From Flavobacteriaceae bacterium (GTDB lineage: Bacteria > Bacteroidota > Bacteroidia > Flavobacteriales > Flavobacteriaceae), in the NCBI GenBank assembly GCA_947457255.1, contig CANGUZ010000001.1:62001-126000 (forward strand): DNA of 64,000 bases, read 5' to 3'. The translations under genes and the position numbers were made by a program. Of the stretch, positions 1 through 64,000 are shown one piece after another. The notes under the pieces are model-generated. The model made no database searches and was not told where the DNA came from. It saw only the letters and a list, made by a program, of their open reading frames with translations. Within the stretch, counting starts at the first letter, position 1; every line of letters starts with the position of its first letter.

Positions 1-3000
1 CATTTGATTGCCTTCGATGGGCTGAACCGTTACATTTAAATTCCAAGTTGTTTTACCGTCATTGTTATTATTTACAATTCTCCAACAATCTTCAGACGCA
101 GAACTTGTATCGAAAGTTTCTTTATAAGGTGTCGTAAATGAGGTACATAAGGTTCTAAAAGCAATTGGACCAATCCATTCACTAGTACTGCTGCCACATG
201 AAGCTCTTACATAAACTTCATACTCCGTGTTAGGAAGCAAGTTATTTGGTACATAACTTGTCGTATTTACCTGAATTCCTGAACCAGTTGGAATTCCTCC
301 ACCAGCAGGCTGAATAACTACATCCCATTTATCTTCCTGGTATCCTTTTAACCAAGAAATAGAAGCTGAACTTTGAGTAATATTCTTAACTGACAAATCT
401 GTTGGAATTGGGCAAGCTGGAATATCTTCGATACTAACATCATCAATTTGCAAAATAGTTGTCCCTCCTGCTACAGAAAATTCAGGTGGAACTCTAAAAG
501 CAATATATACAGGACTATTAGCTGTAAAATACAACGTCTTTTCTAGAAAGGAAATGTTATTAAATTCAAATAACGGTCCTAAAACTGTAAAACTTGCTGG
601 GTCATTATCGGTAGTTGAAATTAGCACTTCAACACCAAATCTAGGTTTTCCACCAAAAAAGGAAGCTGCAGAACGGTATTTAAACTTTAATGCTTTACTA
701 CCTGTAACGTTAATAGGAGGAGAAATTAACCAATCATCATAACTTGAAGTAGGAAAAAAGAATCCAGCACTTTGAATGGATGGATATTCTTCATTCATAA
801 CCCATTTAGCATCGTCACCATTTACATTATTTATTGTCCAACAAAATTTCTTTGTGTCTGGATCTACATCATTAAAACTTTCTTTAAATGGTAAATCAAA
901 AGAAGCACAAAGTGTTGTAAAATTAAATGGTCCAACCCAATTACTATTTAAAGTTGACGAACAATGCGCACGAACGTAATATTCGTATCGTGTCGCTGGT
1001 ATTAAATCGATAACTGTAAATGGATTTGAAGTTGCTAGAACTCCATTACCTGTAGGCAAGCCTGTTCCTATAGTTTGAACAGCAACATCCCATTGTGTTT
1101 CGGCATCACCTTTTTCCCAAGACAATTCAGCAGTTGTTGTTGTAATAGCAGCAGCAGTTGGAGCTATCGGCTCCGAGCAAGCGGGTTTGTCTTCGATATA
1201 TACATCATCAATATTTAATCTAAAAGCTGTTTCTCTAGTATCTGGACTAACATAAAAAGCAATATTAACATTACCAGTAATAGTTTCAGGAATATTAACA
1301 ATTTTTTCTACATATTCAAACCTCGTATCGTAAACATTTGTAGGCAACAATATAGTAGTGAAATCATCTTTTCCTATGCCTGTAGTTGACAAAACCACAG
1401 AAAATACACTGCCTTCGCCTGAAGTTCTATATTTGAAACGAATTCGTTTTCCAAGACCTGATAAATTAATTTGTGGCGATACAAACAAGTCATTGTTATT
1501 TCCGTTAGTTTCTCCAGTTGCGATAGAAGGCTCTCCTTCTAATCTATAACTCCAAACTTTTCCATCCTTATTATTATCAATACTATACCAACAAGGCACC
1601 GGAGTATCAGTAGTACCAGTATTAAAATCTTCAAAATAAGGAGTAGAGAACACATTACATTGCGTTGTAAAACGATAGGCATCGCTCCAATCTGTAAATC
1701 CAGAGCCGCAATTTGCTCTTACATAAACTTCATATTTGGTTCCTGCCGCCAATGGAGTTGTATCAAAAGTAGTTGTGATTGCAATGTTAGAATTTGAAGT
1801 CGCGGCAATTCCTGATCCTGTAGGCGCACCTGAACCTTCTGCTTGTACAACATATTCCCATGAAGAAGCATAATTACCAATATTAGCCCAAGAAATTTTA
1901 GCGCTTGTAGGCAAAATACTAGACGCCTCAGCATTAAAAGGGACAGGACAATTATTTTGTTCAACTTTTAGCGTGTAAGGTACACTAGCAGAAGGATCAT
2001 AGTTTGAAGAAACTAAAATAATATAATTAGTACCTGCGGTTACTTCTAAATTAATAATACGTGGGGCATCCTGATCGTTAGCAACGCCACCTGCACATGC
2101 TACACCAACATTAGCACAACCTTCATAAACAAAAAGTCCCGAATAAGAAGCTGGCTCTGTTGGAGTCATTGTAATCTTTAATACTCCTGTAGTAGTTGCA
2201 GTAAAGGAATAAAAGGGTTTTCCACCACTTGCATAATTAGATGTCAGTGTTGTACAACTAGCTCCTGGCGTTGATAAAAAAACACTATTGCTACTATAAT
2301 TATTTAAATTGTCTGTTGTAACATAAGGTGTACTTAAATCAGGAATAACTATAGGATTAATACAACTGTCGCCTAATTTCAAGGTTTTAAAATTAAACGG
2401 TCCAGCCCAAATACTTGAAAAACTGCTATTACAAATAGATTTTATATAAACGTCATAACTTTTACCTGGCAATAAAGAAGTAAAAGAATAAGTAAGAGCA
2501 GAAACTGGTGTTCCATTTGAAGATGGTAAATCACCTGCTGGTACTAATTGAATTTCAAAATTAGAAGCACTAGGATTTACCCAATTTACATCGACTGAGT
2601 TTAAGGTCGTATTAGCAAAAGTAACATCGAAATTCGAAATCGCTGGACATGTTTCAATAATTCTAACATCATCTACAAACCATGAATCACCACTTGGTGT
2701 GCTTCCTACTTGATTATTAACAGCAACAAATGCCAAGAAAATATTTAATCCAGCTGGAATACTTGGTGGTATAACTACAACTTTCTCTTCATATTCGGTT
2801 GGAGAAACAGTATATAAATCATCTTCTGTCCAAGTTTGCAACACTACTGAAAACCCATCAATATCTGGCTGACTGGCTGTAGAAACTCGCAACTGATACA
2901 CTGTACCATTATTAGTACTATTTCCTTGTTTGGTATAAAAACGTATTTCTCCATTTGCTGGAACAGAAACTGAAGGTGTTACTAAATAGTAGTCTGCCGT

Positions 3001-3276
3001 TTTTCCTGCACCAATATTTTCAGCTGCTGGATTAATAGTAGCAGCTTTACCTCCTAAATAGCCATCATTTGAGATACTCCAACTCGTTGTTCCGAAACTA
3101 TTCTGAAACAAAGACCATGATGACGGAATACCCGATTCGAATGATTCAGTTGCCAATTGTCCGTAGCTCGATGCTGATAGAAATAAAAAAAAGATGAATA
3201 TTAATCCTCTATTTTTTGCTCGAGTAAATAAATCAAAACCCATTGATTTGGTTAGTTGTAATTTTTGTTCCATCAT
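1..3276 (-). CDS. Large secreted multidomain surface protein (repeated fibronectin type III and cleaved-adhesin/choice-of-anchor-J/MAM-like modules); C-terminus truncated by window edge
   Basis: Manual reverse-strand translation is open from ATG at 3276 (MMEQKLQLTKSMGFDLFTRAKNRGLIFIFFLFLSASSYGQLATESFESGIPSSW...) to base 1. Repeated 'CxxFxxPYxEdF...CWxxxNN..DGKxW...' and 'FnIII ... EVYVRAxCGS..S.W.GP..F.T' modules. Absent from ORF track because no stop lies in the window. Confidence 0.85.
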   Translation of the reverse strand, partial: MMEQKLQLTKSMGFDLFTRAKNRGLIFIFFLFLSASSYGQLATESFESGIPSSWSLFQNSFGTTSWSISNDGYLGGKAATINPAAENIGAGKTADYYLVTPSVSVPANGEIRFYTKQGNSTNNGTVYQLRVSTASQPDIDGFSVVLQTWTEDDLYTVSPTEYEEKVVVIPPSIPAGLNIFLAFVAVNNQVGSTPSGDSWFVDDVRIIETCPAISNFDVTFANTTLNSVDVNWVNPSASNFEIQLVPAGDLPSSNGTPVSALTYSFTSLLPGKSYDVYIKSICNSSFSSIWAGPFNFKTLKLGDSCINPIVIPDLSTPYVTTDNLNNYSSNSVFLSTPGASCTTLTSNYASGGKPFYSFTATTTGVLKITMTPTEPASYSGLFVYEGCANVGVACAGGVANDQDAPRIINLEVTAGTNYIILVSSNYDPSASVPYTLKVEQNNCPVPFNAEASSILPTSAKISWANIGNYASSWEYVVQAEGSGAPTGSGIAATSNSNIAITTTFDTTPLAAGTKYEVYVRANCGSGFTDWSDAYRFTTQCNVFSTPYFEDFNTGTTDTPVPCWYSIDNNKDGKVWSYRLEGEPSIATGETNGNNNDLFVSPQINLSGLGKRIRFKYRTSGEGSVFSVVLSTTGIGKDDFTTILLPTNVYDTRFEYVEKIVNIPETITGNVNIAFYVSPDTRETAFRLNIDDVYIEDKPACSEPIAPTAAAITTTTAELSWEKGDAETQWDVAVQTIGTGLPTGNGVLATSNPFTVIDLIPATRYEYYVRAHCSSTLNSNWVGPFNFTTLCASFDLPFKESFNDVDPDTKKFCWTINNVNGDDAKWVMNEEYPSIQSAGFFFPTSSYDDWLISPPINVTGSKALKFKYRSAASFFGGKPRFGVEVLISTTDNDPASFTVLGPLFEFNNISFLEKTLYFTANSPVYIAFRVPPEFSVAGGTTILQIDDVSIEDIPACPIPTDLSVKNITQSSASISWLKGYQEDKWDVVIQPAGGGIPTGSGIQVNTTSYVPNNLLPNTEYEVYVRASCGSSTSEWIGPIAFRTLCTSFTTPYKETFDTSSASEDCWRIVNNNNDGKTTWNLNVTVQPIEGNQM

Positions 3277-3706
3277 ACTATTTGTTTACTGTTAGGGTAA
3301 AGTGATAAAAGTATGTATTTTTAGCGAAATAATAAAAAAACACCTTCACTATTTACCGAAATTAGCAAGCTAAAAAAAGATGTTAAAGAACTAGTGTACA
3401 ATAAATTAAAATTGAAATATTTGATTAGAGTGATTATAAGTAACTATTGCTAAATTTTGAGAGATTCTATTAGTATTGCTGGGGTTAAAGTATTATTAAT
3501 TGGTCTGAATTTAGATTTTCTTTGAACTATAAATCAATACTTGATATAAACAATAAAAGCAATCTTAAATAATAACTTCAAGTCAAATCATTAAAAGCCC
3601 GTTTTTTATTTTTATTTTATTAATTTAGTACACTTTTATGTTAATTTCTTTATCATTTGCAACTATGACCTATACTAAGTTTCATAAAACCTAAAAATAA
3701 TTCCAA

Positions 3707-4381
3707 ATGAGAGTAGTTGGCTACATCAAAGAAAAAAATGAAAATACATTCGCTATCCCTGTTTACTCGAACAGAAGTGGCGAATACTTTTCGCACATTC
3801 TTGATGCGTCCTATAACATTATTAGTTTTACAAAAACAGAAGTTAAAGGAGATACTTTTAAAAAAATTTATCTCTCCAAAAAATTCGAAATCAATTCTAA
3901 AGGAGGTTTGGTATTTATAGGAAAAGAAGATTATATTAAATACGATAGTGCCGAAAATGCGATTGAAGAAATTATCAACTATATCAATGATGTGCTTCCT
4001 GTAAATGAATCTAAACTGTTATTAACCGAAGCCAATGCTTTAAAAAACAGCATTCTATCTGATAAATTTGTGGTCAATAATTTCGAAGTGAATATCAATC
4101 CTCAAAAAGAACAATTTATTTTAACTTTCGATTTTCCTTCGCCAACAAAAGATACTAAATCTGAAGTACCATCAAAAAACGGGATAAATTCCCTTTCAAA
4201 GCAAAAGCTTGAACAAACGAACAATCAAGCCTATAACAGTATTTTAGAATACCTCACTCGAGTAAATTTGAATGTCGAATTAACTCTAAAATTAAGAGCT
4301 AATGAAAGACGCAGCAAATTAAAAACTCTCAATTATCAGTTCCAGTTAAGTAAAAATAGTTCTAAAAAATCCAATATTTAA
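3707..4381 (+). CDS. Hypothetical protein (224 aa)
   Basis: ORF with ATG; no family recognised. Confidence 0.6.
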   Translation: MRVVGYIKEKNENTFAIPVYSNRSGEYFSHILDASYNIISFTKTEVKGDTFKKIYLSKKFEINSKGGLVFIGKEDYIKYDSAENAIEEIINYINDVLPVNESKLLLTEANALKNSILSDKFVVNNFEVNINPQKEQFILTFDFPSPTKDTKSEVPSKNGINSLSKQKLEQTNNQAYNSILEYLTRVNLNVELTLKLRANERRSKLKTLNYQFQLSKNSSKKSNI

Positions 4382-4656
4382 AGGGTTATTCTTATAAACT
4401 TGTTATTATAAATCCCTTTATCAGCAACACCTATTTAATATACAATCATTTTATTGATAATTGGAGGAATTGAATTCCAAATTAGTAAAGATAAATCTAA
4501 AAAACTTTAAAGCGATTGGTATTGAAAAGGAGACCTAAATGCCAACATGCAAATGAAACAGATTATCAATGCAAACAACAGAGACGTTCTCATCCAAAAT
4601 TAACTAGTAATTTTATAAAAAAACTTTACTTTTATACTTTCAAAAAAAACTGATTG

Positions 4657-5784
4657 ATGTCCAAACTCCCAAATATAGGCACTAGTATCTTTACTACTAT
4701 GTCGCAAATGGCAAACGAATATAAAGCTATCAATCTCTCACAAGGATTTCCTAATTTCCCCGTAGATCAAAAATTGAAAGATATCGTTATCAAATGGACG
4801 CAGGAAGAAATACACCAATATTTGCCCATGTCAGGTTATCCGCCTTTGTTGGAAAAAATTGCAAAACTTACTCAAGATTCCTATCAACGAAAAGTGAATC
4901 CTAGCACCGAAATTTTAATTACTGCGGGTGCTACGCAAGGCATTTTTGCAGCTATTCAAGCTTTAGTTCATACCAATGATGAAGTGATTATTTTGGATCC
5001 CAGTTTTGACAGTTACGAACCTTCCGTTTTGTTAGGTATGGGCAAGCCTATTCGTTTGGAACTAAACGATGATTTTTCGCCCAATTGGGAAGCTATTGCA
5101 GCTGCAATGAATAGCAATACCAAAATGATTATTACTAATAATCCGCACAATCCAACAGGGAAAATTTGGACTGAAAATGATTTTAATCAATTAGAACTCC
5201 TTTTAGATTTGTACCCGAATGTAATAGTGCTTTCAGATGAAGTTTATGAATACATTACCTTTGAAAACAAACATATATCGGCACATCATAGACCTAAACT
5301 TTGGAACAGAACTGTTTGTGTTTCCTCGTTCGGAAAATCCTTGCATATTACGGGTTGGAGAATTGGATATGTTGTTGCTCCCGAATCTTTAATGATTGAA
5401 ATTAAAAAAGTGCATCAATCCCTTATTTTCAGTATCAATAGCATTGCCCAATATGCTATTAACGATTATATTGATGTAGTAAAAGTTTCTGAATTGGGCG
5501 ATTTTTACCAACAAAAACGAGACTTTTTCAGAAGTCTGATGCAAGAAACCAAATTCGAATTGTTTCCCTGCGAAGGCACTTATTTTCAGGTGGCTTCCTA
5601 TGCGCATTTCTCTAACGAAAATGATTTGGATTTTGTAAAAAAACTAGTAACCGATTTTGGTGTGGCAACTATTCCTCTTTCCCCTTTTTATGATAAAGGC
5701 AAAGACGTAAAATGCATCCGATTTTGTTTTGCAAAAGACGATGAGACTTTGATAAAAGCAGCGGAACGATTGATGAAATTATAA
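4657..5784 (+). CDS. Class I/II PLP-dependent aminotransferase (methionine/kynurenine aminotransferase-like)
   Basis: SQGFPNFP, NNPHNPTGK, SFGKSLHITGWRIGY (PLP lysine). Track start 4654 is TTG; ATG at 4657 preferred. Confidence 0.88.
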   Translation: MSKLPNIGTSIFTTMSQMANEYKAINLSQGFPNFPVDQKLKDIVIKWTQEEIHQYLPMSGYPPLLEKIAKLTQDSYQRKVNPSTEILITAGATQGIFAAIQALVHTNDEVIILDPSFDSYEPSVLLGMGKPIRLELNDDFSPNWEAIAAAMNSNTKMIITNNPHNPTGKIWTENDFNQLELLLDLYPNVIVLSDEVYEYITFENKHISAHHRPKLWNRTVCVSSFGKSLHITGWRIGYVVAPESLMIEIKKVHQSLIFSINSIAQYAINDYIDVVKVSELGDFYQQKRDFFRSLMQETKFELFPCEGTYFQVASYAHFSNENDLDFVKKLVTDFGVATIPLSPFYDKGKDVKCIRFCFAKDDETLIKAAERLMKL

Positions 5785-5857
5785 AATAAACTACGTCTGG
5801 ACTTAGTCCGTGTAATATTTGTAAAGTTAAACACGAATTCCACACACGAGCACAATG

Positions 5858-5984
5858 TGTCATTAAGTTAAGGAAAAATAGTCTCAGTTTTGTCATTCCG
5901 ACGAAGGAGGAATCTTATATATTACTCACATTATGTGATTTCTCCCGTTGGTCGAAATGACAAAAAACTCTTAACTTAATGACA
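5858..5984. repeat. Nested inverted-repeat intergenic element (REP/MITE-like)
   Basis: Outer perfect 15-bp arms TGTCATTAAGTTAAG (5858-5872) / CTTAACTTAATGACA (5970-5984) enclose an inner imperfect palindrome GTCATTCCGACGAAGGAGGAATC (5892-5914) / GATTTCTCCCGTTGGTCGAAATGAC (5937-5961). Confidence 0.75.
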
Positions 5985-6133
5985 TTGGGGTCGAACAGGC
6001 GAAGCAAAATCTGTGAAATCTGTGGCAAAAAACAAAACAAAGCAAAGCTTCGAAGAATTAAACCTAAAGAGATTAAATTATATGCAAGCATAGCAATTAA
6101 TTTTTCTATATTTACATTCATAAAAAATAAACT

Positions 6134-7012
6134 ATGAACTTTTCAGCAAAAATGCTTCGTGATGATGCCCTAAAAGGCAAAGTAATAGTAGTAACAGGTG
6201 GCGGAAGCGGTTTAGGCAAAGCCATGACCCAATATTTTCTGGAATTGGGTGCCAAAGTAGCCATTACCTCCCGTGATTTAGAAAAACTAAAAAATACAGC
6301 TATAGAATTAGAAACCCAAACTGGTGGAACCTGTCTTGCTGTTCAGTGTGATGTGCGTCATTATGATCAGGTGGAAAATATGCTACAAGAAGTGCTAAAG
6401 GCTTTCGGAAAAGTAGACGTTTTGTTAAACAATGCTGCAGGCAATTTTATTTCGCCCACCGAAAGATTATCTGCCAATGCTTTTGATACTGTAATTGATA
6501 TTGTTTTGAAAGGTTCTAAAAACTGCACGCTGGCTTTCGGAAAACACTGGATTGATAGCAAACAAGAATCATCTACAATCATAAATATAGTAACAACTTA
6601 TGCTTTTACAGGTTCAGCCTATGTTGTTCCTAGTGCTACTGCAAAAGCCGGAGTTCTAGCCATGACGAGAAGTTTAGCGGTAGAATGGGCAAAATACGGC
6701 ATTCGTTCAAATGCTATTGCACCAGGCCCATTTCCTACTAAAGGCGCTTGGGACCGATTGTTACCAGGTGATTTAGCTAAGAAATTCGATACTTCAAAAC
6801 GAGTACCGCTAAAACGCAACGGAGAACATCAGGAATTAGCCAATTTGGCTGCTTATTTGGTTTCTGACTTTTCGGGGTATATCAATGGAGAAGTAGTAGT
6901 TATTGATGGTGGCGAATGGCTAAAAGGCGCAGGTCAGTTCAATCAATTAGATGCCATTCCAGAAGAAATGTGGGATATGCTTGAAGCAATGATTAAGGCG
7001 AAGAAGAAGTAG
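6134..7012 (+). CDS. SDR family oxidoreductase (2,4-dienoyl-CoA reductase-like)
   Basis: TGGGSGLGKA cofactor motif, NNAAGNF, IAPGPFPTKGAWDRL. Confidence 0.85.
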   Translation: MNFSAKMLRDDALKGKVIVVTGGGSGLGKAMTQYFLELGAKVAITSRDLEKLKNTAIELETQTGGTCLAVQCDVRHYDQVENMLQEVLKAFGKVDVLLNNAAGNFISPTERLSANAFDTVIDIVLKGSKNCTLAFGKHWIDSKQESSTIINIVTTYAFTGSAYVVPSATAKAGVLAMTRSLAVEWAKYGIRSNAIAPGPFPTKGAWDRLLPGDLAKKFDTSKRVPLKRNGEHQELANLAAYLVSDFSGYINGEVVVIDGGEWLKGAGQFNQLDAIPEEMWDMLEAMIKAKKK

Positions 7013-7112
7013 TTATTCCTTGAGCGATAGCTTTTTAACTTTTGTTAACAAATAAGCCTTGAAAAAACCATAATAAATTGTATTTTTACGGCTTATAATT
7101 CGAAAAAAATAA

Positions 7113-7877
7113 ATGGGTAAAATCATTGCTATTGCCAATCAAAAAGGTGGTGTTGGAAAAACAACCACTTCGGTAAATCTAGCGGCATCATTAGGCGTTT
7201 TAGAAAAAAAAGTGTTACTTATTGATGCTGACCCGCAAGCAAATGCGAGTTCAGGCCTTGGGATTGACATTGAAAACATTGCTATTGGAACCTATCAAAT
7301 AGTAGAACATAGTAATCGTCCTGAAGAAGCTATTATTAAATGTACTGCTCCAAATGTGGATATAATTCCAGCCCATATCGATCTTGTTGCCATAGAAATT
7401 GAATTGGTTGACAAGGAAAATAGAGAATATATGCTAAAGGAAGCTTTGGCTAGCGTCAAAGACAACTACGATTATATTTTGATTGATTGTGCTCCTTCTT
7501 TAGGCTTATTAACTTTGAATGCACTTACAGCAGCTGACTCCGTAATTATCCCTATTCAATGTGAATACTATGCGCTAGAAGGTTTAGGAAAATTATTGAA
7601 TACCATAAAAAGTGTTCAAAAAATTCACAATCCTGATTTAGATATTGAAGGCTTATTACTAACCATGTTCGACTCTAGATTGCGATTGTCTAATCAGGTG
7701 GTAGAAGAAGTACAAAAACACTTCAACGATATGGTTTTCAAAACTATTATACAACGAAATGTAAAATTAAGTGAAGCACCTAGTTATGGCGAAAGCATTA
7801 TCAATTATGATGCTACAAGTAAAGGAGCAACAAATTATTTACATTTAGCACAAGAAATTATTCAGAAAAACAGTTAA
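7113..7877 (+). CDS. parA: ParA family chromosome-partitioning ATPase
   Basis: KGGVGKTTTSVNLAASL deviant Walker A, DADPQANASSGLG. Confidence 0.95.
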   Translation: MGKIIAIANQKGGVGKTTTSVNLAASLGVLEKKVLLIDADPQANASSGLGIDIENIAIGTYQIVEHSNRPEEAIIKCTAPNVDIIPAHIDLVAIEIELVDKENREYMLKEALASVKDNYDYILIDCAPSLGLLTLNALTAADSVIIPIQCEYYALEGLGKLLNTIKSVQKIHNPDLDIEGLLLTMFDSRLRLSNQVVEEVQKHFNDMVFKTIIQRNVKLSEAPSYGESIINYDATSKGATNYLHLAQEIIQKNS

Positions 7878-7885
7878 TTGGTTTT

Positions 7886-8785
7886 ATGACACAAGTAGTA
7901 AAAAAACAAGCGTTAGGCAGAGGATTATCGGCATTATTGAAGGACCCAGATAATAATATTCAATCGGTCGACGATAAAAATGCAGATAAAGTGGTGGGCA
8001 ATATTATTGAGCTTGATATTGATTCTATTGAAATAAATCCATTTCAACCTAGAAGTAATTTTAATGAAGAATCGCTAAGGGAATTGGCTACTTCTATCCG
8101 AGAACTAGGCGTGATTCAACCAATAACTGTTAGAAAAACCGATTTTAATCAATACCAATTAATTTCTGGAGAACGAAGATTACGTGCTTCAAAATTATCT
8201 GGATTAACAACAATTCCTGCTTATATCAGAATTGCAAATGATAATGAATCTTTAATTATGGCATTGGTTGAAAACATTCAACGTCATGATTTAGACCCAA
8301 TAGAAATTGCACTTTCCTACCAACGATTAATTGACGAAATTCAGCTAACTCAAGAGCAAATGAGTGATCGTGTGGGTAAAAAACGTTCTACTATTGCTAA
8401 TTATTTACGTCTTTTAAAGCTAGATCCAATTATTCAAACAGGAATTCGAGACGGATTTATAAGTATGGGGCATGGACGTGCCATTATCAATATTGACGAC
8501 TTAGATATTCAGACCGATATTTATCAAAAAATTGTAAGCCAAAATTTATCTGTCCGCGAAACAGAAGCATTGGTAAAAACGTATCAAGAAAGTTTAAAAC
8601 CAACTCCATCAAAAACCGTAAAGGGAAATTCATTTGACGTTCCTGAAACTGAAAAGAAAGCAATTTCAACCTATTTTGGAACAAAAGTAGATGTTAAAGT
8701 TGCTGGAAACGGCAAAGGAAAAATTACAATTCCATTTCATTCAGAAGAAGATTTTAATAGAATTATTAAATTGATAAAAGGGTAG
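7886..8785 (+). CDS. parB: ParB/RepB/Spo0J family partition protein
   Basis: NPFQPR, SGERRLRASKLSG, ENIQRHDLDPIE; follows parA. Confidence 0.95.
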   Translation: MTQVVKKQALGRGLSALLKDPDNNIQSVDDKNADKVVGNIIELDIDSIEINPFQPRSNFNEESLRELATSIRELGVIQPITVRKTDFNQYQLISGERRLRASKLSGLTTIPAYIRIANDNESLIMALVENIQRHDLDPIEIALSYQRLIDEIQLTQEQMSDRVGKKRSTIANYLRLLKLDPIIQTGIRDGFISMGHGRAIINIDDLDIQTDIYQKIVSQNLSVRETEALVKTYQESLKPTPSKTVKGNSFDVPETEKKAISTYFGTKVDVKVAGNGKGKITIPFHSEEDFNRIIKLIKG

Positions 8786-9345
8786 TGTTTAAATATACAA
8801 TCATACTACTACTTTTTTTCTTCGGAAGTTCATTGGTTGGTGCGCAAGTGCTACCAGAAGCAATTCTCCAATCAAAAGATACAGTAAAAAGCAAAGAAAT
8901 CAATCCGTTATCTCCTGCAAAAGCTGCTTTTTTCTCGGCTGTTTTACCTGGTTTAGGTCAAGCTTACAACAAAAAATACTGGAAAATTCCTTTAGTATAT
9001 GGTGCCATGGGAACAAGTATGTATTATTATACTTGGAATAATAAAAAATATCATGATTTTCGTGATGCTTACAAAAGTAGATTGGCTGGATTTAATAATG
9101 ATCAATATCAATTTCTAGACGATTCTCGATTAATTGAAGCGCAACGATTTTATCAACGCAATAGAGATATGTCACTACTATTAACTGTCGCATTTTATAT
9201 TTTAAATATTGTAGATGCTAATATAGATGCGCATTTGCTGCAATTTAATGTAAATGACAATTTAACTTTGAATCCAAAAATGGAACAAAACGATGTTAAT
9301 TTCAGGACTACTTTTGGTCTTGCATTAAACATAACTTTCAAATAA
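8785..9345 (+). CDS. DUF5683 domain-containing membrane protein
   Basis: SPAKAAFFSAVLPGLGQAYNKKYWKIPLVYG; GTG start overlapping the parB stop; conserved Bacteroidetes position. Confidence 0.8.
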   Translation: MFKYTIILLLFFFGSSLVGAQVLPEAILQSKDTVKSKEINPLSPAKAAFFSAVLPGLGQAYNKKYWKIPLVYGAMGTSMYYYTWNNKKYHDFRDAYKSRLAGFNNDQYQFLDDSRLIEAQRFYQRNRDMSLLLTVAFYILNIVDANIDAHLLQFNVNDNLTLNPKMEQNDVNFRTTFGLALNITFK

Positions 9346-9365
9346 AAAACTAATACTATAATCAG

Positions 9366-10070
9366 ATGAAAATAGCACTTTTAGGATACGGAAAAATGGG
9401 ACAAACCATAGAACGAATTGCTCTTGAAAGAGGTCATGAAATTGTATTAAAAAAAGATGAATTCAATACTTACGAAGGACTTTTAGCTGCTGATGTTGCA
9501 ATAGATTTTAGTATTCCGAGTGTAGCTGTCGAAAATATTTCGAGTTGCTTTTATGCTAATGTACCTGTAATTTCAGGGACTACTGGTTGGTTAGAACATT
9601 ATGATGAAATGGTAGGGCTTTGCAAATCGAAAGACGGGGCTTTTATATCGAGCTCTAACTTTAGTTTAGGAGTGAACCTCTTTTTTGAACTTAACGATTA
9701 TTTAGCAAAAATGATGGCTAAATTTGACAGCTATAGGGTAGAAATGGAAGAAATTCACCATACTCAAAAACTAGATGCACCAAGTGGAACTGCGATTTCA
9801 TTAGCAAAAGGAGTAATTGCCAATAGTACTTATACCAATTGGACATTGAACGAACCAAAATCTAATGAAATTCACATTGACGCTATTCGTTTAGAAGATG
9901 TTCCAGGAACGCATACTGTAAGCTATATTTCTGATATTGACACTATAGATATAAAACACACTGCTCATAATCGTGACGGATTTGCCCTCGGCGCCGTGAT
10001 AGCTGCAGAATGGATTATTGGTAAAAAAGGTGTTTTTAGCATGAAAGATGTTTTAAATTTCAACAATTAA
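9366..10070 (+). CDS. dapB: 4-hydroxy-tetrahydrodipicolinate reductase
   Basis: GYGKMGQTIERIA; EEIHHTQKLDAPSGTA. Confidence 0.95.
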   Translation: MKIALLGYGKMGQTIERIALERGHEIVLKKDEFNTYEGLLAADVAIDFSIPSVAVENISSCFYANVPVISGTTGWLEHYDEMVGLCKSKDGAFISSSNFSLGVNLFFELNDYLAKMMAKFDSYRVEMEEIHHTQKLDAPSGTAISLAKGVIANSTYTNWTLNEPKSNEIHIDAIRLEDVPGTHTVSYISDIDTIDIKHTAHNRDGFALGAVIAAEWIIGKKGVFSMKDVLNFNN

Positions 10071-10144
10071 GTAATTTGTTAATTTTGTTATAAAAACAGT
10101 AACAAAACAATACTAATCAATTCTAATTAAAAAAATAAATAATT

Positions 10145-11686
10145 ATGACACTAACGCAATGGTTTGTATTTTTCTTAATTGTACAAATAGTTCACTTTGC
10201 TGGAACATGGAAATTATATGAAGCTGCTGGCAGAAAACGTTGGGAAGCATTAGTACCCATTTATAATGCTGTCGTATTGATGAAAATAATAAATAGACCT
10301 ACTTGGTGGACTATTTTGTTATTTGTACCCGTTATTAATCTCATTATGTTTCCTGTGGTTTGGGTTGAAACTTTGAGAAGTTTTGGCAAAAACACCACTT
10401 TAGATACTGTTTTAGGAATTGCAACATTGGGTTTATATATTTATTATTTTAATTATACCCAGGAGCTCAATTACATTTCAGACAGAAGTTTAATACCTAC
10501 CAACAAAACAGCTGATACAATTAGTTCCTTATTATTTGCAATCGTAGTAGCAACTATTGTTCATACCTATGTGATGCAACCCTATACCATTCCTACTTCA
10601 TCATTAGAGAAGTCGTTATTGGTTGGCGATTTCTTATTTGTAAGTAAATTTCATTATGGAGCACGAACACCAATGACTGCAGTTTCATTACCAATGGTTC
10701 ATGACACCATTCCATTATTGCATAAAAAATCTTATTTAAAATGGCCTCAACTTCCTTATTTTAGATTTCCGGGATTACAAAAAATAGAGCGAAATGATAT
10801 TGTCGTTTTTAACTGGCCTGTAGATACGGTATACAAATTTTTCGATACTTCTAAAAGAAAAGCAGACAAGCCTATTGACAAAAAATCGAACTATGTAAAA
10901 CGATGTCAAGGAATTGCTGGAGATACTTTACAAATAAAAGACGGAATTGTATATATTAATGGCAAACAACTCGTATTACCGCAACGAGCTAAACCACAAT
11001 ATTCGTATACGGTAACAACCAACGGTTCAGGATTTGACCCAAACTATCTTTTAAGTGAATTGCAAATAACTGATGGTATTTATCAAACTGCTCAAAATAC
11101 GTTTCTTTTTTCTGCTTTAACAGAAGAAACAGCAGAACGTTTAAAAAACAATCCAGGTGTAACATCTATAACTAGAAATATTTCTAAAGAAGGAGAACCA
11201 GCTGTTTTTCCGCAAATAAATAACAATTGGAATAAAGATAATTATGGTCCCATTTACATTCCCCAAGAAGGAAAAACAATTGCTTTAAATTCAGAAAACT
11301 TACCGCTATACAAAAGAGTAATTTCAGAATATGAAGGAAATGATTTAAAAATAAACGGAAACGAAATTAGAATAAACGGTAAAGTAGCAACGAATTATAC
11401 TTTTAAACAAAACTATTATTGGATGATGGGAGACAACCGTCACAATTCTGAAGACAGTCGGTATTGGGGATTTGTTCCTCAAAATCACATCGTAGGAAAA
11501 CCAGTATTTATTTGGATGAGTCTAGATTCTAACGGCAAAGGATTGAATAAAGTAAGATGGGAACGATTGTTTACTACTGTTGGTGGTGAAGGACAACCAT
11601 ATTCTTATTTTAAATTCTTTTTAATGGCTCTTGCAGCTTATTTCGGAATTACGTTTTTCATGAATAAGAAAAAGGAGAACAGTTAA
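10145..11686 (+). CDS. lepB: Signal peptidase I with extra N-terminal DUF5684-like membrane region
   Basis: IPTSSLEKSLLVGDFLFVSKFHYG, YVKRCQGIAGDTL, MMGDNRHNSEDSRYWGFVP. Confidence 0.92.
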   Translation: MTLTQWFVFFLIVQIVHFAGTWKLYEAAGRKRWEALVPIYNAVVLMKIINRPTWWTILLFVPVINLIMFPVVWVETLRSFGKNTTLDTVLGIATLGLYIYYFNYTQELNYISDRSLIPTNKTADTISSLLFAIVVATIVHTYVMQPYTIPTSSLEKSLLVGDFLFVSKFHYGARTPMTAVSLPMVHDTIPLLHKKSYLKWPQLPYFRFPGLQKIERNDIVVFNWPVDTVYKFFDTSKRKADKPIDKKSNYVKRCQGIAGDTLQIKDGIVYINGKQLVLPQRAKPQYSYTVTTNGSGFDPNYLLSELQITDGIYQTAQNTFLFSALTEETAERLKNNPGVTSITRNISKEGEPAVFPQINNNWNKDNYGPIYIPQEGKTIALNSENLPLYKRVISEYEGNDLKINGNEIRINGKVATNYTFKQNYYWMMGDNRHNSEDSRYWGFVPQNHIVGKPVFIWMSLDSNGKGLNKVRWERLFTTVGGEGQPYSYFKFFLMALAAYFGITFFMNKKKENS

Positions 11687-11730
11687 AGAAAGGTTTAAAG
11701 AGGTTGTTAGAAACCTTAAACTAAAAATAA

Positions 11731-12342
11731 ATGGACATTCTTATCTATCCAAGTTACTTTCCTACAATTAGCAATTATGTCGCTATGGCTCAAGCAGATA
11801 GCATTACTTTTGAAGTAGAAGATAACTTTCAGAAACAAACTAACAGGAATAGAACGTATATATACAGTCCAAACGGCATTCAAATATTAAATATTCCTAT
11901 AAAGCATACTAAGGAAAGACATCAAAAAACTAAAGATGTCCGTTTAGAAACTGCTTTCGACTGGCAAAAACAACACTTTAAATCCTTAGAAGCAGCCTAC
12001 AGAACTTCACCATTTTTTGAATATTTTGAGAATGAGCTCGCTCCTATTTTCAATAAAAAACATATTTTTTTGATGGATTTGAATTTTGAAACAATGGAAA
12101 TTGTTTCAAAATGTTTAAGGATGAAATTCGATTTTAATAGAACAACCGAATACTTTCATGACGTTTCAAATTATACTGATTTTAGACCATTGGTAAACGG
12201 GAAAAAAGAAATAATGCTATTTGAAAATTACACTCAAGTTTTTGGAGAAAAGCATGGTTTTATTAATAACCTAAGCATTTTAGATTTGTTGTTTAATGAA
12301 GGTAAATTTGCTTTAGATTATCTTAAGAATCAAAAATTGTAA
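11731..12342 (+). CDS. WbqC family protein
   Basis: YPSYFPTISNYVAMAQADSITFEVEDNFQKQTNRNRTYI. Confidence 0.85.
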   Translation: MDILIYPSYFPTISNYVAMAQADSITFEVEDNFQKQTNRNRTYIYSPNGIQILNIPIKHTKERHQKTKDVRLETAFDWQKQHFKSLEAAYRTSPFFEYFENELAPIFNKKHIFLMDLNFETMEIVSKCLRMKFDFNRTTEYFHDVSNYTDFRPLVNGKKEIMLFENYTQVFGEKHGFINNLSILDLLFNEGKFALDYLKNQKL

Positions 12343-12365
12343 ATAAGTATATTTTTATATCTTTG
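12337..12365 (+). promoter_or_regulatory. Bacteroidetes-type promoter (-33 TTG, -7 TATCTTTG) for the AbiE-like pair
   Basis: TTG (12337-12339), 18-bp spacer, TATCTTTG (12358-12365), ATG at 12371. Confidence 0.55.
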
Positions 12366-12370
12366 TTTGA

Positions 12371-12676
12371 ATGGAAACAAACTATACTGTAAACGATTTA
12401 TCGGCACATCTGTTTTGGGATGTAGATGTTATGGCTATGGATTTCGAAAAATCAAAAGAACAAATCATCTATAAAGTAGTTGAATTTGGGGTTATGAAAG
12501 ATTGGTTAATTATAAAAAAAGTATACGGGTTAGAGACTATTCGAAAAGTTTCACTGCAATTTCGAAGTTTAGATGTGGTTACACTTTCTTTTTTATCGCA
12601 TTTATTTCAAATAGAAAAATCAAATTTTAGATGCTACAAACTCAAACAATCCAGCCAAAACTGCTGGAATTATTAA
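12371..12676 (+). CDS. DUF6922-like small protein, putative antitoxin partner of an AbiEii-type toxin
   Basis: 101-aa ORF overlapping the downstream AbiEii-type gene by 46 nt; 'HLFWDVDVMAMDFEKSKEQIIYKVVEFGVMKDW' pattern. Confidence 0.7.
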   Translation: METNYTVNDLSAHLFWDVDVMAMDFEKSKEQIIYKVVEFGVMKDWLIIKKVYGLETIRKVSLQFRSLDVVTLSFLSHLFQIEKSNFRCYKLKQSSQNCWNY

Positions 12677-13242
12677 AAAAGATTATGGCTTCATCTGTTT
12701 TTGAAGCATTTAATCTTGTGGGAGGTACTTCCTTAGCATTGCAAATAGGACATCGGTTTTCAGTAGACATTGACATGTTTGGTAATTCTCAAATTGACGA
12801 AATTGAATTTATTCAAGAATTATCAAATTTTGGTTCTGTTGTTATTCTTAAAAAAAGCAAAAACATCATCATTTTTTCCGTTGATGGTATTAAAGTAGAT
12901 TTTGTAAATTATAAATATCCATTACTCGACAAGCTAACTATTATTGATGGAATCCGAATGGTATCTGTCAAAGACATTTCGGCTATGAAACTCAATGCTA
13001 TAGCGGGTAGAGGAAGCAAAAAAGATTTTATAGATTTGTATTTTCTACTCCAAAAACATTCGCTTAGCGAAATGTTATCGTTCTATACAAACAAATATAT
13101 TGATGGTTCTGAATTTATGGTCTTAAAAAGTTTAACCTTTTTTGATGATGCAGATAATGAAGAAATGCCGATAATGTTTGAGGACATCAATTGGGATGAA
13201 ATAAAAAAAACGGTTTTACATGCAGAAGAAAATTTGATTTAA
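12631..13242 (+). CDS. Nucleotidyltransferase AbiEii/AbiGii toxin family protein
   Basis: LVGGTSLALQIGHRFSVDIDMF (NTase GGT...DxD), VKDISAMKLNAIAGRGSKKDFIDLYFLL. Confidence 0.88.
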   Translation: MLQTQTIQPKLLELLKKIMASSVFEAFNLVGGTSLALQIGHRFSVDIDMFGNSQIDEIEFIQELSNFGSVVILKKSKNIIIFSVDGIKVDFVNYKYPLLDKLTIIDGIRMVSVKDISAMKLNAIAGRGSKKDFIDLYFLLQKHSLSEMLSFYTNKYIDGSEFMVLKSLTFFDDADNEEMPIMFEDINWDEIKKTVLHAEENLI

Positions 13243-13252
13243 TCCTAAAATG

Positions 13253-14299
13253 TCATTCCATAGACAATCGCGCCATAACAGGGTAATGATCGGAGTTGTC
13301 GAATTTAGAAAAATTTTCAAAACTTTTTACTTTTATAACAGGATCTGTTAAGATATAATCAATTCGAACAGGGTAATATTTAAAATTATAGGTTTTCCCG
13401 AAACCAACACCAGATTCTTCGAAAGCATCATTTAAGTTTCCTTTCACACTTCTGTACACATAAGAAAATGCGCTGTTGTTTATATCGCCACAAATAATGA
13501 TTGGATAACTACACTCTTTTTTATGATCTCTAATAATCTCGGCTTGCTGTTGTTGCTGCCTAAAAGCAATACTAATTCTATTGACTAATTTTTGAGATTT
13601 TTGCTTATTCATTTCATTAATGTTTTCGGATATTTCATTTACATCAGGAGAAATTTTAATAGACTGTAATTGCAAGTTATAAATTCGAATAATGTCTTTT
13701 CCTTTCTTAATATCAACAAAAATGGCATTGTTATTTGATTTTGGAAACACTAAATTTCCTTGATTTAGAATTGGAAATCTAGAAAAAATGGCTAGTCCAG
13801 TTCGTATTTTATCACCTTGCATAAAAATATATCGATGTGGATACACCCTTAAATCGATATTAGCAGTTTCAGAATATTCTTGAATACATAAAATATCAGG
13901 ATCTTTATCATTAAAGAACGTTTTAATTTCTTGCTTAACATCTTTATCGGTAATCCAATCAAACAAGTTGAATAATCTCACATTATAACTCATGACCACA
14001 AAATCATTTTCGCTTTCAGTAAAATCTTTTGCAGAAAACTTATAAAATTTGTTTATAAAGGTAATTCCAATTAATAAAACCATACCCGATATAAACATTC
14101 GCTTTCTTAATTGGAGTAACCAATACAGAAAAAAAAGTCCGTTTAAAATTAAAAAAAAAGGTAAAACAAGAGTTAAAACCGATAAAACAGGAAACGTTTT
14201 TGGAGCTAAAAAAGGCAAAACATAAGCAATAAAAGTAAGTACAGTTACTACTATATTTAAATAAAACATTATTTTATTAAACCATGAAAGACGCTTCAT
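13253..14299 (-). CDS. Endonuclease/exonuclease/phosphatase family protein with N-terminal TM helices
   Basis: MSYNVRLFN, CIQEYSE, ICGDINNSAFSYVYR, RIDYILTD, SDHYPVMA. Confidence 0.9.
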   Translation of the reverse strand: MKRLSWFNKIMFYLNIVVTVLTFIAYVLPFLAPKTFPVLSVLTLVLPFFLILNGLFFLYWLLQLRKRMFISGMVLLIGITFINKFYKFSAKDFTESENDFVVMSYNVRLFNLFDWITDKDVKQEIKTFFNDKDPDILCIQEYSETANIDLRVYPHRYIFMQGDKIRTGLAIFSRFPILNQGNLVFPKSNNNAIFVDIKKGKDIIRIYNLQLQSIKISPDVNEISENINEMNKQKSQKLVNRISIAFRQQQQQAEIIRDHKKECSYPIIICGDINNSAFSYVYRSVKGNLNDAFEESGVGFGKTYNFKYYPVRIDYILTDPVIKVKSFENFSKFDNSDHYPVMARLSME

Positions 14300-14375
14300 T
14301 CTATATTCTGTTTTGGTTTTTGAAACATAACTTTTGTTTTAGTGTTACAAACTTCAACAAAAACTATAAATCATG

Positions 14376-15275
14376 CTATTTCCCAGCCTTAAAAAGAAAT
14401 TCTTTTTCTTCTTTCGTTAAACTATCATAACCCGATTGACTAATTTTATCTAAAATTTCATCTATTTGTTGTTGCGCTTTATCTTTAATTACAATTTTAG
14501 AGGTGCTTTTTTCATAACTCGGAGCGTAGTTTCTATGCACTTTCTTAAATGGAGTTGTTTTTTTTGGATTCGATAAATTCGATAATTTATCCATAACAAA
14601 TGTAACTGCCTTACTTAAATCAGTTCCGTTAAGTAATAATTTAATATAAGCAAACCCAAAAAAAGCACCTGCCAAATGAGCAATATGACCACCCGTGTTT
14701 TCTGCTAAAATCTGAATTAAATCGAGAACTAAAATAACAAATGCAAATTGCCAAAGTTTTACATTACCTATTAATAGCAATCTTAAATTCATAAAAGGGG
14801 AATAGGTTGCAGTAGCTATTAAAATTGCCATTATTGCTCCAGAAGCACCAACTAGTATAGAATTTTGTCCTAATCCAAAAATAAAGTAACTCATTACAAA
14901 AACAATCCCAGCAAAAATTGCACTTAGCAAATACAATCCTAAAAACTGTTTTTGAGAAAAAAAAGTTAGAAAAATTCTTCCTGAAAAATTCAAAACCATC
15001 ATATTAAAAAACAAATGAAAAAAACCACCATGAAAAAACGAATAAGTTAAAACTGTCCATGGTCTAGTTAACGCAATAGTAGGATTAGAAGATAATGATA
15101 TCCAATTAGGGAAATCAAAACCACCCAACTTAAATTGGTAGAAAAAAGGTATCGAAACTAAAAAAGCACCAATATTCCAGTAGATGATTTTCTGTTCGAA
15201 ACCACCCATTTTATATTGTATTTTTAAATCGTCAAGAATATTCATTTTATATTTTAATTTAGAATTTAATTCCAA
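14376..15275 (-). CDS. Rhomboid family intramembrane serine protease
   Basis: GASGAIMAIL and HIAHLAGAFFG. Confidence 0.9.
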   Translation of the reverse strand: MELNSKLKYKMNILDDLKIQYKMGGFEQKIIYWNIGAFLVSIPFFYQFKLGGFDFPNWISLSSNPTIALTRPWTVLTYSFFHGGFFHLFFNMMVLNFSGRIFLTFFSQKQFLGLYLLSAIFAGIVFVMSYFIFGLGQNSILVGASGAIMAILIATATYSPFMNLRLLLIGNVKLWQFAFVILVLDLIQILAENTGGHIAHLAGAFFGFAYIKLLLNGTDLSKAVTFVMDKLSNLSNPKKTTPFKKVHRNYAPSYEKSTSKIVIKDKAQQQIDEILDKISQSGYDSLTKEEKEFLFKAGK

Positions 15276-16039
15276 CGGTTTTTATTAAACTGATTTTTCT
15301 TCCAATACCACATCATCATGAAACCAAATAAAGCGCCACCTATATGAGCGAAGTGGGCTACACCTGAACCTATACCTAAAAAAGAGTTTCCAAATATACC
15401 GAAAAAGCCATCGTATAATAGCATGAAAATTGGCACAAAATATTTCGCTTTGATTGGAATAGGAATAAACATCAAAGCCAATTCAGCATTTGGAAACATA
15501 AAGGCAAAAGCAACTAATAATCCGTAAATTGCTCCAGAGGCTCCAACGGCGGGAAAAGCATATGAACCGACAAAATTTCTATATTCTTCAGAATTTAAAA
15601 TTGCTATTAATTGCTGATTATTTTTTCCATTCAAAACAGATAAAACCTCCACTTTTGAATATCCTTGACTCAATAGTGAAGATAATCCATTTTCGAAAAA
15701 ATAATAATTAGATAACGTGTGGACCAAGGCTGCGCCTAATCCACAAGAAACATAGAAAAACAAAAATTTTTTACCTCCCCAAAAATGCTCTAAAGTACTT
15801 CCAAAAGAATACAAAGCAAACATATTAAAAGCAATATGCATAATATTAGAACTATTGCCTTTATATACTTCGGCATGCATAAACATGTGCGTAAGCGGTT
15901 GCCAAAATTGAAATTTATTATTCTCAAAAAAGAATAACGATAGATAATCATAAGCTGCGTCTTCAATAATTTGGCTTCCTATAAAAAATAAAATATTAAT
16001 TATCAATAACTGCTTTACAGTTGGCGTGATATTCATCAT
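15266..16039 (-). CDS. Rhomboid family intramembrane serine protease
   Basis: GASGAIYGLL and HFAHIGGALFG; overlaps neighbours on both sides. Confidence 0.92.
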   Translation of the reverse strand: MMNITPTVKQLLIINILFFIGSQIIEDAAYDYLSLFFFENNKFQFWQPLTHMFMHAEVYKGNSSNIMHIAFNMFALYSFGSTLEHFWGGKKFLFFYVSCGLGAALVHTLSNYYFFENGLSSLLSQGYSKVEVLSVLNGKNNQQLIAILNSEEYRNFVGSYAFPAVGASGAIYGLLVAFAFMFPNAELALMFIPIPIKAKYFVPIFMLLYDGFFGIFGNSFLGIGSGVAHFAHIGGALFGFMMMWYWKKNQFNKNRWN

Positions 16040-17928
16040 AATGCAAATTTTTTATCTAAATCTTCCACACGCATCGTGATGAAAGTTGGTTTTTGAAAAG
16101 GCGAAACATTGGGCTCCTTACAAGCAAAAAGTCCATTCACTAAATTTTCTTGTTCCTTTTCTGTTAAATAAGTTCCTGTTTTTACCGCTAAACTTCTTGC
16201 CATCGATTTAGCAATAGTATCATTCTGACTAAAACTACTTTCAGGAATTCCGTCTTGTAAATCGCTCAATAATTGCTCTAAAACTATCGAAACTTCACTT
16301 TCAGTAACATTAACCGGTAAACCAGAAATAACAATACTATCCTCATTCGTATCTTCAAAAACAAAACCGGTATTTACTAAAGCCAATTGCAATTCGGCAA
16401 TCAATGCGATTTCAGTAGTAGAAAAATACAATTGCAAAGGAAACAATAATTGCTGACTTGAAGCCTGATGCACTGTCATATTCGTCAGAAATTGTTCGTA
16501 TAAAACCCTTTGGTGCGCCCGTTGCTGATCTACAATAACCATTCCTGATTTTATGGGATTTACAATGTATTTTTTGTGAATCTGATAGGTTTTATTCACC
16601 GCTTTTTCTACATCATTTTCATCAAACAAAGAAGCCGTCACGGTATCACTTTCAAATTGAAATCCACCATTCTCAGTAATCGTCTCCGTATCGTGTTTTA
16701 AACCAACGTAAAGACTTTCCCAATTTGCAGTTTGCTTTGCTGGTTCGTACCGATACACATCTGAGTCTGATTTCCTATTAGAATAGGAATCGTTTTTAAA
16801 AGACTTATTAGAAATTTGTTCTGAAAACGGATTGTAATTTCCATCTACTTGAATCGTTGGTGTCGAACCTTCTAAATTTTTATAATGATAAGGGGTATCT
16901 AAATTAGAATCTCTATCGAAATCTAAAACGGGAGCAATGTTAAACTGTCCCAAACTATGTTTCACCGCCGATCGCAAAATGGCATACAAAGCATGTTCAT
17001 CATCAAACTTGATTTCTGTTTTTGTGGGGTGAATATTAATATCTATCGTATTAGGTGGAACTTGCAAGTATAAAAAATAACTGGGCTGGGCGCCATCCTT
17101 CAGCAAGCCTTCATAAGCAGCCATAATAGCATGGTGCAAATAACCGCTTTTAATAAAACGGTCGTTCACAAAGAAAAACTGTTCTCCCCTGCTCTTCTTC
17201 GCAAATTCGGGTTTACTAACAAAGCCTTGTATTTCAACAATCTCCGTTTCTTCTTGCACAGGAACCAATTTTTCATTGGTTTTTCCTGAAAAAATATTCA
17301 CAATACGTTGTCTAAAATTCGACGGAGGCAAATTAAACATCTCACTTCCGTTGTGGTAAAAAGTAAAATGAATATTGGCATGAGCCAAAGCCACTCGCTG
17401 AAACTCATCTACAATATGTCGGTATTCCACCACTTCCGATTTCAGGAAATTACGGCGCGCTGGAATATTAAAAAACAAATTCTTAACCGAAAAAGAAGTG
17501 CCTTTGGGCAAAACTGCCACATCTTGCGACACAAATTTACTACCTTCAATGATTATGTGGGTACCTAATTCTTCTTGGTCTTGCTTGGTTTTCATCTCCA
17601 CATGGGCAATTGCGGCAATAGAAGCCAATGCCTCACCACGAAATCCTTTAGTATGCAAAGAAAATAAATCTTCAGCCTGACGAATTTTAGAAGTGGCATG
17701 ACGCTCAAAACACAAACGAGCATCGGTAACGCTCATCCCTAAACCATTATCAATAACTTGCACCAATGATTTTCCGGCATCTTTTATAATTAATTTAATG
17801 TCTGTAGCCTTCGCATCAACCGCATTTTCCAGCAATTCTTTCACCACCGATGCAGGTCGCTGCACGACTTCACCGGCAGCAATCTGGTTAGCAACATGAT
17901 CTGGAAGTAATTGAATAATACTCGACAT
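16036..17928 (-). CDS. mutL: DNA mismatch repair endonuclease MutL
   Basis: IAAGEVVQRPASVVKELLENAVDA, GFRGEALASIAAI. Confidence 0.97.
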   Translation of the reverse strand: MSSIIQLLPDHVANQIAAGEVVQRPASVVKELLENAVDAKATDIKLIIKDAGKSLVQVIDNGLGMSVTDARLCFERHATSKIRQAEDLFSLHTKGFRGEALASIAAIAHVEMKTKQDQEELGTHIIIEGSKFVSQDVAVLPKGTSFSVKNLFFNIPARRNFLKSEVVEYRHIVDEFQRVALAHANIHFTFYHNGSEMFNLPPSNFRQRIVNIFSGKTNEKLVPVQEETEIVEIQGFVSKPEFAKKSRGEQFFFVNDRFIKSGYLHHAIMAAYEGLLKDGAQPSYFLYLQVPPNTIDINIHPTKTEIKFDDEHALYAILRSAVKHSLGQFNIAPVLDFDRDSNLDTPYHYKNLEGSTPTIQVDGNYNPFSEQISNKSFKNDSYSNRKSDSDVYRYEPAKQTANWESLYVGLKHDTETITENGGFQFESDTVTASLFDENDVEKAVNKTYQIHKKYIVNPIKSGMVIVDQQRAHQRVLYEQFLTNMTVHQASSQQLLFPLQLYFSTTEIALIAELQLALVNTGFVFEDTNEDSIVISGLPVNVTESEVSIVLEQLLSDLQDGIPESSFSQNDTIAKSMARSLAVKTGTYLTEKEQENLVNGLFACKEPNVSPFQKPTFITMRVEDLDKKFAL

Positions 17929-18059
17929 TCGTTCAGTTTGTAGTTTTTAATTTATGGTTTAACCCAAAGTTCACAAATTTAAGTAATTTCTATTGGGTTT
18001 TATAGTCAAAGTAATCATAAAAAAGAAAAACTAATTCTCCTTATTTATAAAACCGTCAG

Positions 18060-18250
18060 TTCGAGTGTTTTTTGTGTAGAGAAACGGAACAAAAAATGTA
18101 TCGAGAACTATTTTCTAGGCGTGCCACCACTTCCGCAAGCTACAGTGATGTCAGGCTTTTTGCTATATCTTTGTTTTCTTAAAGAAAGAAAACAAAGGAT
18201 GCCGCTGCAAACGAAGTTCACTGAACTCCAATAAAAATAATAGCATAGTG
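18060..18250. repeat. Composite intergenic palindromic repeat, including a 12-bp perfect hairpin
   Basis: Hairpin CTTTGTTTTCTT (18169-18180) / AAGAAAACAAAG (18186-18197) followed by GATGCCGCTGCAA; preceded by an imperfect GTTCGAGTG...TATCGAGAAC inverted repeat. Confidence 0.6.
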
Positions 18251-18387
18251 AAGTAATCCCTCACGCAAGCGCAATAAATTCTATATATTAGTTTTTTGAT
18301 TACAAAGGCAAATTATTTTATCATTTAACGGTTGATAAACTAAATTCTAAAATCACTAAAACAAAATGAAAACCTATTAAATAAACT

Positions 18388-18660
18388 TTAATAATGACCA
18401 ATAGCCGAAATTATTAAAACGGTTACCGTATTATTATCAACTTTGTATATTAACCGATGTTCTAGATTTATTCTTCTTGACCAATAACCTGATAATTCAT
18501 ACTTTAATTCTTCAGGTTTGCCTTCGCCTTCAAACGGGGTTTCAGACAATTCAATAAGCATTATTTTTATTTTTTTTATAATTGCTTTATTGCCTGACTT
18601 AAAATGTTTCTGAATATGGGATTTTGCTAACTTCTCTATTTCGACATTATACTTCCCCAT
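18388..18660 (-). CDS. Txe/YoeB family addiction-module toxin
   Basis: GEGKPEELKYELSGYWSRRINLEHRLIYKV...GHY. Confidence 0.9.
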   Translation of the reverse strand: MGKYNVEIEKLAKSHIQKHFKSGNKAIIKKIKIMLIELSETPFEGEGKPEELKYELSGYWSRRINLEHRLIYKVDNNTVTVLIISAIGHY

Positions 18661-18884
18661 ATATCATTTGGATCTATTTTTGTATAATTGGCTCTTTTTT
18701 CCGCTCTTTTTATTTTCTCCACAAATTTAGGATCATATGGGCTTTTCTCTTCTGTTGAAGCAATATTATTTTTCAATCCATCTTCAGAAATGGTAACACC
18801 TTTACTTGATACAGAAAGTATTTTTGCAAGTTCTAAAACTATTTTCCCTGCTTTAGTACGCTCATTTATAGTTATAGTAGTCAT
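18636..18884 (-). CDS. Antitoxin partner of the YoeB-like toxin (DUF2683-like)
   Basis: 82-aa ORF with N-terminal 'TITINERTKAGKIVLELAKIL', overlapping the toxin ORF by 25 nt. Confidence 0.75.
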   Translation of the reverse strand: MTTITINERTKAGKIVLELAKILSVSSKGVTISEDGLKNNIASTEEKSPYDPKFVEKIKRAEKRANYTKIDPNDIWGSIMSK

Positions 18885-18969
18885 AATAATGAATTTGAAT
18901 ACAAATGTACAAAAATCATGCTATATATTGATAATTTGGATAATTTTCTCGAAATTCCTGCTTAACAAA

Positions 18970-19542
18970 TCACTCCTTCAATTCCAAAGGGGTGTTCTCA
19001 ATTTGCAATTGTCCAGAAGTCAATAAATGAGTACTATCAAACGGATGCTTTAGAGAAGCTTGTTGTCTTAAAAAGGCCATTTTAATAGCTGCAATGGCTG
19101 CCTCAGTGCCTTTGTTTCCGTGAGCTCCTCCGCTCCTATCTATAGATTGTTGTTCAGAATTATCGGTGAGCAAGCAAAAAATTACGGCAACATCTGATAA
19201 AACATTCAAATCTTTGATGCCCTGAGTAACACCTTCACAAACAAATTCAAAATGTTGCGTTTCCCCTTTTATAACACAGCCAATGGTGATAACCACATCA
19301 GGCTTTTGGGTTTCAATCATTTTCTTGGCACCATAAATTAATTCGAAACTTCCGGGTACATTCCAACGAATAATGTTTTTATGTAAAGCCCCACAGTCTG
19401 TCAATGCTTCTATTGCGCCTTTGTACAAACCTTCGGTGATGTGATCGTTCCACTCTGAAACAACAATCCCAAACCGAAAATCTTTCGCGTTTGGGATTGT
19501 ATCTTTATTGTAATTCGATAAATTTTTATTAGCAGTAGCCAT
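18970..19542 (-). CDS. ribH: 6,7-dimethyl-8-ribityllumazine synthase
   Basis: VSEWNDHITEGLYKGA, VPGSFELIYGAKKM, GCVIKGETQHFEFV. Confidence 0.95.
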   Translation of the reverse strand: MATANKNLSNYNKDTIPNAKDFRFGIVVSEWNDHITEGLYKGAIEALTDCGALHKNIIRWNVPGSFELIYGAKKMIETQKPDVVITIGCVIKGETQHFEFVCEGVTQGIKDLNVLSDVAVIFCLLTDNSEQQSIDRSGGAHGNKGTEAAIAAIKMAFLRQQASLKHPFDSTHLLTSGQLQIENTPLELKE

Positions 19543-19637
19543 TGTGTTTTTAGATTTAAGAATTTAGATTTAGGATATAAATCCACAAATCAAAGGTATG
19601 AAATTCTAAATTCAGAAATCAGAAATCTAAACTATTT

Positions 19638-20420
19638 TTACTGCGCTAATCCTATCAAAGCATCTACATTTGAAGCTTCAGGAGTACTTTCGTATTTTTC
19701 TTTAATTTCAGTAAAATATTTCAAAGCATCGGCTTTATTGCCTAGAGCCAAACTAGTTTGACCTGCTTTTAATAAATAACGTGGAGTTGTGAAATCGTTT
19801 GGATTCATTTCAGAAGCTTTTATATATTGCTCTAAAGCTTCCTTTTGTTGCTTTTTTTGCGAATAAGCATCACCAATAGCTCCAACAGCCAAAACGCTTA
19901 AAATAGCATCATCTGATTTGAATTTTCCTAATGAAGTAATAGCATCATCATATTTTCCTGTGTTTAGATAGGCTATTCCAGCATAGTAATTGGCTAGATT
20001 TCCTGCATCAGTACCTGAATATTTTTCAGCAATATCTTTAAATCCAAATTTTCCTTCAGCACCTTTTAAAGAAAGATTAAATAAGGAATCACTTTTAGTT
20101 CCATCTACTGCTTTTTGAAAATTTTGTTGTGCTTCAAACATTTCATTCGCTGCAGTTTCTTCGTTAGGTTGAGCAACAAATTTTTGGTACAACAAATAAC
20201 TTACCGTTACTAAAGCTATCACTGCAACTATTCCGAATATGTATTTTTGATTTTTGGCAACAAATTCTTCTGTTTTAGAAGCAGTTTGATCTAGAGAATT
20301 AAAAACACCAGCGGTTGTACTGTCTTTTTCATCAACATTTACATCTTCAATAACATTAGTATCTAATTTTTCTTCTTTTTCTTTTGGAGTTTTATAACCT
20401 CTTTTATTATACGTTGCCAT
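19638..20420 (-). CDS. Tetratricopeptide repeat protein, single TM (YfgM-like)
   Basis: TM segment YIFGIVAVIALVTVSYLLYQKF followed by TPR repeats. Confidence 0.85.
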   Translation of the reverse strand: MATYNKRGYKTPKEKEEKLDTNVIEDVNVDEKDSTTAGVFNSLDQTASKTEEFVAKNQKYIFGIVAVIALVTVSYLLYQKFVAQPNEETAANEMFEAQQNFQKAVDGTKSDSLFNLSLKGAEGKFGFKDIAEKYSGTDAGNLANYYAGIAYLNTGKYDDAITSLGKFKSDDAILSVLAVGAIGDAYSQKKQQKEALEQYIKASEMNPNDFTTPRYLLKAGQTSLALGNKADALKYFTEIKEKYESTPEASNVDALIGLAQ

Positions 20421-20563
20421 TTATTTTAAATTAGTGAGTGGCAAAAATAAAATTTTTATTCATATTTAAAAGCCATTTTAATCGATATTTTTCAATAATT
20501 TGCACTCGCTTAAAAAAAAAGGTTTAAATTTTTTAAAGTTCTCACTACCAGCAAGCATTGTCG

Positions 20564-21643
20564 ATGTATTTAAAAGCTATTTCCTTATATAATTATAAAA
20601 GTTTTTCTGAAGCTAATTTCGATTTTGACACAAAAATTAATTGTTTTGTGGGCAAAAATGGCATTGGAAAAACGAATATTCTTGATGCAATCTATCATTT
20701 ATCGTACGGAAAAAGTTATTTTAATCCGTTAGCGGTTCAAAACATTAAACATGGAGAAGAGTTTTTTGTCATAGATGGTACATTCGAAAAAAACGAAAGG
20801 ACGGAGCAAATTATTTGCAGTTTAAAGAAAAATCATAAAAAAATCCTGAAACGAAACGGCAAACAATATGAAAAATTCTCCGATCATATTGGGTTTATTC
20901 CATTAGTAATTATTTCGCCCGCCGATAGCGATTTGATTGTAGAAGGAAGCGATACGAGGCGTAAATTTATTGACAGTGTCATTTCACAATTAGACGCTAC
21001 TTATTTACAAGAACTTATTCAGTACCAAAAAATAATTATTCAGCGCAATGCATTGTTGAAGTATTTTGCTTTGAATCACGTTTTTGAAAATAATACCCTT
21101 TCTATATATAATGAGCAACTGAATAGTTTAGGGCAACGTATTTTTGAAAAAAGAAAACAATTTCTAGACGATTTTATTCCAATTTTCAATAAACATCATC
21201 AAGCAATAACGGGTTCAGCAGAGTCGGTACAATTGGTTTATGAAAGTCAGTTATTCGATAATAATTTGTTGACGCTTTTACAGGAAAACATCAATAAAGA
21301 TAGAGCCTTGCATTACACATCCGTTGGTGTTCACAAAGACGATTTGTCTTTTGAAATTGATCATTATCCAATTAAGAAATTTGGTTCGCAGGGGCAACAA
21401 AAATCGTTTTTAATTGCGTTGAAATTAGCACAATTCGAATTTGTAAAAAAACAATCTGGTGTAAAACCTATCCTTTTATTTGATGATATTTTTGACAAAC
21501 TAGATGAAACAAGAGTAGAGAAAATTATAGAAATGGTAAATGATGATGTTTTTGGGCAATTATTTATTTCTGATACCCATCCTGAACGAACTGAAAATAT
21601 TGTAAAATCGACACATCAGAGTTATAAAATATTTAACTTATAA
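20564..21643 (+). CDS. recF: DNA replication/repair protein RecF
   Basis: [28 protein letters not shown] Walker [30 protein letters not shown]. Track start 20558 is TTG; ATG at 20564 preferred. Confidence 0.95.
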
Positions 21644-21686
21644 TATCATTTGAATTCGTAATTTAGCTCTTCATTAAATTCCACAA

Positions 21687-22385
21687 ATGAAATTAAACTT
21701 CTCATCCTTACTATTGATTATTTTACTAACTGTAAACTGTAAAGGACAAGTTTCTAGTATTACAGAAACTTTACCAGCAACTACTTTTGCAGAAAAGATA
21801 AAAACCACTCCAAATACTCCCATTATTGATGTTAGAACTCCTGAAGAATATTTAAGTCAACATATCGAAAATGCAGAAAATATAAATTGGAACAGCGATA
21901 ATTTTAATATTCAAATTCAAAAATTAGACAAAACCAAACCTGTTTTTGTATACTGCATGAGCGGCGGAAGAAGTAAAAAAGCAGCGGCAAAACTTGAAGA
22001 GTTAGGTTTCTCTAAAATTTATGATTTAGAAGGAGGAATTTTAAAATGGAATTCAGCAGGAATGAATACTCCTAGCGACAAAACCATTGGTGTTAGTTCA
22101 AAAGAATACGAAGAGTTATTACTCTCTGATAAGAAAGTATTGGTTAATTTTTATGCAGAATGGTGTGCGCCATGCAAAAAAATGGCGCCTTATATCAAAA
22201 AAATGCAAAGTGAAATAGTTGATAATGTAGTAATTATTAGACTAAATGCCGACAAAAATAAAACTATTATTAAAGAACTAAAAATTGACGAACTTCCTAC
22301 TTTAATACTTTATGAAAATAAGGAAATAAAATGGAAACATTCAGGATTTATTAGTGAAGAAGATTTGAAAAAACAATTACAATAA
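21687..22385 (+). CDS. Lipoprotein with rhodanese domain fused to thioredoxin domain
   Basis: Lipobox LLTVNCKG; rhodanese VYCMSGGRSKKAA; thioredoxin FYAEWCAPCKKMAP. Confidence 0.92.
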   Translation: MKLNFSSLLLIILLTVNCKGQVSSITETLPATTFAEKIKTTPNTPIIDVRTPEEYLSQHIENAENINWNSDNFNIQIQKLDKTKPVFVYCMSGGRSKKAAAKLEELGFSKIYDLEGGILKWNSAGMNTPSDKTIGVSSKEYEELLLSDKKVLVNFYAEWCAPCKKMAPYIKKMQSEIVDNVVIIRLNADKNKTIIKELKIDELPTLILYENKEIKWKHSGFISEEDLKKQLQ

Positions 22386-22390
22386 TTGCT

Positions 22391-23062
22391 ATGCTTTCAA
22401 TAAAATCCATTCAATTTCTTAACGATTTAAAGGCAAATAACAACCGAGAATGGTTTTTAGCCAATAAAAAACGTTATGAAGAATACAAACAGGATTACCA
22501 CCAATTAATAGGTGCTTTTCTTGAAGTAATGAAACCAAAAGAGGCTTCTTTAGAACTGTTGGAAATCAAGAATTGTACTTTTCGCATCAATCGTGACATT
22601 CGTTTTTCTAAAGATAAATCACCTTATAAAAGTCACATGGGAATTTGGATGAATACCAATTCTAGCGGTATAAATGCTCCGGGGTATTATATTCATATAG
22701 AAACTGGAAAAAGTTTTGTAGCTGGCGGATTCTACTCACCAGAAGCTCCTGAATTAAAAAAAATACGCAAAGAAATTGCTTTCTTTTATGATGATTTAGA
22801 AGAAATTATAAATAATCCCGCTTTTAAAAAACACTATAACGGCTTTGATCGAAATGAAACTAATTCACTAAAAAATGCACCAAAAGATTTTGAAAAAGAT
22901 CATCCTGCTATTGAGTTTTTAAAATTAAAAAGTTTTACCGTTACCAGTAAAATTGATGATTCGGAATTAATTGACAAAAATTTTGTTTCCTCAACTTCAA
23001 AAAAACTCATTGCATTAAAACCTTTGATTGATTTTTTAAATCGCGGATTAGCATCGGAGTAA
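22391..23062 (+). CDS. DUF2461 (TIGR02453-like) domain protein
   Basis: FLNDLKANNNREWFLANKKRYE; FRINRDIRFSKDKSPYKSHMG; AGGFYSPE. Confidence 0.9.
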   Translation: MLSIKSIQFLNDLKANNNREWFLANKKRYEEYKQDYHQLIGAFLEVMKPKEASLELLEIKNCTFRINRDIRFSKDKSPYKSHMGIWMNTNSSGINAPGYYIHIETGKSFVAGGFYSPEAPELKKIRKEIAFFYDDLEEIINNPAFKKHYNGFDRNETNSLKNAPKDFEKDHPAIEFLKLKSFTVTSKIDDSELIDKNFVSSTSKKLIALKPLIDFLNRGLASE

Positions 23063-23077
23063 ATATCATCAAAGGAT

Positions 23078-24145
23078 ATGAAAAAAAAGAAAATACTTTT
23101 TCTTGGAGAAACCTACAGGCAAGACGCAATCATTTGGATAAAAGGATTAAAGGAATTTGGGCATTTTGAAATTATAACATGGGAATTGAAAAGTCCGAGC
23201 TATGGAATACTCAATAGAATCAAAAGAATAATTGAATATACTATTGCTTTATCCAAAATAAAATCATTTATAAAAACACAAAAACCTGACATGGTTATCG
23301 CTGAAAGAACAACCAGTTACGGATTTCTAGCAGCTTTATCTGGAGTACAACCTATTGTTATTGCACAACAAGGTATTTCCGATTTATGGCCTGAAACTTC
23401 TATTTTATTACCCATAAAAAAACAAATTCAAAATTATGCATTCAAAAAAGCACATTTAATCCATGCTTGGGGGCCTGTAATGACTGATGCAATGAAAAAA
23501 GCAAATGTTGATATGCATAAAGTTTTAATTTTACCTAAGGGAATTGATTTAGATGTATTTAAAAATAAAAAAAAAGAGAATCTGAATACAATTAATGCAA
23601 TTGTAACCCGATCATTATCGGCTGAATATAGACATAACATTGCATTAAAAGCATTTGCAATCCTTAATGAAAAAGGAATAGATTTTCAACTTACAATTGT
23701 TGGAGACGGACCAAAGTTATCCTCTTTGAAAGAATTAGCCAAAAAACTAAAGATTGAAACTAAAATTATTTTTACGGGAAGAATACCAAATATACTATTA
23801 CCTGAATTATTACAAAAAGCTAATTTTTATATCAGTATGCCTATAACCGAAGGAGTTTCCACTTCACTTTTTGAAGCAATGGCAACTAATTGTTACCCTA
23901 TAGTTACTGACATTACTGGAAATCAAAGTTGGATAAAGCATCGAGAAAACGGACAATTAGTTGCTGTTGATAATTACCAAATGTTAGCCTCAGAACTTAT
24001 TTGGGCAAATGAAAATCCAACTTACAGAGAGCAAGCTATCCAAAAAAACAGAACATTTGTTGAACAAAATGCCAATTATAATGTGAATATGAAGAGAATT
24101 GCAGATCGATACCACGAATTAATTAATGCTACTAAAAGTAACTAA
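23078..24145 (+). CDS. Glycosyltransferase family 1/4-like
   Basis: VGDGPKLSSLKELAKKLKI...FTGRIPN...TEGVSTSLFEAMA. Confidence 0.9.
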   Translation: MKKKKILFLGETYRQDAIIWIKGLKEFGHFEIITWELKSPSYGILNRIKRIIEYTIALSKIKSFIKTQKPDMVIAERTTSYGFLAALSGVQPIVIAQQGISDLWPETSILLPIKKQIQNYAFKKAHLIHAWGPVMTDAMKKANVDMHKVLILPKGIDLDVFKNKKKENLNTINAIVTRSLSAEYRHNIALKAFAILNEKGIDFQLTIVGDGPKLSSLKELAKKLKIETKIIFTGRIPNILLPELLQKANFYISMPITEGVSTSLFEAMATNCYPIVTDITGNQSWIKHRENGQLVAVDNYQMLASELIWANENPTYREQAIQKNRTFVEQNANYNVNMKRIADRYHELINATKSN

Positions 24146-24147
24146 AT

Positions 24148-26019
24148 ATGTGCGGAATTAATGGCATTTTACATTTACAATCCCAAAAAAAAGTAGACGA
24201 AAGAGTACTTACAAAAATGCGTGATGCGTTAGAACATCGAGGTCCTGATGACAAAGGTATTTTTATTGATAATAATTTAGGTCTAGGCCATAGAAGACTT
24301 TCTATTTTGGATGTTTCATATAGCGGACACCAACCATTTCTGTCAGAAGACGGCCGATATAGTATGATATACAATGGTGAAATATACAATTTTAAAGATT
24401 TTTACTCTGAATTAAAAAGCAATGGATTTGATATAAAAACTTGTTCTGATACTGAGGTATTGATGAAGCTATTTCAATTATACGGGCTTAAAATGCTGAA
24501 GCGATTAAACGGTATGTTTGCATTTGCTATCTGGGATAAAAAAGAAAAAAAACTGACATTAGTTCGTGACCGAATGGGTGTAAAACCTTTGTATTACTCT
24601 TTTTATAATGAAACATTGTATTTTGCATCCGAACAAAAAGCCCTATTTACAGCAGGTGTTCCTCTAAAAATAGCTCAAGAAGGTTTAGGCGAATATGTAT
24701 TTAATCGATTTGTAGCTGGAGAAAACACTTTGTATGAAAATGTAAAGAAAGTATTGCCAGGAGAAAGTATTTCCATTCATGAAAACGGAAAAATTAGTAC
24801 CTTAAAATGGTGGGATTTGCAAATTGAAATCAATAATCATGACACTATTAAAAATCCTTTAGAATGGTTCTCCTCAACTTTCGATGATTCTGTGCGATTA
24901 CGAATGGTAAGCGATGTACCTGTTGGAGTTTTATTAAGCGGAGGTTTAGATTCTTCCTCGATTCTTGCTTCTTTGTATCAACAAAAATTTAAAGGCTTAC
25001 AAACTTTTAATATTGGTTTTAAAGAGGCAGAGCATGACGAATCGCATTTGGCAAAAATGCTGTCTGAAAAATTTGATTACGGTTTTCACACCATGCAATT
25101 AGAGAACAACTTGCTTTATGAGAAGTTAATTACTTCTACTTATTATCAAGATGAGCCTATTATGCATTTAAGTGAACCTCATCTTTTGGCTCTCTCGCAA
25201 ATGGCAAAGCCAGCTGTAAAAGTATTACTTTCGGGCGAAGGAGCTGATGAAATGATGGGAGGTTATGTTCGATACAAAGCATTAAAATATCCCTCGCTTT
25301 TAAATTCGATTGCTGCAATTGGAAATTTTGACCTTTTAGCTAAAAAACCAAGATTTGAAAAATTAATTCGGTATTCCAAAATTAAAACTAATGAAAACTT
25401 AGTTATTTTTAATAGCTCTAATATTTATAAGGACGATATTGTAAAAACCTTTGGCATTAATAATGTTCCTAAGAATAAATATCGAAAAGAAATTTATGAA
25501 GATGCAAAAATATTATATCCTAACAATTTAAAAAGACAAGCACTCTATTTTGACCAACACACCTATTTGTGTTCCCTTTTAGATAGGAATGATCGATGTA
25601 CAATGGGAGCTTCTATTGAGTGTAGAGAGCCGTTTTTAGACCCGCGATTATTAGCTGGATTAGGTTCATTAAATGACGATTGGTTATTTACGGGTAAAAA
25701 AGGTAAGTATATATTAAAAACAGCAATGAAAGAAAAATTACCCTCCGAAATTTTAAATTTTAGAAAGGTTGGACTTAGTGTGCCATGGGGCGATTATATT
25801 ATTAAAAGTCCCGCTTTTAAAGACGAATTAGAGAATTTCTCAAGAAGTGAAATGTTTCAAATGCCGTATTTTGAAAATATCAATGCTAAAAAGTTAATTC
25901 AAAATTTACAAAAAGGCGATTTAAAAATGACCCCCTACATCATGCCTTTATTTATGATGCACATTTGGATTAAGAATTATGTAGAGAAATTTTCTACAGT
26001 TTCAGCTATTATTAAATAA
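24148..26019 (+). CDS. asnB: Asparagine synthase (glutamine-hydrolyzing)
   Basis: MCGINGI N-terminal nucleophile Cys, HRGPDDKG, GVLLSGGLDSSSI. Confidence 0.95.
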   Translation: MCGINGILHLQSQKKVDERVLTKMRDALEHRGPDDKGIFIDNNLGLGHRRLSILDVSYSGHQPFLSEDGRYSMIYNGEIYNFKDFYSELKSNGFDIKTCSDTEVLMKLFQLYGLKMLKRLNGMFAFAIWDKKEKKLTLVRDRMGVKPLYYSFYNETLYFASEQKALFTAGVPLKIAQEGLGEYVFNRFVAGENTLYENVKKVLPGESISIHENGKISTLKWWDLQIEINNHDTIKNPLEWFSSTFDDSVRLRMVSDVPVGVLLSGGLDSSSILASLYQQKFKGLQTFNIGFKEAEHDESHLAKMLSEKFDYGFHTMQLENNLLYEKLITSTYYQDEPIMHLSEPHLLALSQMAKPAVKVLLSGEGADEMMGGYVRYKALKYPSLLNSIAAIGNFDLLAKKPRFEKLIRYSKIKTNENLVIFNSSNIYKDDIVKTFGINNVPKNKYRKEIYEDAKILYPNNLKRQALYFDQHTYLCSLLDRNDRCTMGASIECREPFLDPRLLAGLGSLNDDWLFTGKKGKYILKTAMKEKLPSEILNFRKVGLSVPWGDYIIKSPAFKDELENFSRSEMFQMPYFENINAKKLIQNLQKGDLKMTPYIMPLFMMHIWIKNYVEKFSTVSAIIK

Positions 26020-26070
26020 TAGATTCAAAATTATTGCTGTAAATTTGAAATTTAAATTTCAGAACAATCT

Positions 26071-27084
26071 ATGGAAATCAAAAATAATTTTTCTCTAAAA
26101 AACTACAATACTTTTGGCATTGAAGCTAAAGCAAAGCTATTCGTAGCGGTTCATTCTGTTTCAGATTTAAAAAGTATTTTTGAACAACATGCTAACGACA
26201 AAAAATTTATTTTAGGCGGAGGAAGCAACATGCTTTTAACAAAAGATATTGATGCATTGGTGATTCACATCGATTTAAAAGGAAAAAAAATCATTAAAGA
26301 AGATGACGATTTTGTTTGGGTAGAGAGTCAAGCAGGAGAAAACTGGCACGAATTTGTACTTTGGACCATAGACAATAATTTTGGAGGATTAGAGAACATG
26401 TCGCTCATACCTGGCAATGTGGGCACAACGCCAGTACAAAACATAGGTGCATATGGAACAGAAATTAAAGATACTTTTGTTTCTTGTGAAGCTTTAAAAA
26501 TTTCAAATCAGGAACTAATTACTTTTCATTTACAAGATTGTCATTTTGGCTATCGGGAAAGCATTTTTAAAAACGAAGCCAAAGATCAATATATAATTAC
26601 CTCGGTAGTTTTTAAACTCACTAAACGCAATCACAAAATTAATATTTCCTATGGAGATATTGCGAGCGAATTAGCAAAAATCCATATCGTAACGCCAACT
26701 CTAAAAGAGGTAAGTAATGCCGTCATTGCTATTCGAAAAAGCAAATTACCAGACCCTAAAGAACTAGGAAATAGTGGTAGTTTCTTTAAAAATCCAATTC
26801 TCTTAAAAACAGATTTTGATAAAATTCATCAGCAATTTCCAGAAATGAAATTCTATGAAGTTTCTGAAACTGAAGTCAAGGTTCCTGCAGGATGGCTTAT
26901 TGAACAAGCCGGCTTTAAAGGAAAACGTTTTGGCGACGCAGGCATTCATAAAAATCAAGCATTAGTTTTGGTGAATTATGGAAATGCTACTGGACAGGAA
27001 ATACTAAATGTTTCAAAGAATATTCAAGAAACAATTTTTCAAATATTTGGCATTCATATAGAAGCAGAAGTAAATATAATTTAG
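26071..27084 (+). CDS. murB: UDP-N-acetylmuramate dehydrogenase
   Basis: NTFGIEAKAK, LGGGSNMLLT, IPGNVGTTPVQNIGAYG, GNSGSFFKNP. Confidence 0.96.
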   Translation: MEIKNNFSLKNYNTFGIEAKAKLFVAVHSVSDLKSIFEQHANDKKFILGGGSNMLLTKDIDALVIHIDLKGKKIIKEDDDFVWVESQAGENWHEFVLWTIDNNFGGLENMSLIPGNVGTTPVQNIGAYGTEIKDTFVSCEALKISNQELITFHLQDCHFGYRESIFKNEAKDQYIITSVVFKLTKRNHKINISYGDIASELAKIHIVTPTLKEVSNAVIAIRKSKLPDPKELGNSGSFFKNPILLKTDFDKIHQQFPEMKFYEVSETEVKVPAGWLIEQAGFKGKRFGDAGIHKNQALVLVNYGNATGQEILNVSKNIQETIFQIFGIHIEAEVNII

Positions 27085-27143
27085 AAACTATATTCGTTTC
27101 AAATAAATACTAATTTGTAGTTAATAATTAGCGATTGAATTTG

Positions 27144-27151
27144 TACCTTTG
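27144..27151 (+). promoter_or_regulatory. Bacteroidetes -7 element TACCTTTG upstream of glycosyltransferase 27182
   Basis: TAnnTTTG match 31 nt before the ATG. Confidence 0.5.
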
Positions 27152-27181
27152 CACTCGATTTAAAAAAGACAATTCGCTTCT

Positions 27182-28288
27182 ATGTTGACTATTATATTTT
27201 ATTTATTTATCGCTATTGTTGCAATCCAGTTTTTTTACTATATCATTGTTTTTGGTAAATTTGCCTACATCAAATCCGTTAAAAGCAATCCTAAAAGAAT
27301 ACCAATTTCTGTTATTGTTTGCGCTAAAAATGAAGCTGAAAATGTAGCAAACTTTATTCCTCTTTTAGCAGAACAAAATTATCCAGATTTTGAAATTGTA
27401 TTAATTGATGATGCTTCAAGCGACGATACTTTAGATTTATTTGAATCTTTTGAAAAACAATATCCAAATATCAAGTTAGTCAAAGTTAAAAACAATGAAG
27501 CCTTTTGGGGAAACAAGAAATTTGCCTTAACATTGGGAATAAAGGCTGCAAAAAACGAATATTTGTTATTTACAGACGCTGATTGTTATCCTATTTCTAA
27601 AGATTGGATTAAGGAAATGAGTTCTCAATTTACAATAGAAAAAACAATTGTTTTAGGATATGGCGCTTATGAGAAAATAGCGGGCTCCTTTCTAAATAAA
27701 ATCATTAGATTTGAGACTATGTTAACTGCTGTACAATATTTTTCGTGGGCAAAAATAGGCAGTCCTTATATGGGTGTTGGGAGAAATTTGGCCTACAAAA
27801 GAGAAGAATTTTTTAATGTAAATGGATTTATAGACCACATGAAAATTCGTTCAGGTGACGACGATCTTTTTATAAATCAAGCTGCTTCAAGAAAAAATAC
27901 AACCATTTGTTTTGCTCCAGAAAGTTTCACATATTCGTTACCAAAAAAATCTTTCAAAGAATGGTTTGTACAAAAAAGAAGACACATTTCAACAGCTTCA
28001 TTTTATAAACCGTTCGATCGCATACAATTGACAGTTTTTTATATTTCGCAATTATTATTTATTGTACTATCTATCATTTTACTTGCGTTTCTTCATCAAT
28101 GGATTATTGTACTAAGTTTAATAGGTTTTCGTTATCTCTTTGCATGGATTACATTAGGATTCTCGTCTGGCAAACTAAAAGAAAAAGATGTCATGTATTG
28201 GTTTCCAATTATTGAAATTGTACTTATCATAATACAATTAAATATAATGATTACAACTATTTTCTCAAAACCTGTGCATTGGAAATAA
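27182..28288 (+). CDS. Family 2 glycosyltransferase, membrane associated
   Basis: VIVCAKNEAENV, IDDASSDDT, FTDADCYP, QKRRHIS. Confidence 0.92.
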   Translation: MLTIIFYLFIAIVAIQFFYYIIVFGKFAYIKSVKSNPKRIPISVIVCAKNEAENVANFIPLLAEQNYPDFEIVLIDDASSDDTLDLFESFEKQYPNIKLVKVKNNEAFWGNKKFALTLGIKAAKNEYLLFTDADCYPISKDWIKEMSSQFTIEKTIVLGYGAYEKIAGSFLNKIIRFETMLTAVQYFSWAKIGSPYMGVGRNLAYKREEFFNVNGFIDHMKIRSGDDDLFINQAASRKNTTICFAPESFTYSLPKKSFKEWFVQKRRHISTASFYKPFDRIQLTVFYISQLLFIVLSIILLAFLHQWIIVLSLIGFRYLFAWITLGFSSGKLKEKDVMYWFPIIEIVLIIIQLNIMITTIFSKPVHWK

Positions 28289-28830
28289 AAAAACATATAG
28301 AAAAGGCAAAAAAAGGCGATCAAGTTGCCTTCACTTTTCTATTGGATTTTTATTGGAATGAAGTGTATGGTTTTATGTTGAAACGTACTGAAAACGAAAC
28401 CGATTCAGAAGACATTACGATAGAAACTTTTTCTAAGGCATTTGATAAAATAAGTACTTATAATCCTGAATTTCAATTCAATACTTGGCTTATTGCTATT
28501 GCAAAAAATGTTCACATCGATTTGCTTCGTAAAAAAAAATCATCACTATTTATTGATATTACAGACCAAGAAGACAACCAAGCTTACAATGTAGCCGACA
28601 CTACTCCATCGGCTGAAGACGAATTAATTACCGAACAAAATTTGTCTCAATTGTTGCAATATATAAAAGAATTAAAACCACATTATCAAGAAGTGATTCA
28701 GTTGCGTTATTTTCAAGAACTGAGTTATCAGGAAATTTCAGAACAACTGCATGAACCGCTGAGCAATATAAAAATCAAATTGCTTCGTGCTAAAAAATTA
28801 TTGGCTGAAATTATTCAGAACAAAGAATAG
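28279..28830 (+). CDS. RNA polymerase sigma-70 family factor (ECF-like)
   Basis: SEDITIETFSKAFDKI, FNTWLIAIAKNVHIDLLR, QVIQLRYFQELSYQEIS region; TTG start overlapping the upstream gene. Confidence 0.9.
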   Translation: MEIKKHIEKAKKGDQVAFTFLLDFYWNEVYGFMLKRTENETDSEDITIETFSKAFDKISTYNPEFQFNTWLIAIAKNVHIDLLRKKKSSLFIDITDQEDNQAYNVADTTPSAEDELITEQNLSQLLQYIKELKPHYQEVIQLRYFQELSYQEISEQLHEPLSNIKIKLLRAKKLLAEIIQNKE

Positions 28831-28942
28831 ATAATTCATTCCAACTTTAACATCCACAATAAAAAAGAAATGATTTACGTTATCTTCTAAAATAACGTAT
28901 GCTTATGAATTGACTAATACTTAACCACTAAACTCTTGAATC

Positions 28943-29761
28943 ATGTCAAAATTAAGTATTTACGAAACCAATTGGATTAATCTAGTTTTCGAAGGAAGAA
29001 ATAAAGGATACGGTGCCTATCAATTGCGAAAAGAATGTGACAGAACTACACTTCTCGCTTTTTTTATGGGATTGATGATTATTACTAGTATATTTAGTAT
29101 TTCAAAAGTCATTCAATTACTAACAACTCCAGAAAAAATTAAAATTGACCTCCCCGAAATAATAAATATTCCAATCGTCATTAGCGATATCGAAACCATA
29201 AAACCCAAAAAACCAGTTGAACAAATTATTCCAATAAAGAAGAAATCTGAACCTGATGTTTATAAAAAGGAGCAATTAGTCAATCCAATCATTGTTAATG
29301 CAATAGATTCAGATAATACTATTGCTTCAATCAAAGAAAACTCAACTACAACAACTACAAATACTGAGGGAGAACCGGTAGGAACAAGCACAACTACTAC
29401 TTCCGAAATTGGTACTAAAACAACTCCAAACACATCTGAAAATGAAATTAATTCTATAAATGCGTTAGACAAACGTCCTGAATTTCCTGGGGGAATTAAT
29501 AAATTTTATAACTATGTAGCCAATAATTTTGAAAAACCTGTAAATAGTGATGAAAATGAAATTCGTGTTTTGGTTTCATTTGTTATAGAAAAAAATGGAA
29601 CCATGACTGAAATTCATGTAAAAAATAATCCTAGCGATGCTTTAGCTGCTGAAGCAATTCGAGTTTTAAAATCTTTAAAAACAAAATGGACACCAGGTAC
29701 AATTGGAGGAAACCCAGTGCGAACCGCTTATAATTTGCCAATAATTGTACCTATAGAATAA
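28943..29761 (+). CDS. Energy transducer TonB
   Basis: N-terminal NKGYGAYQLRKE, TM helix, Pro/Thr-rich linker, C-terminal TonB domain (RPEFPGGINKFYNYV...VRTAYNLPIIVPIE). Confidence 0.9.
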   Translation: MSKLSIYETNWINLVFEGRNKGYGAYQLRKECDRTTLLAFFMGLMIITSIFSISKVIQLLTTPEKIKIDLPEIINIPIVISDIETIKPKKPVEQIIPIKKKSEPDVYKKEQLVNPIIVNAIDSDNTIASIKENSTTTTTNTEGEPVGTSTTTTSEIGTKTTPNTSENEINSINALDKRPEFPGGINKFYNYVANNFEKPVNSDENEIRVLVSFVIEKNGTMTEIHVKNNPSDALAAEAIRVLKSLKTKWTPGTIGGNPVRTAYNLPIIVPIE

Positions 29762-29848
29762 GAGTAAAGTGCATTAATTGAGTTTAGGTTTTTAAAATAA
29801 TTATTTTTTAAAAAGGTTTTAATATATTTGAAGAAACGTTAACCAACC

Positions 29849-31093
29849 ATGCAGCAATTTACTTTCAAAGAAAAACTCAAACACCTTTTTGGATTTCCAG
29901 TTATTGTAGCGGCTTTAGGCTACTTTGTAGATGTATATGACTTATTACTTTTTGGAATCGTTCGAGTTCCAAGCTTAAAAGATTTGGGTTTAGATGTTGA
30001 CATTGCTGGCACAATTATTCTAAATTTTCAAATGGTGGGATTGCTATTAGGAGGCATTCTTTGGGGTGTATTGGGAGACAAAAAAGGGCGATTATCTGTA
30101 CTTTTTGGTTCAATTCTGGTTTATTCACTGGCAAATATTGCCTGTGGCTTTTTACCTCAAATGCATTTTGCTGATAAAGTTTCTATTTATGCCGCTTTAA
30201 GATTTATTGCAGGCGTAGGACTTGCAGGAGAATTAGGTGCAGGTATCACCTTAGTTTCCGAAAGCTTACCTAAGGAACTTAGAGCTATCGGAACCTCAAT
30301 TGTGGCCGGATTTGGTGTTTTAGGCGCTGTAGTAGCGCAACTTACAGTTGAACTAGCAGGAAGTTGGACTTTAGCCTATTTTATTGGAGGCGGATTAGGA
30401 TTGTTGCTTTTATTTCTTCGGATAGGTGTTTTTGAAAGCGGATTGTATAAAAACTTAGAGCAAGAATCTAGCATTTCTAAAGGAAATTTTTTCTCTTTTT
30501 TTACCAATAAAAAGCGATTTTTTAAATACATTACTTGTATCACAATTGGTTTACCTATATGGTTTTGCATAGGAATATTAGTAGTCATGAGTAATCAATT
30601 TGCGGTAGTATTTGATATTAAAAACATCAATCCCGGTAAAGCAATTATGTGGTGTTATATTGGTATTTCTGTTGGAGATATTGCAAGTGGATTCCTATCG
30701 CAAGCCTTAGCATCTAGAAAAAAAACCATTCTATATATGATGTTTTTTACAATAATTAGCGTAGCAGGATTACTTCTTGGGGCAGCATCTACAGAAAATG
30801 AATATTATTTTATTTGTACTTGTATCGGGTTCGGTTCTGGCTTTTGGGCAATGTTCATTACTATTGCTGCCGAACAATTTGGCACAAATATTCGCAGTAC
30901 GGCAGCAACAACAATACCTAACATGGTTCGAGGATTAGTTCCTGTAATGTTATTGGGTTTTGACTTTTTTAAAGCAGATTATGGCGTAATTACAGCAGCA
31001 ACAATTGTAGCTGTAATTGTTTTTGGATTGAGTATTTATGCCACAATAACTATAGATGAAACTCATAATCGAGATATGGATTTTGTAGAGTAA
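29849..31093 (+). CDS. MFS transporter
   Basis: 12-TM-like hydrophobicity; GVLGDKKGRLSVLFGS. Confidence 0.92.
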   Translation: MQQFTFKEKLKHLFGFPVIVAALGYFVDVYDLLLFGIVRVPSLKDLGLDVDIAGTIILNFQMVGLLLGGILWGVLGDKKGRLSVLFGSILVYSLANIACGFLPQMHFADKVSIYAALRFIAGVGLAGELGAGITLVSESLPKELRAIGTSIVAGFGVLGAVVAQLTVELAGSWTLAYFIGGGLGLLLLFLRIGVFESGLYKNLEQESSISKGNFFSFFTNKKRFFKYITCITIGLPIWFCIGILVVMSNQFAVVFDIKNINPGKAIMWCYIGISVGDIASGFLSQALASRKKTILYMMFFTIISVAGLLLGAASTENEYYFICTCIGFGSGFWAMFITIAAEQFGTNIRSTAATTIPNMVRGLVPVMLLGFDFFKADYGVITAATIVAVIVFGLSIYATITIDETHNRDMDFVE

Positions 31094-31155
31094 ATATAAA
31101 ATATCTTTTATTAAAATATTCTACTTTATCTTAATAAAAATATGAATCCATTACA

Positions 31156-31222
31156 ACCATTAAGAAATTTAAGTTGATTAAGTTTTTTATTGTCCTTAAT
31201 AAGCCTCAACTATCTTAATGGT
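31156..31222. repeat. Intergenic inverted repeat
   Basis: ACCATTAAGA (31156-31165) / TCTTAATGGT (31213-31222), perfect 10-bp arms extending imperfectly inward. Confidence 0.6.
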
Positions 31223-31332
31223 TTAAAAAATATCAGTAACATTCTTAATACAACTTTTTAAACTGTTTTAACATGTCCTAAAAAAATCATAAATCCGAAA
31301 TAAGCTTTCCTCATTCTTCAATCAACTTTCCT

Positions 31333-31340
31333 TATCTTTG
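31333..31340 (+). promoter_or_regulatory. Bacteroidetes -7 element TATCTTTG upstream of lipA
   Basis: TAnnTTTG match close to the lipA start. Confidence 0.5.
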
Positions 31341-31353
31341 CGTTTCAAAAATT

Positions 31354-32229
31354 GTGACTATGGAAACTGTTTTAGACAATACATTACCTGTAGGAAAACC
31401 AAAATGGCTAAAGGTAAAACTACCTATTGGTCAAAAATATACTGAACTTCGTGGACTTGTAGATAAATACAGTTTGAATACTATTTGTACATCAGGAAGT
31501 TGTCCTAATATGGGTGAATGCTGGGGAGAAGGCACAGCAACTTTTATGATTTTAGGTAATATTTGTACGCGTTCTTGTGGCTTTTGTGGCGTAAAAACAG
31601 GAAGACCAGAAACAGTAGATTGGGATGAACCTGAAAAAGTAGCACGCTCTATCAAAATAATGAATATTAAACATGCTGTTGTAACAAGTGTCGATAGAGA
31701 TGATTTGAAAGATGGAGGTTCAATAATTTGGATTGAAACCGTAAAAGCCATAAGAAGAATGAATCCAAACACTACTTTAGAAACTTTAATTCCCGATTTT
31801 CAAGGTATTGAAAGAAATATAGATCGAATTGTAGAAGCCAATCCTGAGGTTGTTTCGCATAATGTTGAAACCGTTCGTAGATTGACACGTGAAGTCCGCA
31901 TTCAAGCCAAATACGATAGAAGTTTAGAAGTATTGCGCTATTTAAAAGAAAAAGGAATCAACAGAACCAAGTCGGGAATAATGCTGGGATTAGGTGAAAC
32001 AGAAGAAGAAGTAATTCAAACTTTACATGATTTGCGTAATGCAAATGTTGATGTGGTAACCATAGGTCAGTATTTACAACCAAGTAAAAAACATTTACCC
32101 GTAAAAGAATATATTACGCCTGACCAATTTGCAAAATATGAAAAAATAGGTTTAGAATTAGGTTTCAGACATGTAGAAAGCGGTGCTTTAGTTCGTTCTT
32201 CTTATAAAGCAGCAAAACATATATTATAA
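31354..32229 (+). CDS. lipA: Lipoyl synthase
   Basis: [34 protein letters not shown] (both Fe-S cysteine motifs). Confidence 0.97.
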
Positions 32230-32232
32230 AAA

Positions 32233-33225
32233 TTGAAAACAAGAGTTGCGATTAACGGATTTGGAAGAATTGGAAGAAATTTATTTCGATTGCTTCTAAA
32301 CCATCCTACTATTGAAGTTATTGCCATAAATGATATTGCCGACAATAGAACAATGTCGCATTTGATTAAATATGATAGTATTCATGGAGTTTTAGCTTTA
32401 GATTGTTCTTACGATGATACTTCTATTTGGGTTGGTGGTAAGCAATATCTATTTTTTCACGAAAAAAACATTTCTAATCTTGATTGGAAAACTATTGATG
32501 TTGTTGTAGAATCGACTGGCAAGTATAAAACTTTTGACGACCTCAACGCTCATATATTGGCTGGAGCCAAAAAAGTTATTCTCTCTGCTCCTTCAGAAGT
32601 AGATGCGATAAAAACAGTCGTATTGGGTGTAAATGAAAACATCCTTGACGGAACAGAAACTATTATTTCCAATGCAAGTTGTACCACAAATAATGCAGCA
32701 CCAATGATTAAAGTCATTAGTGAATTATGTGGCATTGAGCAAGCATATATTACTACGGTTCATTCCTACACTACCGATCAAAGTTTACACGATCAACCTC
32801 ATAAAGATTTGAGAAGGGCGCGTGGAGCAAGTCAATCTATTGTACCTACTACTACAGGAGCAGCTAAAGCATTAACAAAAATATTCCCTGAATTTGATGG
32901 TAAATTTGGAGGAAGTGGCATTCGTGTTCCTGTTCCTGATGGTTCGCTTACTGACATAACTTGCTATGTAAAACAAGAGACTTCTATTAATGATATTAAT
33001 ACTGCTTTTAAAAAAGCTTCTGAAAATGAATTAAAAGGCATATTGGCTTACACTCAAGACCCAATTGTATCTGTAGATATTTTAGGAAACACTCACTCTT
33101 GTTTGTTTGACTCCCAATTAACTTCTGTGATTGGTAAAATGGTTAAGATAATTGGTTGGTATGATAACGAAATTGGATACTCTTCTCGAATAATTGATTT
33201 AATTAATTTAACAGTAAAGAAATAA
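32233..33225 (+). CDS. gap: Type I glyceraldehyde-3-phosphate dehydrogenase (TTG start)
   Basis: RVAINGFGRIGRNLFR; active site SNASCTTN; WYDNEIGYSSR. Confidence 0.95.
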   Translation: MKTRVAINGFGRIGRNLFRLLLNHPTIEVIAINDIADNRTMSHLIKYDSIHGVLALDCSYDDTSIWVGGKQYLFFHEKNISNLDWKTIDVVVESTGKYKTFDDLNAHILAGAKKVILSAPSEVDAIKTVVLGVNENILDGTETIISNASCTTNNAAPMIKVISELCGIEQAYITTVHSYTTDQSLHDQPHKDLRRARGASQSIVPTTTGAAKALTKIFPEFDGKFGGSGIRVPVPDGSLTDITCYVKQETSINDINTAFKKASENELKGILAYTQDPIVSVDILGNTHSCLFDSQLTSVIGKMVKIIGWYDNEIGYSSRIIDLINLTVKK

Positions 33226-33267
33226 TTTCATATATTTAAACCCTTGAAAAACAATTTATAACCGTTC

Positions 33268-35448
33268 ATGAGGTATTATATTATTTATTTTTTATTGTTC
33301 AGTACTATAGCAACTGCTCAGAGGCAAAAGAAAAAAGCTATTGAAGTAGATAGCGTTTCATATTATATTGAATTATCTAACTTTAATGTAAAAGTAAATA
33401 ATTATAAATCATCTTTAAATTTTGCTCAAAAAGCTATTGACTTTGCAGTAAATAAAAAAGACAATAAGCAAGAGGCTAGATCATATGCAGTTCTAGCATC
33501 ATTGTATTTTGATTTAAAAAAATATGATGATGCCATAGAATCCTACACAAAATGTTTATCTTTTTACAATTTAATTGAACCTTCAAGTGAGCAAGCTTAC
33601 TCTTATTATAAATTAGGACTGTGTTATATGGAAAAAGGGGAGTTTCTTAAAGCAGAAACTTATTTTAATGATGCTCAAAGAATATATACTGAAATCAAAA
33701 TTCCAGACGCTGTTGAGTTATTAAATCTTCAAAAAGGAATTGTGTACAGTGCCAAAGGAAAGTATAAATTGGCGACTCCAATATTTGATCAAATTATTGC
33801 CAAACCTGATTATTTAGACGTTTTTAAAACTAAAGCGGAAGCTTTATATCAACAAGGCTCTATTGAGTTAAAAAATAACAGAAAAAATTTAGCATTAAAT
33901 TATTTGAATCGTGCTTATGATTTGAATGCAAAAGACAAGAATATTGAACAAAAATCTAAGATTTTACTTTCTTTAAGTATAGTTCATGAAAAATTACTCG
34001 ACATTTTCAAATCACATAAATATCTGAGAGAGCATATAAGAATGAAAGACAGTATTGCTGTCGTTAACAGCAAGAAAATTGGCACTGAAGATTATGCCAA
34101 CTTCAAAGAAACGGAAAGAATGAAAACCATTGAACAAATGGACAAAGAATACAAAGAACAACAAAAAGCAAATAAAGTAGCAAAGTTAATAAGCACCCTT
34201 GCCATTGCTTTAATTATTATTTTGTCTCTTTTAAGCATCTCACTATACAAGAACAATAACATAAAGAAAAAATCTAATTTATTGTTGAAAGAAAAAAATA
34301 ATGAACTACAAATCGCCAAAGATAAAGCTGAAAAAGCTTCAAAGGCTAGAGCAGAATTTCTTTCTACGGTAAGCCATGAATTAAGAACTCCATTAAATGC
34401 AATAAATGGAATTACTCATTTATTATTAGAAGAAAATCCGAAAGAATCTCAAATGAACTATTTAACTTCATTAAAATTTTCAGGTAATTATTTACTAACT
34501 TTTATTAATGAAATTTTAGAGATTAATAGAATTGAATCGAGTGCAATTGAAACAGAAAATCTTAATTTTAATTTAAAGCTTTTATTGGGCAATATTCAAA
34601 ACTCTTTAAAGGAATTAGCATCTATTAACAATAATGCTTTTTCTGTTGAAATTGACGAAAATATCCCAGATTTTTTAATTGGAGACCCTACTAAATTATC
34701 TCAAATTTTTCTGAATTTGATAAATAATGCTTTAAAATTTACTAAGAATGGAGAGGTTAAAGTCATTCTTAGCTCTACAGAGACCAATGAAGAATTTACA
34801 GCAATTCACTTTGAAGTTATAGACACTGGAATAGGTATCCCTGAAGAAAAAATAGATTCTGTTTTTGATAGTTTCTCTCAAGGTTCTATTGAAATTAATC
34901 GTAAATATGGAGGTACAGGATTAGGCTTAACTATTGTAAAAAAATTAGTTCATATCCTTGGCGGAAAAATAAAAGTAGAAAGTAAAGTAGGCAAAGGTTC
35001 TTCCTTTAAATTTGATTTGAGTTTTAAAATTGGAACTGATGAAAAAATTGTTGAAAAAGTTTCTGATTACGATGAATCTATTCTTTATGATAAAAAAGTA
35101 CTGCTGATTGAAGACAATAAAATCAATCAGATGATTACCAAAAAAATGGTTGAAAATAAAAGTATGTTATGCGAGGTTATCGACAATGGTGAAGATGCTA
35201 TAGAAGCCGTAAAAAACAACAAATACGATTTAGTATTAATGGATGTTCACTTGCCTGGAATAAACGGAACGATAGCTACACAAACAATACGAACATTTGA
35301 TAAAAAAACTTTAATTATAGCATTAACAGCTATTTCATTAAATGAAAATAGAGAAATGCTTTTATCTTATGGTATGAATGATGTTATTACCAAACCGTTT
35401 AATCCAGATGAATTTTATAAAATTATAGCACAAAATCTTGCTATTTAA
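33268..35448 (+). CDS. TPR hybrid sensor histidine kinase/response regulator, one TM
   Basis: Signal peptide, TPRs, TM (LISTLAIALIIILSLLSISLY), HisKA STVSHELRTPLNAI, HATPase GGTGLGLTIVKKL, receiver LMDVHLPGINGT. Confidence 0.93.
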   Translation: MRYYIIYFLLFSTIATAQRQKKKAIEVDSVSYYIELSNFNVKVNNYKSSLNFAQKAIDFAVNKKDNKQEARSYAVLASLYFDLKKYDDAIESYTKCLSFYNLIEPSSEQAYSYYKLGLCYMEKGEFLKAETYFNDAQRIYTEIKIPDAVELLNLQKGIVYSAKGKYKLATPIFDQIIAKPDYLDVFKTKAEALYQQGSIELKNNRKNLALNYLNRAYDLNAKDKNIEQKSKILLSLSIVHEKLLDIFKSHKYLREHIRMKDSIAVVNSKKIGTEDYANFKETERMKTIEQMDKEYKEQQKANKVAKLISTLAIALIIILSLLSISLYKNNNIKKKSNLLLKEKNNELQIAKDKAEKASKARAEFLSTVSHELRTPLNAINGITHLLLEENPKESQMNYLTSLKFSGNYLLTFINEILEINRIESSAIETENLNFNLKLLLGNIQNSLKELASINNNAFSVEIDENIPDFLIGDPTKLSQIFLNLINNALKFTKNGEVKVILSSTETNEEFTAIHFEVIDTGIGIPEEKIDSVFDSFSQGSIEINRKYGGTGLGLTIVKKLVHILGGKIKVESKVGKGSSFKFDLSFKIGTDEKIVEKVSDYDESILYDKKVLLIEDNKINQMITKKMVENKSMLCEVIDNGEDAIEAVKNNKYDLVLMDVHLPGINGTIATQTIRTFDKKTLIIALTAISLNENREMLLSYGMNDVITKPFNPDEFYKIIAQNLAI

Positions 35449-35451
35449 ACT

Positions 35452-36264
35452 CTAGTACTGTTTTATAAGTTCTTTTATTAGGTTTCTAACATGTGGTTCA
35501 GCTTTTTTTGCAGCTTCTAAAACTTCAGCATGACTTACAGTTTCAATATTATCTTCATTGCCCATATCGGTAATCACTGAAAGTCCAAAAGTTTCCATTT
35601 CCATATGACGTGCTACAATTACTTCAGGAACGGTTGACATCCCTACGCAATCGGCTCCTAATATTTTTACCATTTTATATTCGGCCAATGTCTCAAAAGT
35701 AGGCCCTGACAATCCTAAATACACTCCATCATGAACAGTAATTGATAAAGCTTTAGCAATTTCTTTTGCTTTAAGAATCATATTCAAGCTATAAGGATCG
35801 CTCATGTTTACAAATCGAGGTCCAAAACGTTCATCATTTTTACCATTCAAAGGATGTTCTGGCATCAAATTAATGTGGTCTTTAATTAATACGATTGAAC
35901 CTACTTCATAATTATCGTTTACTCCACCAGAAGCATTAGAGACAATTAGTTTTTCGACCCCTAAATATTTCATTACTCTCACTGGAAAAGTCACTTCTTT
36001 CATATCATATCCTTCATAGAAATGAAATCTTCCTTGCATAGCCATAACTTTTTTATCGCCAATAGTTCCGAAAACTAATGCGCCTTTATGCCCTTGTACA
36101 GTTGAAACCGGAAAATTAGGAATGTCAGAATAAGGTAATGTGTATTCTATTTCAATATCATCTGTAAACCCTCCTAAACCAGAACCTAAAATTACACCGT
36201 ATTCAGGAAAGAATTGTGTTTGTGACTTTATGTAACTAACTGTTTCTTGTACTTTTTCCCACAT
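35452..36264 (-). CDS. Purine-nucleoside phosphorylase
   Basis: GVILGSGLGGFTDDI, QGRFHFYEGY, GADCVGMSTVPEVIVARH. Confidence 0.95.
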   Translation of the reverse strand: MWEKVQETVSYIKSQTQFFPEYGVILGSGLGGFTDDIEIEYTLPYSDIPNFPVSTVQGHKGALVFGTIGDKKVMAMQGRFHFYEGYDMKEVTFPVRVMKYLGVEKLIVSNASGGVNDNYEVGSIVLIKDHINLMPEHPLNGKNDERFGPRFVNMSDPYSLNMILKAKEIAKALSITVHDGVYLGLSGPTFETLAEYKMVKILGADCVGMSTVPEVIVARHMEMETFGLSVITDMGNEDNIETVSHAEVLEAAKKAEPHVRNLIKELIKQY

Positions 36265-36514
36265 AATGACTATTTATTTTTATTTAATTATTAATTCTAA
36301 ATGCATATTTAATGCAAATAATTTCCAAAAGTAGAAATTATAAAATAAAATTAAGCCGATTTTTGTAAAAAGAATAAGGACAACCCTTAAATACTTAATA
36401 TAGTACAACAAAATTACTGTTTATTTGCTAAATTTAGCAATCTGTTACAAACTTACCGTAATGCTTTTTTTTAGTAAAGAGATAGTTTGTTTAGATTGTA
36501 CATGCATAATCAAT

Positions 36515-37576
36515 TTAGTTCTCTTCAGCTAGGAATTTGTAATCATTAATATCAAAACTACAATTGTTTTTAAGGAACGAACTATTTGTAATTACCCAAT
36601 TATTAATAAGAGTATTTTTCTTAGTGTTTACTTCATATAAAGTATCATAAAAATTATTTTTTAAAGAATTATAAGTTCGAACCTGTTTGTTGTAATCATC
36701 TACAGGAATAAAGGAGCTATCTATTACCATTTTACATTTTAAAATTTGAAACTGTTCAGAATATTGAAAAAAATTAATTGTGATTGGTAATAAAGTAACA
36801 TCCTGATATAAGAAAAAATTAGAAAATAAAATATTGGCAGAATTTAAAGTTTCATCTATGAACTGATCTCTGTAAAGCTTGGTTTTTTGTAAAGATTCAT
36901 GGCAAATTTCAACAATTTTATTTTTACAAATTTCAATATTTGGCAAATCTCTATTGGCTATTGCAAACATCAACTTTTCATCTAAAACATTTATTTTATA
37001 AAAAATTAAATTTTGATACGTATTATATTCATAAATATTAAGTCCTGAATAAAACTTTATTGGAATATTATATTGTTCTCCAAATTCTTTTTTTACCTTT
37101 TCATAATTTCTAAATTTCTGATATAATTTTTCAATATCTATTTCTTTAAGTCTAAAATTTTCTGTAATATCTTCAATACTTAACAAACTTTGGCTTTTAT
37201 AATCGTTAAAGTCACTAGACTTAGAAGTCATAAATACAGAAACAGCAGTATTTAATTCTATCATAGCATCTCTTAATCGAGTATCATTTTTAAAACCTCT
37301 ATCATGAATTGCTAAAACCTCATTTAATTTTAAAAGTTTATCAACGAGTTCGGTTGATGATTTATTTACTCTATTTTCGGGGGATATAAGTGCAATAGTT
37401 TTAGAATATTCCATCATTGATGCATTAATAAAAGTTTCGTTTCTTCCAAAATCATTTACGTAAGCAACAGCATTCCTGTAATTCTGAGAACTACAAAATG
37501 TTATTGGAAGGATTAGCAAGAAAGCTAAAGCTAACTTTTGAAAATTTAAATCGACTAAAAATAAATTTAGTTTCAT
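36515..37576 (-). CDS. Hypothetical secreted protein (possibly LIC11966-type surface protein)
   Basis: N-terminal hydrophobic signal (FLLILPITFCSSQN); family assignment weak. Confidence 0.6.
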   Translation of the reverse strand: MKLNLFLVDLNFQKLALAFLLILPITFCSSQNYRNAVAYVNDFGRNETFINASMMEYSKTIALISPENRVNKSSTELVDKLLKLNEVLAIHDRGFKNDTRLRDAMIELNTAVSVFMTSKSSDFNDYKSQSLLSIEDITENFRLKEIDIEKLYQKFRNYEKVKKEFGEQYNIPIKFYSGLNIYEYNTYQNLIFYKINVLDEKLMFAIANRDLPNIEICKNKIVEICHESLQKTKLYRDQFIDETLNSANILFSNFFLYQDVTLLPITINFFQYSEQFQILKCKMVIDSSFIPVDDYNKQVRTYNSLKNNFYDTLYEVNTKKNTLINNWVITNSSFLKNNCSFDINDYKFLAEEN

Positions 37577-37814
37577 AATTATACTTATTAATACTACTTT
37601 TTAAAATATTCATTCAAAAGTAAATAAAGAATATTTATAAAAATAATTTTTAAACGATTAAACACCTATTTAATCGATGAAATACATCATTTTTTAAAAT
37701 AAATAAGTATAGTATTACAAAATAATTAAAATAAATAAGCGTAATTAAAAGATTATAGCTAAATTTATAATCAGATTACAATAATGTTAACCTTGAGTGT
37801 AACAATAAAATGAT

Positions 37815-38825
37815 TTAGATTGTGATTTTTAAATAATCACTTATAATAGAATCGAAACTAATTCTATCTGAAATAAAAGAAGTTTTTATAGGTAGGTAAA
37901 AGAGCTGATTGTTAGGAATACTATTTTTTAATCGCACATAGTCTTTTTCAGTAGTAACAATTAAAGAACCTTTAGCTATACTCTTTATAGTTAAAATATC
38001 AGAAACAGTAAAATGATGATGATCCGGAAAAGTTAAAGAAGCATCATTTTGATTCTTTAAAAAATCGAAAAAAGATTTTGGCTTTGCAATTCCGGCAATC
38101 AATAATTTATTTAAACCTTTTATTTCATTTACTTGTTTTGATTCGTTTGCAGAATAAATACAATCATCATATTCAATACAACTAAAAAAAACGGGGTTGT
38201 TTGGACCTAATTTTTTTCTAATTTCATCTTGCTCTAACTCTGAAATAACTTTAGGGCATTTCGTTACAATAATACAATTGGCTCTATTGGCTCCACTCCT
38301 ACTTTCGCGTAAATTACCGCTTGGTAAAATATAATCGTTACAAAACAAATCTTCATAAGCGGTTAAAAGAATATAAAATCCAGCTTTTACTTTTCGATGC
38401 TGAAAAGCATCATCTAACAAAATAATATTAGGCTTATTTGGTAAAGAAAGTAATTGTTCAATTCCGTTTTTTCTATCCGCATCTACAGCAACCTGAATGT
38501 TAGGAAACTTTAAATAAAACTGATACGGCTCATCTCCTAGAATAGCAGCTGTTGAAGTCTCATCTGCCAAAACAAATCCTTTTGATTCTCTCTTATAACC
38601 ACGACTTAAAGTGGCAATTTTATAATTATCTGAAAGCAATCGGATTAAATATTCTATTTGCGGTGTTTTCCCAGTTCCTCCAACACTTAAATTACCAACA
38701 GCAATTATGGGTATGTCAAATGAACAGGATTTTAAAAAACCTTTATCATAAAGAAAATTTCGGCACTGCGTAATCCATCCGTATAAAACAGCAAAAGGAA
38801 ATAGTATTTTTCGCAATAAAATCAT
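37815..38825 (-). CDS. lpxK: Tetraacyldisaccharide 4'-kinase
   Basis: VGNLSVGGTGKTPQIEYLI, LLDDAFQHRKVKAGFYILL, TFPDHHHFT. Confidence 0.95.
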   Translation of the reverse strand: MILLRKILFPFAVLYGWITQCRNFLYDKGFLKSCSFDIPIIAVGNLSVGGTGKTPQIEYLIRLLSDNYKIATLSRGYKRESKGFVLADETSTAAILGDEPYQFYLKFPNIQVAVDADRKNGIEQLLSLPNKPNIILLDDAFQHRKVKAGFYILLTAYEDLFCNDYILPSGNLRESRSGANRANCIIVTKCPKVISELEQDEIRKKLGPNNPVFFSCIEYDDCIYSANESKQVNEIKGLNKLLIAGIAKPKSFFDFLKNQNDASLTFPDHHHFTVSDILTIKSIAKGSLIVTTEKDYVRLKNSIPNNQLFYLPIKTSFISDRISFDSIISDYLKITI

Positions 38826-38899
38826 TTTACGAAAGTATAATATTTTATCTTTGAAAGAAAAAATAATTTAATCAACATAATTGATTGACGCAACTTGAA

Positions 38900-39472
38900 A
38901 TGAATCGTACTACCATTAAATTAATCCTAATAATTGTTTTTTTCTGTCAATTCTGTTTTGCTCAAGAAAACCAAAACTCATTGGTGCTACAAACAATTCT
39001 AGAAACCTATTACAAAAATGAAAAGCCTGTATATAAGGGTCGAAGCCAATTGTTGTATTTATACTGCAATCAAGCAAATAACAACGAAGAATTAATTGAA
39101 GCCATCAAAGACAAAAAATTACCACAAGAATTTATAAACGAAATTAGAACAAAAATAAATACTGATATTGCGGATAGAGATTGGTCAAACGAATTAAATT
39201 ACATTTATAATTTAGAAAAAAATACGCTAAAAACGAAAATAAATACTTGTGTTACGTTAGAAAAATATCAAGAAATATCAAAAAGATTAAACCTCAACAA
39301 CCAACGTTTAATGATTATAAGCAAGCCTTTTTACTTTTCTAAAAAAAATATTGCTCTGGTAAAAGTGGTATTTTTTAGAAACATAGAACACAATAGCGGT
39401 TCTATTTTATTACTCGAAAAAATAAATGAAAATTGGATTATAAAGGAATATTTAAATTCTTGGTCAACTTAA
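38900..39472 (+). CDS. Hypothetical secreted protein
   Basis: Signal peptide MNRTTIKLILIIVFFCQFCFAQ; ATG at 38900 preferred over track TTG at 38885. Confidence 0.6.
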   Translation: MNRTTIKLILIIVFFCQFCFAQENQNSLVLQTILETYYKNEKPVYKGRSQLLYLYCNQANNNEELIEAIKDKKLPQEFINEIRTKINTDIADRDWSNELNYIYNLEKNTLKTKINTCVTLEKYQEISKRLNLNNQRLMIISKPFYFSKKNIALVKVVFFRNIEHNSGSILLLEKINENWIIKEYLNSWST

Positions 39473-39483
39473 AAAACTATAAA

Positions 39484-40581
39484 GTGATTAAAATAAAAGA
39501 AATTATTACTAAATTAGAAGCAATGGCGCCATTAGCTTATGCCGAAGACTTTGATAATGTTGGCCTTCTAATTGGAAACCCTGAAACTGAAGCTACTGGA
39601 GTTTTAGTATGCCATGATGCTTTAGAAAATGTGGTCGATGAAGCTATTGCAAAAAAGTGCAACCTAATAGTATGCTTTCATCCAATCATTTTTTCTGGAC
39701 TAAAAAAAATCACTGGAAAAAATTATGTAGAACGAGTGGTGATGAAAGCCATTAAAAATGACATTGCTATTTATGCTGTTCATACTGCTTTAGACAATCA
39801 TAAAGAAGGTGTAAATAAAATATTTTGTGATGCTTTAGTTTTAACTAACACCAAAATTCTTGTTCCGAAGCCAAATTTTATTCGGAAATTAGTAACGTAT
39901 ACCATTCCAGAAAATGCTGAAGAAGTTCGAAATGCGCTCTTTGATGCTGGAGCAGGAACTATTGGAAATTACGAAAACTGTAGTTTTAATTCTCAGGGAA
40001 TCGGAACCTACATGGGAAATGAACATAGTAATCCTGAAATTGGAGAGCGATTTGAATTTGTTGAAAATAAAGAAATAAAAATTGAAGTAACTTTCGAGAA
40101 ACATCTAGAGCAAAAAATACTAAAAGCCTTGTTTAACAAGCACGTTTATGAAGAAGTAGCTTACGAAATATATGATTTGCAAAATTCACATCAAAATATT
40201 GGTTTAGGAATGATTGGTGAATTACAAACTGAAATGAATGAAAAAGATTTTCTTCACTTTGTAAAAGATAAAATGCAAGCCGAAGGAATTAGACATTCTC
40301 AATACACAGGCAAACCAGTAAAAAAGGTTGCCGTATTGGGTGGCTCAGGAAGTTTTGCCATAAAAAACGCAATTTTAGCTGGAGCCGATGTTTTTTTAAC
40401 TGCCGATTTGAAGTATCATAATTTTTATGAGGCTGAAAATCAGATACTTTTAGCTGATATTGGACATTTTGAAAGCGAACGGTATACAAAAAATTATATT
40501 GTTGATTTTCTTAGGAAAAAAATCCTTAATTTTGCAATCATTTTATCAGAAGAAAATACCAATCCTGTTAAGTACTTATAA
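39484..40581 (+). CDS. Nif3-like dinuclear metal center hexameric protein
   Basis: APLAYAEDFDNVGLLIGN, VCFHPIIFSGLK, VHTALDNHKEGVN, GGSGSF, DIGHFESER; GTG at 39484 preferred over the long TTG-initiated track ORF. Confidence 0.92.
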   Translation: MIKIKEIITKLEAMAPLAYAEDFDNVGLLIGNPETEATGVLVCHDALENVVDEAIAKKCNLIVCFHPIIFSGLKKITGKNYVERVVMKAIKNDIAIYAVHTALDNHKEGVNKIFCDALVLTNTKILVPKPNFIRKLVTYTIPENAEEVRNALFDAGAGTIGNYENCSFNSQGIGTYMGNEHSNPEIGERFEFVENKEIKIEVTFEKHLEQKILKALFNKHVYEEVAYEIYDLQNSHQNIGLGMIGELQTEMNEKDFLHFVKDKMQAEGIRHSQYTGKPVKKVAVLGGSGSFAIKNAILAGADVFLTADLKYHNFYEAENQILLADIGHFESERYTKNYIVDFLRKKILNFAIILSEENTNPVKYL

Positions 40582-40586
40582 ATATT

Positions 40587-41366
40587 ATGGCGAATACAAA
40601 AGAATTAAACGTTGAAGAAAAGTTAAGAGCATTGTATGATTTACAATTAATTGACACCCGAATTGACGAAATCAGAAATGTGAGAGGGGAACTGCCTTTA
40701 GAAGTAGAAGATTTAGAAGATGAAGTTGCTGGTTTAAGTTCAAGAAACGAGAAACTAAAACAAGATTTAGAAGTTATTGAAGAACAAATAAAAGCCAAAA
40801 AGAATGCTATTGAAGAGCATCAAACTGCTATAAAAAAGTATACTAAACAACAAGATACTGTTCGTAACAATAGAGAATTCAATTCGTTAACAAAAGAAGT
40901 GGAGTTTCAAGAATTGGAGATTCAATTGGCTGAAAAGCAAATCAAAGAAATGAAAGCTTCTATGGAGCATAAAAAGCAAGTCATTTCAGAATCTAAAGAA
41001 AGATTAGAAGCAAAATCAAGTCACTTGAAACATAAAAAAGCGGAGTTAAGCGATATTATGTCAGAAACTCAAAAGGAAGAATCTTTTTTATCTGAAAAAT
41101 CAGCTGAATATGAAGCTCTTATTGAGGAACGATTATTAACTGCTTACAAAAGAATTAGAAGCAGTGTTCGAAACGGTTTAGCAGTAGTTTCTATAGAAAG
41201 AGGCGCTTCTGCAGGATCATTTTTTACTATTCCGCCACAAACTCAAGTAGAAATAGCGGGTAGAAAGAAAATCATTATTGATGAACATTCCGGAAGAATA
41301 TTAGTAGACACTTCGCTTGCAGAAGAGGAAAAAGAAAAAATGGAAAAATTATTTTCTACATTTTAA
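40587..41366 (+). CDS. Coiled-coil 'C4-type zinc ribbon' family protein with a cysteine-free ribbon
   Basis: Coiled coil then SIERGASAGSFFTIPPQTQVEIAGRKKIIIDEHSGRILVD; next to the Nif3-like gene. Confidence 0.88.
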   Translation: MANTKELNVEEKLRALYDLQLIDTRIDEIRNVRGELPLEVEDLEDEVAGLSSRNEKLKQDLEVIEEQIKAKKNAIEEHQTAIKKYTKQQDTVRNNREFNSLTKEVEFQELEIQLAEKQIKEMKASMEHKKQVISESKERLEAKSSHLKHKKAELSDIMSETQKEESFLSEKSAEYEALIEERLLTAYKRIRSSVRNGLAVVSIERGASAGSFFTIPPQTQVEIAGRKKIIIDEHSGRILVDTSLAEEEKEKMEKLFSTF

Positions 41367-41372
41367 AAATAG

Positions 41373-41399
41373 AGTCCCGCAAGTGTGGGACTTTTTTTT
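41373..41399 (+). terminator. Rho-independent terminator
   Basis: GTCCCGC-AAGT-GTGGGAC hairpin followed by T8. Confidence 0.85.
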
Positions 41400-41479
41400 A
41401 TGAAATCGCCACTAAATCAAGTTTTTTTGCAAACAAAAACCACTATGTAAGAGGCGATTCAATATGTGAACACTAACAA

Positions 41480-42340
41480 ATGAAATTAACACATATAAAA
41501 AAATCAAAATACTTCTTATTTGTTAAATCAATCGGTTTTTATCTTAATATTTTAAGTTATATAAATCCGAAAAGAGCTTTTGCAATAGCGTATCAATTAT
41601 TTAGCGAACCTCGAAAAGGTAAGTTAACAAAAGAGCACTTGCCTAAATTTTTACAAAATACAAGTACCGAAATCATAACCTATAAAATTCATCAAATTCA
41701 AGTCTATAAATGGCTAGGTGATGACAATGTAATCTTATTAGTTCATGGTTGGGAAAGCAACTCTTCTCGATGGAAAAAAACAATGCCCTTTTTACATGAA
41801 ACAGGAAGTACTATAATTGCAATTGATGCTCCTGCTCATGGACTCAGTAGTGGAAGAGAATTTAATGTTCCTAAATATGCTGAATTTATTCATGCTACAA
41901 TCCAAAAATACCATCCAAAAACTATAATCGCTCACTCTATTGGAGGAGCAGCAAGTGCTTTTTATTTACACAAATATCCCAATTCAAACTTAGAAAAAAT
42001 AGTTTTACTGGGAAGCCCTTCAGAAATGAAAATTATAATTGATAATTATATCAAATTATTGAGTCTGAATTCCAAAATTAGCCAGTATTTAAAAAAGCAA
42101 TCTGAAGATCGATTTAATGTAAAAATCGATACGTTTTCGGTTCATCTATTTTCAAAAAACTTTTCTCAAAAAGTATATATTGCTCACGATAGTCATGATA
42201 AAATTGTAAATGTAAATGAAGGAATAAAAATTTCAAAAACATGGACAAACGCAATATATCACGAAACGCAAGGCTTAGGACATAGTCTACATAACGAAAA
42301 ACTCTACACTCAAATTACTGCTTTTCTATTAGAAGCATAA
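41480..42340 (+). CDS. Alpha/beta hydrolase
   Basis: LLVHGWESNSSRW, IDAPAHGLSSG, IAHSIGGAAS, TQGLGHS. Confidence 0.9.
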   Translation: MKLTHIKKSKYFLFVKSIGFYLNILSYINPKRAFAIAYQLFSEPRKGKLTKEHLPKFLQNTSTEIITYKIHQIQVYKWLGDDNVILLVHGWESNSSRWKKTMPFLHETGSTIIAIDAPAHGLSSGREFNVPKYAEFIHATIQKYHPKTIIAHSIGGAASAFYLHKYPNSNLEKIVLLGSPSEMKIIIDNYIKLLSLNSKISQYLKKQSEDRFNVKIDTFSVHLFSKNFSQKVYIAHDSHDKIVNVNEGIKISKTWTNAIYHETQGLGHSLHNEKLYTQITAFLLEA

Positions 42341-42360
42341 TTATAAGGCATTTTTATAAT

Positions 42361-42430
42361 TGCTTCTTCCTGCTGTCCGTTACAATCTGTACTTGTTTTA
42401 CAAACAAGTACAGGATTTCCGCTTCCATCA
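42361..42430. repeat. REP-like palindromic element
   Basis: CTGTACTTGTTT-TAC-AAACAAGTACAG (42387-42413), perfect 12-bp stem flanked by CCTGCTGTCCGTTACAAT and GATTTCCGCTTCCATCAGGG. Confidence 0.7.
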
Positions 42431-42516
42431 GGGCTATAAACCAGTTATAGGAATTTCTACCATTTTTAAAATAACAAATTTATGTACGAACTTTACAAAC
42501 AGACGACCTAAATACT

Positions 42517-42524
42517 TATTTTTG
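42517..42524 (+). promoter_or_regulatory. Bacteroidetes -7 element TATTTTTG upstream of rluF
   Basis: TAnnTTTG match 5 nt before the ATG. Confidence 0.4.
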
Positions 42525-42528
42525 CGTT

Positions 42529-43341
42529 ATGGAAGAAAATCTTAAACGCCTCAATAAATTTATAGGAGAAACAGGCTATTGCTCTCGACGTGAAGCCGAT
42601 AAAATTATCGAAGAAGGTCGCGTTACTATAAATGGCGTAGTGCCAGAATTAGGAACTAAAGTTTCGCCAAATGATGAAGTGCGCATAGATGGAAAACTCA
42701 TTCGAGAAAAAACCGAAAAGCTAGTCTATCTCGCTTTCAACAAACCCGTAGGAATAGAATGCACCACAAACTTAGATGTTCGTAATAATATAGTCGATTA
42801 CATCAATTATCCAACCCGTATTTTCCCAATTGGCCGATTAGACAAAGCCAGTGAAGGTTTGATTTTTATGACCAATGATGGTGATATTGTCAATAAAATT
42901 CTTCGTGCCAGAAACAACCACGAAAAAGAATATACCGTAACGGTCAACAAACTGATAACTGATCGTTTTATTGAGAAAATGAGTAATGGCATTCCTATTT
43001 TAGATACGGTTACCCGAAAATGCAAAGTAGAAAAAATCAGTTCAAGCACTTTTAAAATCATCTTGACGCAAGGTTTAAACCGTCAAATTCGTAGAATGTG
43101 TGAATATTTGGGTTATGAAGTTACAGCATTGAAACGCATTCGAATTATCAATATATCCTTGGATATTCCTTTGGGTCGCTATCGTGATTTGACAGATGCT
43201 GAAATTAAAGAACTGAACCAACTTATCGAACCTTCAAGTAAAACCCAAGAAGCAAGTTTACCAAAAGCGGAACCCATAAAACGTAGAACAGAATTTATTA
43301 AAAGAGATGATCCGAGGTTTAAGAAAAAGGGAGATTATTAG
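42529..43341 (+). CDS. rluF: 23S rRNA pseudouridine(2604) synthase
   Basis: S4 domain LNKFIGETGYCSRREADKIIEEGRVTING; FPIGRLDKASEGLIFMTNDGD; GLNRQIRRMCEYLGY. Confidence 0.93.
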   Translation: MEENLKRLNKFIGETGYCSRREADKIIEEGRVTINGVVPELGTKVSPNDEVRIDGKLIREKTEKLVYLAFNKPVGIECTTNLDVRNNIVDYINYPTRIFPIGRLDKASEGLIFMTNDGDIVNKILRARNNHEKEYTVTVNKLITDRFIEKMSNGIPILDTVTRKCKVEKISSSTFKIILTQGLNRQIRRMCEYLGYEVTALKRIRIINISLDIPLGRYRDLTDAEIKELNQLIEPSSKTQEASLPKAEPIKRRTEFIKRDDPRFKKKGDY

Positions 43342-43348
43342 TAAAAAT

Positions 43349-43390
43349 GACTAGCCCTAAATAATCGACACAGATTATTTAGGACTAGTC
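43349..43390. terminator. Bidirectional terminator hairpin between rluF and the convergent lipoprotein gene
   Basis: GACTAGCCCTAAATAATC-GACACA-GATTATTTAGGACTAGTC, 18-bp stem with one mismatch. Confidence 0.75.
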
Positions 43391-43405
43391 AAATTCGTAT
43401 TTAGA

Positions 43406-44119
43406 TTAATCCTCGTCATCTAAATAGGTCTCTTTTTCGATTAAGTCTTTTAGTTTATCGCCAATACTGGAATTTCCATCATCATCACCGGTTGTAATTT
43501 CGATTGTACCATCGTCATCATTATCAACAAGTAAACCATTATTTGCTAAAGAATTCAATTCTGCCATCAATGCATCTAGTTGAATTTTGATGTAGAGAGC
43601 AACTCTATTATCATTAATTAAAAAATCTTTGGAAGGATCTTTAAAATCTAATTCCAGTTCAATATCCTTATCACTCCAGAGTACGAAAGGTTTATTATTA
43701 ATTGTTCCTTTAATTATAAAAGTTTTGCCCAATAAATCTCCCGTGATAAGGCTTTTAGTAAATTTATACTTGATTTCTTCATACTTAGCATTTGGTACTT
43801 CAATAGAAGTAATAAATTGACTTTGTGGCTTGTTTGGCTCTAGTAAATCTAGTAAAAAAGGACCATCGAGTTTAACATCTTCAAATACAGGGTCTGAAGA
43901 ATACCTATCATCATCTTCATCAATTTCTAATTCAATATTTCCTAAATTAATCTTGAAATCATTAATTACTACCGTAGATGAGGTTCTTCCAGTTGAAGAA
44001 GTTTTACCTGTTTTGGATACTACAGCAGCTTTTATTGATACGCTGCCACTTGTAGAAGTATCCTCTGAACACGAACTGATTGCAAAGGCAATCAAAGCTA
44101 AAATTGAAATTTTTTTCAT
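43406..44119 (-). CDS. Putative lipoprotein, acidic with Asp-rich C-terminus (DUF4382-like)
   Basis: Lipobox AFAISSCSED; VVINDFKINLGNIELEIDEDDD; DNDDDGTIEITTGDDDGN. Confidence 0.7.
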   Translation of the reverse strand: MKKISILALIAFAISSCSEDTSTSGSVSIKAAVVSKTGKTSSTGRTSSTVVINDFKINLGNIELEIDEDDDRYSSDPVFEDVKLDGPFLLDLLEPNKPQSQFITSIEVPNAKYEEIKYKFTKSLITGDLLGKTFIIKGTINNKPFVLWSDKDIELELDFKDPSKDFLINDNRVALYIKIQLDALMAELNSLANNGLLVDNDDDGTIEITTGDDDGNSSIGDKLKDLIEKETYLDDED

Positions 44120-44263
44120 AATGTTTAATTTTAAAAAGGGTTAAGTAAATTGTAATTTTTTTATTCAACGAATACCTAGAATTGCGACTAATAATGTTTT
44201 AAAACTAATAATGAGTTTAAATTAAATTTGAATAATTTCATTCTCATTTTCTAAATATTGAGA

Positions 44264-44335
44264 CAAAATTACACTTAAGAATGTAACGAAATCAGATAAA
44301 TTAGAATTCGATATTTTCATCGAGAATTCGATTTC
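44264..44335 (-). promoter_or_regulatory. Promoter A: -7 TAATTTTG plus upstream direct-repeat operator
   Basis: Minus strand: GAAATCGAATTCTCGATGAAAATATCGAATTCTAATTTATCT then TAATTTTG (44264-44271); GAATTCGAT at 44304 and 44324 on plus. Confidence 0.7.
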
Positions 44336-44869
44336 TATATAAATCAAAACTTATCAAATTATATATTTAAAATTTAAAATAATCTTTTAATTCAATATTA
44401 ATGAAGTGAATATGAAACAATACAAAAAGCATGATTTAGGTACTTACATTCGTTGTTTTTGCATTAAAGTCATTCTTTTTAGAAAATCAACTATGAATCT
44501 AAAAAAAAAGCGAATGTCTATTGCTAAAACCATTTTGTGAGAAGTAAGTTAAAAATAGATATCTACTACATACTTTAAAAATATTTGTAAAGTAATATCA
44601 GGATTCAATGAGTTTAATTACATAAAAGATAGCATTAAAAGCTTATCAATAAAGAACTTTTATGTTGTGATTATCCTTAAAAATGTTTAATATTGTTTTG
44701 AATTATTTTTCAAACAAATTTGTTTATTATACTCTTTATCTGCAGGATAAGATTTAGCATAAATGCTTTACCTGTTAAACTTTCAAATTCATCGACCTAC
44801 TTTGCCTGAATAATTTTAAATCAAATATGCCAAATTGAAGAACAATTAACGAAACTATTCTTATCGCAA

Positions 44870-47062
44870 ATGCCACAAAATAATAAAACCATCATCGATT
44901 TGTTGGATAAATCCTACTTGAGCAGGGTTTGCAATCTGGAACTAAGTATAAAACTAGCTAAGCAAGCATTACATTTGTGTGATAACCCAAATTTCGAACA
45001 CCTAAAAGCTAAAGCTTTAAGTCAACTTTCGCTATACTATATGATTGTTGGTAATTACGAGGAATCATATAACCTATCTCAAAAAAGTATGCATTTATTT
45101 GAGAAAAGTAAAAATGAAATTGGTATTGCAGAGGTTAAATATAACTTGGCTGGATTTTATTATAAAACTAATAATTATCAATTAGGAGTCGTCAATTTGA
45201 TTGATGCTTTGATTATTTTTAAAAAAAACAACAATTATCATTACATTTCAAAATGTGAAAAAGCCTTAGGTACTGTTTATGAATTTATTGATGATGAACA
45301 AAATGCAATTCAGTCATACAAAAACGCCATCAAAGCCGCCAAAAAAATAGGTGATACCAATCTTGAAACTAATGCTTACAATAATTTATCAGGTATTTAT
45401 ATTAAAAATAACAAAATTGATATCGCCAATGAAATTATTGAAAAATCGATTGCTATTAAATACAAGAACAATGATTTACGTGGACTTGCTTTTGCAATTT
45501 ATGGTAAAGGAAAAATAAATTTTTATAAAAAAAAATTCGAGTTAGCTATTGAGAATTTCAAGCAATCTATTGTAATTCACGAACAGATGGGTGAAAAACT
45601 TGGACTAGCTATGGCAAACTATAAATTAGCCAAACTATATTTTGAGACGAAGGATGTGCAAACTTCAAAAAAATATTTAGAAAAGTCGCTAAGAATATGT
45701 AACACTTACAATATTTCAATAATTAAAATTAAAGTTCATCATTTATTTTATGGTATTTATAAGCTAGAAAAAAATAATAGAAAATCATTATACCATCTGG
45801 AGCTTTTCCTTAAAGAAAAAGAAACTGTTTTTAAAGCTAAAGATCTTAAAGTTATAGAAAATTATGATTTATTGCTTCGAATGCAAACCTTAAAGAAGGA
45901 AACAGAACTGCAACAAGAAAACACAAAATTAATAGTAAAAAAAAATAAAGCTGAAGAATCATTAAGAGTTAGAAAAGAGTTTCTCTCAACTATGAGTCAC
46001 GAGATAAGGACGCCACTAAACGCCATAATTACAATTGCAGCAATTCTCGGCGAAAACTCTAACACTGAAAATGAAACTTTATTACATTCGCTTAAATTTT
46101 CAAGCAATCATTTATTAAAGATTGTTAACGATATTTTAGATTTTACCAAACTAGATTCAGGTAAAATGGATTTAGATCCTATATCTACAAACTTTAAAAA
46201 ATTTATTGAGCATTTATGGATTACCTATACACATGCCGCTAATAAGGAAAATTTAAATTTTGAATTAAATATCGATTCTGAAATAAATGACACTTATTAT
46301 ATAGACCAAACAAAGATTACTCAAATTCTTTGCAACCTCATCAGCAATGCTGTTAAATTTACTGAACAAGGAAATATAAAGCTAGAAATTAATGTCTTAA
46401 AAAAACAGGAAGAAACCGATTCAGTTTTATTTAAGGTTATAGATACAGGAATTGGTATTGAAAAGGAAAATATTGAAGCCATTTTTGACACTTTTTCACA
46501 ATTAAAAAAAGGAATTACTCGTAAAAAAGATGGAACAGGTTTGGGATTAACAATTTCAAAACAACTGATAGAACTTCACCAAAGTGCTATAAAAGTAACT
46601 AGTGTTTTCGGTAAAGGATCTACCTTTTCATTTGAACTGCAATTAAAAAAAGGTATCAGTCAGAATATAAATAGTGAAGTAAATCTGAAAAAAGATTTAG
46701 CGGGAACTTCTGTTTTATTAGTTGAAGATAATGCCATAAATGCAATGGTAGCTAAAAAACTCTTGTCACAATGGGGCTTTATAGTAGACCTTGCGATCAA
46801 TGGATTAATTGCTACCGAAAAATCGAAAACAACAAAATACGACTACATATTAATGGATATTCACATGCCTGTTTTAGATGGTTATCAGGCTGCAAAAAAT
46901 ATAAGAACCCTTCAAAATTTAAACAAAGAAACTCCAATCTTTGGACTTACAGCTGATATATCAGCGCAAGATAACACTGATTATAATTTTTACTTTAATG
47001 ACTTTTTATTGAAGCCATTAGAAATTGAAAAAATGAAAGCTGCACTTACCTCAAATTGCTAA
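44870..47062 (+). CDS. TPR-containing hybrid histidine kinase/response regulator, apparently soluble
   Basis: TPR repeats; HisKA STMSHEIRTPLNAI; HATPase GTGLGLTISKQL; receiver LVEDNAINAMVAKKLL, LMDIHMPVLDGY; no signal peptide or TM evident. Confidence 0.92.
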   Translation: MPQNNKTIIDLLDKSYLSRVCNLELSIKLAKQALHLCDNPNFEHLKAKALSQLSLYYMIVGNYEESYNLSQKSMHLFEKSKNEIGIAEVKYNLAGFYYKTNNYQLGVVNLIDALIIFKKNNNYHYISKCEKALGTVYEFIDDEQNAIQSYKNAIKAAKKIGDTNLETNAYNNLSGIYIKNNKIDIANEIIEKSIAIKYKNNDLRGLAFAIYGKGKINFYKKKFELAIENFKQSIVIHEQMGEKLGLAMANYKLAKLYFETKDVQTSKKYLEKSLRICNTYNISIIKIKVHHLFYGIYKLEKNNRKSLYHLELFLKEKETVFKAKDLKVIENYDLLLRMQTLKKETELQQENTKLIVKKNKAEESLRVRKEFLSTMSHEIRTPLNAIITIAAILGENSNTENETLLHSLKFSSNHLLKIVNDILDFTKLDSGKMDLDPISTNFKKFIEHLWITYTHAANKENLNFELNIDSEINDTYYIDQTKITQILCNLISNAVKFTEQGNIKLEINVLKKQEETDSVLFKVIDTGIGIEKENIEAIFDTFSQLKKGITRKKDGTGLGLTISKQLIELHQSAIKVTSVFGKGSTFSFELQLKKGISQNINSEVNLKKDLAGTSVLLVEDNAINAMVAKKLLSQWGFIVDLAINGLIATEKSKTTKYDYILMDIHMPVLDGYQAAKNIRTLQNLNKETPIFGLTADISAQDNTDYNFYFNDFLLKPLEIEKMKAALTSNC

Positions 47063-47070
47063 ATATAGAG

Positions 47071-47110
47071 AAGCTACTAACTCGTTTAAATAAAACGTGT
47101 TAGTAGCTTT
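47071..47110. terminator. Bidirectional terminator hairpin between convergent genes
   Basis: AAGCTACTAACTCGTTT / AAACGTGTTAGTAGCTT, 17-bp stem with one mismatch. Confidence 0.8.
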
Positions 47111-47127
47111 TATGTATTAAAAAAAAA

Positions 47128-49140
47128 TTATTTTTTAAATACTTTTTCAATTTTATGTCCTTTGTCAGAAGTTATTTTTAAAAAATAAACTCCCGAAGAC
47201 CTGCTTGTTAAATCGATACTTGATAACGAACCATTTAAGACATTAGTTTGCAATAATCGACCGTATATGTCATATAATTGTATCGTTTGTAAAACATTAT
47301 TTGATACGACATTAATGATTGACGTAGTAGGATTTGGTGACACATTTATTGACTGATCAAAATCGCTGATTAAAAGACTTAGGTTTTGAAAGGTCGTATT
47401 TGCAATTTCTGTTTGCGAAACTATTGGGGCAGTTTGCACGGCATCATAGTCAAAAAATATCTCAGCTTCAGTATTTACTGTCGAACCATTTGTTAAATTA
47501 TTATTAGTTTTAATTTTAAGTAAAATTCCACCTTGTCCGCCAGGACCACCAACATTAGCTCTGCGCATATTTAATCTTACTTTTTGATTTTGAGCGCTTA
47601 CCAACAGTTCGCTAGAAGAATTAAGAATTTGGATGGAATTTATGTCGTATTGTGTAGCATCAAAATTAGTGTTGACCACGACGTTTTTTGCAATTTGAGT
47701 TCCAGTATTCTCGAAATTTATAGCATAATGAAGAAATTTCCCTATTTCAGATGATGATGCTGAACTGCCTTGAATACATTCTATTCGATTAGGGTTAGTG
47801 GCTTGAACATTTTGTCTGTATAGAAAAAAATTATCTGATTGAGTACTAAGTTCTTCTCCATTCGGGGTAATACTTAAGGAGTAATCCAGAACATCTCCAT
47901 TTTTTACAGCACTATTTACATTTAAAACTACTTGAAAACTTCTAGTTTCAAATGTCCGTAAATTAGTATAAGCTAAAGATAATACTCCAGTCCCAGAATT
48001 TACCAAAGGGATGGTTGACGAAACAAAATCTAGAACATTTTCATTAAAACCAAAAGTAACTTCTCCAGTATGTGTTTGATTTCCTTTGTTCTTAAAAACA
48101 ATTTCATAACTAGCATTCGAACCTGAAATTACTTCTGATGTTGGCCTAACCATAACTTCTACGTCAGTATGAATTCCGACAGGAGCCAAAATGAAATTTT
48201 GATTGAATACATTATTACTACTATCGGGAAAGTTTCCTGCAACGTTAGTAATAGTAAACCAAGTTGAGTTTTCAATACTTGGTACTACATCAAAATCACC
48301 AGTTTCTGTAGTGGTAAAAGTATAATTTGCATCTTGTTCGGTAACAGTTTGCACTATTTCGCTATCATCATTTCCCAAAGTACTTTTTAGTTTTACATAA
48401 GCCCAAGGCAGATCACTTGAATCTAAACCATTACCCTCAGCGTCAAAATACAATTTTCCCTTAATTGTATTAAAATTACCTCCAAGAACACTGGTGCAAT
48501 AAGAATTTACAATGCAACCATTAGTTACTTGAGCTTGTAAATTGAGGATTTGAATTTCGTCAGCACAAATATAGTTGATGTTTTGATTCAATGTACCACT
48601 AAAATCTATTGTTTCATCAGTTCCATTTTTTGCAAAAATTTGTAAAATAGGGTTGTTAGCCACTTTCAAATCTTCAAGCTTAATTAAAGTCGATACATCT
48701 ACTTTTTGAAGGAGATTATTATTACAATCAATTTCTATCATAGAGATACAACCTGAAACATTTAATTCATTTATTTGATTATTATTCAAAAAAATATATT
48801 CTAACAATGGCATATTTGAAAGGTTTACACTTCCTAAAATAGCACTACTTTGAGCATCTAACTTGGTTAAATTTACAAAAAAAAGAATTCCTTCAAGGCT
48901 ATTAATGGCACTTTCATTAGGTAAGAATAATTCATAAACTAAAGCTGCTTCCTGAACGGTAATTTGACTGTCATTATCTGCATCTATTTTAAGATTGTTT
49001 CCTCCAAGAGATTTTGCAATATTATTAGTCACATCAGATTCTAACAATTTTAACTTAAAATCGTTATCTGCAAAAGAGATTACTTGGGCTTGGGCAATTC
49101 CTACAATCAGGAAAAGCGTTAGGTATATTAAATTTTTCAT
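47128..49140 (-). CDS. T9SS type A sorting domain protein with leucine-rich-like and conserved DUF11/DUF7619-like repeat domains
   Basis: Signal peptide; LEYIFLNNNQINELNVSGC repeats; C-terminal NVSPNPTTSIINVVS...YDIYGRLLQT...GVYFLKITSDKGHKIEKVFKK. Confidence 0.9.
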   Translation of the reverse strand: MKNLIYLTLFLIVGIAQAQVISFADNDFKLKLLESDVTNNIAKSLGGNNLKIDADNDSQITVQEAALVYELFLPNESAINSLEGILFFVNLTKLDAQSSAILGSVNLSNMPLLEYIFLNNNQINELNVSGCISMIEIDCNNNLLQKVDVSTLIKLEDLKVANNPILQIFAKNGTDETIDFSGTLNQNINYICADEIQILNLQAQVTNGCIVNSYCTSVLGGNFNTIKGKLYFDAEGNGLDSSDLPWAYVKLKSTLGNDDSEIVQTVTEQDANYTFTTTETGDFDVVPSIENSTWFTITNVAGNFPDSSNNVFNQNFILAPVGIHTDVEVMVRPTSEVISGSNASYEIVFKNKGNQTHTGEVTFGFNENVLDFVSSTIPLVNSGTGVLSLAYTNLRTFETRSFQVVLNVNSAVKNGDVLDYSLSITPNGEELSTQSDNFFLYRQNVQATNPNRIECIQGSSASSSEIGKFLHYAINFENTGTQIAKNVVVNTNFDATQYDINSIQILNSSSELLVSAQNQKVRLNMRRANVGGPGGQGGILLKIKTNNNLTNGSTVNTEAEIFFDYDAVQTAPIVSQTEIANTTFQNLSLLISDFDQSINVSPNPTTSIINVVSNNVLQTIQLYDIYGRLLQTNVLNGSLSSIDLTSRSSGVYFLKITSDKGHKIEKVFKK

Positions 49141-49189
49141 TTCTTGTTGTCATTTAATTTATTAGTGTAAAAGGGAAGTCTCTTATTTA

Positions 49190-49957
49190 TTAATTTAATC
49201 TTTTTAATAATATATCGTTCAGCATTACTCTTTTTCGTTGCGCTATTGGAAGATAACTGTCATCTGACATAAGTATTAGTCCATTTTCTTTTTTCTCAAA
49301 TGATTTAACATAGGATAAATTGATAAGGTGTGATTGATGAATTCTGACAAAATCGTGATCCGTTAATAGTTCTTCGTATTCTTTAAGAGTTTTAGATATT
49401 AAAATAGGTTTTCTGTTTTTGATAATAAAGTTGGTATAATTGTCATTACTCTCGCAACGGATAATATCGCAAATATCAATTAGATGAATTCCATCAGAAT
49501 TAGACAATGCAATACGTTTAAAATCGTCAGTTTCTTTTCTAATATTTTCTAACAGTAAGTCAATATGAGAATAATCGCTATCTTTTTCTAAAACAGTTCT
49601 TATTTTTTCAATTACATTTTCTAATTCACTCGGAATTACGGGTTTCAATAAAAAGTCTAAGGCACTAAATCGAAATGCCTTTATAGCATAATGCTCATAA
49701 GCAGTTATAAATACAATGTTTGAGGTTACTTTACCATTCATTTCTGAAAGTTTTTCAAGAATATCAAATCCTGTTCCATCGTTCATTTGTATATCTAAGA
49801 ATACAACTTGAGGTTTAATTTTGTTAATTATTTTAACTCCACTTTCAACACTATCTGCCTCTCCTCGGATAGAAATATCCGGAGCATAAATAGACAAAAG
49901 TCCTTTCATTCCCTCTCGCAAATTCACATCATCATCTACTAATACTGCTGTAATCAT
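49190..49957 (-). CDS. LytTR family response regulator
   Basis: Receiver AVLVDDDVNLREG, VVFLDIQMNDGTGFDIL; C-terminal LytTR (DIIRCESNDNYTNFII...FVRIHQSHLINLSYV). Confidence 0.94.
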   Translation of the reverse strand: MITAVLVDDDVNLREGMKGLLSIYAPDISIRGEADSVESGVKIINKIKPQVVFLDIQMNDGTGFDILEKLSEMNGKVTSNIVFITAYEHYAIKAFRFSALDFLLKPVIPSELENVIEKIRTVLEKDSDYSHIDLLLENIRKETDDFKRIALSNSDGIHLIDICDIIRCESNDNYTNFIIKNRKPILISKTLKEYEELLTDHDFVRIHQSHLINLSYVKSFEKKENGLILMSDDSYLPIAQRKRVMLNDILLKRLN

Positions 49958-49978
49958 CTCAATTTTTAGTTTAAATTA

Positions 49979-51940
49979 TTATAAATTAGGTAAATATTGT
50001 AAAGGAAGAATAAGCGTAGCTCTAGTACCCTTTACCTCGCTGTTCTCTTCTATTTGTTCTATAGAAACTGTAGCTTCTTGTGAAGTTGAAGTCTCCATCA
50101 TTTCTAACCTTTTTCTAGTAATATCAAGCGCCATTGATTTGTGCATAGAAATCTTTTTTTCTTTTAACTCCTTAGATACATTTATACCTATGCCATTATC
50201 AGTAACAACGCAAACCAAACATTGATTTTCTATTTTAAAATCAACTACTATTAGTCCTGTATTTACTTTAGAGTTGACTCCATGAATGATTGCATTTTCT
50301 ATAAAAGGTTGTAATAATATTGGAGGTAGAGCAACATCATCATCTATATCGCTACTTTTATTTATAATAAATTGAAAAGACCCATTAAATCGCAATTGCT
50401 CTAATTCAAGGTAATTTTGTAAACTTTCTATTTCTTTATCAATCGGAATAAGTGTTTCCTTTGAATATTCTAATGTTAAACGCATCAATTTAGAAAATTT
50501 TGCCAGATAAATAATTGCCGCCTCAGTACTATTTTTTACAATAAAACTTGAAATAGAACCTAGACAATTAAAAATAAAATGGGGGTTCATTTGCAAGTGC
50601 AAGGCTTTTTGCTCATAGACAGCTAATTCTTTTTCCAGAGTTAACTTTTTCTTCAAAACGGATTTATTATAAATTAAAAACAAAATACCACAAACAAATA
50701 GAACTAAAAAAGCAGCAAAAGCTATTTTTATCTTATTGAGCTTAGCCTCTTGTTTATACTCTAAATCTTTTTTAAATTGTGCTTCTTGTTGTAACATTTC
50801 TTTTCGATCAAAATCGTAATTCATTTCAGCACGAATAGTACTTTTTACCGTTTCTGCATTGGCAAGACTATCCTTAGCAATACTATATAGTTTGTAGTGT
50901 TTTAATGACGCAGCAAGATTATTCTGCTTTTCATAAATTTCACTTAATGATTTCTCAAAAGATTGTATTTTATCTAAGACGTTCAATTCTTTGGCAATAT
51001 TCAATGCTTTACTAATATACTCCAATGCTAATTTATTATTATTTTGCTCGAAATAAATAGTCCCCAATAGCGCATAAGAATCAGCAATCATAAATTTATT
51101 TTCAACAATTGTAAAAAAATCTAATGCCTTTTTAGAATAATCAATAGCTTTTTCATTTTGATTTACAATTTTGTAGTACAATCCATAATTATAAAACAAT
51201 TCAGCCAATCCATATGGATTTGGATACTTATCAAAATAGTTTTTTGATTTATTAAAATATTCTAATCCCTTAGGAAAATCTTTAAGATTTAAATAAACTA
51301 ATCCAATATTATTATTTGTAGTCCCAATATTTTTGTCATTTAACTTTTCTTGAATACTTAAACACTTTTCATAGTAGCTTAATGATTTAAAAAAATCTCC
51401 TTGTGATTTATAGATTACGCCAATATTATTATAAATTACTGCTTGTTTAATTATATTATTTGTTTTTTGAAAAATTTTTAAAGCTTTAAAATTAAATGAT
51501 AAAGCCTTTGAGTAGTTGCTTTGCTGCATAAAAACAAAACCAATACTACCATAAGCTCTGGCTAAGCCATTTTGTAGTTCAATTTCATTTGACTTAAAAG
51601 ATATTTCGTTTTCAAAAATATGTTGAGCTTTTAAAAAATTATCAAGTGCATTTGAATAATTGCCAAAGATGACATTTGCATTGCCTATATAATGGTAAGC
51701 ATTTCCCTGTTCGATTTTAAAGCCAATTTTACTCGATAAACTCAAGGCCTTATTCGCATAACTTAACATTAACTTTGGATTATTAGCACTGTATTCACTT
51801 GCTAAATTATTAAGTAATTTTGATCTAAGAATATCACTATTTGCATTTTTTAATTGCACATGTAAACTATCAATAGTTTTGTTCTGTGCAGTAATAAAAA
51901 ATGAAGAAATAAAAATAAATAAGAATAACTTTAATCTCAT
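49979..51940 (-). CDS. TPR-containing LytS-type sensor histidine kinase
   Basis: Signal peptide, TPRs, TM, His_kinase motif LHLQMNPHFIFNCLGSISSFI, PPILLQPFIENAIIHGV. Confidence 0.94.
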   Translation of the reverse strand: MRLKLFLFIFISSFFITAQNKTIDSLHVQLKNANSDILRSKLLNNLASEYSANNPKLMLSYANKALSLSSKIGFKIEQGNAYHYIGNANVIFGNYSNALDNFLKAQHIFENEISFKSNEIELQNGLARAYGSIGFVFMQQSNYSKALSFNFKALKIFQKTNNIIKQAVIYNNIGVIYKSQGDFFKSLSYYEKCLSIQEKLNDKNIGTTNNNIGLVYLNLKDFPKGLEYFNKSKNYFDKYPNPYGLAELFYNYGLYYKIVNQNEKAIDYSKKALDFFTIVENKFMIADSYALLGTIYFEQNNNKLALEYISKALNIAKELNVLDKIQSFEKSLSEIYEKQNNLAASLKHYKLYSIAKDSLANAETVKSTIRAEMNYDFDRKEMLQQEAQFKKDLEYKQEAKLNKIKIAFAAFLVLFVCGILFLIYNKSVLKKKLTLEKELAVYEQKALHLQMNPHFIFNCLGSISSFIVKNSTEAAIIYLAKFSKLMRLTLEYSKETLIPIDKEIESLQNYLELEQLRFNGSFQFIINKSSDIDDDVALPPILLQPFIENAIIHGVNSKVNTGLIVVDFKIENQCLVCVVTDNGIGINVSKELKEKKISMHKSMALDITRKRLEMMETSTSQEATVSIEQIEENSEVKGTRATLILPLQYLPNL

Positions 51941-51956
51941 AGTCTAATCATTGTAA

Positions 51957-52028
51957 CAAAATTAAACTTTAGTTTTAAATAATGTAAGATAAATTAGAAT
52001 TCGATTTTTTAATCGAGAATTCGATTTC
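51957..52028 (-). promoter_or_regulatory. Promoter B: -7 TAATTTTG plus upstream direct-repeat operator
   Basis: Minus strand: GAAATCGAATTCTCGATTAAAAAATCGAATTCTAATTTATCT then TAATTTTG (51957-51964); GAATTCGAT at 51997 and 52017 on plus. Confidence 0.72.
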
Positions 52029-52789
52029 AATTTCAAATAATAGAAAATTATTTTGAAAGTATGAACTTTGCAAAAAAATTGTTATTCTCGTTTTTTACCT
52101 ATAATTATTAACTCTTATTTTTTATTTTGAAAAGACAACTTGACAAATAGTAAATTAACTAATGAAAACTATTAATAAATAGTTTTTACATAATTCAGTT
52201 TAAGTTTTAATTGCTATAGTTTTTTAACCCGTTGGGTGAAATTATTTAAAGTAAAATAAATTGAATAAAAAATGTTTAAGAATTTTAGAAATTATAAGTA
52301 CTTTGAATTGTGAATTACCATATAAATTTGGAATTGCCTTAAGTGTAATATGTTTAATTTAGAAGTTTTTTTATTGAGTTTAACAACTGAATTTATTCAG
52401 AATGAACAATAAGCAATAAACTAATATCTTTAGAAATTCAAGAAAAAAAATTGAAACATTATTTCCACAATTTTGTAACCAGTTCAAAATTAGAAACAAT
52501 TATGGTAAATCTTTTCAATTATCAAAAAAAAAAACGAATTTTAGCAAAAAAAAACAGTATTGACATTTATTCAATTCATCAACAAATTTATTATAAATAG
52601 ACCAATAAACAATATTTAGAATCAAATAATTTTAATAAACCCGACGGTTTATTTTATATTAAATTTTGATGACAATATCAATCTTTTTAATTTCTATTGC
52701 ATTTATTAATTGAGTATTTGTTTATTTTTAACCGTGTCGTTTTTCATATATTTTTTATCGCCATCAGTTCTTGAACATCAAGTCAAAAT

Positions 52790-52929
52790 AAATTAAAGAA
52801 CTGAACCAACTTATCGAATCTTCGAGTAAAACTGAAGAAGCCAGTTTATCAAAAGCGGAACCTGTAAAGCTCAGAACAGAATAAATTAAAAGAGACAATC
52901 CACGATTTAAGAAAAAAGAAGATTATTAA
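52790..52929 (+). pseudogene. Degenerate duplicate of the rluF 3' end
   Basis: Ungapped alignment to 43202-43341, 21 mismatches over 140 bp (about 85% identical); internal TAA in the rluF frame. Confidence 0.88.
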
Positions 52930-52952
52930 AATTTCTGAATTATTATAAAATA

Positions 52953-52981
52953 AAAACCCAAGCCTTTTTGTCTTGGGTTTT
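52953..52981. terminator. Terminator hairpin downstream of folD
   Basis: AAAACCCAAG / CTTGGGTTTT 10-bp stem with A/T-rich flanks. Confidence 0.75.
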
Positions 52982-53000
52982 AAATAAATCTAATAGTTCT

Positions 53001-53882
53001 TTACTTTCTACTTCTAATTTTTCGAGCTAACAAGGTGTTTTTCAATAACATTGCAATCGTCATGGGTCCTACTCCACCGGGAACTGGTGTGATAAAGGAA
53101 GATTTCTTGCTTACACTATCAAAATCAACATCGCCGGTAATGACATATCCTTTTGGGTGAGAAGCATCTTCAACTCTGGTGATTCCTACATCAATTACTA
53201 CTACTCCATCTTTTACCATATCGGCCTTTAGATAATTAGGAACTCCAAGTGCTGTAATTATTATATCAGCATTTTTGGTGTATTCTTCAATATTTTTGGT
53301 TCTACTGTGAGTTAATGTTACGGTTGAATCTCCGGGATACCCTTTACGGCTCATCAAGATACTCATTGGTCGTCCTACAATGTGACTACGTCCTATAACT
53401 ACAGTATGTTTACCTGAGGTTTCTACTTTATATCGTTCTAATAATTCCATTATTCCAAAAGGAGTAGCTGGCAAAAATGTTTCCATTTCTAAAGCCATTT
53501 TTCCAAAATTAGCTGGATGAAATCCATCGACATCTTTTTCAGGATCAATTGCCATTAAGATTTTCTCTTCATTGATGTGGTTGGGTAATGGCAACTGAAC
53601 AATATAGCCATCTAAATCGTCATCTTCATTCAACTCCTTAATTTTGTCTAGTAATTCTTCCTCAGAAATATTTTCTGGCAAAGCAACTAGTGTAGACTCG
53701 AAACCAATTTGTTGACATGATTTTACTTTGCTTCCTACATAAGTCAAACTGGCTCCATTGGTACCAACAATAACTGCTGCTAAATGAGGTACTTTTTGAC
53801 CGTCAGCTTTCATTCTTTGAACTTCGGCTGCGATTTCGTTTTTTATATCTTCAGAAGTTTTTTTTCCGTCTAGTAGTTGCAT
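53001..53882 (-). CDS. folD: Bifunctional methylenetetrahydrofolate dehydrogenase/cyclohydrolase
   Basis: [56 protein letters not shown]. Confidence 0.97.
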
Positions 53883-53928
53883 TATAGTACAGTAGTTAGT
53901 TGTTTATTGTTGTAGTTAGAACCTGAAA

Positions 53929-55278
53929 TTATCGCATTCCTGGCATACCGCCCTTCATTCCGCTCATCATTTTCATCATATTTTTTCCGCCTGGACCTTG
54001 CATCATTTTCATCATCTTACTCATTTGGTCAAATTGTTTCATTAATTGATTGACTTCTTCAATTTTTCTTCCAGAGCCTTTTGCTATTCTATTTTTTCTT
54101 TTTACATCAATTATAGCAGGCTTACTTCTTTCAATAGGAGTCATAGAATGGATAATTGCTTCAATATGTTTGAAAGCATCATCTTCAATTTCAACATCTT
54201 TCATTGCTTTTGAAGCTCCGGGTATCATTCCTACCAAGTCCTTCATATTTCCCATTTTCTTAACCTGTTGAATTTGAGAAAGAAAATCATCAAAACCAAA
54301 TTCGTTTTTGGCAATTTTCTTTTGAATTTTTCTAGCTTCCTCTTCGTTGAATTGCTCTTGTGCTCTTTCTACCAATGACACAACGTCTCCCATTCCTAGA
54401 ATACGCTCAGCCATACGAGAAGGATAGAAAACATCTATAGCATCCATTTTTTCTCCAGTTCCAACAAACTTAATCGGTTTGTTTACTACCGACTTAATAG
54501 AAATGGCAGCTCCACCTCGAGTATCACCATCTAATTTTGTAAGGATTACTCCGTCAAAATTTAATCTTTCGTTAAAAGCTTTTGCAGTATTTACCGCATC
54601 TTGACCCGTCATAGCATCAACAACAAATAAGGTCTCGTGTGGTTGAATAGCTTTATGAACATTAGCAATTTCGGTCATCATCTCCTCATCTACAGCAAGT
54701 CGACCAGCAGTATCTACAATAACTACATTGTATCCTTTTTCTTTGGCATATTTTATAGCGTTAACTGAGATTTCAACAGGATTGTTATTCCCTAACTCTG
54801 AATAAACCTCAACTCCTATTTGATCTCCAACGACATGTAATTGATTGATAGCTGCAGGTCGATAGACATCGCAAGCTACTAAAAGCGGATTTTTATTCTT
54901 TTTTGTTTTTAGGAAATTAGCCAATTTTCCTGAAAAAGTAGTTTTACCAGAACCTTGTAATCCTGACATTAAAATAACGGTTGGGTTTCCAGAAAGATTA
55001 ACTCCTGAAACATCGCCACCCATTAATTCTGTTAGTTCGTCTTTTACAATTTTAACTAAAAGTTGCCCTGGTTGAAGCGTGGTTAATACATCTTGACCAA
55101 TAGCATTTTCTTTTACTTTGGTTGTAAAATCTTTAGCAGTTTTAAAATTGACATCGGCGTCTAGCAAAGCACGACGTACTTCCTTTAATGTATCGGCTAC
55201 GTTAACTTCAGTTATTTTTCCGTGGCCTTTTAGAATATGAAAGGCTTTATCTAATTTATCGCTTAAATTATTGAACAT
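53929..55278 (-). CDS. ffh: Signal recognition particle protein
   Basis: GLQGSGKTTFSGKLA, DVYRPAAINQL, VDTAGRL, TKLDGDTRGGAA, Met-rich C-terminal M domain. Confidence 0.97.
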   Translation of the reverse strand: MFNNLSDKLDKAFHILKGHGKITEVNVADTLKEVRRALLDADVNFKTAKDFTTKVKENAIGQDVLTTLQPGQLLVKIVKDELTELMGGDVSGVNLSGNPTVILMSGLQGSGKTTFSGKLANFLKTKKNKNPLLVACDVYRPAAINQLHVVGDQIGVEVYSELGNNNPVEISVNAIKYAKEKGYNVVIVDTAGRLAVDEEMMTEIANVHKAIQPHETLFVVDAMTGQDAVNTAKAFNERLNFDGVILTKLDGDTRGGAAISIKSVVNKPIKFVGTGEKMDAIDVFYPSRMAERILGMGDVVSLVERAQEQFNEEEARKIQKKIAKNEFGFDDFLSQIQQVKKMGNMKDLVGMIPGASKAMKDVEIEDDAFKHIEAIIHSMTPIERSKPAIIDVKRKNRIAKGSGRKIEEVNQLMKQFDQMSKMMKMMQGPGGKNMMKMMSGMKGGMPGMR

Positions 55279-55598
55279 AATTTTTTATTTATTGAAGGGC
55301 AAATTTAAGCATTTGATTTTTAAGTTTGAAAGTTATTGTAAATAAAAACCCTGAAAATTATATAACTATTCCCTATAATTATGTAACGTATACTTTGATA
55401 TCTTTTTTGAGCTTTGTATTTCAAAGTGGATGAAATTTAAGCTTAAAATATTTTGAATAATTTATTTATTTTAGAGGTAGGGTTTCCTTTTTTTAAATGT
55501 TTTACAATAAATTATCGATAAAAAGCAAATAAAGTTCAAATCAACGTTGATCTAAACTAAAATCCTTTTTTGCCCAAACTAAGAACTTAACCTAACTT

Positions 55599-56129
55599 AT
55601 GAAAAACATGAACCCTTTTTTAATCTCTATTGTGTTTATTTTCAATAGTTTTATTATGTTTTCACAAGAAAAAAATGTGTTTGATATTGCAAGAAAAGGA
55701 ACACTAATTGAAATTGAAACAATTTATAAAAAGAATCCATCTATTGTAAATACTGTCGACGAAAGAAAATCAAGTCCGTTAATTTTAGCTTGCTACAGAG
55801 CTAATGTACCTGTTGTGTTGTTTCTTGCTGATAAAGTTGCCGATTTAAATTACAATTCAGGAATGGGTTCAGCCTTAATGGCTGCTGTAATGTCCGAAAA
55901 TATTGAAATAGTAGAAAAATTAATTGCTGTTAAAGCCGATTTAAACCAATTTGATTCACAAGGAAAAACAGCATTAATTTATGCTGTTTTCTTTAATAAA
56001 AATGATATTGCTAAACTTTTAATACAAGCTGGCGCTGCTAAAAATCAGAAAGATAGTGATGGAAAAACCGCACTTGATTTTGCAAATTTTAATAAAAACA
56101 CCGAATTAATAATCCTTTTAGATCAATAA
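55599..56129 (+). CDS. Secreted ankyrin repeat protein
   Basis: Signal peptide; repeats 'GMGSALMAAVMSENIEIVEKLIAVKADLNQFDSQGKTALIYAVFFNKNDIAKLLIQAGA'. Confidence 0.88.
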   Translation: MKNMNPFLISIVFIFNSFIMFSQEKNVFDIARKGTLIEIETIYKKNPSIVNTVDERKSSPLILACYRANVPVVLFLADKVADLNYNSGMGSALMAAVMSENIEIVEKLIAVKADLNQFDSQGKTALIYAVFFNKNDIAKLLIQAGAAKNQKDSDGKTALDFANFNKNTELIILLDQ

Positions 56130-56157
56130 AAAATTACAAACCCAAAAATTAAAAAAA

Positions 56158-56937
56158 ATGAAAAAATCTTACCTACTATTAGCAACTTTGGCATTAATGA
56201 ATATTTCATTTGGTCAAATAAAATCAACTGGAGTGGTAACTCTGAAAACGGGAACCAACTTAATGACCGTTAAAATTGATTTAAATCAAACTACTTCAAC
56301 AGCTACAATCACTTTGGTTGGTCCTTCAACAAGATGGTTTACTATTGGGTTTAATGCAACTACTATGGCTTCAAATACTGATTGTTTTACTTCCTCAGGA
56401 ACAACACTCTTAGATCAATACCTTCCCGGAGGTCATCAAGAAGCTAATGATGATACGACTAATAATTTAACAGTTGTTAGTAATACTGTAAGTGGAACTT
56501 CTAGAACAATCGTAGCAACACGAAAATTTAATACAAATGACATCGAAGATTATACTTTTAACTTTGCTTCAAACTCCCTAAACATAATTTGGGCTTATGG
56601 TCCTTCAAACACGATTGATCCTACTGTTGAGCATTCTTCTTTTGGAACAAAAGGTCTTTCTTTTGCTACGTTAGGAACAGAGAACTTTTCTTCTTTAGAA
56701 AAATTGAATATTTATCCAAATCCATCAAACGGAATATTTACCATTACTAAGAACAGTGCTACTCAAATTTCTAAAATTAAAATTTTTGATACCAATGCAA
56801 AATTGATAAAAGAAATTGAATTAGACACAATTAACCAAGAAAATGCTGTAAATTTATCGAGTTTTTCTAAAGGAATATATTTTATGGAAATATCCAACAA
56901 AGAGGATAGAATTGTCAAAAAAATAATACTGAAATAA
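56158..56937 (+). CDS. DOMON-like domain protein with T9SS C-terminal sorting domain
   Basis: DOMON-like RWFTIGFNATTMASNTDCF...DQYLPGGHQEANDDTTNNLTVVSN...RTIVATRKFNTND; C-term NIYPNPSNGIFTITK...GIYFMEI. Confidence 0.85.
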   Translation: MKKSYLLLATLALMNISFGQIKSTGVVTLKTGTNLMTVKIDLNQTTSTATITLVGPSTRWFTIGFNATTMASNTDCFTSSGTTLLDQYLPGGHQEANDDTTNNLTVVSNTVSGTSRTIVATRKFNTNDIEDYTFNFASNSLNIIWAYGPSNTIDPTVEHSSFGTKGLSFATLGTENFSSLEKLNIYPNPSNGIFTITKNSATQISKIKIFDTNAKLIKEIELDTINQENAVNLSSFSKGIYFMEISNKEDRIVKKIILK

Positions 56938-57321
56938 ATGAAAAAAAGTAGAATTATTATATCATTGGTAATCATTTCGCTATTAGGCTTATTTACTTAT
57001 CAATATGTTATGCATGGTGGAGCCAGGGATTTATCAACTGAGAAGGCTGAATTTACTCTTTCCTCTAAATCCATTCTTGATGAGTTTACAACGAATCAAG
57101 AATTATCTAACAAAAAATATCTAGAAAAAGCTGTCGCTATAAAAGGCACTATAACTGATGTAAATTCAACCCAAATAATAGTTGACAACGCTATAATTTG
57201 TATATTAAAAAATCCGAATACTACTTTAGTTATAAATCAAACCGTAACTGTAAAAGGAAGAGTAGTTGGATTTGATGATTTAATGGGAGAATTAAAATTA
57301 GATCAATGTTTTTGTAATTAA
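56938..57321 (+). CDS. Small membrane-anchored OB-fold (tRNA_anti-like) protein
   Basis: N-term TM; AVAIKGTITDVNSTQIIVDNAIICIL...VTVKGRVVGFDDLMGELKLDQC. Confidence 0.75.
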   Translation: MKKSRIIISLVIISLLGLFTYQYVMHGGARDLSTEKAEFTLSSKSILDEFTTNQELSNKKYLEKAVAIKGTITDVNSTQIIVDNAIICILKNPNTTLVINQTVTVKGRVVGFDDLMGELKLDQCFCN

Positions 57322-57334
57322 TAAATAATAGAAT

Positions 57335-58207
57335 ATGAAAATTAAAAACCTTTTTACATTTGCTTTTGTCGTTTTTGGATTGGCTTCAGCCACAGCCCAA
57401 GATAACTTATTAAGCCAACTTGACTCTGTAAAATCTGACAAGAAAGAAATAGAAATTGCTGCTTTCAAAGGATTGCAAATATGCAATATGCAATCAACAA
57501 AATTACCCGTAAAAGGCGAATTTTATTTTCTAGTTTCACATCGATTTGGAGATTTAACAGAAGGAATTAATAATTTCTTTGGTTTAGACCAAGCCTACAC
57601 CAAAATTGGAGGAATTTATGGTGTTGCCAATTGGCTTTCTGTTGGAGCTTCAAGACATACCTATCGCAAAACCTATGAATTAGCTGCAAAATACAAATTA
57701 GCCAATCAAGAAGTTGATGGATTTCCTATTACCATTGTGGGATACAATACCATGGATATTGATAGTGAACTAAAAAAAGACGAATCCTTACCAGGATTGA
57801 AATCTAATCACAGATTTGCTTATACAACACAACTGCTAGTTTCTAGAAAATTCTCAGATTCGTTTTCATTTCAATTAGCGCCTATTTTTGTTCATAAAAA
57901 TTTATATGATGGGATTTTAGATCAAGAAAACACGTTATTGTTAGCCGCTGGAGCTAGATATAAATTATCGAAAAGATTGAGTTTAAATTTAGAATATGCT
58001 GGGCGTGTAAATTTACCGGATGAATTTAAATCGCCATACAGCAACCCACTAACTATAGGCTTAGATATTGAAACTGGTGGACATGTTTTTCAAATGGTAT
58101 TCTCTAATTGTCAGCCTATGAATGATGTAGCCATTTTCACCAACGCGGCAGGTGATTGGAATGGAGGTAGCGTTTATTTTGGATTTAATATGTACAGAGT
58201 TTTTTAA
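57335..58207 (+). CDS. DUF5777 family putative outer-membrane beta-barrel protein
   Basis: Signal peptide ASATAQ; FLVSHRFGDLTEGINNFFGLD; FGFNMYRVF aromatic C-terminus. Confidence 0.85.
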   Translation: MKIKNLFTFAFVVFGLASATAQDNLLSQLDSVKSDKKEIEIAAFKGLQICNMQSTKLPVKGEFYFLVSHRFGDLTEGINNFFGLDQAYTKIGGIYGVANWLSVGASRHTYRKTYELAAKYKLANQEVDGFPITIVGYNTMDIDSELKKDESLPGLKSNHRFAYTTQLLVSRKFSDSFSFQLAPIFVHKNLYDGILDQENTLLLAAGARYKLSKRLSLNLEYAGRVNLPDEFKSPYSNPLTIGLDIETGGHVFQMVFSNCQPMNDVAIFTNAAGDWNGGSVYFGFNMYRVF

Positions 58208-58217
58208 ATAATTAAAT

Positions 58218-58556
58218 ATGAAAAAAATACAAATTTTAGCGATGGTAATAAGTTCTTTATTTATTACTTCATGTGAATCAACAACCTATCAAGATATTTC
58301 GGCTGTTGTTACTAACCCTACTTACTCGAAAAATGTAGAACCCGTAATTTCAACAAAATGTACAGGTTGTCATTCTGGAGGTAATGAGTTTCCTGATTTA
58401 GAAAACTACGACCAAGTAAAAGAATCTTCTAAAACAGGAAAATTATTATGTAAAATAAAAGGAGAGTGTGGGCAAATTATGCCAACAAGTGGTAAAATGC
58501 CACAAGCTACAATAGACATGATACAATTGTGGGCTACAAACGATTATCCAAACTAA
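58218..58556 (+). CDS. Lipoprotein c-type cytochrome
   Basis: Lipobox LFITSCES; single heme motif CTGCH. Confidence 0.88.
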   Translation: MKKIQILAMVISSLFITSCESTTYQDISAVVTNPTYSKNVEPVISTKCTGCHSGGNEFPDLENYDQVKESSKTGKLLCKIKGECGQIMPTSGKMPQATIDMIQLWATNDYPN

Positions 58557-58568
58557 TATATTATAGAT

Positions 58569-59114
58569 ATGAAAAAAGTTGCACTCTTAATCATTTGTTT
58601 TTTTGTTATTAGTCTTGCGTTTTCTCAGAAAATGATTACCCGATCTGGAGAAATCAAGTTTGATGCATCGATGCCCGACCTAGTAGAAATAGCTGCAACA
58701 AACAATACTGTATCCTGTATTTTTGAACAAGCTACTGGCGATTTTGTTGCTTTAGCTTTAATTAAAGCATTTAAATTTAAAGCGCCATTGATGGAAGAAC
58801 ATTTTAATGAAAATTATATGGAGTCTTCAAAATTTCCAAAAGCTACCTTTAAAGGAAAAGTTTTAAATTTTTCGGCTTCAAAATTATCAGCAACAAAAAC
58901 TAGTTATGATTTAGAAGGAGATTTGACGATTCATGGCGTTACTAAAAAAATTAAAACTAAGATTGGACTTATATTAAATGCTGGAAAAATTACTGCTACT
59001 AGTGCCTTTTCTGTAAAAGCTGCCGATTATAAAATAGATATTCCAAATTTGGTTAAAGAAAAGTTTGCTGAGAATATTAAAATTAGTTTAAACTTTGTGC
59101 TAGAAGAAAAATAA
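58569..59114 (+). CDS. YceI family protein
   Basis: Signal peptide; MESSKFPKATFKGKVLN; DLEGDLTIHGVTKKI. Confidence 0.92.
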   Translation: MKKVALLIICFFVISLAFSQKMITRSGEIKFDASMPDLVEIAATNNTVSCIFEQATGDFVALALIKAFKFKAPLMEEHFNENYMESSKFPKATFKGKVLNFSASKLSATKTSYDLEGDLTIHGVTKKIKTKIGLILNAGKITATSAFSVKAADYKIDIPNLVKEKFAENIKISLNFVLEEK

Positions 59115-59274
59115 ATCGATTAAAGAATTAATTTTCAGTTTTAAATTTATTGAACAAACAAAATGAAATAAACGAATTTTATAGCGTAAATACTGCGCTA
59201 AATTCTATTAAAAAAGTGAAAACATACGCACTTAAAAGAACTCCAAATATAAGTTTAAGGGTTAATTTTTAAAA

Positions 59275-61053
59275 TTACATCCTTTCTGGAACTTCAATTC
59301 CTAATAATGAAAATGCTGATTGAATGGTGTCACTCACTTTTTTTGACAGTTGGACTCTAAATGCTTTTTTTATACTATTTTCTTCCCCTAAAATGGAAAC
59401 TGTTTGGTAAAATGAATTGTATTCTTTTACTAAATCGTACGTATAATTTGCTATTAATGCAGGGCTATGATTTTGGGCAGCGTTTTGAATTACCTCAGGA
59501 TACAATTCTAATTGTTTGATTAGCTCTTTCTCTTTTTGATGCAATACAAGATCATCAATGATAACTTCTAAATCAAAATCGGCTTTTCGCAGAATAGATT
59601 GTATTCTAGCATAGGTATATTGAATAAAAGGCCCTGTATTTCCAGCAAAATCTACAGATTCTTCAGGATTAAATAAAATTCTCTTTTTTGGATCGACTTT
59701 TAAAATGTAATATTTAAGTGCGCCAAGACCAATAATAGTGTATAGTTTTGCTTTTTCTTCATCAGAATAGCCTTCTAGTTTTCCTAACTCTTCAGACAAT
59801 TCTTTTGCCGTTTGCACCATATCTTCCATTAAATCATCGGCATCTACAACAGTTCCTTCGCGTGATTTCATTTTTCCTGATGGTAAATCGACCATTCCGT
59901 AGGAAAGATGGAATAAGTTTTTAGACCAATCAAATCCTAATTTTTTCAAAATTAAAAACAACACTTTAAAGTGATAATCTTGCTCGTTTCCTACAGTATA
60001 GACCATTCCTCCAACATCGGGGAAATCCTTTACTCGTTGAATTGCTGTTCCTATATCTTGAGTCATATAAACCGCTGTTCCGTCTGATCGAAGGACAATT
60101 TTTCTATCTAAACCGTCTTCCGTTAAATCAATCCAAACTGAACCATCAGGATCTTTTTCGAAAACGCCTTTTTCTAGACCAATTTGCACGACATCTTTTC
60201 CTAATAAATAGGTATCACTTTCGTAATAATAGGTATCAAAATCTACACCCAGGTTTTTATAAGTGATAGCAAAACCATCATAAACCCATTGATTCATGGT
60301 TTTCCAGAGTTGCACTACTTTATCATCACCAGCTTCCCAATCTAGAAGCATTTTTTGAGCTTCTATAATAATAGGCGCTTGTTTTTTAGCCTCATCTTCA
60401 GTTTTTCCCTCTAAAATTAATTGATTGATTTGATCTTTATATGCTTTATCAAATGCAACATAATATTTACCTACTAACTTATCGCCTTTTAAACCAGAAC
60501 TTTGAGGAGTTTCTCCGTTTCCAAATTTTTGCCAAGCTAACATCGATTTGCAAATGTGAATTCCTCTATCATTAATAATTTGGGTTTTATAAACTTTTTT
60601 TCCAGAAGCTTTAATAATTTCTGCAACTGAATACCCTAAAAGATTATTTCTAACATGGCCTAAATGAAGTGGTTTATTAGTATTAGGTGAAGAATATTCA
60701 ACCATAACTGCCTTATCATTTTGAATTGGAGTTACAAATCCATACTGTAAGTCTTGCTTTATTTCATTAAAAAATTTTAAATAATACTTATCTGAAATTA
60801 CAATATTCAAAAAACCAGAAACAACATTAAAATGGACTACTTCGTGTGTATTTTCTACTAAATAATTTCCTAATTTATTTCCTATTTCCACTGGATTACT
60901 CTTGATTTGTTTTAAAAGAGGAAACAAAACCATAGTGATATCACCTTCAAACTCCTTACGTGTAGATTGAAATTCTATATTTTCTATGCTTACATCAAAT
61001 AAAGAAGCTATAGCATTTTGTATATGTGGAAAAAGAATTTTTGATAATGACAT
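59275..61053 (-). CDS. argS: Arginyl-tRNA synthetase
   Basis: VEYSSPNTNKPLHLGHVRNNLLG; SYGMVDLPSGKMKSREGTVV. Confidence 0.97.
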   Translation of the reverse strand: MSLSKILFPHIQNAIASLFDVSIENIEFQSTRKEFEGDITMVLFPLLKQIKSNPVEIGNKLGNYLVENTHEVVHFNVVSGFLNIVISDKYYLKFFNEIKQDLQYGFVTPIQNDKAVMVEYSSPNTNKPLHLGHVRNNLLGYSVAEIIKASGKKVYKTQIINDRGIHICKSMLAWQKFGNGETPQSSGLKGDKLVGKYYVAFDKAYKDQINQLILEGKTEDEAKKQAPIIIEAQKMLLDWEAGDDKVVQLWKTMNQWVYDGFAITYKNLGVDFDTYYYESDTYLLGKDVVQIGLEKGVFEKDPDGSVWIDLTEDGLDRKIVLRSDGTAVYMTQDIGTAIQRVKDFPDVGGMVYTVGNEQDYHFKVLFLILKKLGFDWSKNLFHLSYGMVDLPSGKMKSREGTVVDADDLMEDMVQTAKELSEELGKLEGYSDEEKAKLYTIIGLGALKYYILKVDPKKRILFNPEESVDFAGNTGPFIQYTYARIQSILRKADFDLEVIIDDLVLHQKEKELIKQLELYPEVIQNAAQNHSPALIANYTYDLVKEYNSFYQTVSILGEENSIKKAFRVQLSKKVSDTIQSAFSLLGIEVPERM

Positions 61054-61348
61054 TGTTGTTAAATTATGATTTGTAAGTCTGCAAATGTAAACATATATAA
61101 AGCAATCTAAAAATAGAATTTGTTTCTTAAAATAATCTCAAATGCCTTTTTTATTAATTACATTTTTTTGCTCTAGCACTTTTTAATAGTGATTGTCAAA
61201 TAAAAATTTCTATTTAAAACTATTTTTGTAAGATTTTTACACATTATATATAAAACATTATGTATTTCATCGATTATATTTGCATTTTGACGATAAAATT
61301 AAAACATTTGTAAAGTCAAAATAAATACACGTAATAGATTATATTATT

Positions 61349-64000
61349 ATGAAAAAATTAATACAACTCTTACTCTTAGTGATTAGTGTAAATTGTTTCT
61401 CGCAAGCAATTACAGTTAATACTAGCACCTACACTGTACCGCAATTAGTAAATACAGTATTAATAAACTCTCCATGTGTGTCAGCAACAAATGTATCATC
61501 AAGTACTGGTGCAAACTTTGGATCTTCTAACGGAATAGGATATTTTACAAATACTAATCCAAAATTCCCAATGAAATCTGGGGTTATTTTAAGTACTGGT
61601 GCTGTCGCCAGTGCTATTGGCCCAAATAAATCTGAATTGAATGAAGGAGCTGTAAATTGGCCAGGAGATTCTGACTTAGAAAAAATATTATTTCAATCTG
61701 GAATTACAATGAAATCGACCAATGCAACAGTTTTAGAATTCGATTTTACACCAATATCGCCATCCTTTAGTTTTGAATTCCTTTTTGCCTCCGAAGAATA
61801 TGGAAATTTTCAATGTCAGTTTTCAGACGCATTTGCCTTTTTATTAACCGATATGAGCACCGGAATTACTACAAACTTAGCTGTAGTTCCTAATACAAAT
61901 CAGCCTATATCGGTTATCACGATAAGAGATTACTTATACAATTCTTCTTGTCCGTCAGCAAATGTGGAATATTTTGGAAGTTTTAATGGTGATTCTGCTG
62001 CTAACGGATCTGCAACTAACTTTAATGGACAAACCAAATTATTAAATGCGTCAGCACTATTAAAACCAAATACCCCATATCATATTAAGTTAGTTATTGC
62101 AGACCGAACTGATGGTGGGTCAGATTCAGCTATTTTTATTGCTTCGGATACTTTTAACATAGGACAAGATGTTTTAGGTCAAGATTTAACAGTTGCTAAC
62201 CAATCTGCAATATGCTTTGGTGATACTAAAACAATAAATACAAATCTTAGCCCATTAGAATACAATTTCAAATGGACAAGAAATGGAACTGTAATTCCTG
62301 GAAAAACCACCGAATCATTAACTGTTGATAAAGGCGGAGTTTACGGAGTTACTTATGAAAAAAAATCGAAAAGTTGCGAAGCTATAACTGATTTAGTTAC
62401 AGTTGAATTTTATCCACAATTTGTAACTAGAAACCCTGTTAATTTAGTTAAATGCGATACAGGGGCTGTAACTTACTTATATGACTTATCTTTAAATACT
62501 GGAACTATTAAAACAGGATTAAATCCATTAACAGAAGTAAGTTATCACAAAAGCATTTCTGATGCAACTTCTTCTTTAGATGCATTACCATCAATTTATA
62601 ATGGTACACCTGGTGAAACTGTATTTGTAAGAATTAAAAATCATAATAATCCTTGTTTTATTGTAAAATCGTTTAGATTATTAACAAGTCCAGCTCCTAG
62701 TGCAAAACAACCTGATGACGTGTACGAATGTGCTAGAGAAATTGGTTCTAATAGAGCAATATTTAGACTTTTTAAACAAAATTTTTACATCCTAAACGGA
62801 CAGTCGACTGCGTCATATAAAGTAAATTACTATTCTTCTCAGGACAACGCAAATAATGGAGTTAATCCTATCAATTTTAATCAAGAAATATTAGTTGATA
62901 ATACAACTATTTATGCTCGAGTAGATAATGTAAATGACAACTCTTGCTATGCTTTTACAAGTTTTAAAGTTTTTGTAAAACCATTACCTCCTGTTGATAA
63001 ATTAGAAAACGTTCTTGGCTGTAATAGTTTTGCCCTACCCCTATTAACTAATGGTGATTATTATACTGGAACAAACGGTACTGGAACAAAACTTTTAGCC
63101 GGTGATATTATAAACGAAACGAAAACTATAACTATTTTTAATAAACCAGATCCTTTGGGTTGTTCTTCATCAACTAGTTTCAAAATTACAATTATTGATT
63201 CAGAAAATGAAGTCCCAAAAGGAGGTACTTATTGTGGAAAATATACGCTACCTACTATTGCTTATGGAAATTATTTTACTGAAGCAAATGGAAAAGGAAC
63301 TAAAATTCCTTTCGGAACTTCAATAACGACTACCCAAACAATTTACTTTTATTTTTTAAGCACAACTTATCCTTTTTGTGAATTAAATCTGAGCTTTACT
63401 GCAACTATTATACCTGGGCAAGAAGTTGAAACATTTAAAAATGAATTTGATTGTACCTCTTATACATTGCCTCAATTAAACGTTGGAAATTATTTTACCC
63501 AACCTAAAGGAAGTGGAACTAAATTAGATGCTGGTACAATAATTACAACTTCCCAACGAATATACGTTTTTTCAACGACTGGTTCTCCAAATTATTGTAA
63601 CTCAGAAAGTTCATTTCAAGTAATTATTGGATTTGATTTTCCTAGTGAAATTGAGCAATGCGGAAGTTACAAGCTACCTGTTTTACCTATAGGAAAATAC
63701 TATTCAGAACCAGGAGGATTAGGGAATAGTATTCCGGCGGGGTCACTTATTTCTGAAGATAAAAAGATATATGTATTTGTACCAAGTAATAGTTCTCCAA
63801 ATTGTACCGACAACTATAGTTTTACTGTTAGTATTGGTCAGCCTAAAATTGATGATTTAGAAAATGTTGTTGCGTGTGAAAGCTATACGCTTCCAATACT
63901 TACGAGTGGCAATTATTATTCGGGATCTAATGAAACTGGAGTAATGCTTAATGCTGGTGATAAAATAACAACCTCAAAAACAATTTATATATTTAAAAGA
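61349..64000 (+). CDS. Choice-of-anchor L domain secreted surface protein with about 70-aa tandem repeats; C-terminus beyond window
   Basis: Manual translation: MKKLIQLLLLVISVNCFSQAITVNTSTYTVPQLVNTVLINSPC...FEFLFASEEYGNFQCQFSDAFAFLLTDM...ADRTDGGSDSAIFI; open to the window end; absent from ORF track. Confidence 0.88.
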   Translation, partial: MKKLIQLLLLVISVNCFSQAITVNTSTYTVPQLVNTVLINSPCVSATNVSSSTGANFGSSNGIGYFTNTNPKFPMKSGVILSTGAVASAIGPNKSELNEGAVNWPGDSDLEKILFQSGITMKSTNATVLEFDFTPISPSFSFEFLFASEEYGNFQCQFSDAFAFLLTDMSTGITTNLAVVPNTNQPISVITIRDYLYNSSCPSANVEYFGSFNGDSAANGSATNFNGQTKLLNASALLKPNTPYHIKLVIADRTDGGSDSAIFIASDTFNIGQDVLGQDLTVANQSAICFGDTKTINTNLSPLEYNFKWTRNGTVIPGKTTESLTVDKGGVYGVTYEKKSKSCEAITDLVTVEFYPQFVTRNPVNLVKCDTGAVTYLYDLSLNTGTIKTGLNPLTEVSYHKSISDATSSLDALPSIYNGTPGETVFVRIKNHNNPCFIVKSFRLLTSPAPSAKQPDDVYECAREIGSNRAIFRLFKQNFYILNGQSTASYKVNYYSSQDNANNGVNPINFNQEILVDNTTIYARVDNVNDNSCYAFTSFKVFVKPLPPVDKLENVLGCNSFALPLLTNGDYYTGTNGTGTKLLAGDIINETKTITIFNKPDPLGCSSSTSFKITIIDSENEVPKGGTYCGKYTLPTIAYGNYFTEANGKGTKIPFGTSITTTQTIYFYFLSTTYPFCELNLSFTATIIPGQEVETFKNEFDCTSYTLPQLNVGNYFTQPKGSGTKLDAGTIITTSQRIYVFSTTGSPNYCNSESSFQVIIGFDFPSEIEQCGSYKLPVLPIGKYYSEPGGLGNSIPAGSLISEDKKIYVFVPSNSSPNCTDNYSFTVSIGQPKIDDLENVVACESYTLPILTSGNYYSGSNETGVMLNAGDKITTSKTIYIFKR

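Follow-up and report, generated by a model that had tools for sequence, protein, structure and literature searches.

The two near-identical paired repeats found in the window (the whole 64,000-bp stretch of DNA analysed here) are in all likelihood operators of the LytTR response regulator encoded nearby. Through them the regulator would activate its own kinase-regulator-T9SS operon, together with a lipoprotein gene captured by way of a duplicated kinase promoter. A sequence-only reading of the window had proposed an activator site for the LytTR regulator at 49190. This proposal is supported, at the level of sequence comparison, by conservation of the element, its spacing to the -7 box, its distribution among regulator carriers, a geometry typical of LytTR sites, and half-sites that change together with regulator residues.

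Operon and paired repeats in the window

The features used in this work are the following.

43406-44119, minus strand: lipoprotein of 237 aa without a Pfam family, predicted recruited target
44219-44338, minus strand: duplicated block with operator, -7 box, leader and the kinase-start remnant ATGAGAATGAAATTATTC, 78% identical to 51912-52031
44264-44271, minus strand: -7 box TAATTTTG of the lipoprotein promoter, 40 bp past the proximal half-site
44294-44335, minus strand: putative operator 1, 42 bp, upstream of the lipoprotein, half-sites TCGAATTCT at 44331-44323 and 44311-44303
44870-47062, plus strand: TPR hybrid histidine kinase (HisKA, HATPase_c, receiver), convergent with the T9SS gene
47128-49140, minus strand: T9SS-secreted protein (DUF7619, Por_Secre_tail), 50 bp behind the regulator
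49190-49957, minus strand: response regulator with receiver and LytTR DNA-binding domain (Pfam, Foldseek), predicted operator binder
49979-51940, minus strand: TPR-containing LytS-like histidine kinase (His_kinase and HATPase_c, Pfam), predicted autoregulated target
51957-51964, minus strand: -7 box TAATTTTG of the kinase promoter, 40 bp past the proximal half-site
51987-52028, minus strand: putative operator 2, 42 bp, upstream of the LytS-like kinase, half-sites TCGAATTCT at 52024-52016 and 52004-51996

Both domains of the regulator score above the Pfam cut-offs (PF00072 67.6 bits, PF04397 66.7 bits), making it a LytTR response regulator. The kinase matches PF06580 (His_kinase) with 77 bits, also above the cut-off, and its HATPase_c match of 24.3 bits (E 4e-5) is slightly under the cut-off of 26.4; the two proteins form a LytS/LytTR two-component pair. 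The hybrid kinase is without a DNA-binding domain. Terminator-like inverted repeats are located between convergent genes at 47062-47118 and 43348-43391.

The two 42-mers are identical at 40 of 42 positions, as the sequence-only reading had it, and each carries ATCGAATTC twice with a period of 20 bp. The window contains exactly two occurrences of the pattern ATCGAATTC-N11-ATCGAATTC, and allowing up to three mismatches still returns just the two operators, against 0.17 matches expected. A genome-wide motif scan had been suggested as a check. Elsewhere in the 2.06 Mb assembly (65% complete) the pattern is matched with three mismatches at best, and no further strong site was found. When the same genome was scanned with a profile, the two operators obtained 39.3 and 37.8 bits and the next match 15.9 bits.

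Conservation of the element in relatives

The unit conserved in relatives is TCRAATWCTMAWT, of which ATCGAATTC covers a part, and the repeat period is 21 bp in all relatives of clade 1, the larger of two regulator groups, versus 20 bp in the window. This means that 9-nt units are separated by 11 nt (window) or 12 nt (relatives), within the range described for LytTR sites, which consist of two repeats of 9-11 nt placed 11-13 nt apart (PMC4847170).

Flavobacterium MAGs are the nearest named relatives in which the system is found. Besides the genome of the window, 21 of 101 genus genomes encode a close regulator ortholog (57-73% identity), and the order of kinase, regulator and usually a DUF7619/T9SS gene is kept in 22 related loci. 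The nearest relatives, L186 and L187 (regulators 82% and 74% identical), hold all four genes in the order of the window, including the hybrid kinase.

A tandem repeat was found upstream of every kinase whose start is covered. All 16 of the clade-1 genus loci that were examined, the window included, have it before the kinase, and so do seven loci found later (L181-L187) which took no part in building the profile, for a total of 22/22 comparable clade-1 relatives. Five of these later loci come from other genera of the family, and three of the five carry the site before the T9SS gene as well. The position of the operator before the kinase-regulator operon is thus kept across the flavobacterial family.

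In nine loci a second copy lies between the regulator and the T9SS (DUF7619) gene. A first scan of 23 loci, mostly of 19 kb, gave 20 strong pairs, all of them upstream of a kinase, right behind a regulator or before the window lipoprotein. It is very probable that the neighbouring LytTR regulator binds at these paired repeats.

The -7 box and promoter geometry

Both window promoters contain TAATTTTG, a -7 box of the flavobacterial sigma-A type (TAnnTTTG), at the same distance after the operator. The sequence-only reading was right about this equal spacing and about the missing TTG at -33 in both promoters. Its distance of 33 bp from proximal repeat to box has to be corrected to 41 bp, counted from the first base of ATCGAATTC; 32 bp separate the end of the proximal 9-mer from the box. 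The 40-bp offset used throughout takes the TC of the proximal half-site as its starting point. Because the -7 box is of sigma-A type, an alternative sigma factor was rejected.

In 25 of the 26 promoters scored, namely 15/16 kinase promoters, 9/9 T9SS promoters and the lipoprotein promoter, a TAnnTTTR sequence begins 40-41 bp past the proximal half-site; its background frequency is 0.0017 per position. The exception is L078, where a box-like sequence is found 11 bp closer. A TTG at -33 is not commoner than chance (3 of 25 scored promoters, 3.9 expected), which is compatible with dependence on an activator.

From this geometry we infer the following mode of action. Two LytTR domains would bind the two directly repeated half-sites with core TCRAATWCTMAWT, which face almost the same side of the helix. 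Their centre would be at about -58, provided that, as in F. psychrophilum, the -7 box occupies -12 to -5 and transcription starts 5 bp downstream of it (PMC9723704). The bound regulator, presumably phosphorylated by the TPR-LytS kinase, would then activate transcription from a sigma-A promoter in which the TAnnTTTG -7 box is usually not accompanied by a -33 TTG. The first target would be the kinase-regulator-T9SS operon itself, giving positive autoregulation, and the second the lipoprotein gene at 43406-44119.

It is improbable, though worth weighing, that the LytTR regulator binds these sites yet represses, or that the hybrid kinase at 44870 provides input too. The hybrid kinase does belong to the cassette of the nearest relatives, and sequence cannot tell the direction of regulation. 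However, the site is placed ahead of the core promoter and leaves the -7 box uncovered, at what would be a distance like that of the AgrA activation sites, whose direct repeats are centred near -60 (PMC4227749), and the lack of any excess of -33 TTG likewise argues against repression.

Genome-wide scans and predicted regulon

The 101 genus genomes were scanned with profile R1, using E<1e-5 as the definition of a strong site. Strong sites were found in 16/16 clade-1 regulator carriers versus 2/85 other genomes, a match that is in part by construction because R1 was trained on loci picked for carrying the regulator. An earlier pattern search with two mismatches in 200 genomes was uninformative and gave scattered matches, as the pattern followed neither the unit that relatives conserve nor their 21-bp period.

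One of the two other genomes, G028, has a single strong site, located between the enolase and citrate synthase genes, which is the place of the cassette in several relatives:

L168:4537-4603 (G028 contig 59), minus strand: orphan operator with -7 box and no kinase behind it

This orphan is probably the scar of a lost cassette. In the other genome, G100, six sites were found (E 1.5e-9 to 3.4e-5; loci L162-L167), mostly before genes for surface proteins, and one of them (L167) has three tandem half-sites; an ortholog of the kinase or regulator was not found in this 89% complete assembly. This case, like the deviating 20-bp period of the window, counts against the operator reading.

Genes behind extra sites in G100, G073, G087 (a weak site) and G449 largely encode secreted or surface proteins, including LRR/DUF7619/Por_Secre_tail, CHU_C, Fib_succ_major lipoprotein-like and fasciclin proteins. 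In G449 a second LytS-like kinase is among them. The predicted targets in relatives are accordingly described as mainly secreted or surface proteins. L173 and L253 share a near-identical weak tandem pair with TATATTTG directly behind it, before a proline dehydrogenase-like gene. These pairs were left out as probable chance matches, having a weak score and lacking the 40-bp spacing.

Duplication of the kinase promoter

Comparison of the window with itself aligns 44219-44338 and 51912-52031 without gaps over 120 bp, with 78% identity and an E-value of 1e-22. Within the block lie the operator and -7 box, followed by the leader and the kinase's first codons. The sequence between operator and box, which had been read as different at the two promoters, is therefore not unrelated but part of a paralogous alignment. 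It follows that the second site is a duplicate and no independent occurrence: the two sites of the window are one kinase promoter with its 5' coding end, duplicated. Among the genomes seen, the 20-bp period is unique to that of the window, and its presence in both copies is explained by a single deletion preceding the duplication.

The operator is absent at the eight closest lipoprotein orthologs (53-70% identity), which adjoin ffh in other genomes, and an ortholog was not detected in the two nearest regulator-carrying relatives. The lipoprotein gene was thus probably recruited within the lineage of the window. According to the preferred reading it would have come under control because the kinase promoter and first codons were duplicated in front of it, the promoter copy retaining operator and -7 box while the remainder decayed.

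Could the two operators be alike through the duplication alone, the lipoprotein-side copy being a decaying remnant without function? We regard this as unlikely. The ungapped 120-bp block with its remnant of the kinase start does demonstrate a duplication, but decay has not been even along it: the operator has 2 mismatches in 42 positions (95% identical) versus 24 in the other 78 (69% identical; Fisher p=0.0009), and the -7 box is kept at 8/8 positions. Furthermore, the lipoprotein frame is intact and the copy scores 38.6 bits against the profile.

A direct repeat of 139 bp (85.6% identical) is present at 43202-43340 and 52790-52928 in the window. It corresponds to the 3' end of an S4/pseudouridine synthase gene (42529-43341), with the second copy adjoining folD, so that the repeat flanks the segment from lipoprotein to kinase in the way an insertion or duplication would leave it. 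The stretch GTTCTGTACGAAAGCTTC, possibly a different operator, is shared by L111 and L112 upstream of their lipoprotein orthologs.

Regulator clades and putative recognition residues

A second clade of the regulator comprises seven loci, grouped as a single clade with support 100/100. Here the half-sites are AATAATAA, in two or three copies with a period of 21 bp, and the last copy is again 40 bp before the -7 box. For L082, L083 and L088 the pair listed is the distal one. The box is 61 bp from the second copy of this pair, which with a 21-bp period places it 40 bp from the third copy. Two genomes (G013 and G068) each carry one system of either clade type.

Twelve columns of the regulator alignment fully discriminate clade 1 from clade 2. 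Only 170, 171, 172, 176 and 241 are in the LytTR domain, while the other seven of the twelve belong to the receiver or the linker. A strand-turn-strand hairpin of the predicted structure contains 170-176, and 241 is near the start of the C-terminal helix. AgrA was not reached by a search of solved-structure sequences with the LytTR alignment, so the mapping of its residues rests on ungapped anchoring on the motif FhRhHxS, which is no structural alignment. By this anchoring H169 of AgrA corresponds to 176 and R233 to 240, beside R241. AgrA H169, N201 and R233 contact bases (PMC11039898), and the mutation R233A abolishes detectable binding (PMC4227749). The change between the clades is one evolutionary event, and therefore it supports recognition without being proof of it.

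We give about even chances to a wider picture, in which paralogous TPR-LytS/LytTR systems of flavobacteria keep an invariant geometry, switch half-site from TTCTAA to AATAATAA along with a few LytTR residues (loop 170-176, R241S), are insulated from each other within one cell, and control secreted-surface-protein regulons that grow by captured duplicated kinase promoters.

The distal half-site of the window holds a perfect inverted repeat, ATCGA-N4-TCGAT, but use of ATCGA-ATTC-TCGAT by another transcription factor such as a palindrome-binding repressor, with the LytTR gene a mere neighbour, is very improbable and a palindromic operator was rejected, since relatives conserve the direct repeat and not the palindrome, the site is found along with the regulator in other genera and at other chromosomal locations, and a change of half-site goes hand in hand with a change of LytTR residues.

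Comparison with known systems

AgrA of Staphylococcus aureus, acting at P2/P3, has in common with the window regulator the LytTR domain and paired 9-bp direct repeats, which for AgrA are centred at about -60 (PMC4227749). Its half-site ACAGTTAAG is unrelated, and host phylum, targets and kinase type (TPR-LytS in the window) differ. The YpdB/YpdA system of Escherichia coli is likewise a LytS/LytTR pair, with tandem 10-bp repeats bound by the LytTR regulator (PMC4847170); there is no half-site in common, and YpdB has the one target yhjX, whereas here the operon itself and genes for surface proteins are predicted. Foldseek, run on the predicted regulator structure, gave ComE of Streptococcus pneumoniae (4cbv) as the best match. 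Both proteins consist of receiver and LytTR domains, with 20% identity and a different biology.

In a limited search of open-licence literature, no described LytTR binding site in Bacteroidota was found. The predicted operator can be read from sequence by its fixed geometry, together with a putative regulon in which type IX-secreted proteins are joined by other surface proteins, and the lipoprotein would be a clear example of a gene joining a regulon through promoter duplication. As the two regulator clades form a natural pair with different half-sites, the LytTR recognition code can be tested by swapping residues and half-sites.

Repeats near more distant regulators

In a related LytTR group (L094, L095 and L098, about 42% identical), ACGAATTTCC, ACGAATATC or CGAATGTTCATTG is repeated two or three times in tandem with a 21-bp period, behind the regulator and further downstream. 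Additionally, tandem repeats of ATCAAATTCTA with a 21-bp period occur near 37-38% identical regulators in Saprospiraceae MAGs:

L197:9359-9397, minus strand: ATCAAATTCTA repeats
L198:9382-9416, minus strand: ATCAAATTCTA repeats

Those in L197 precede a gene for a secreted SH3-like protein.
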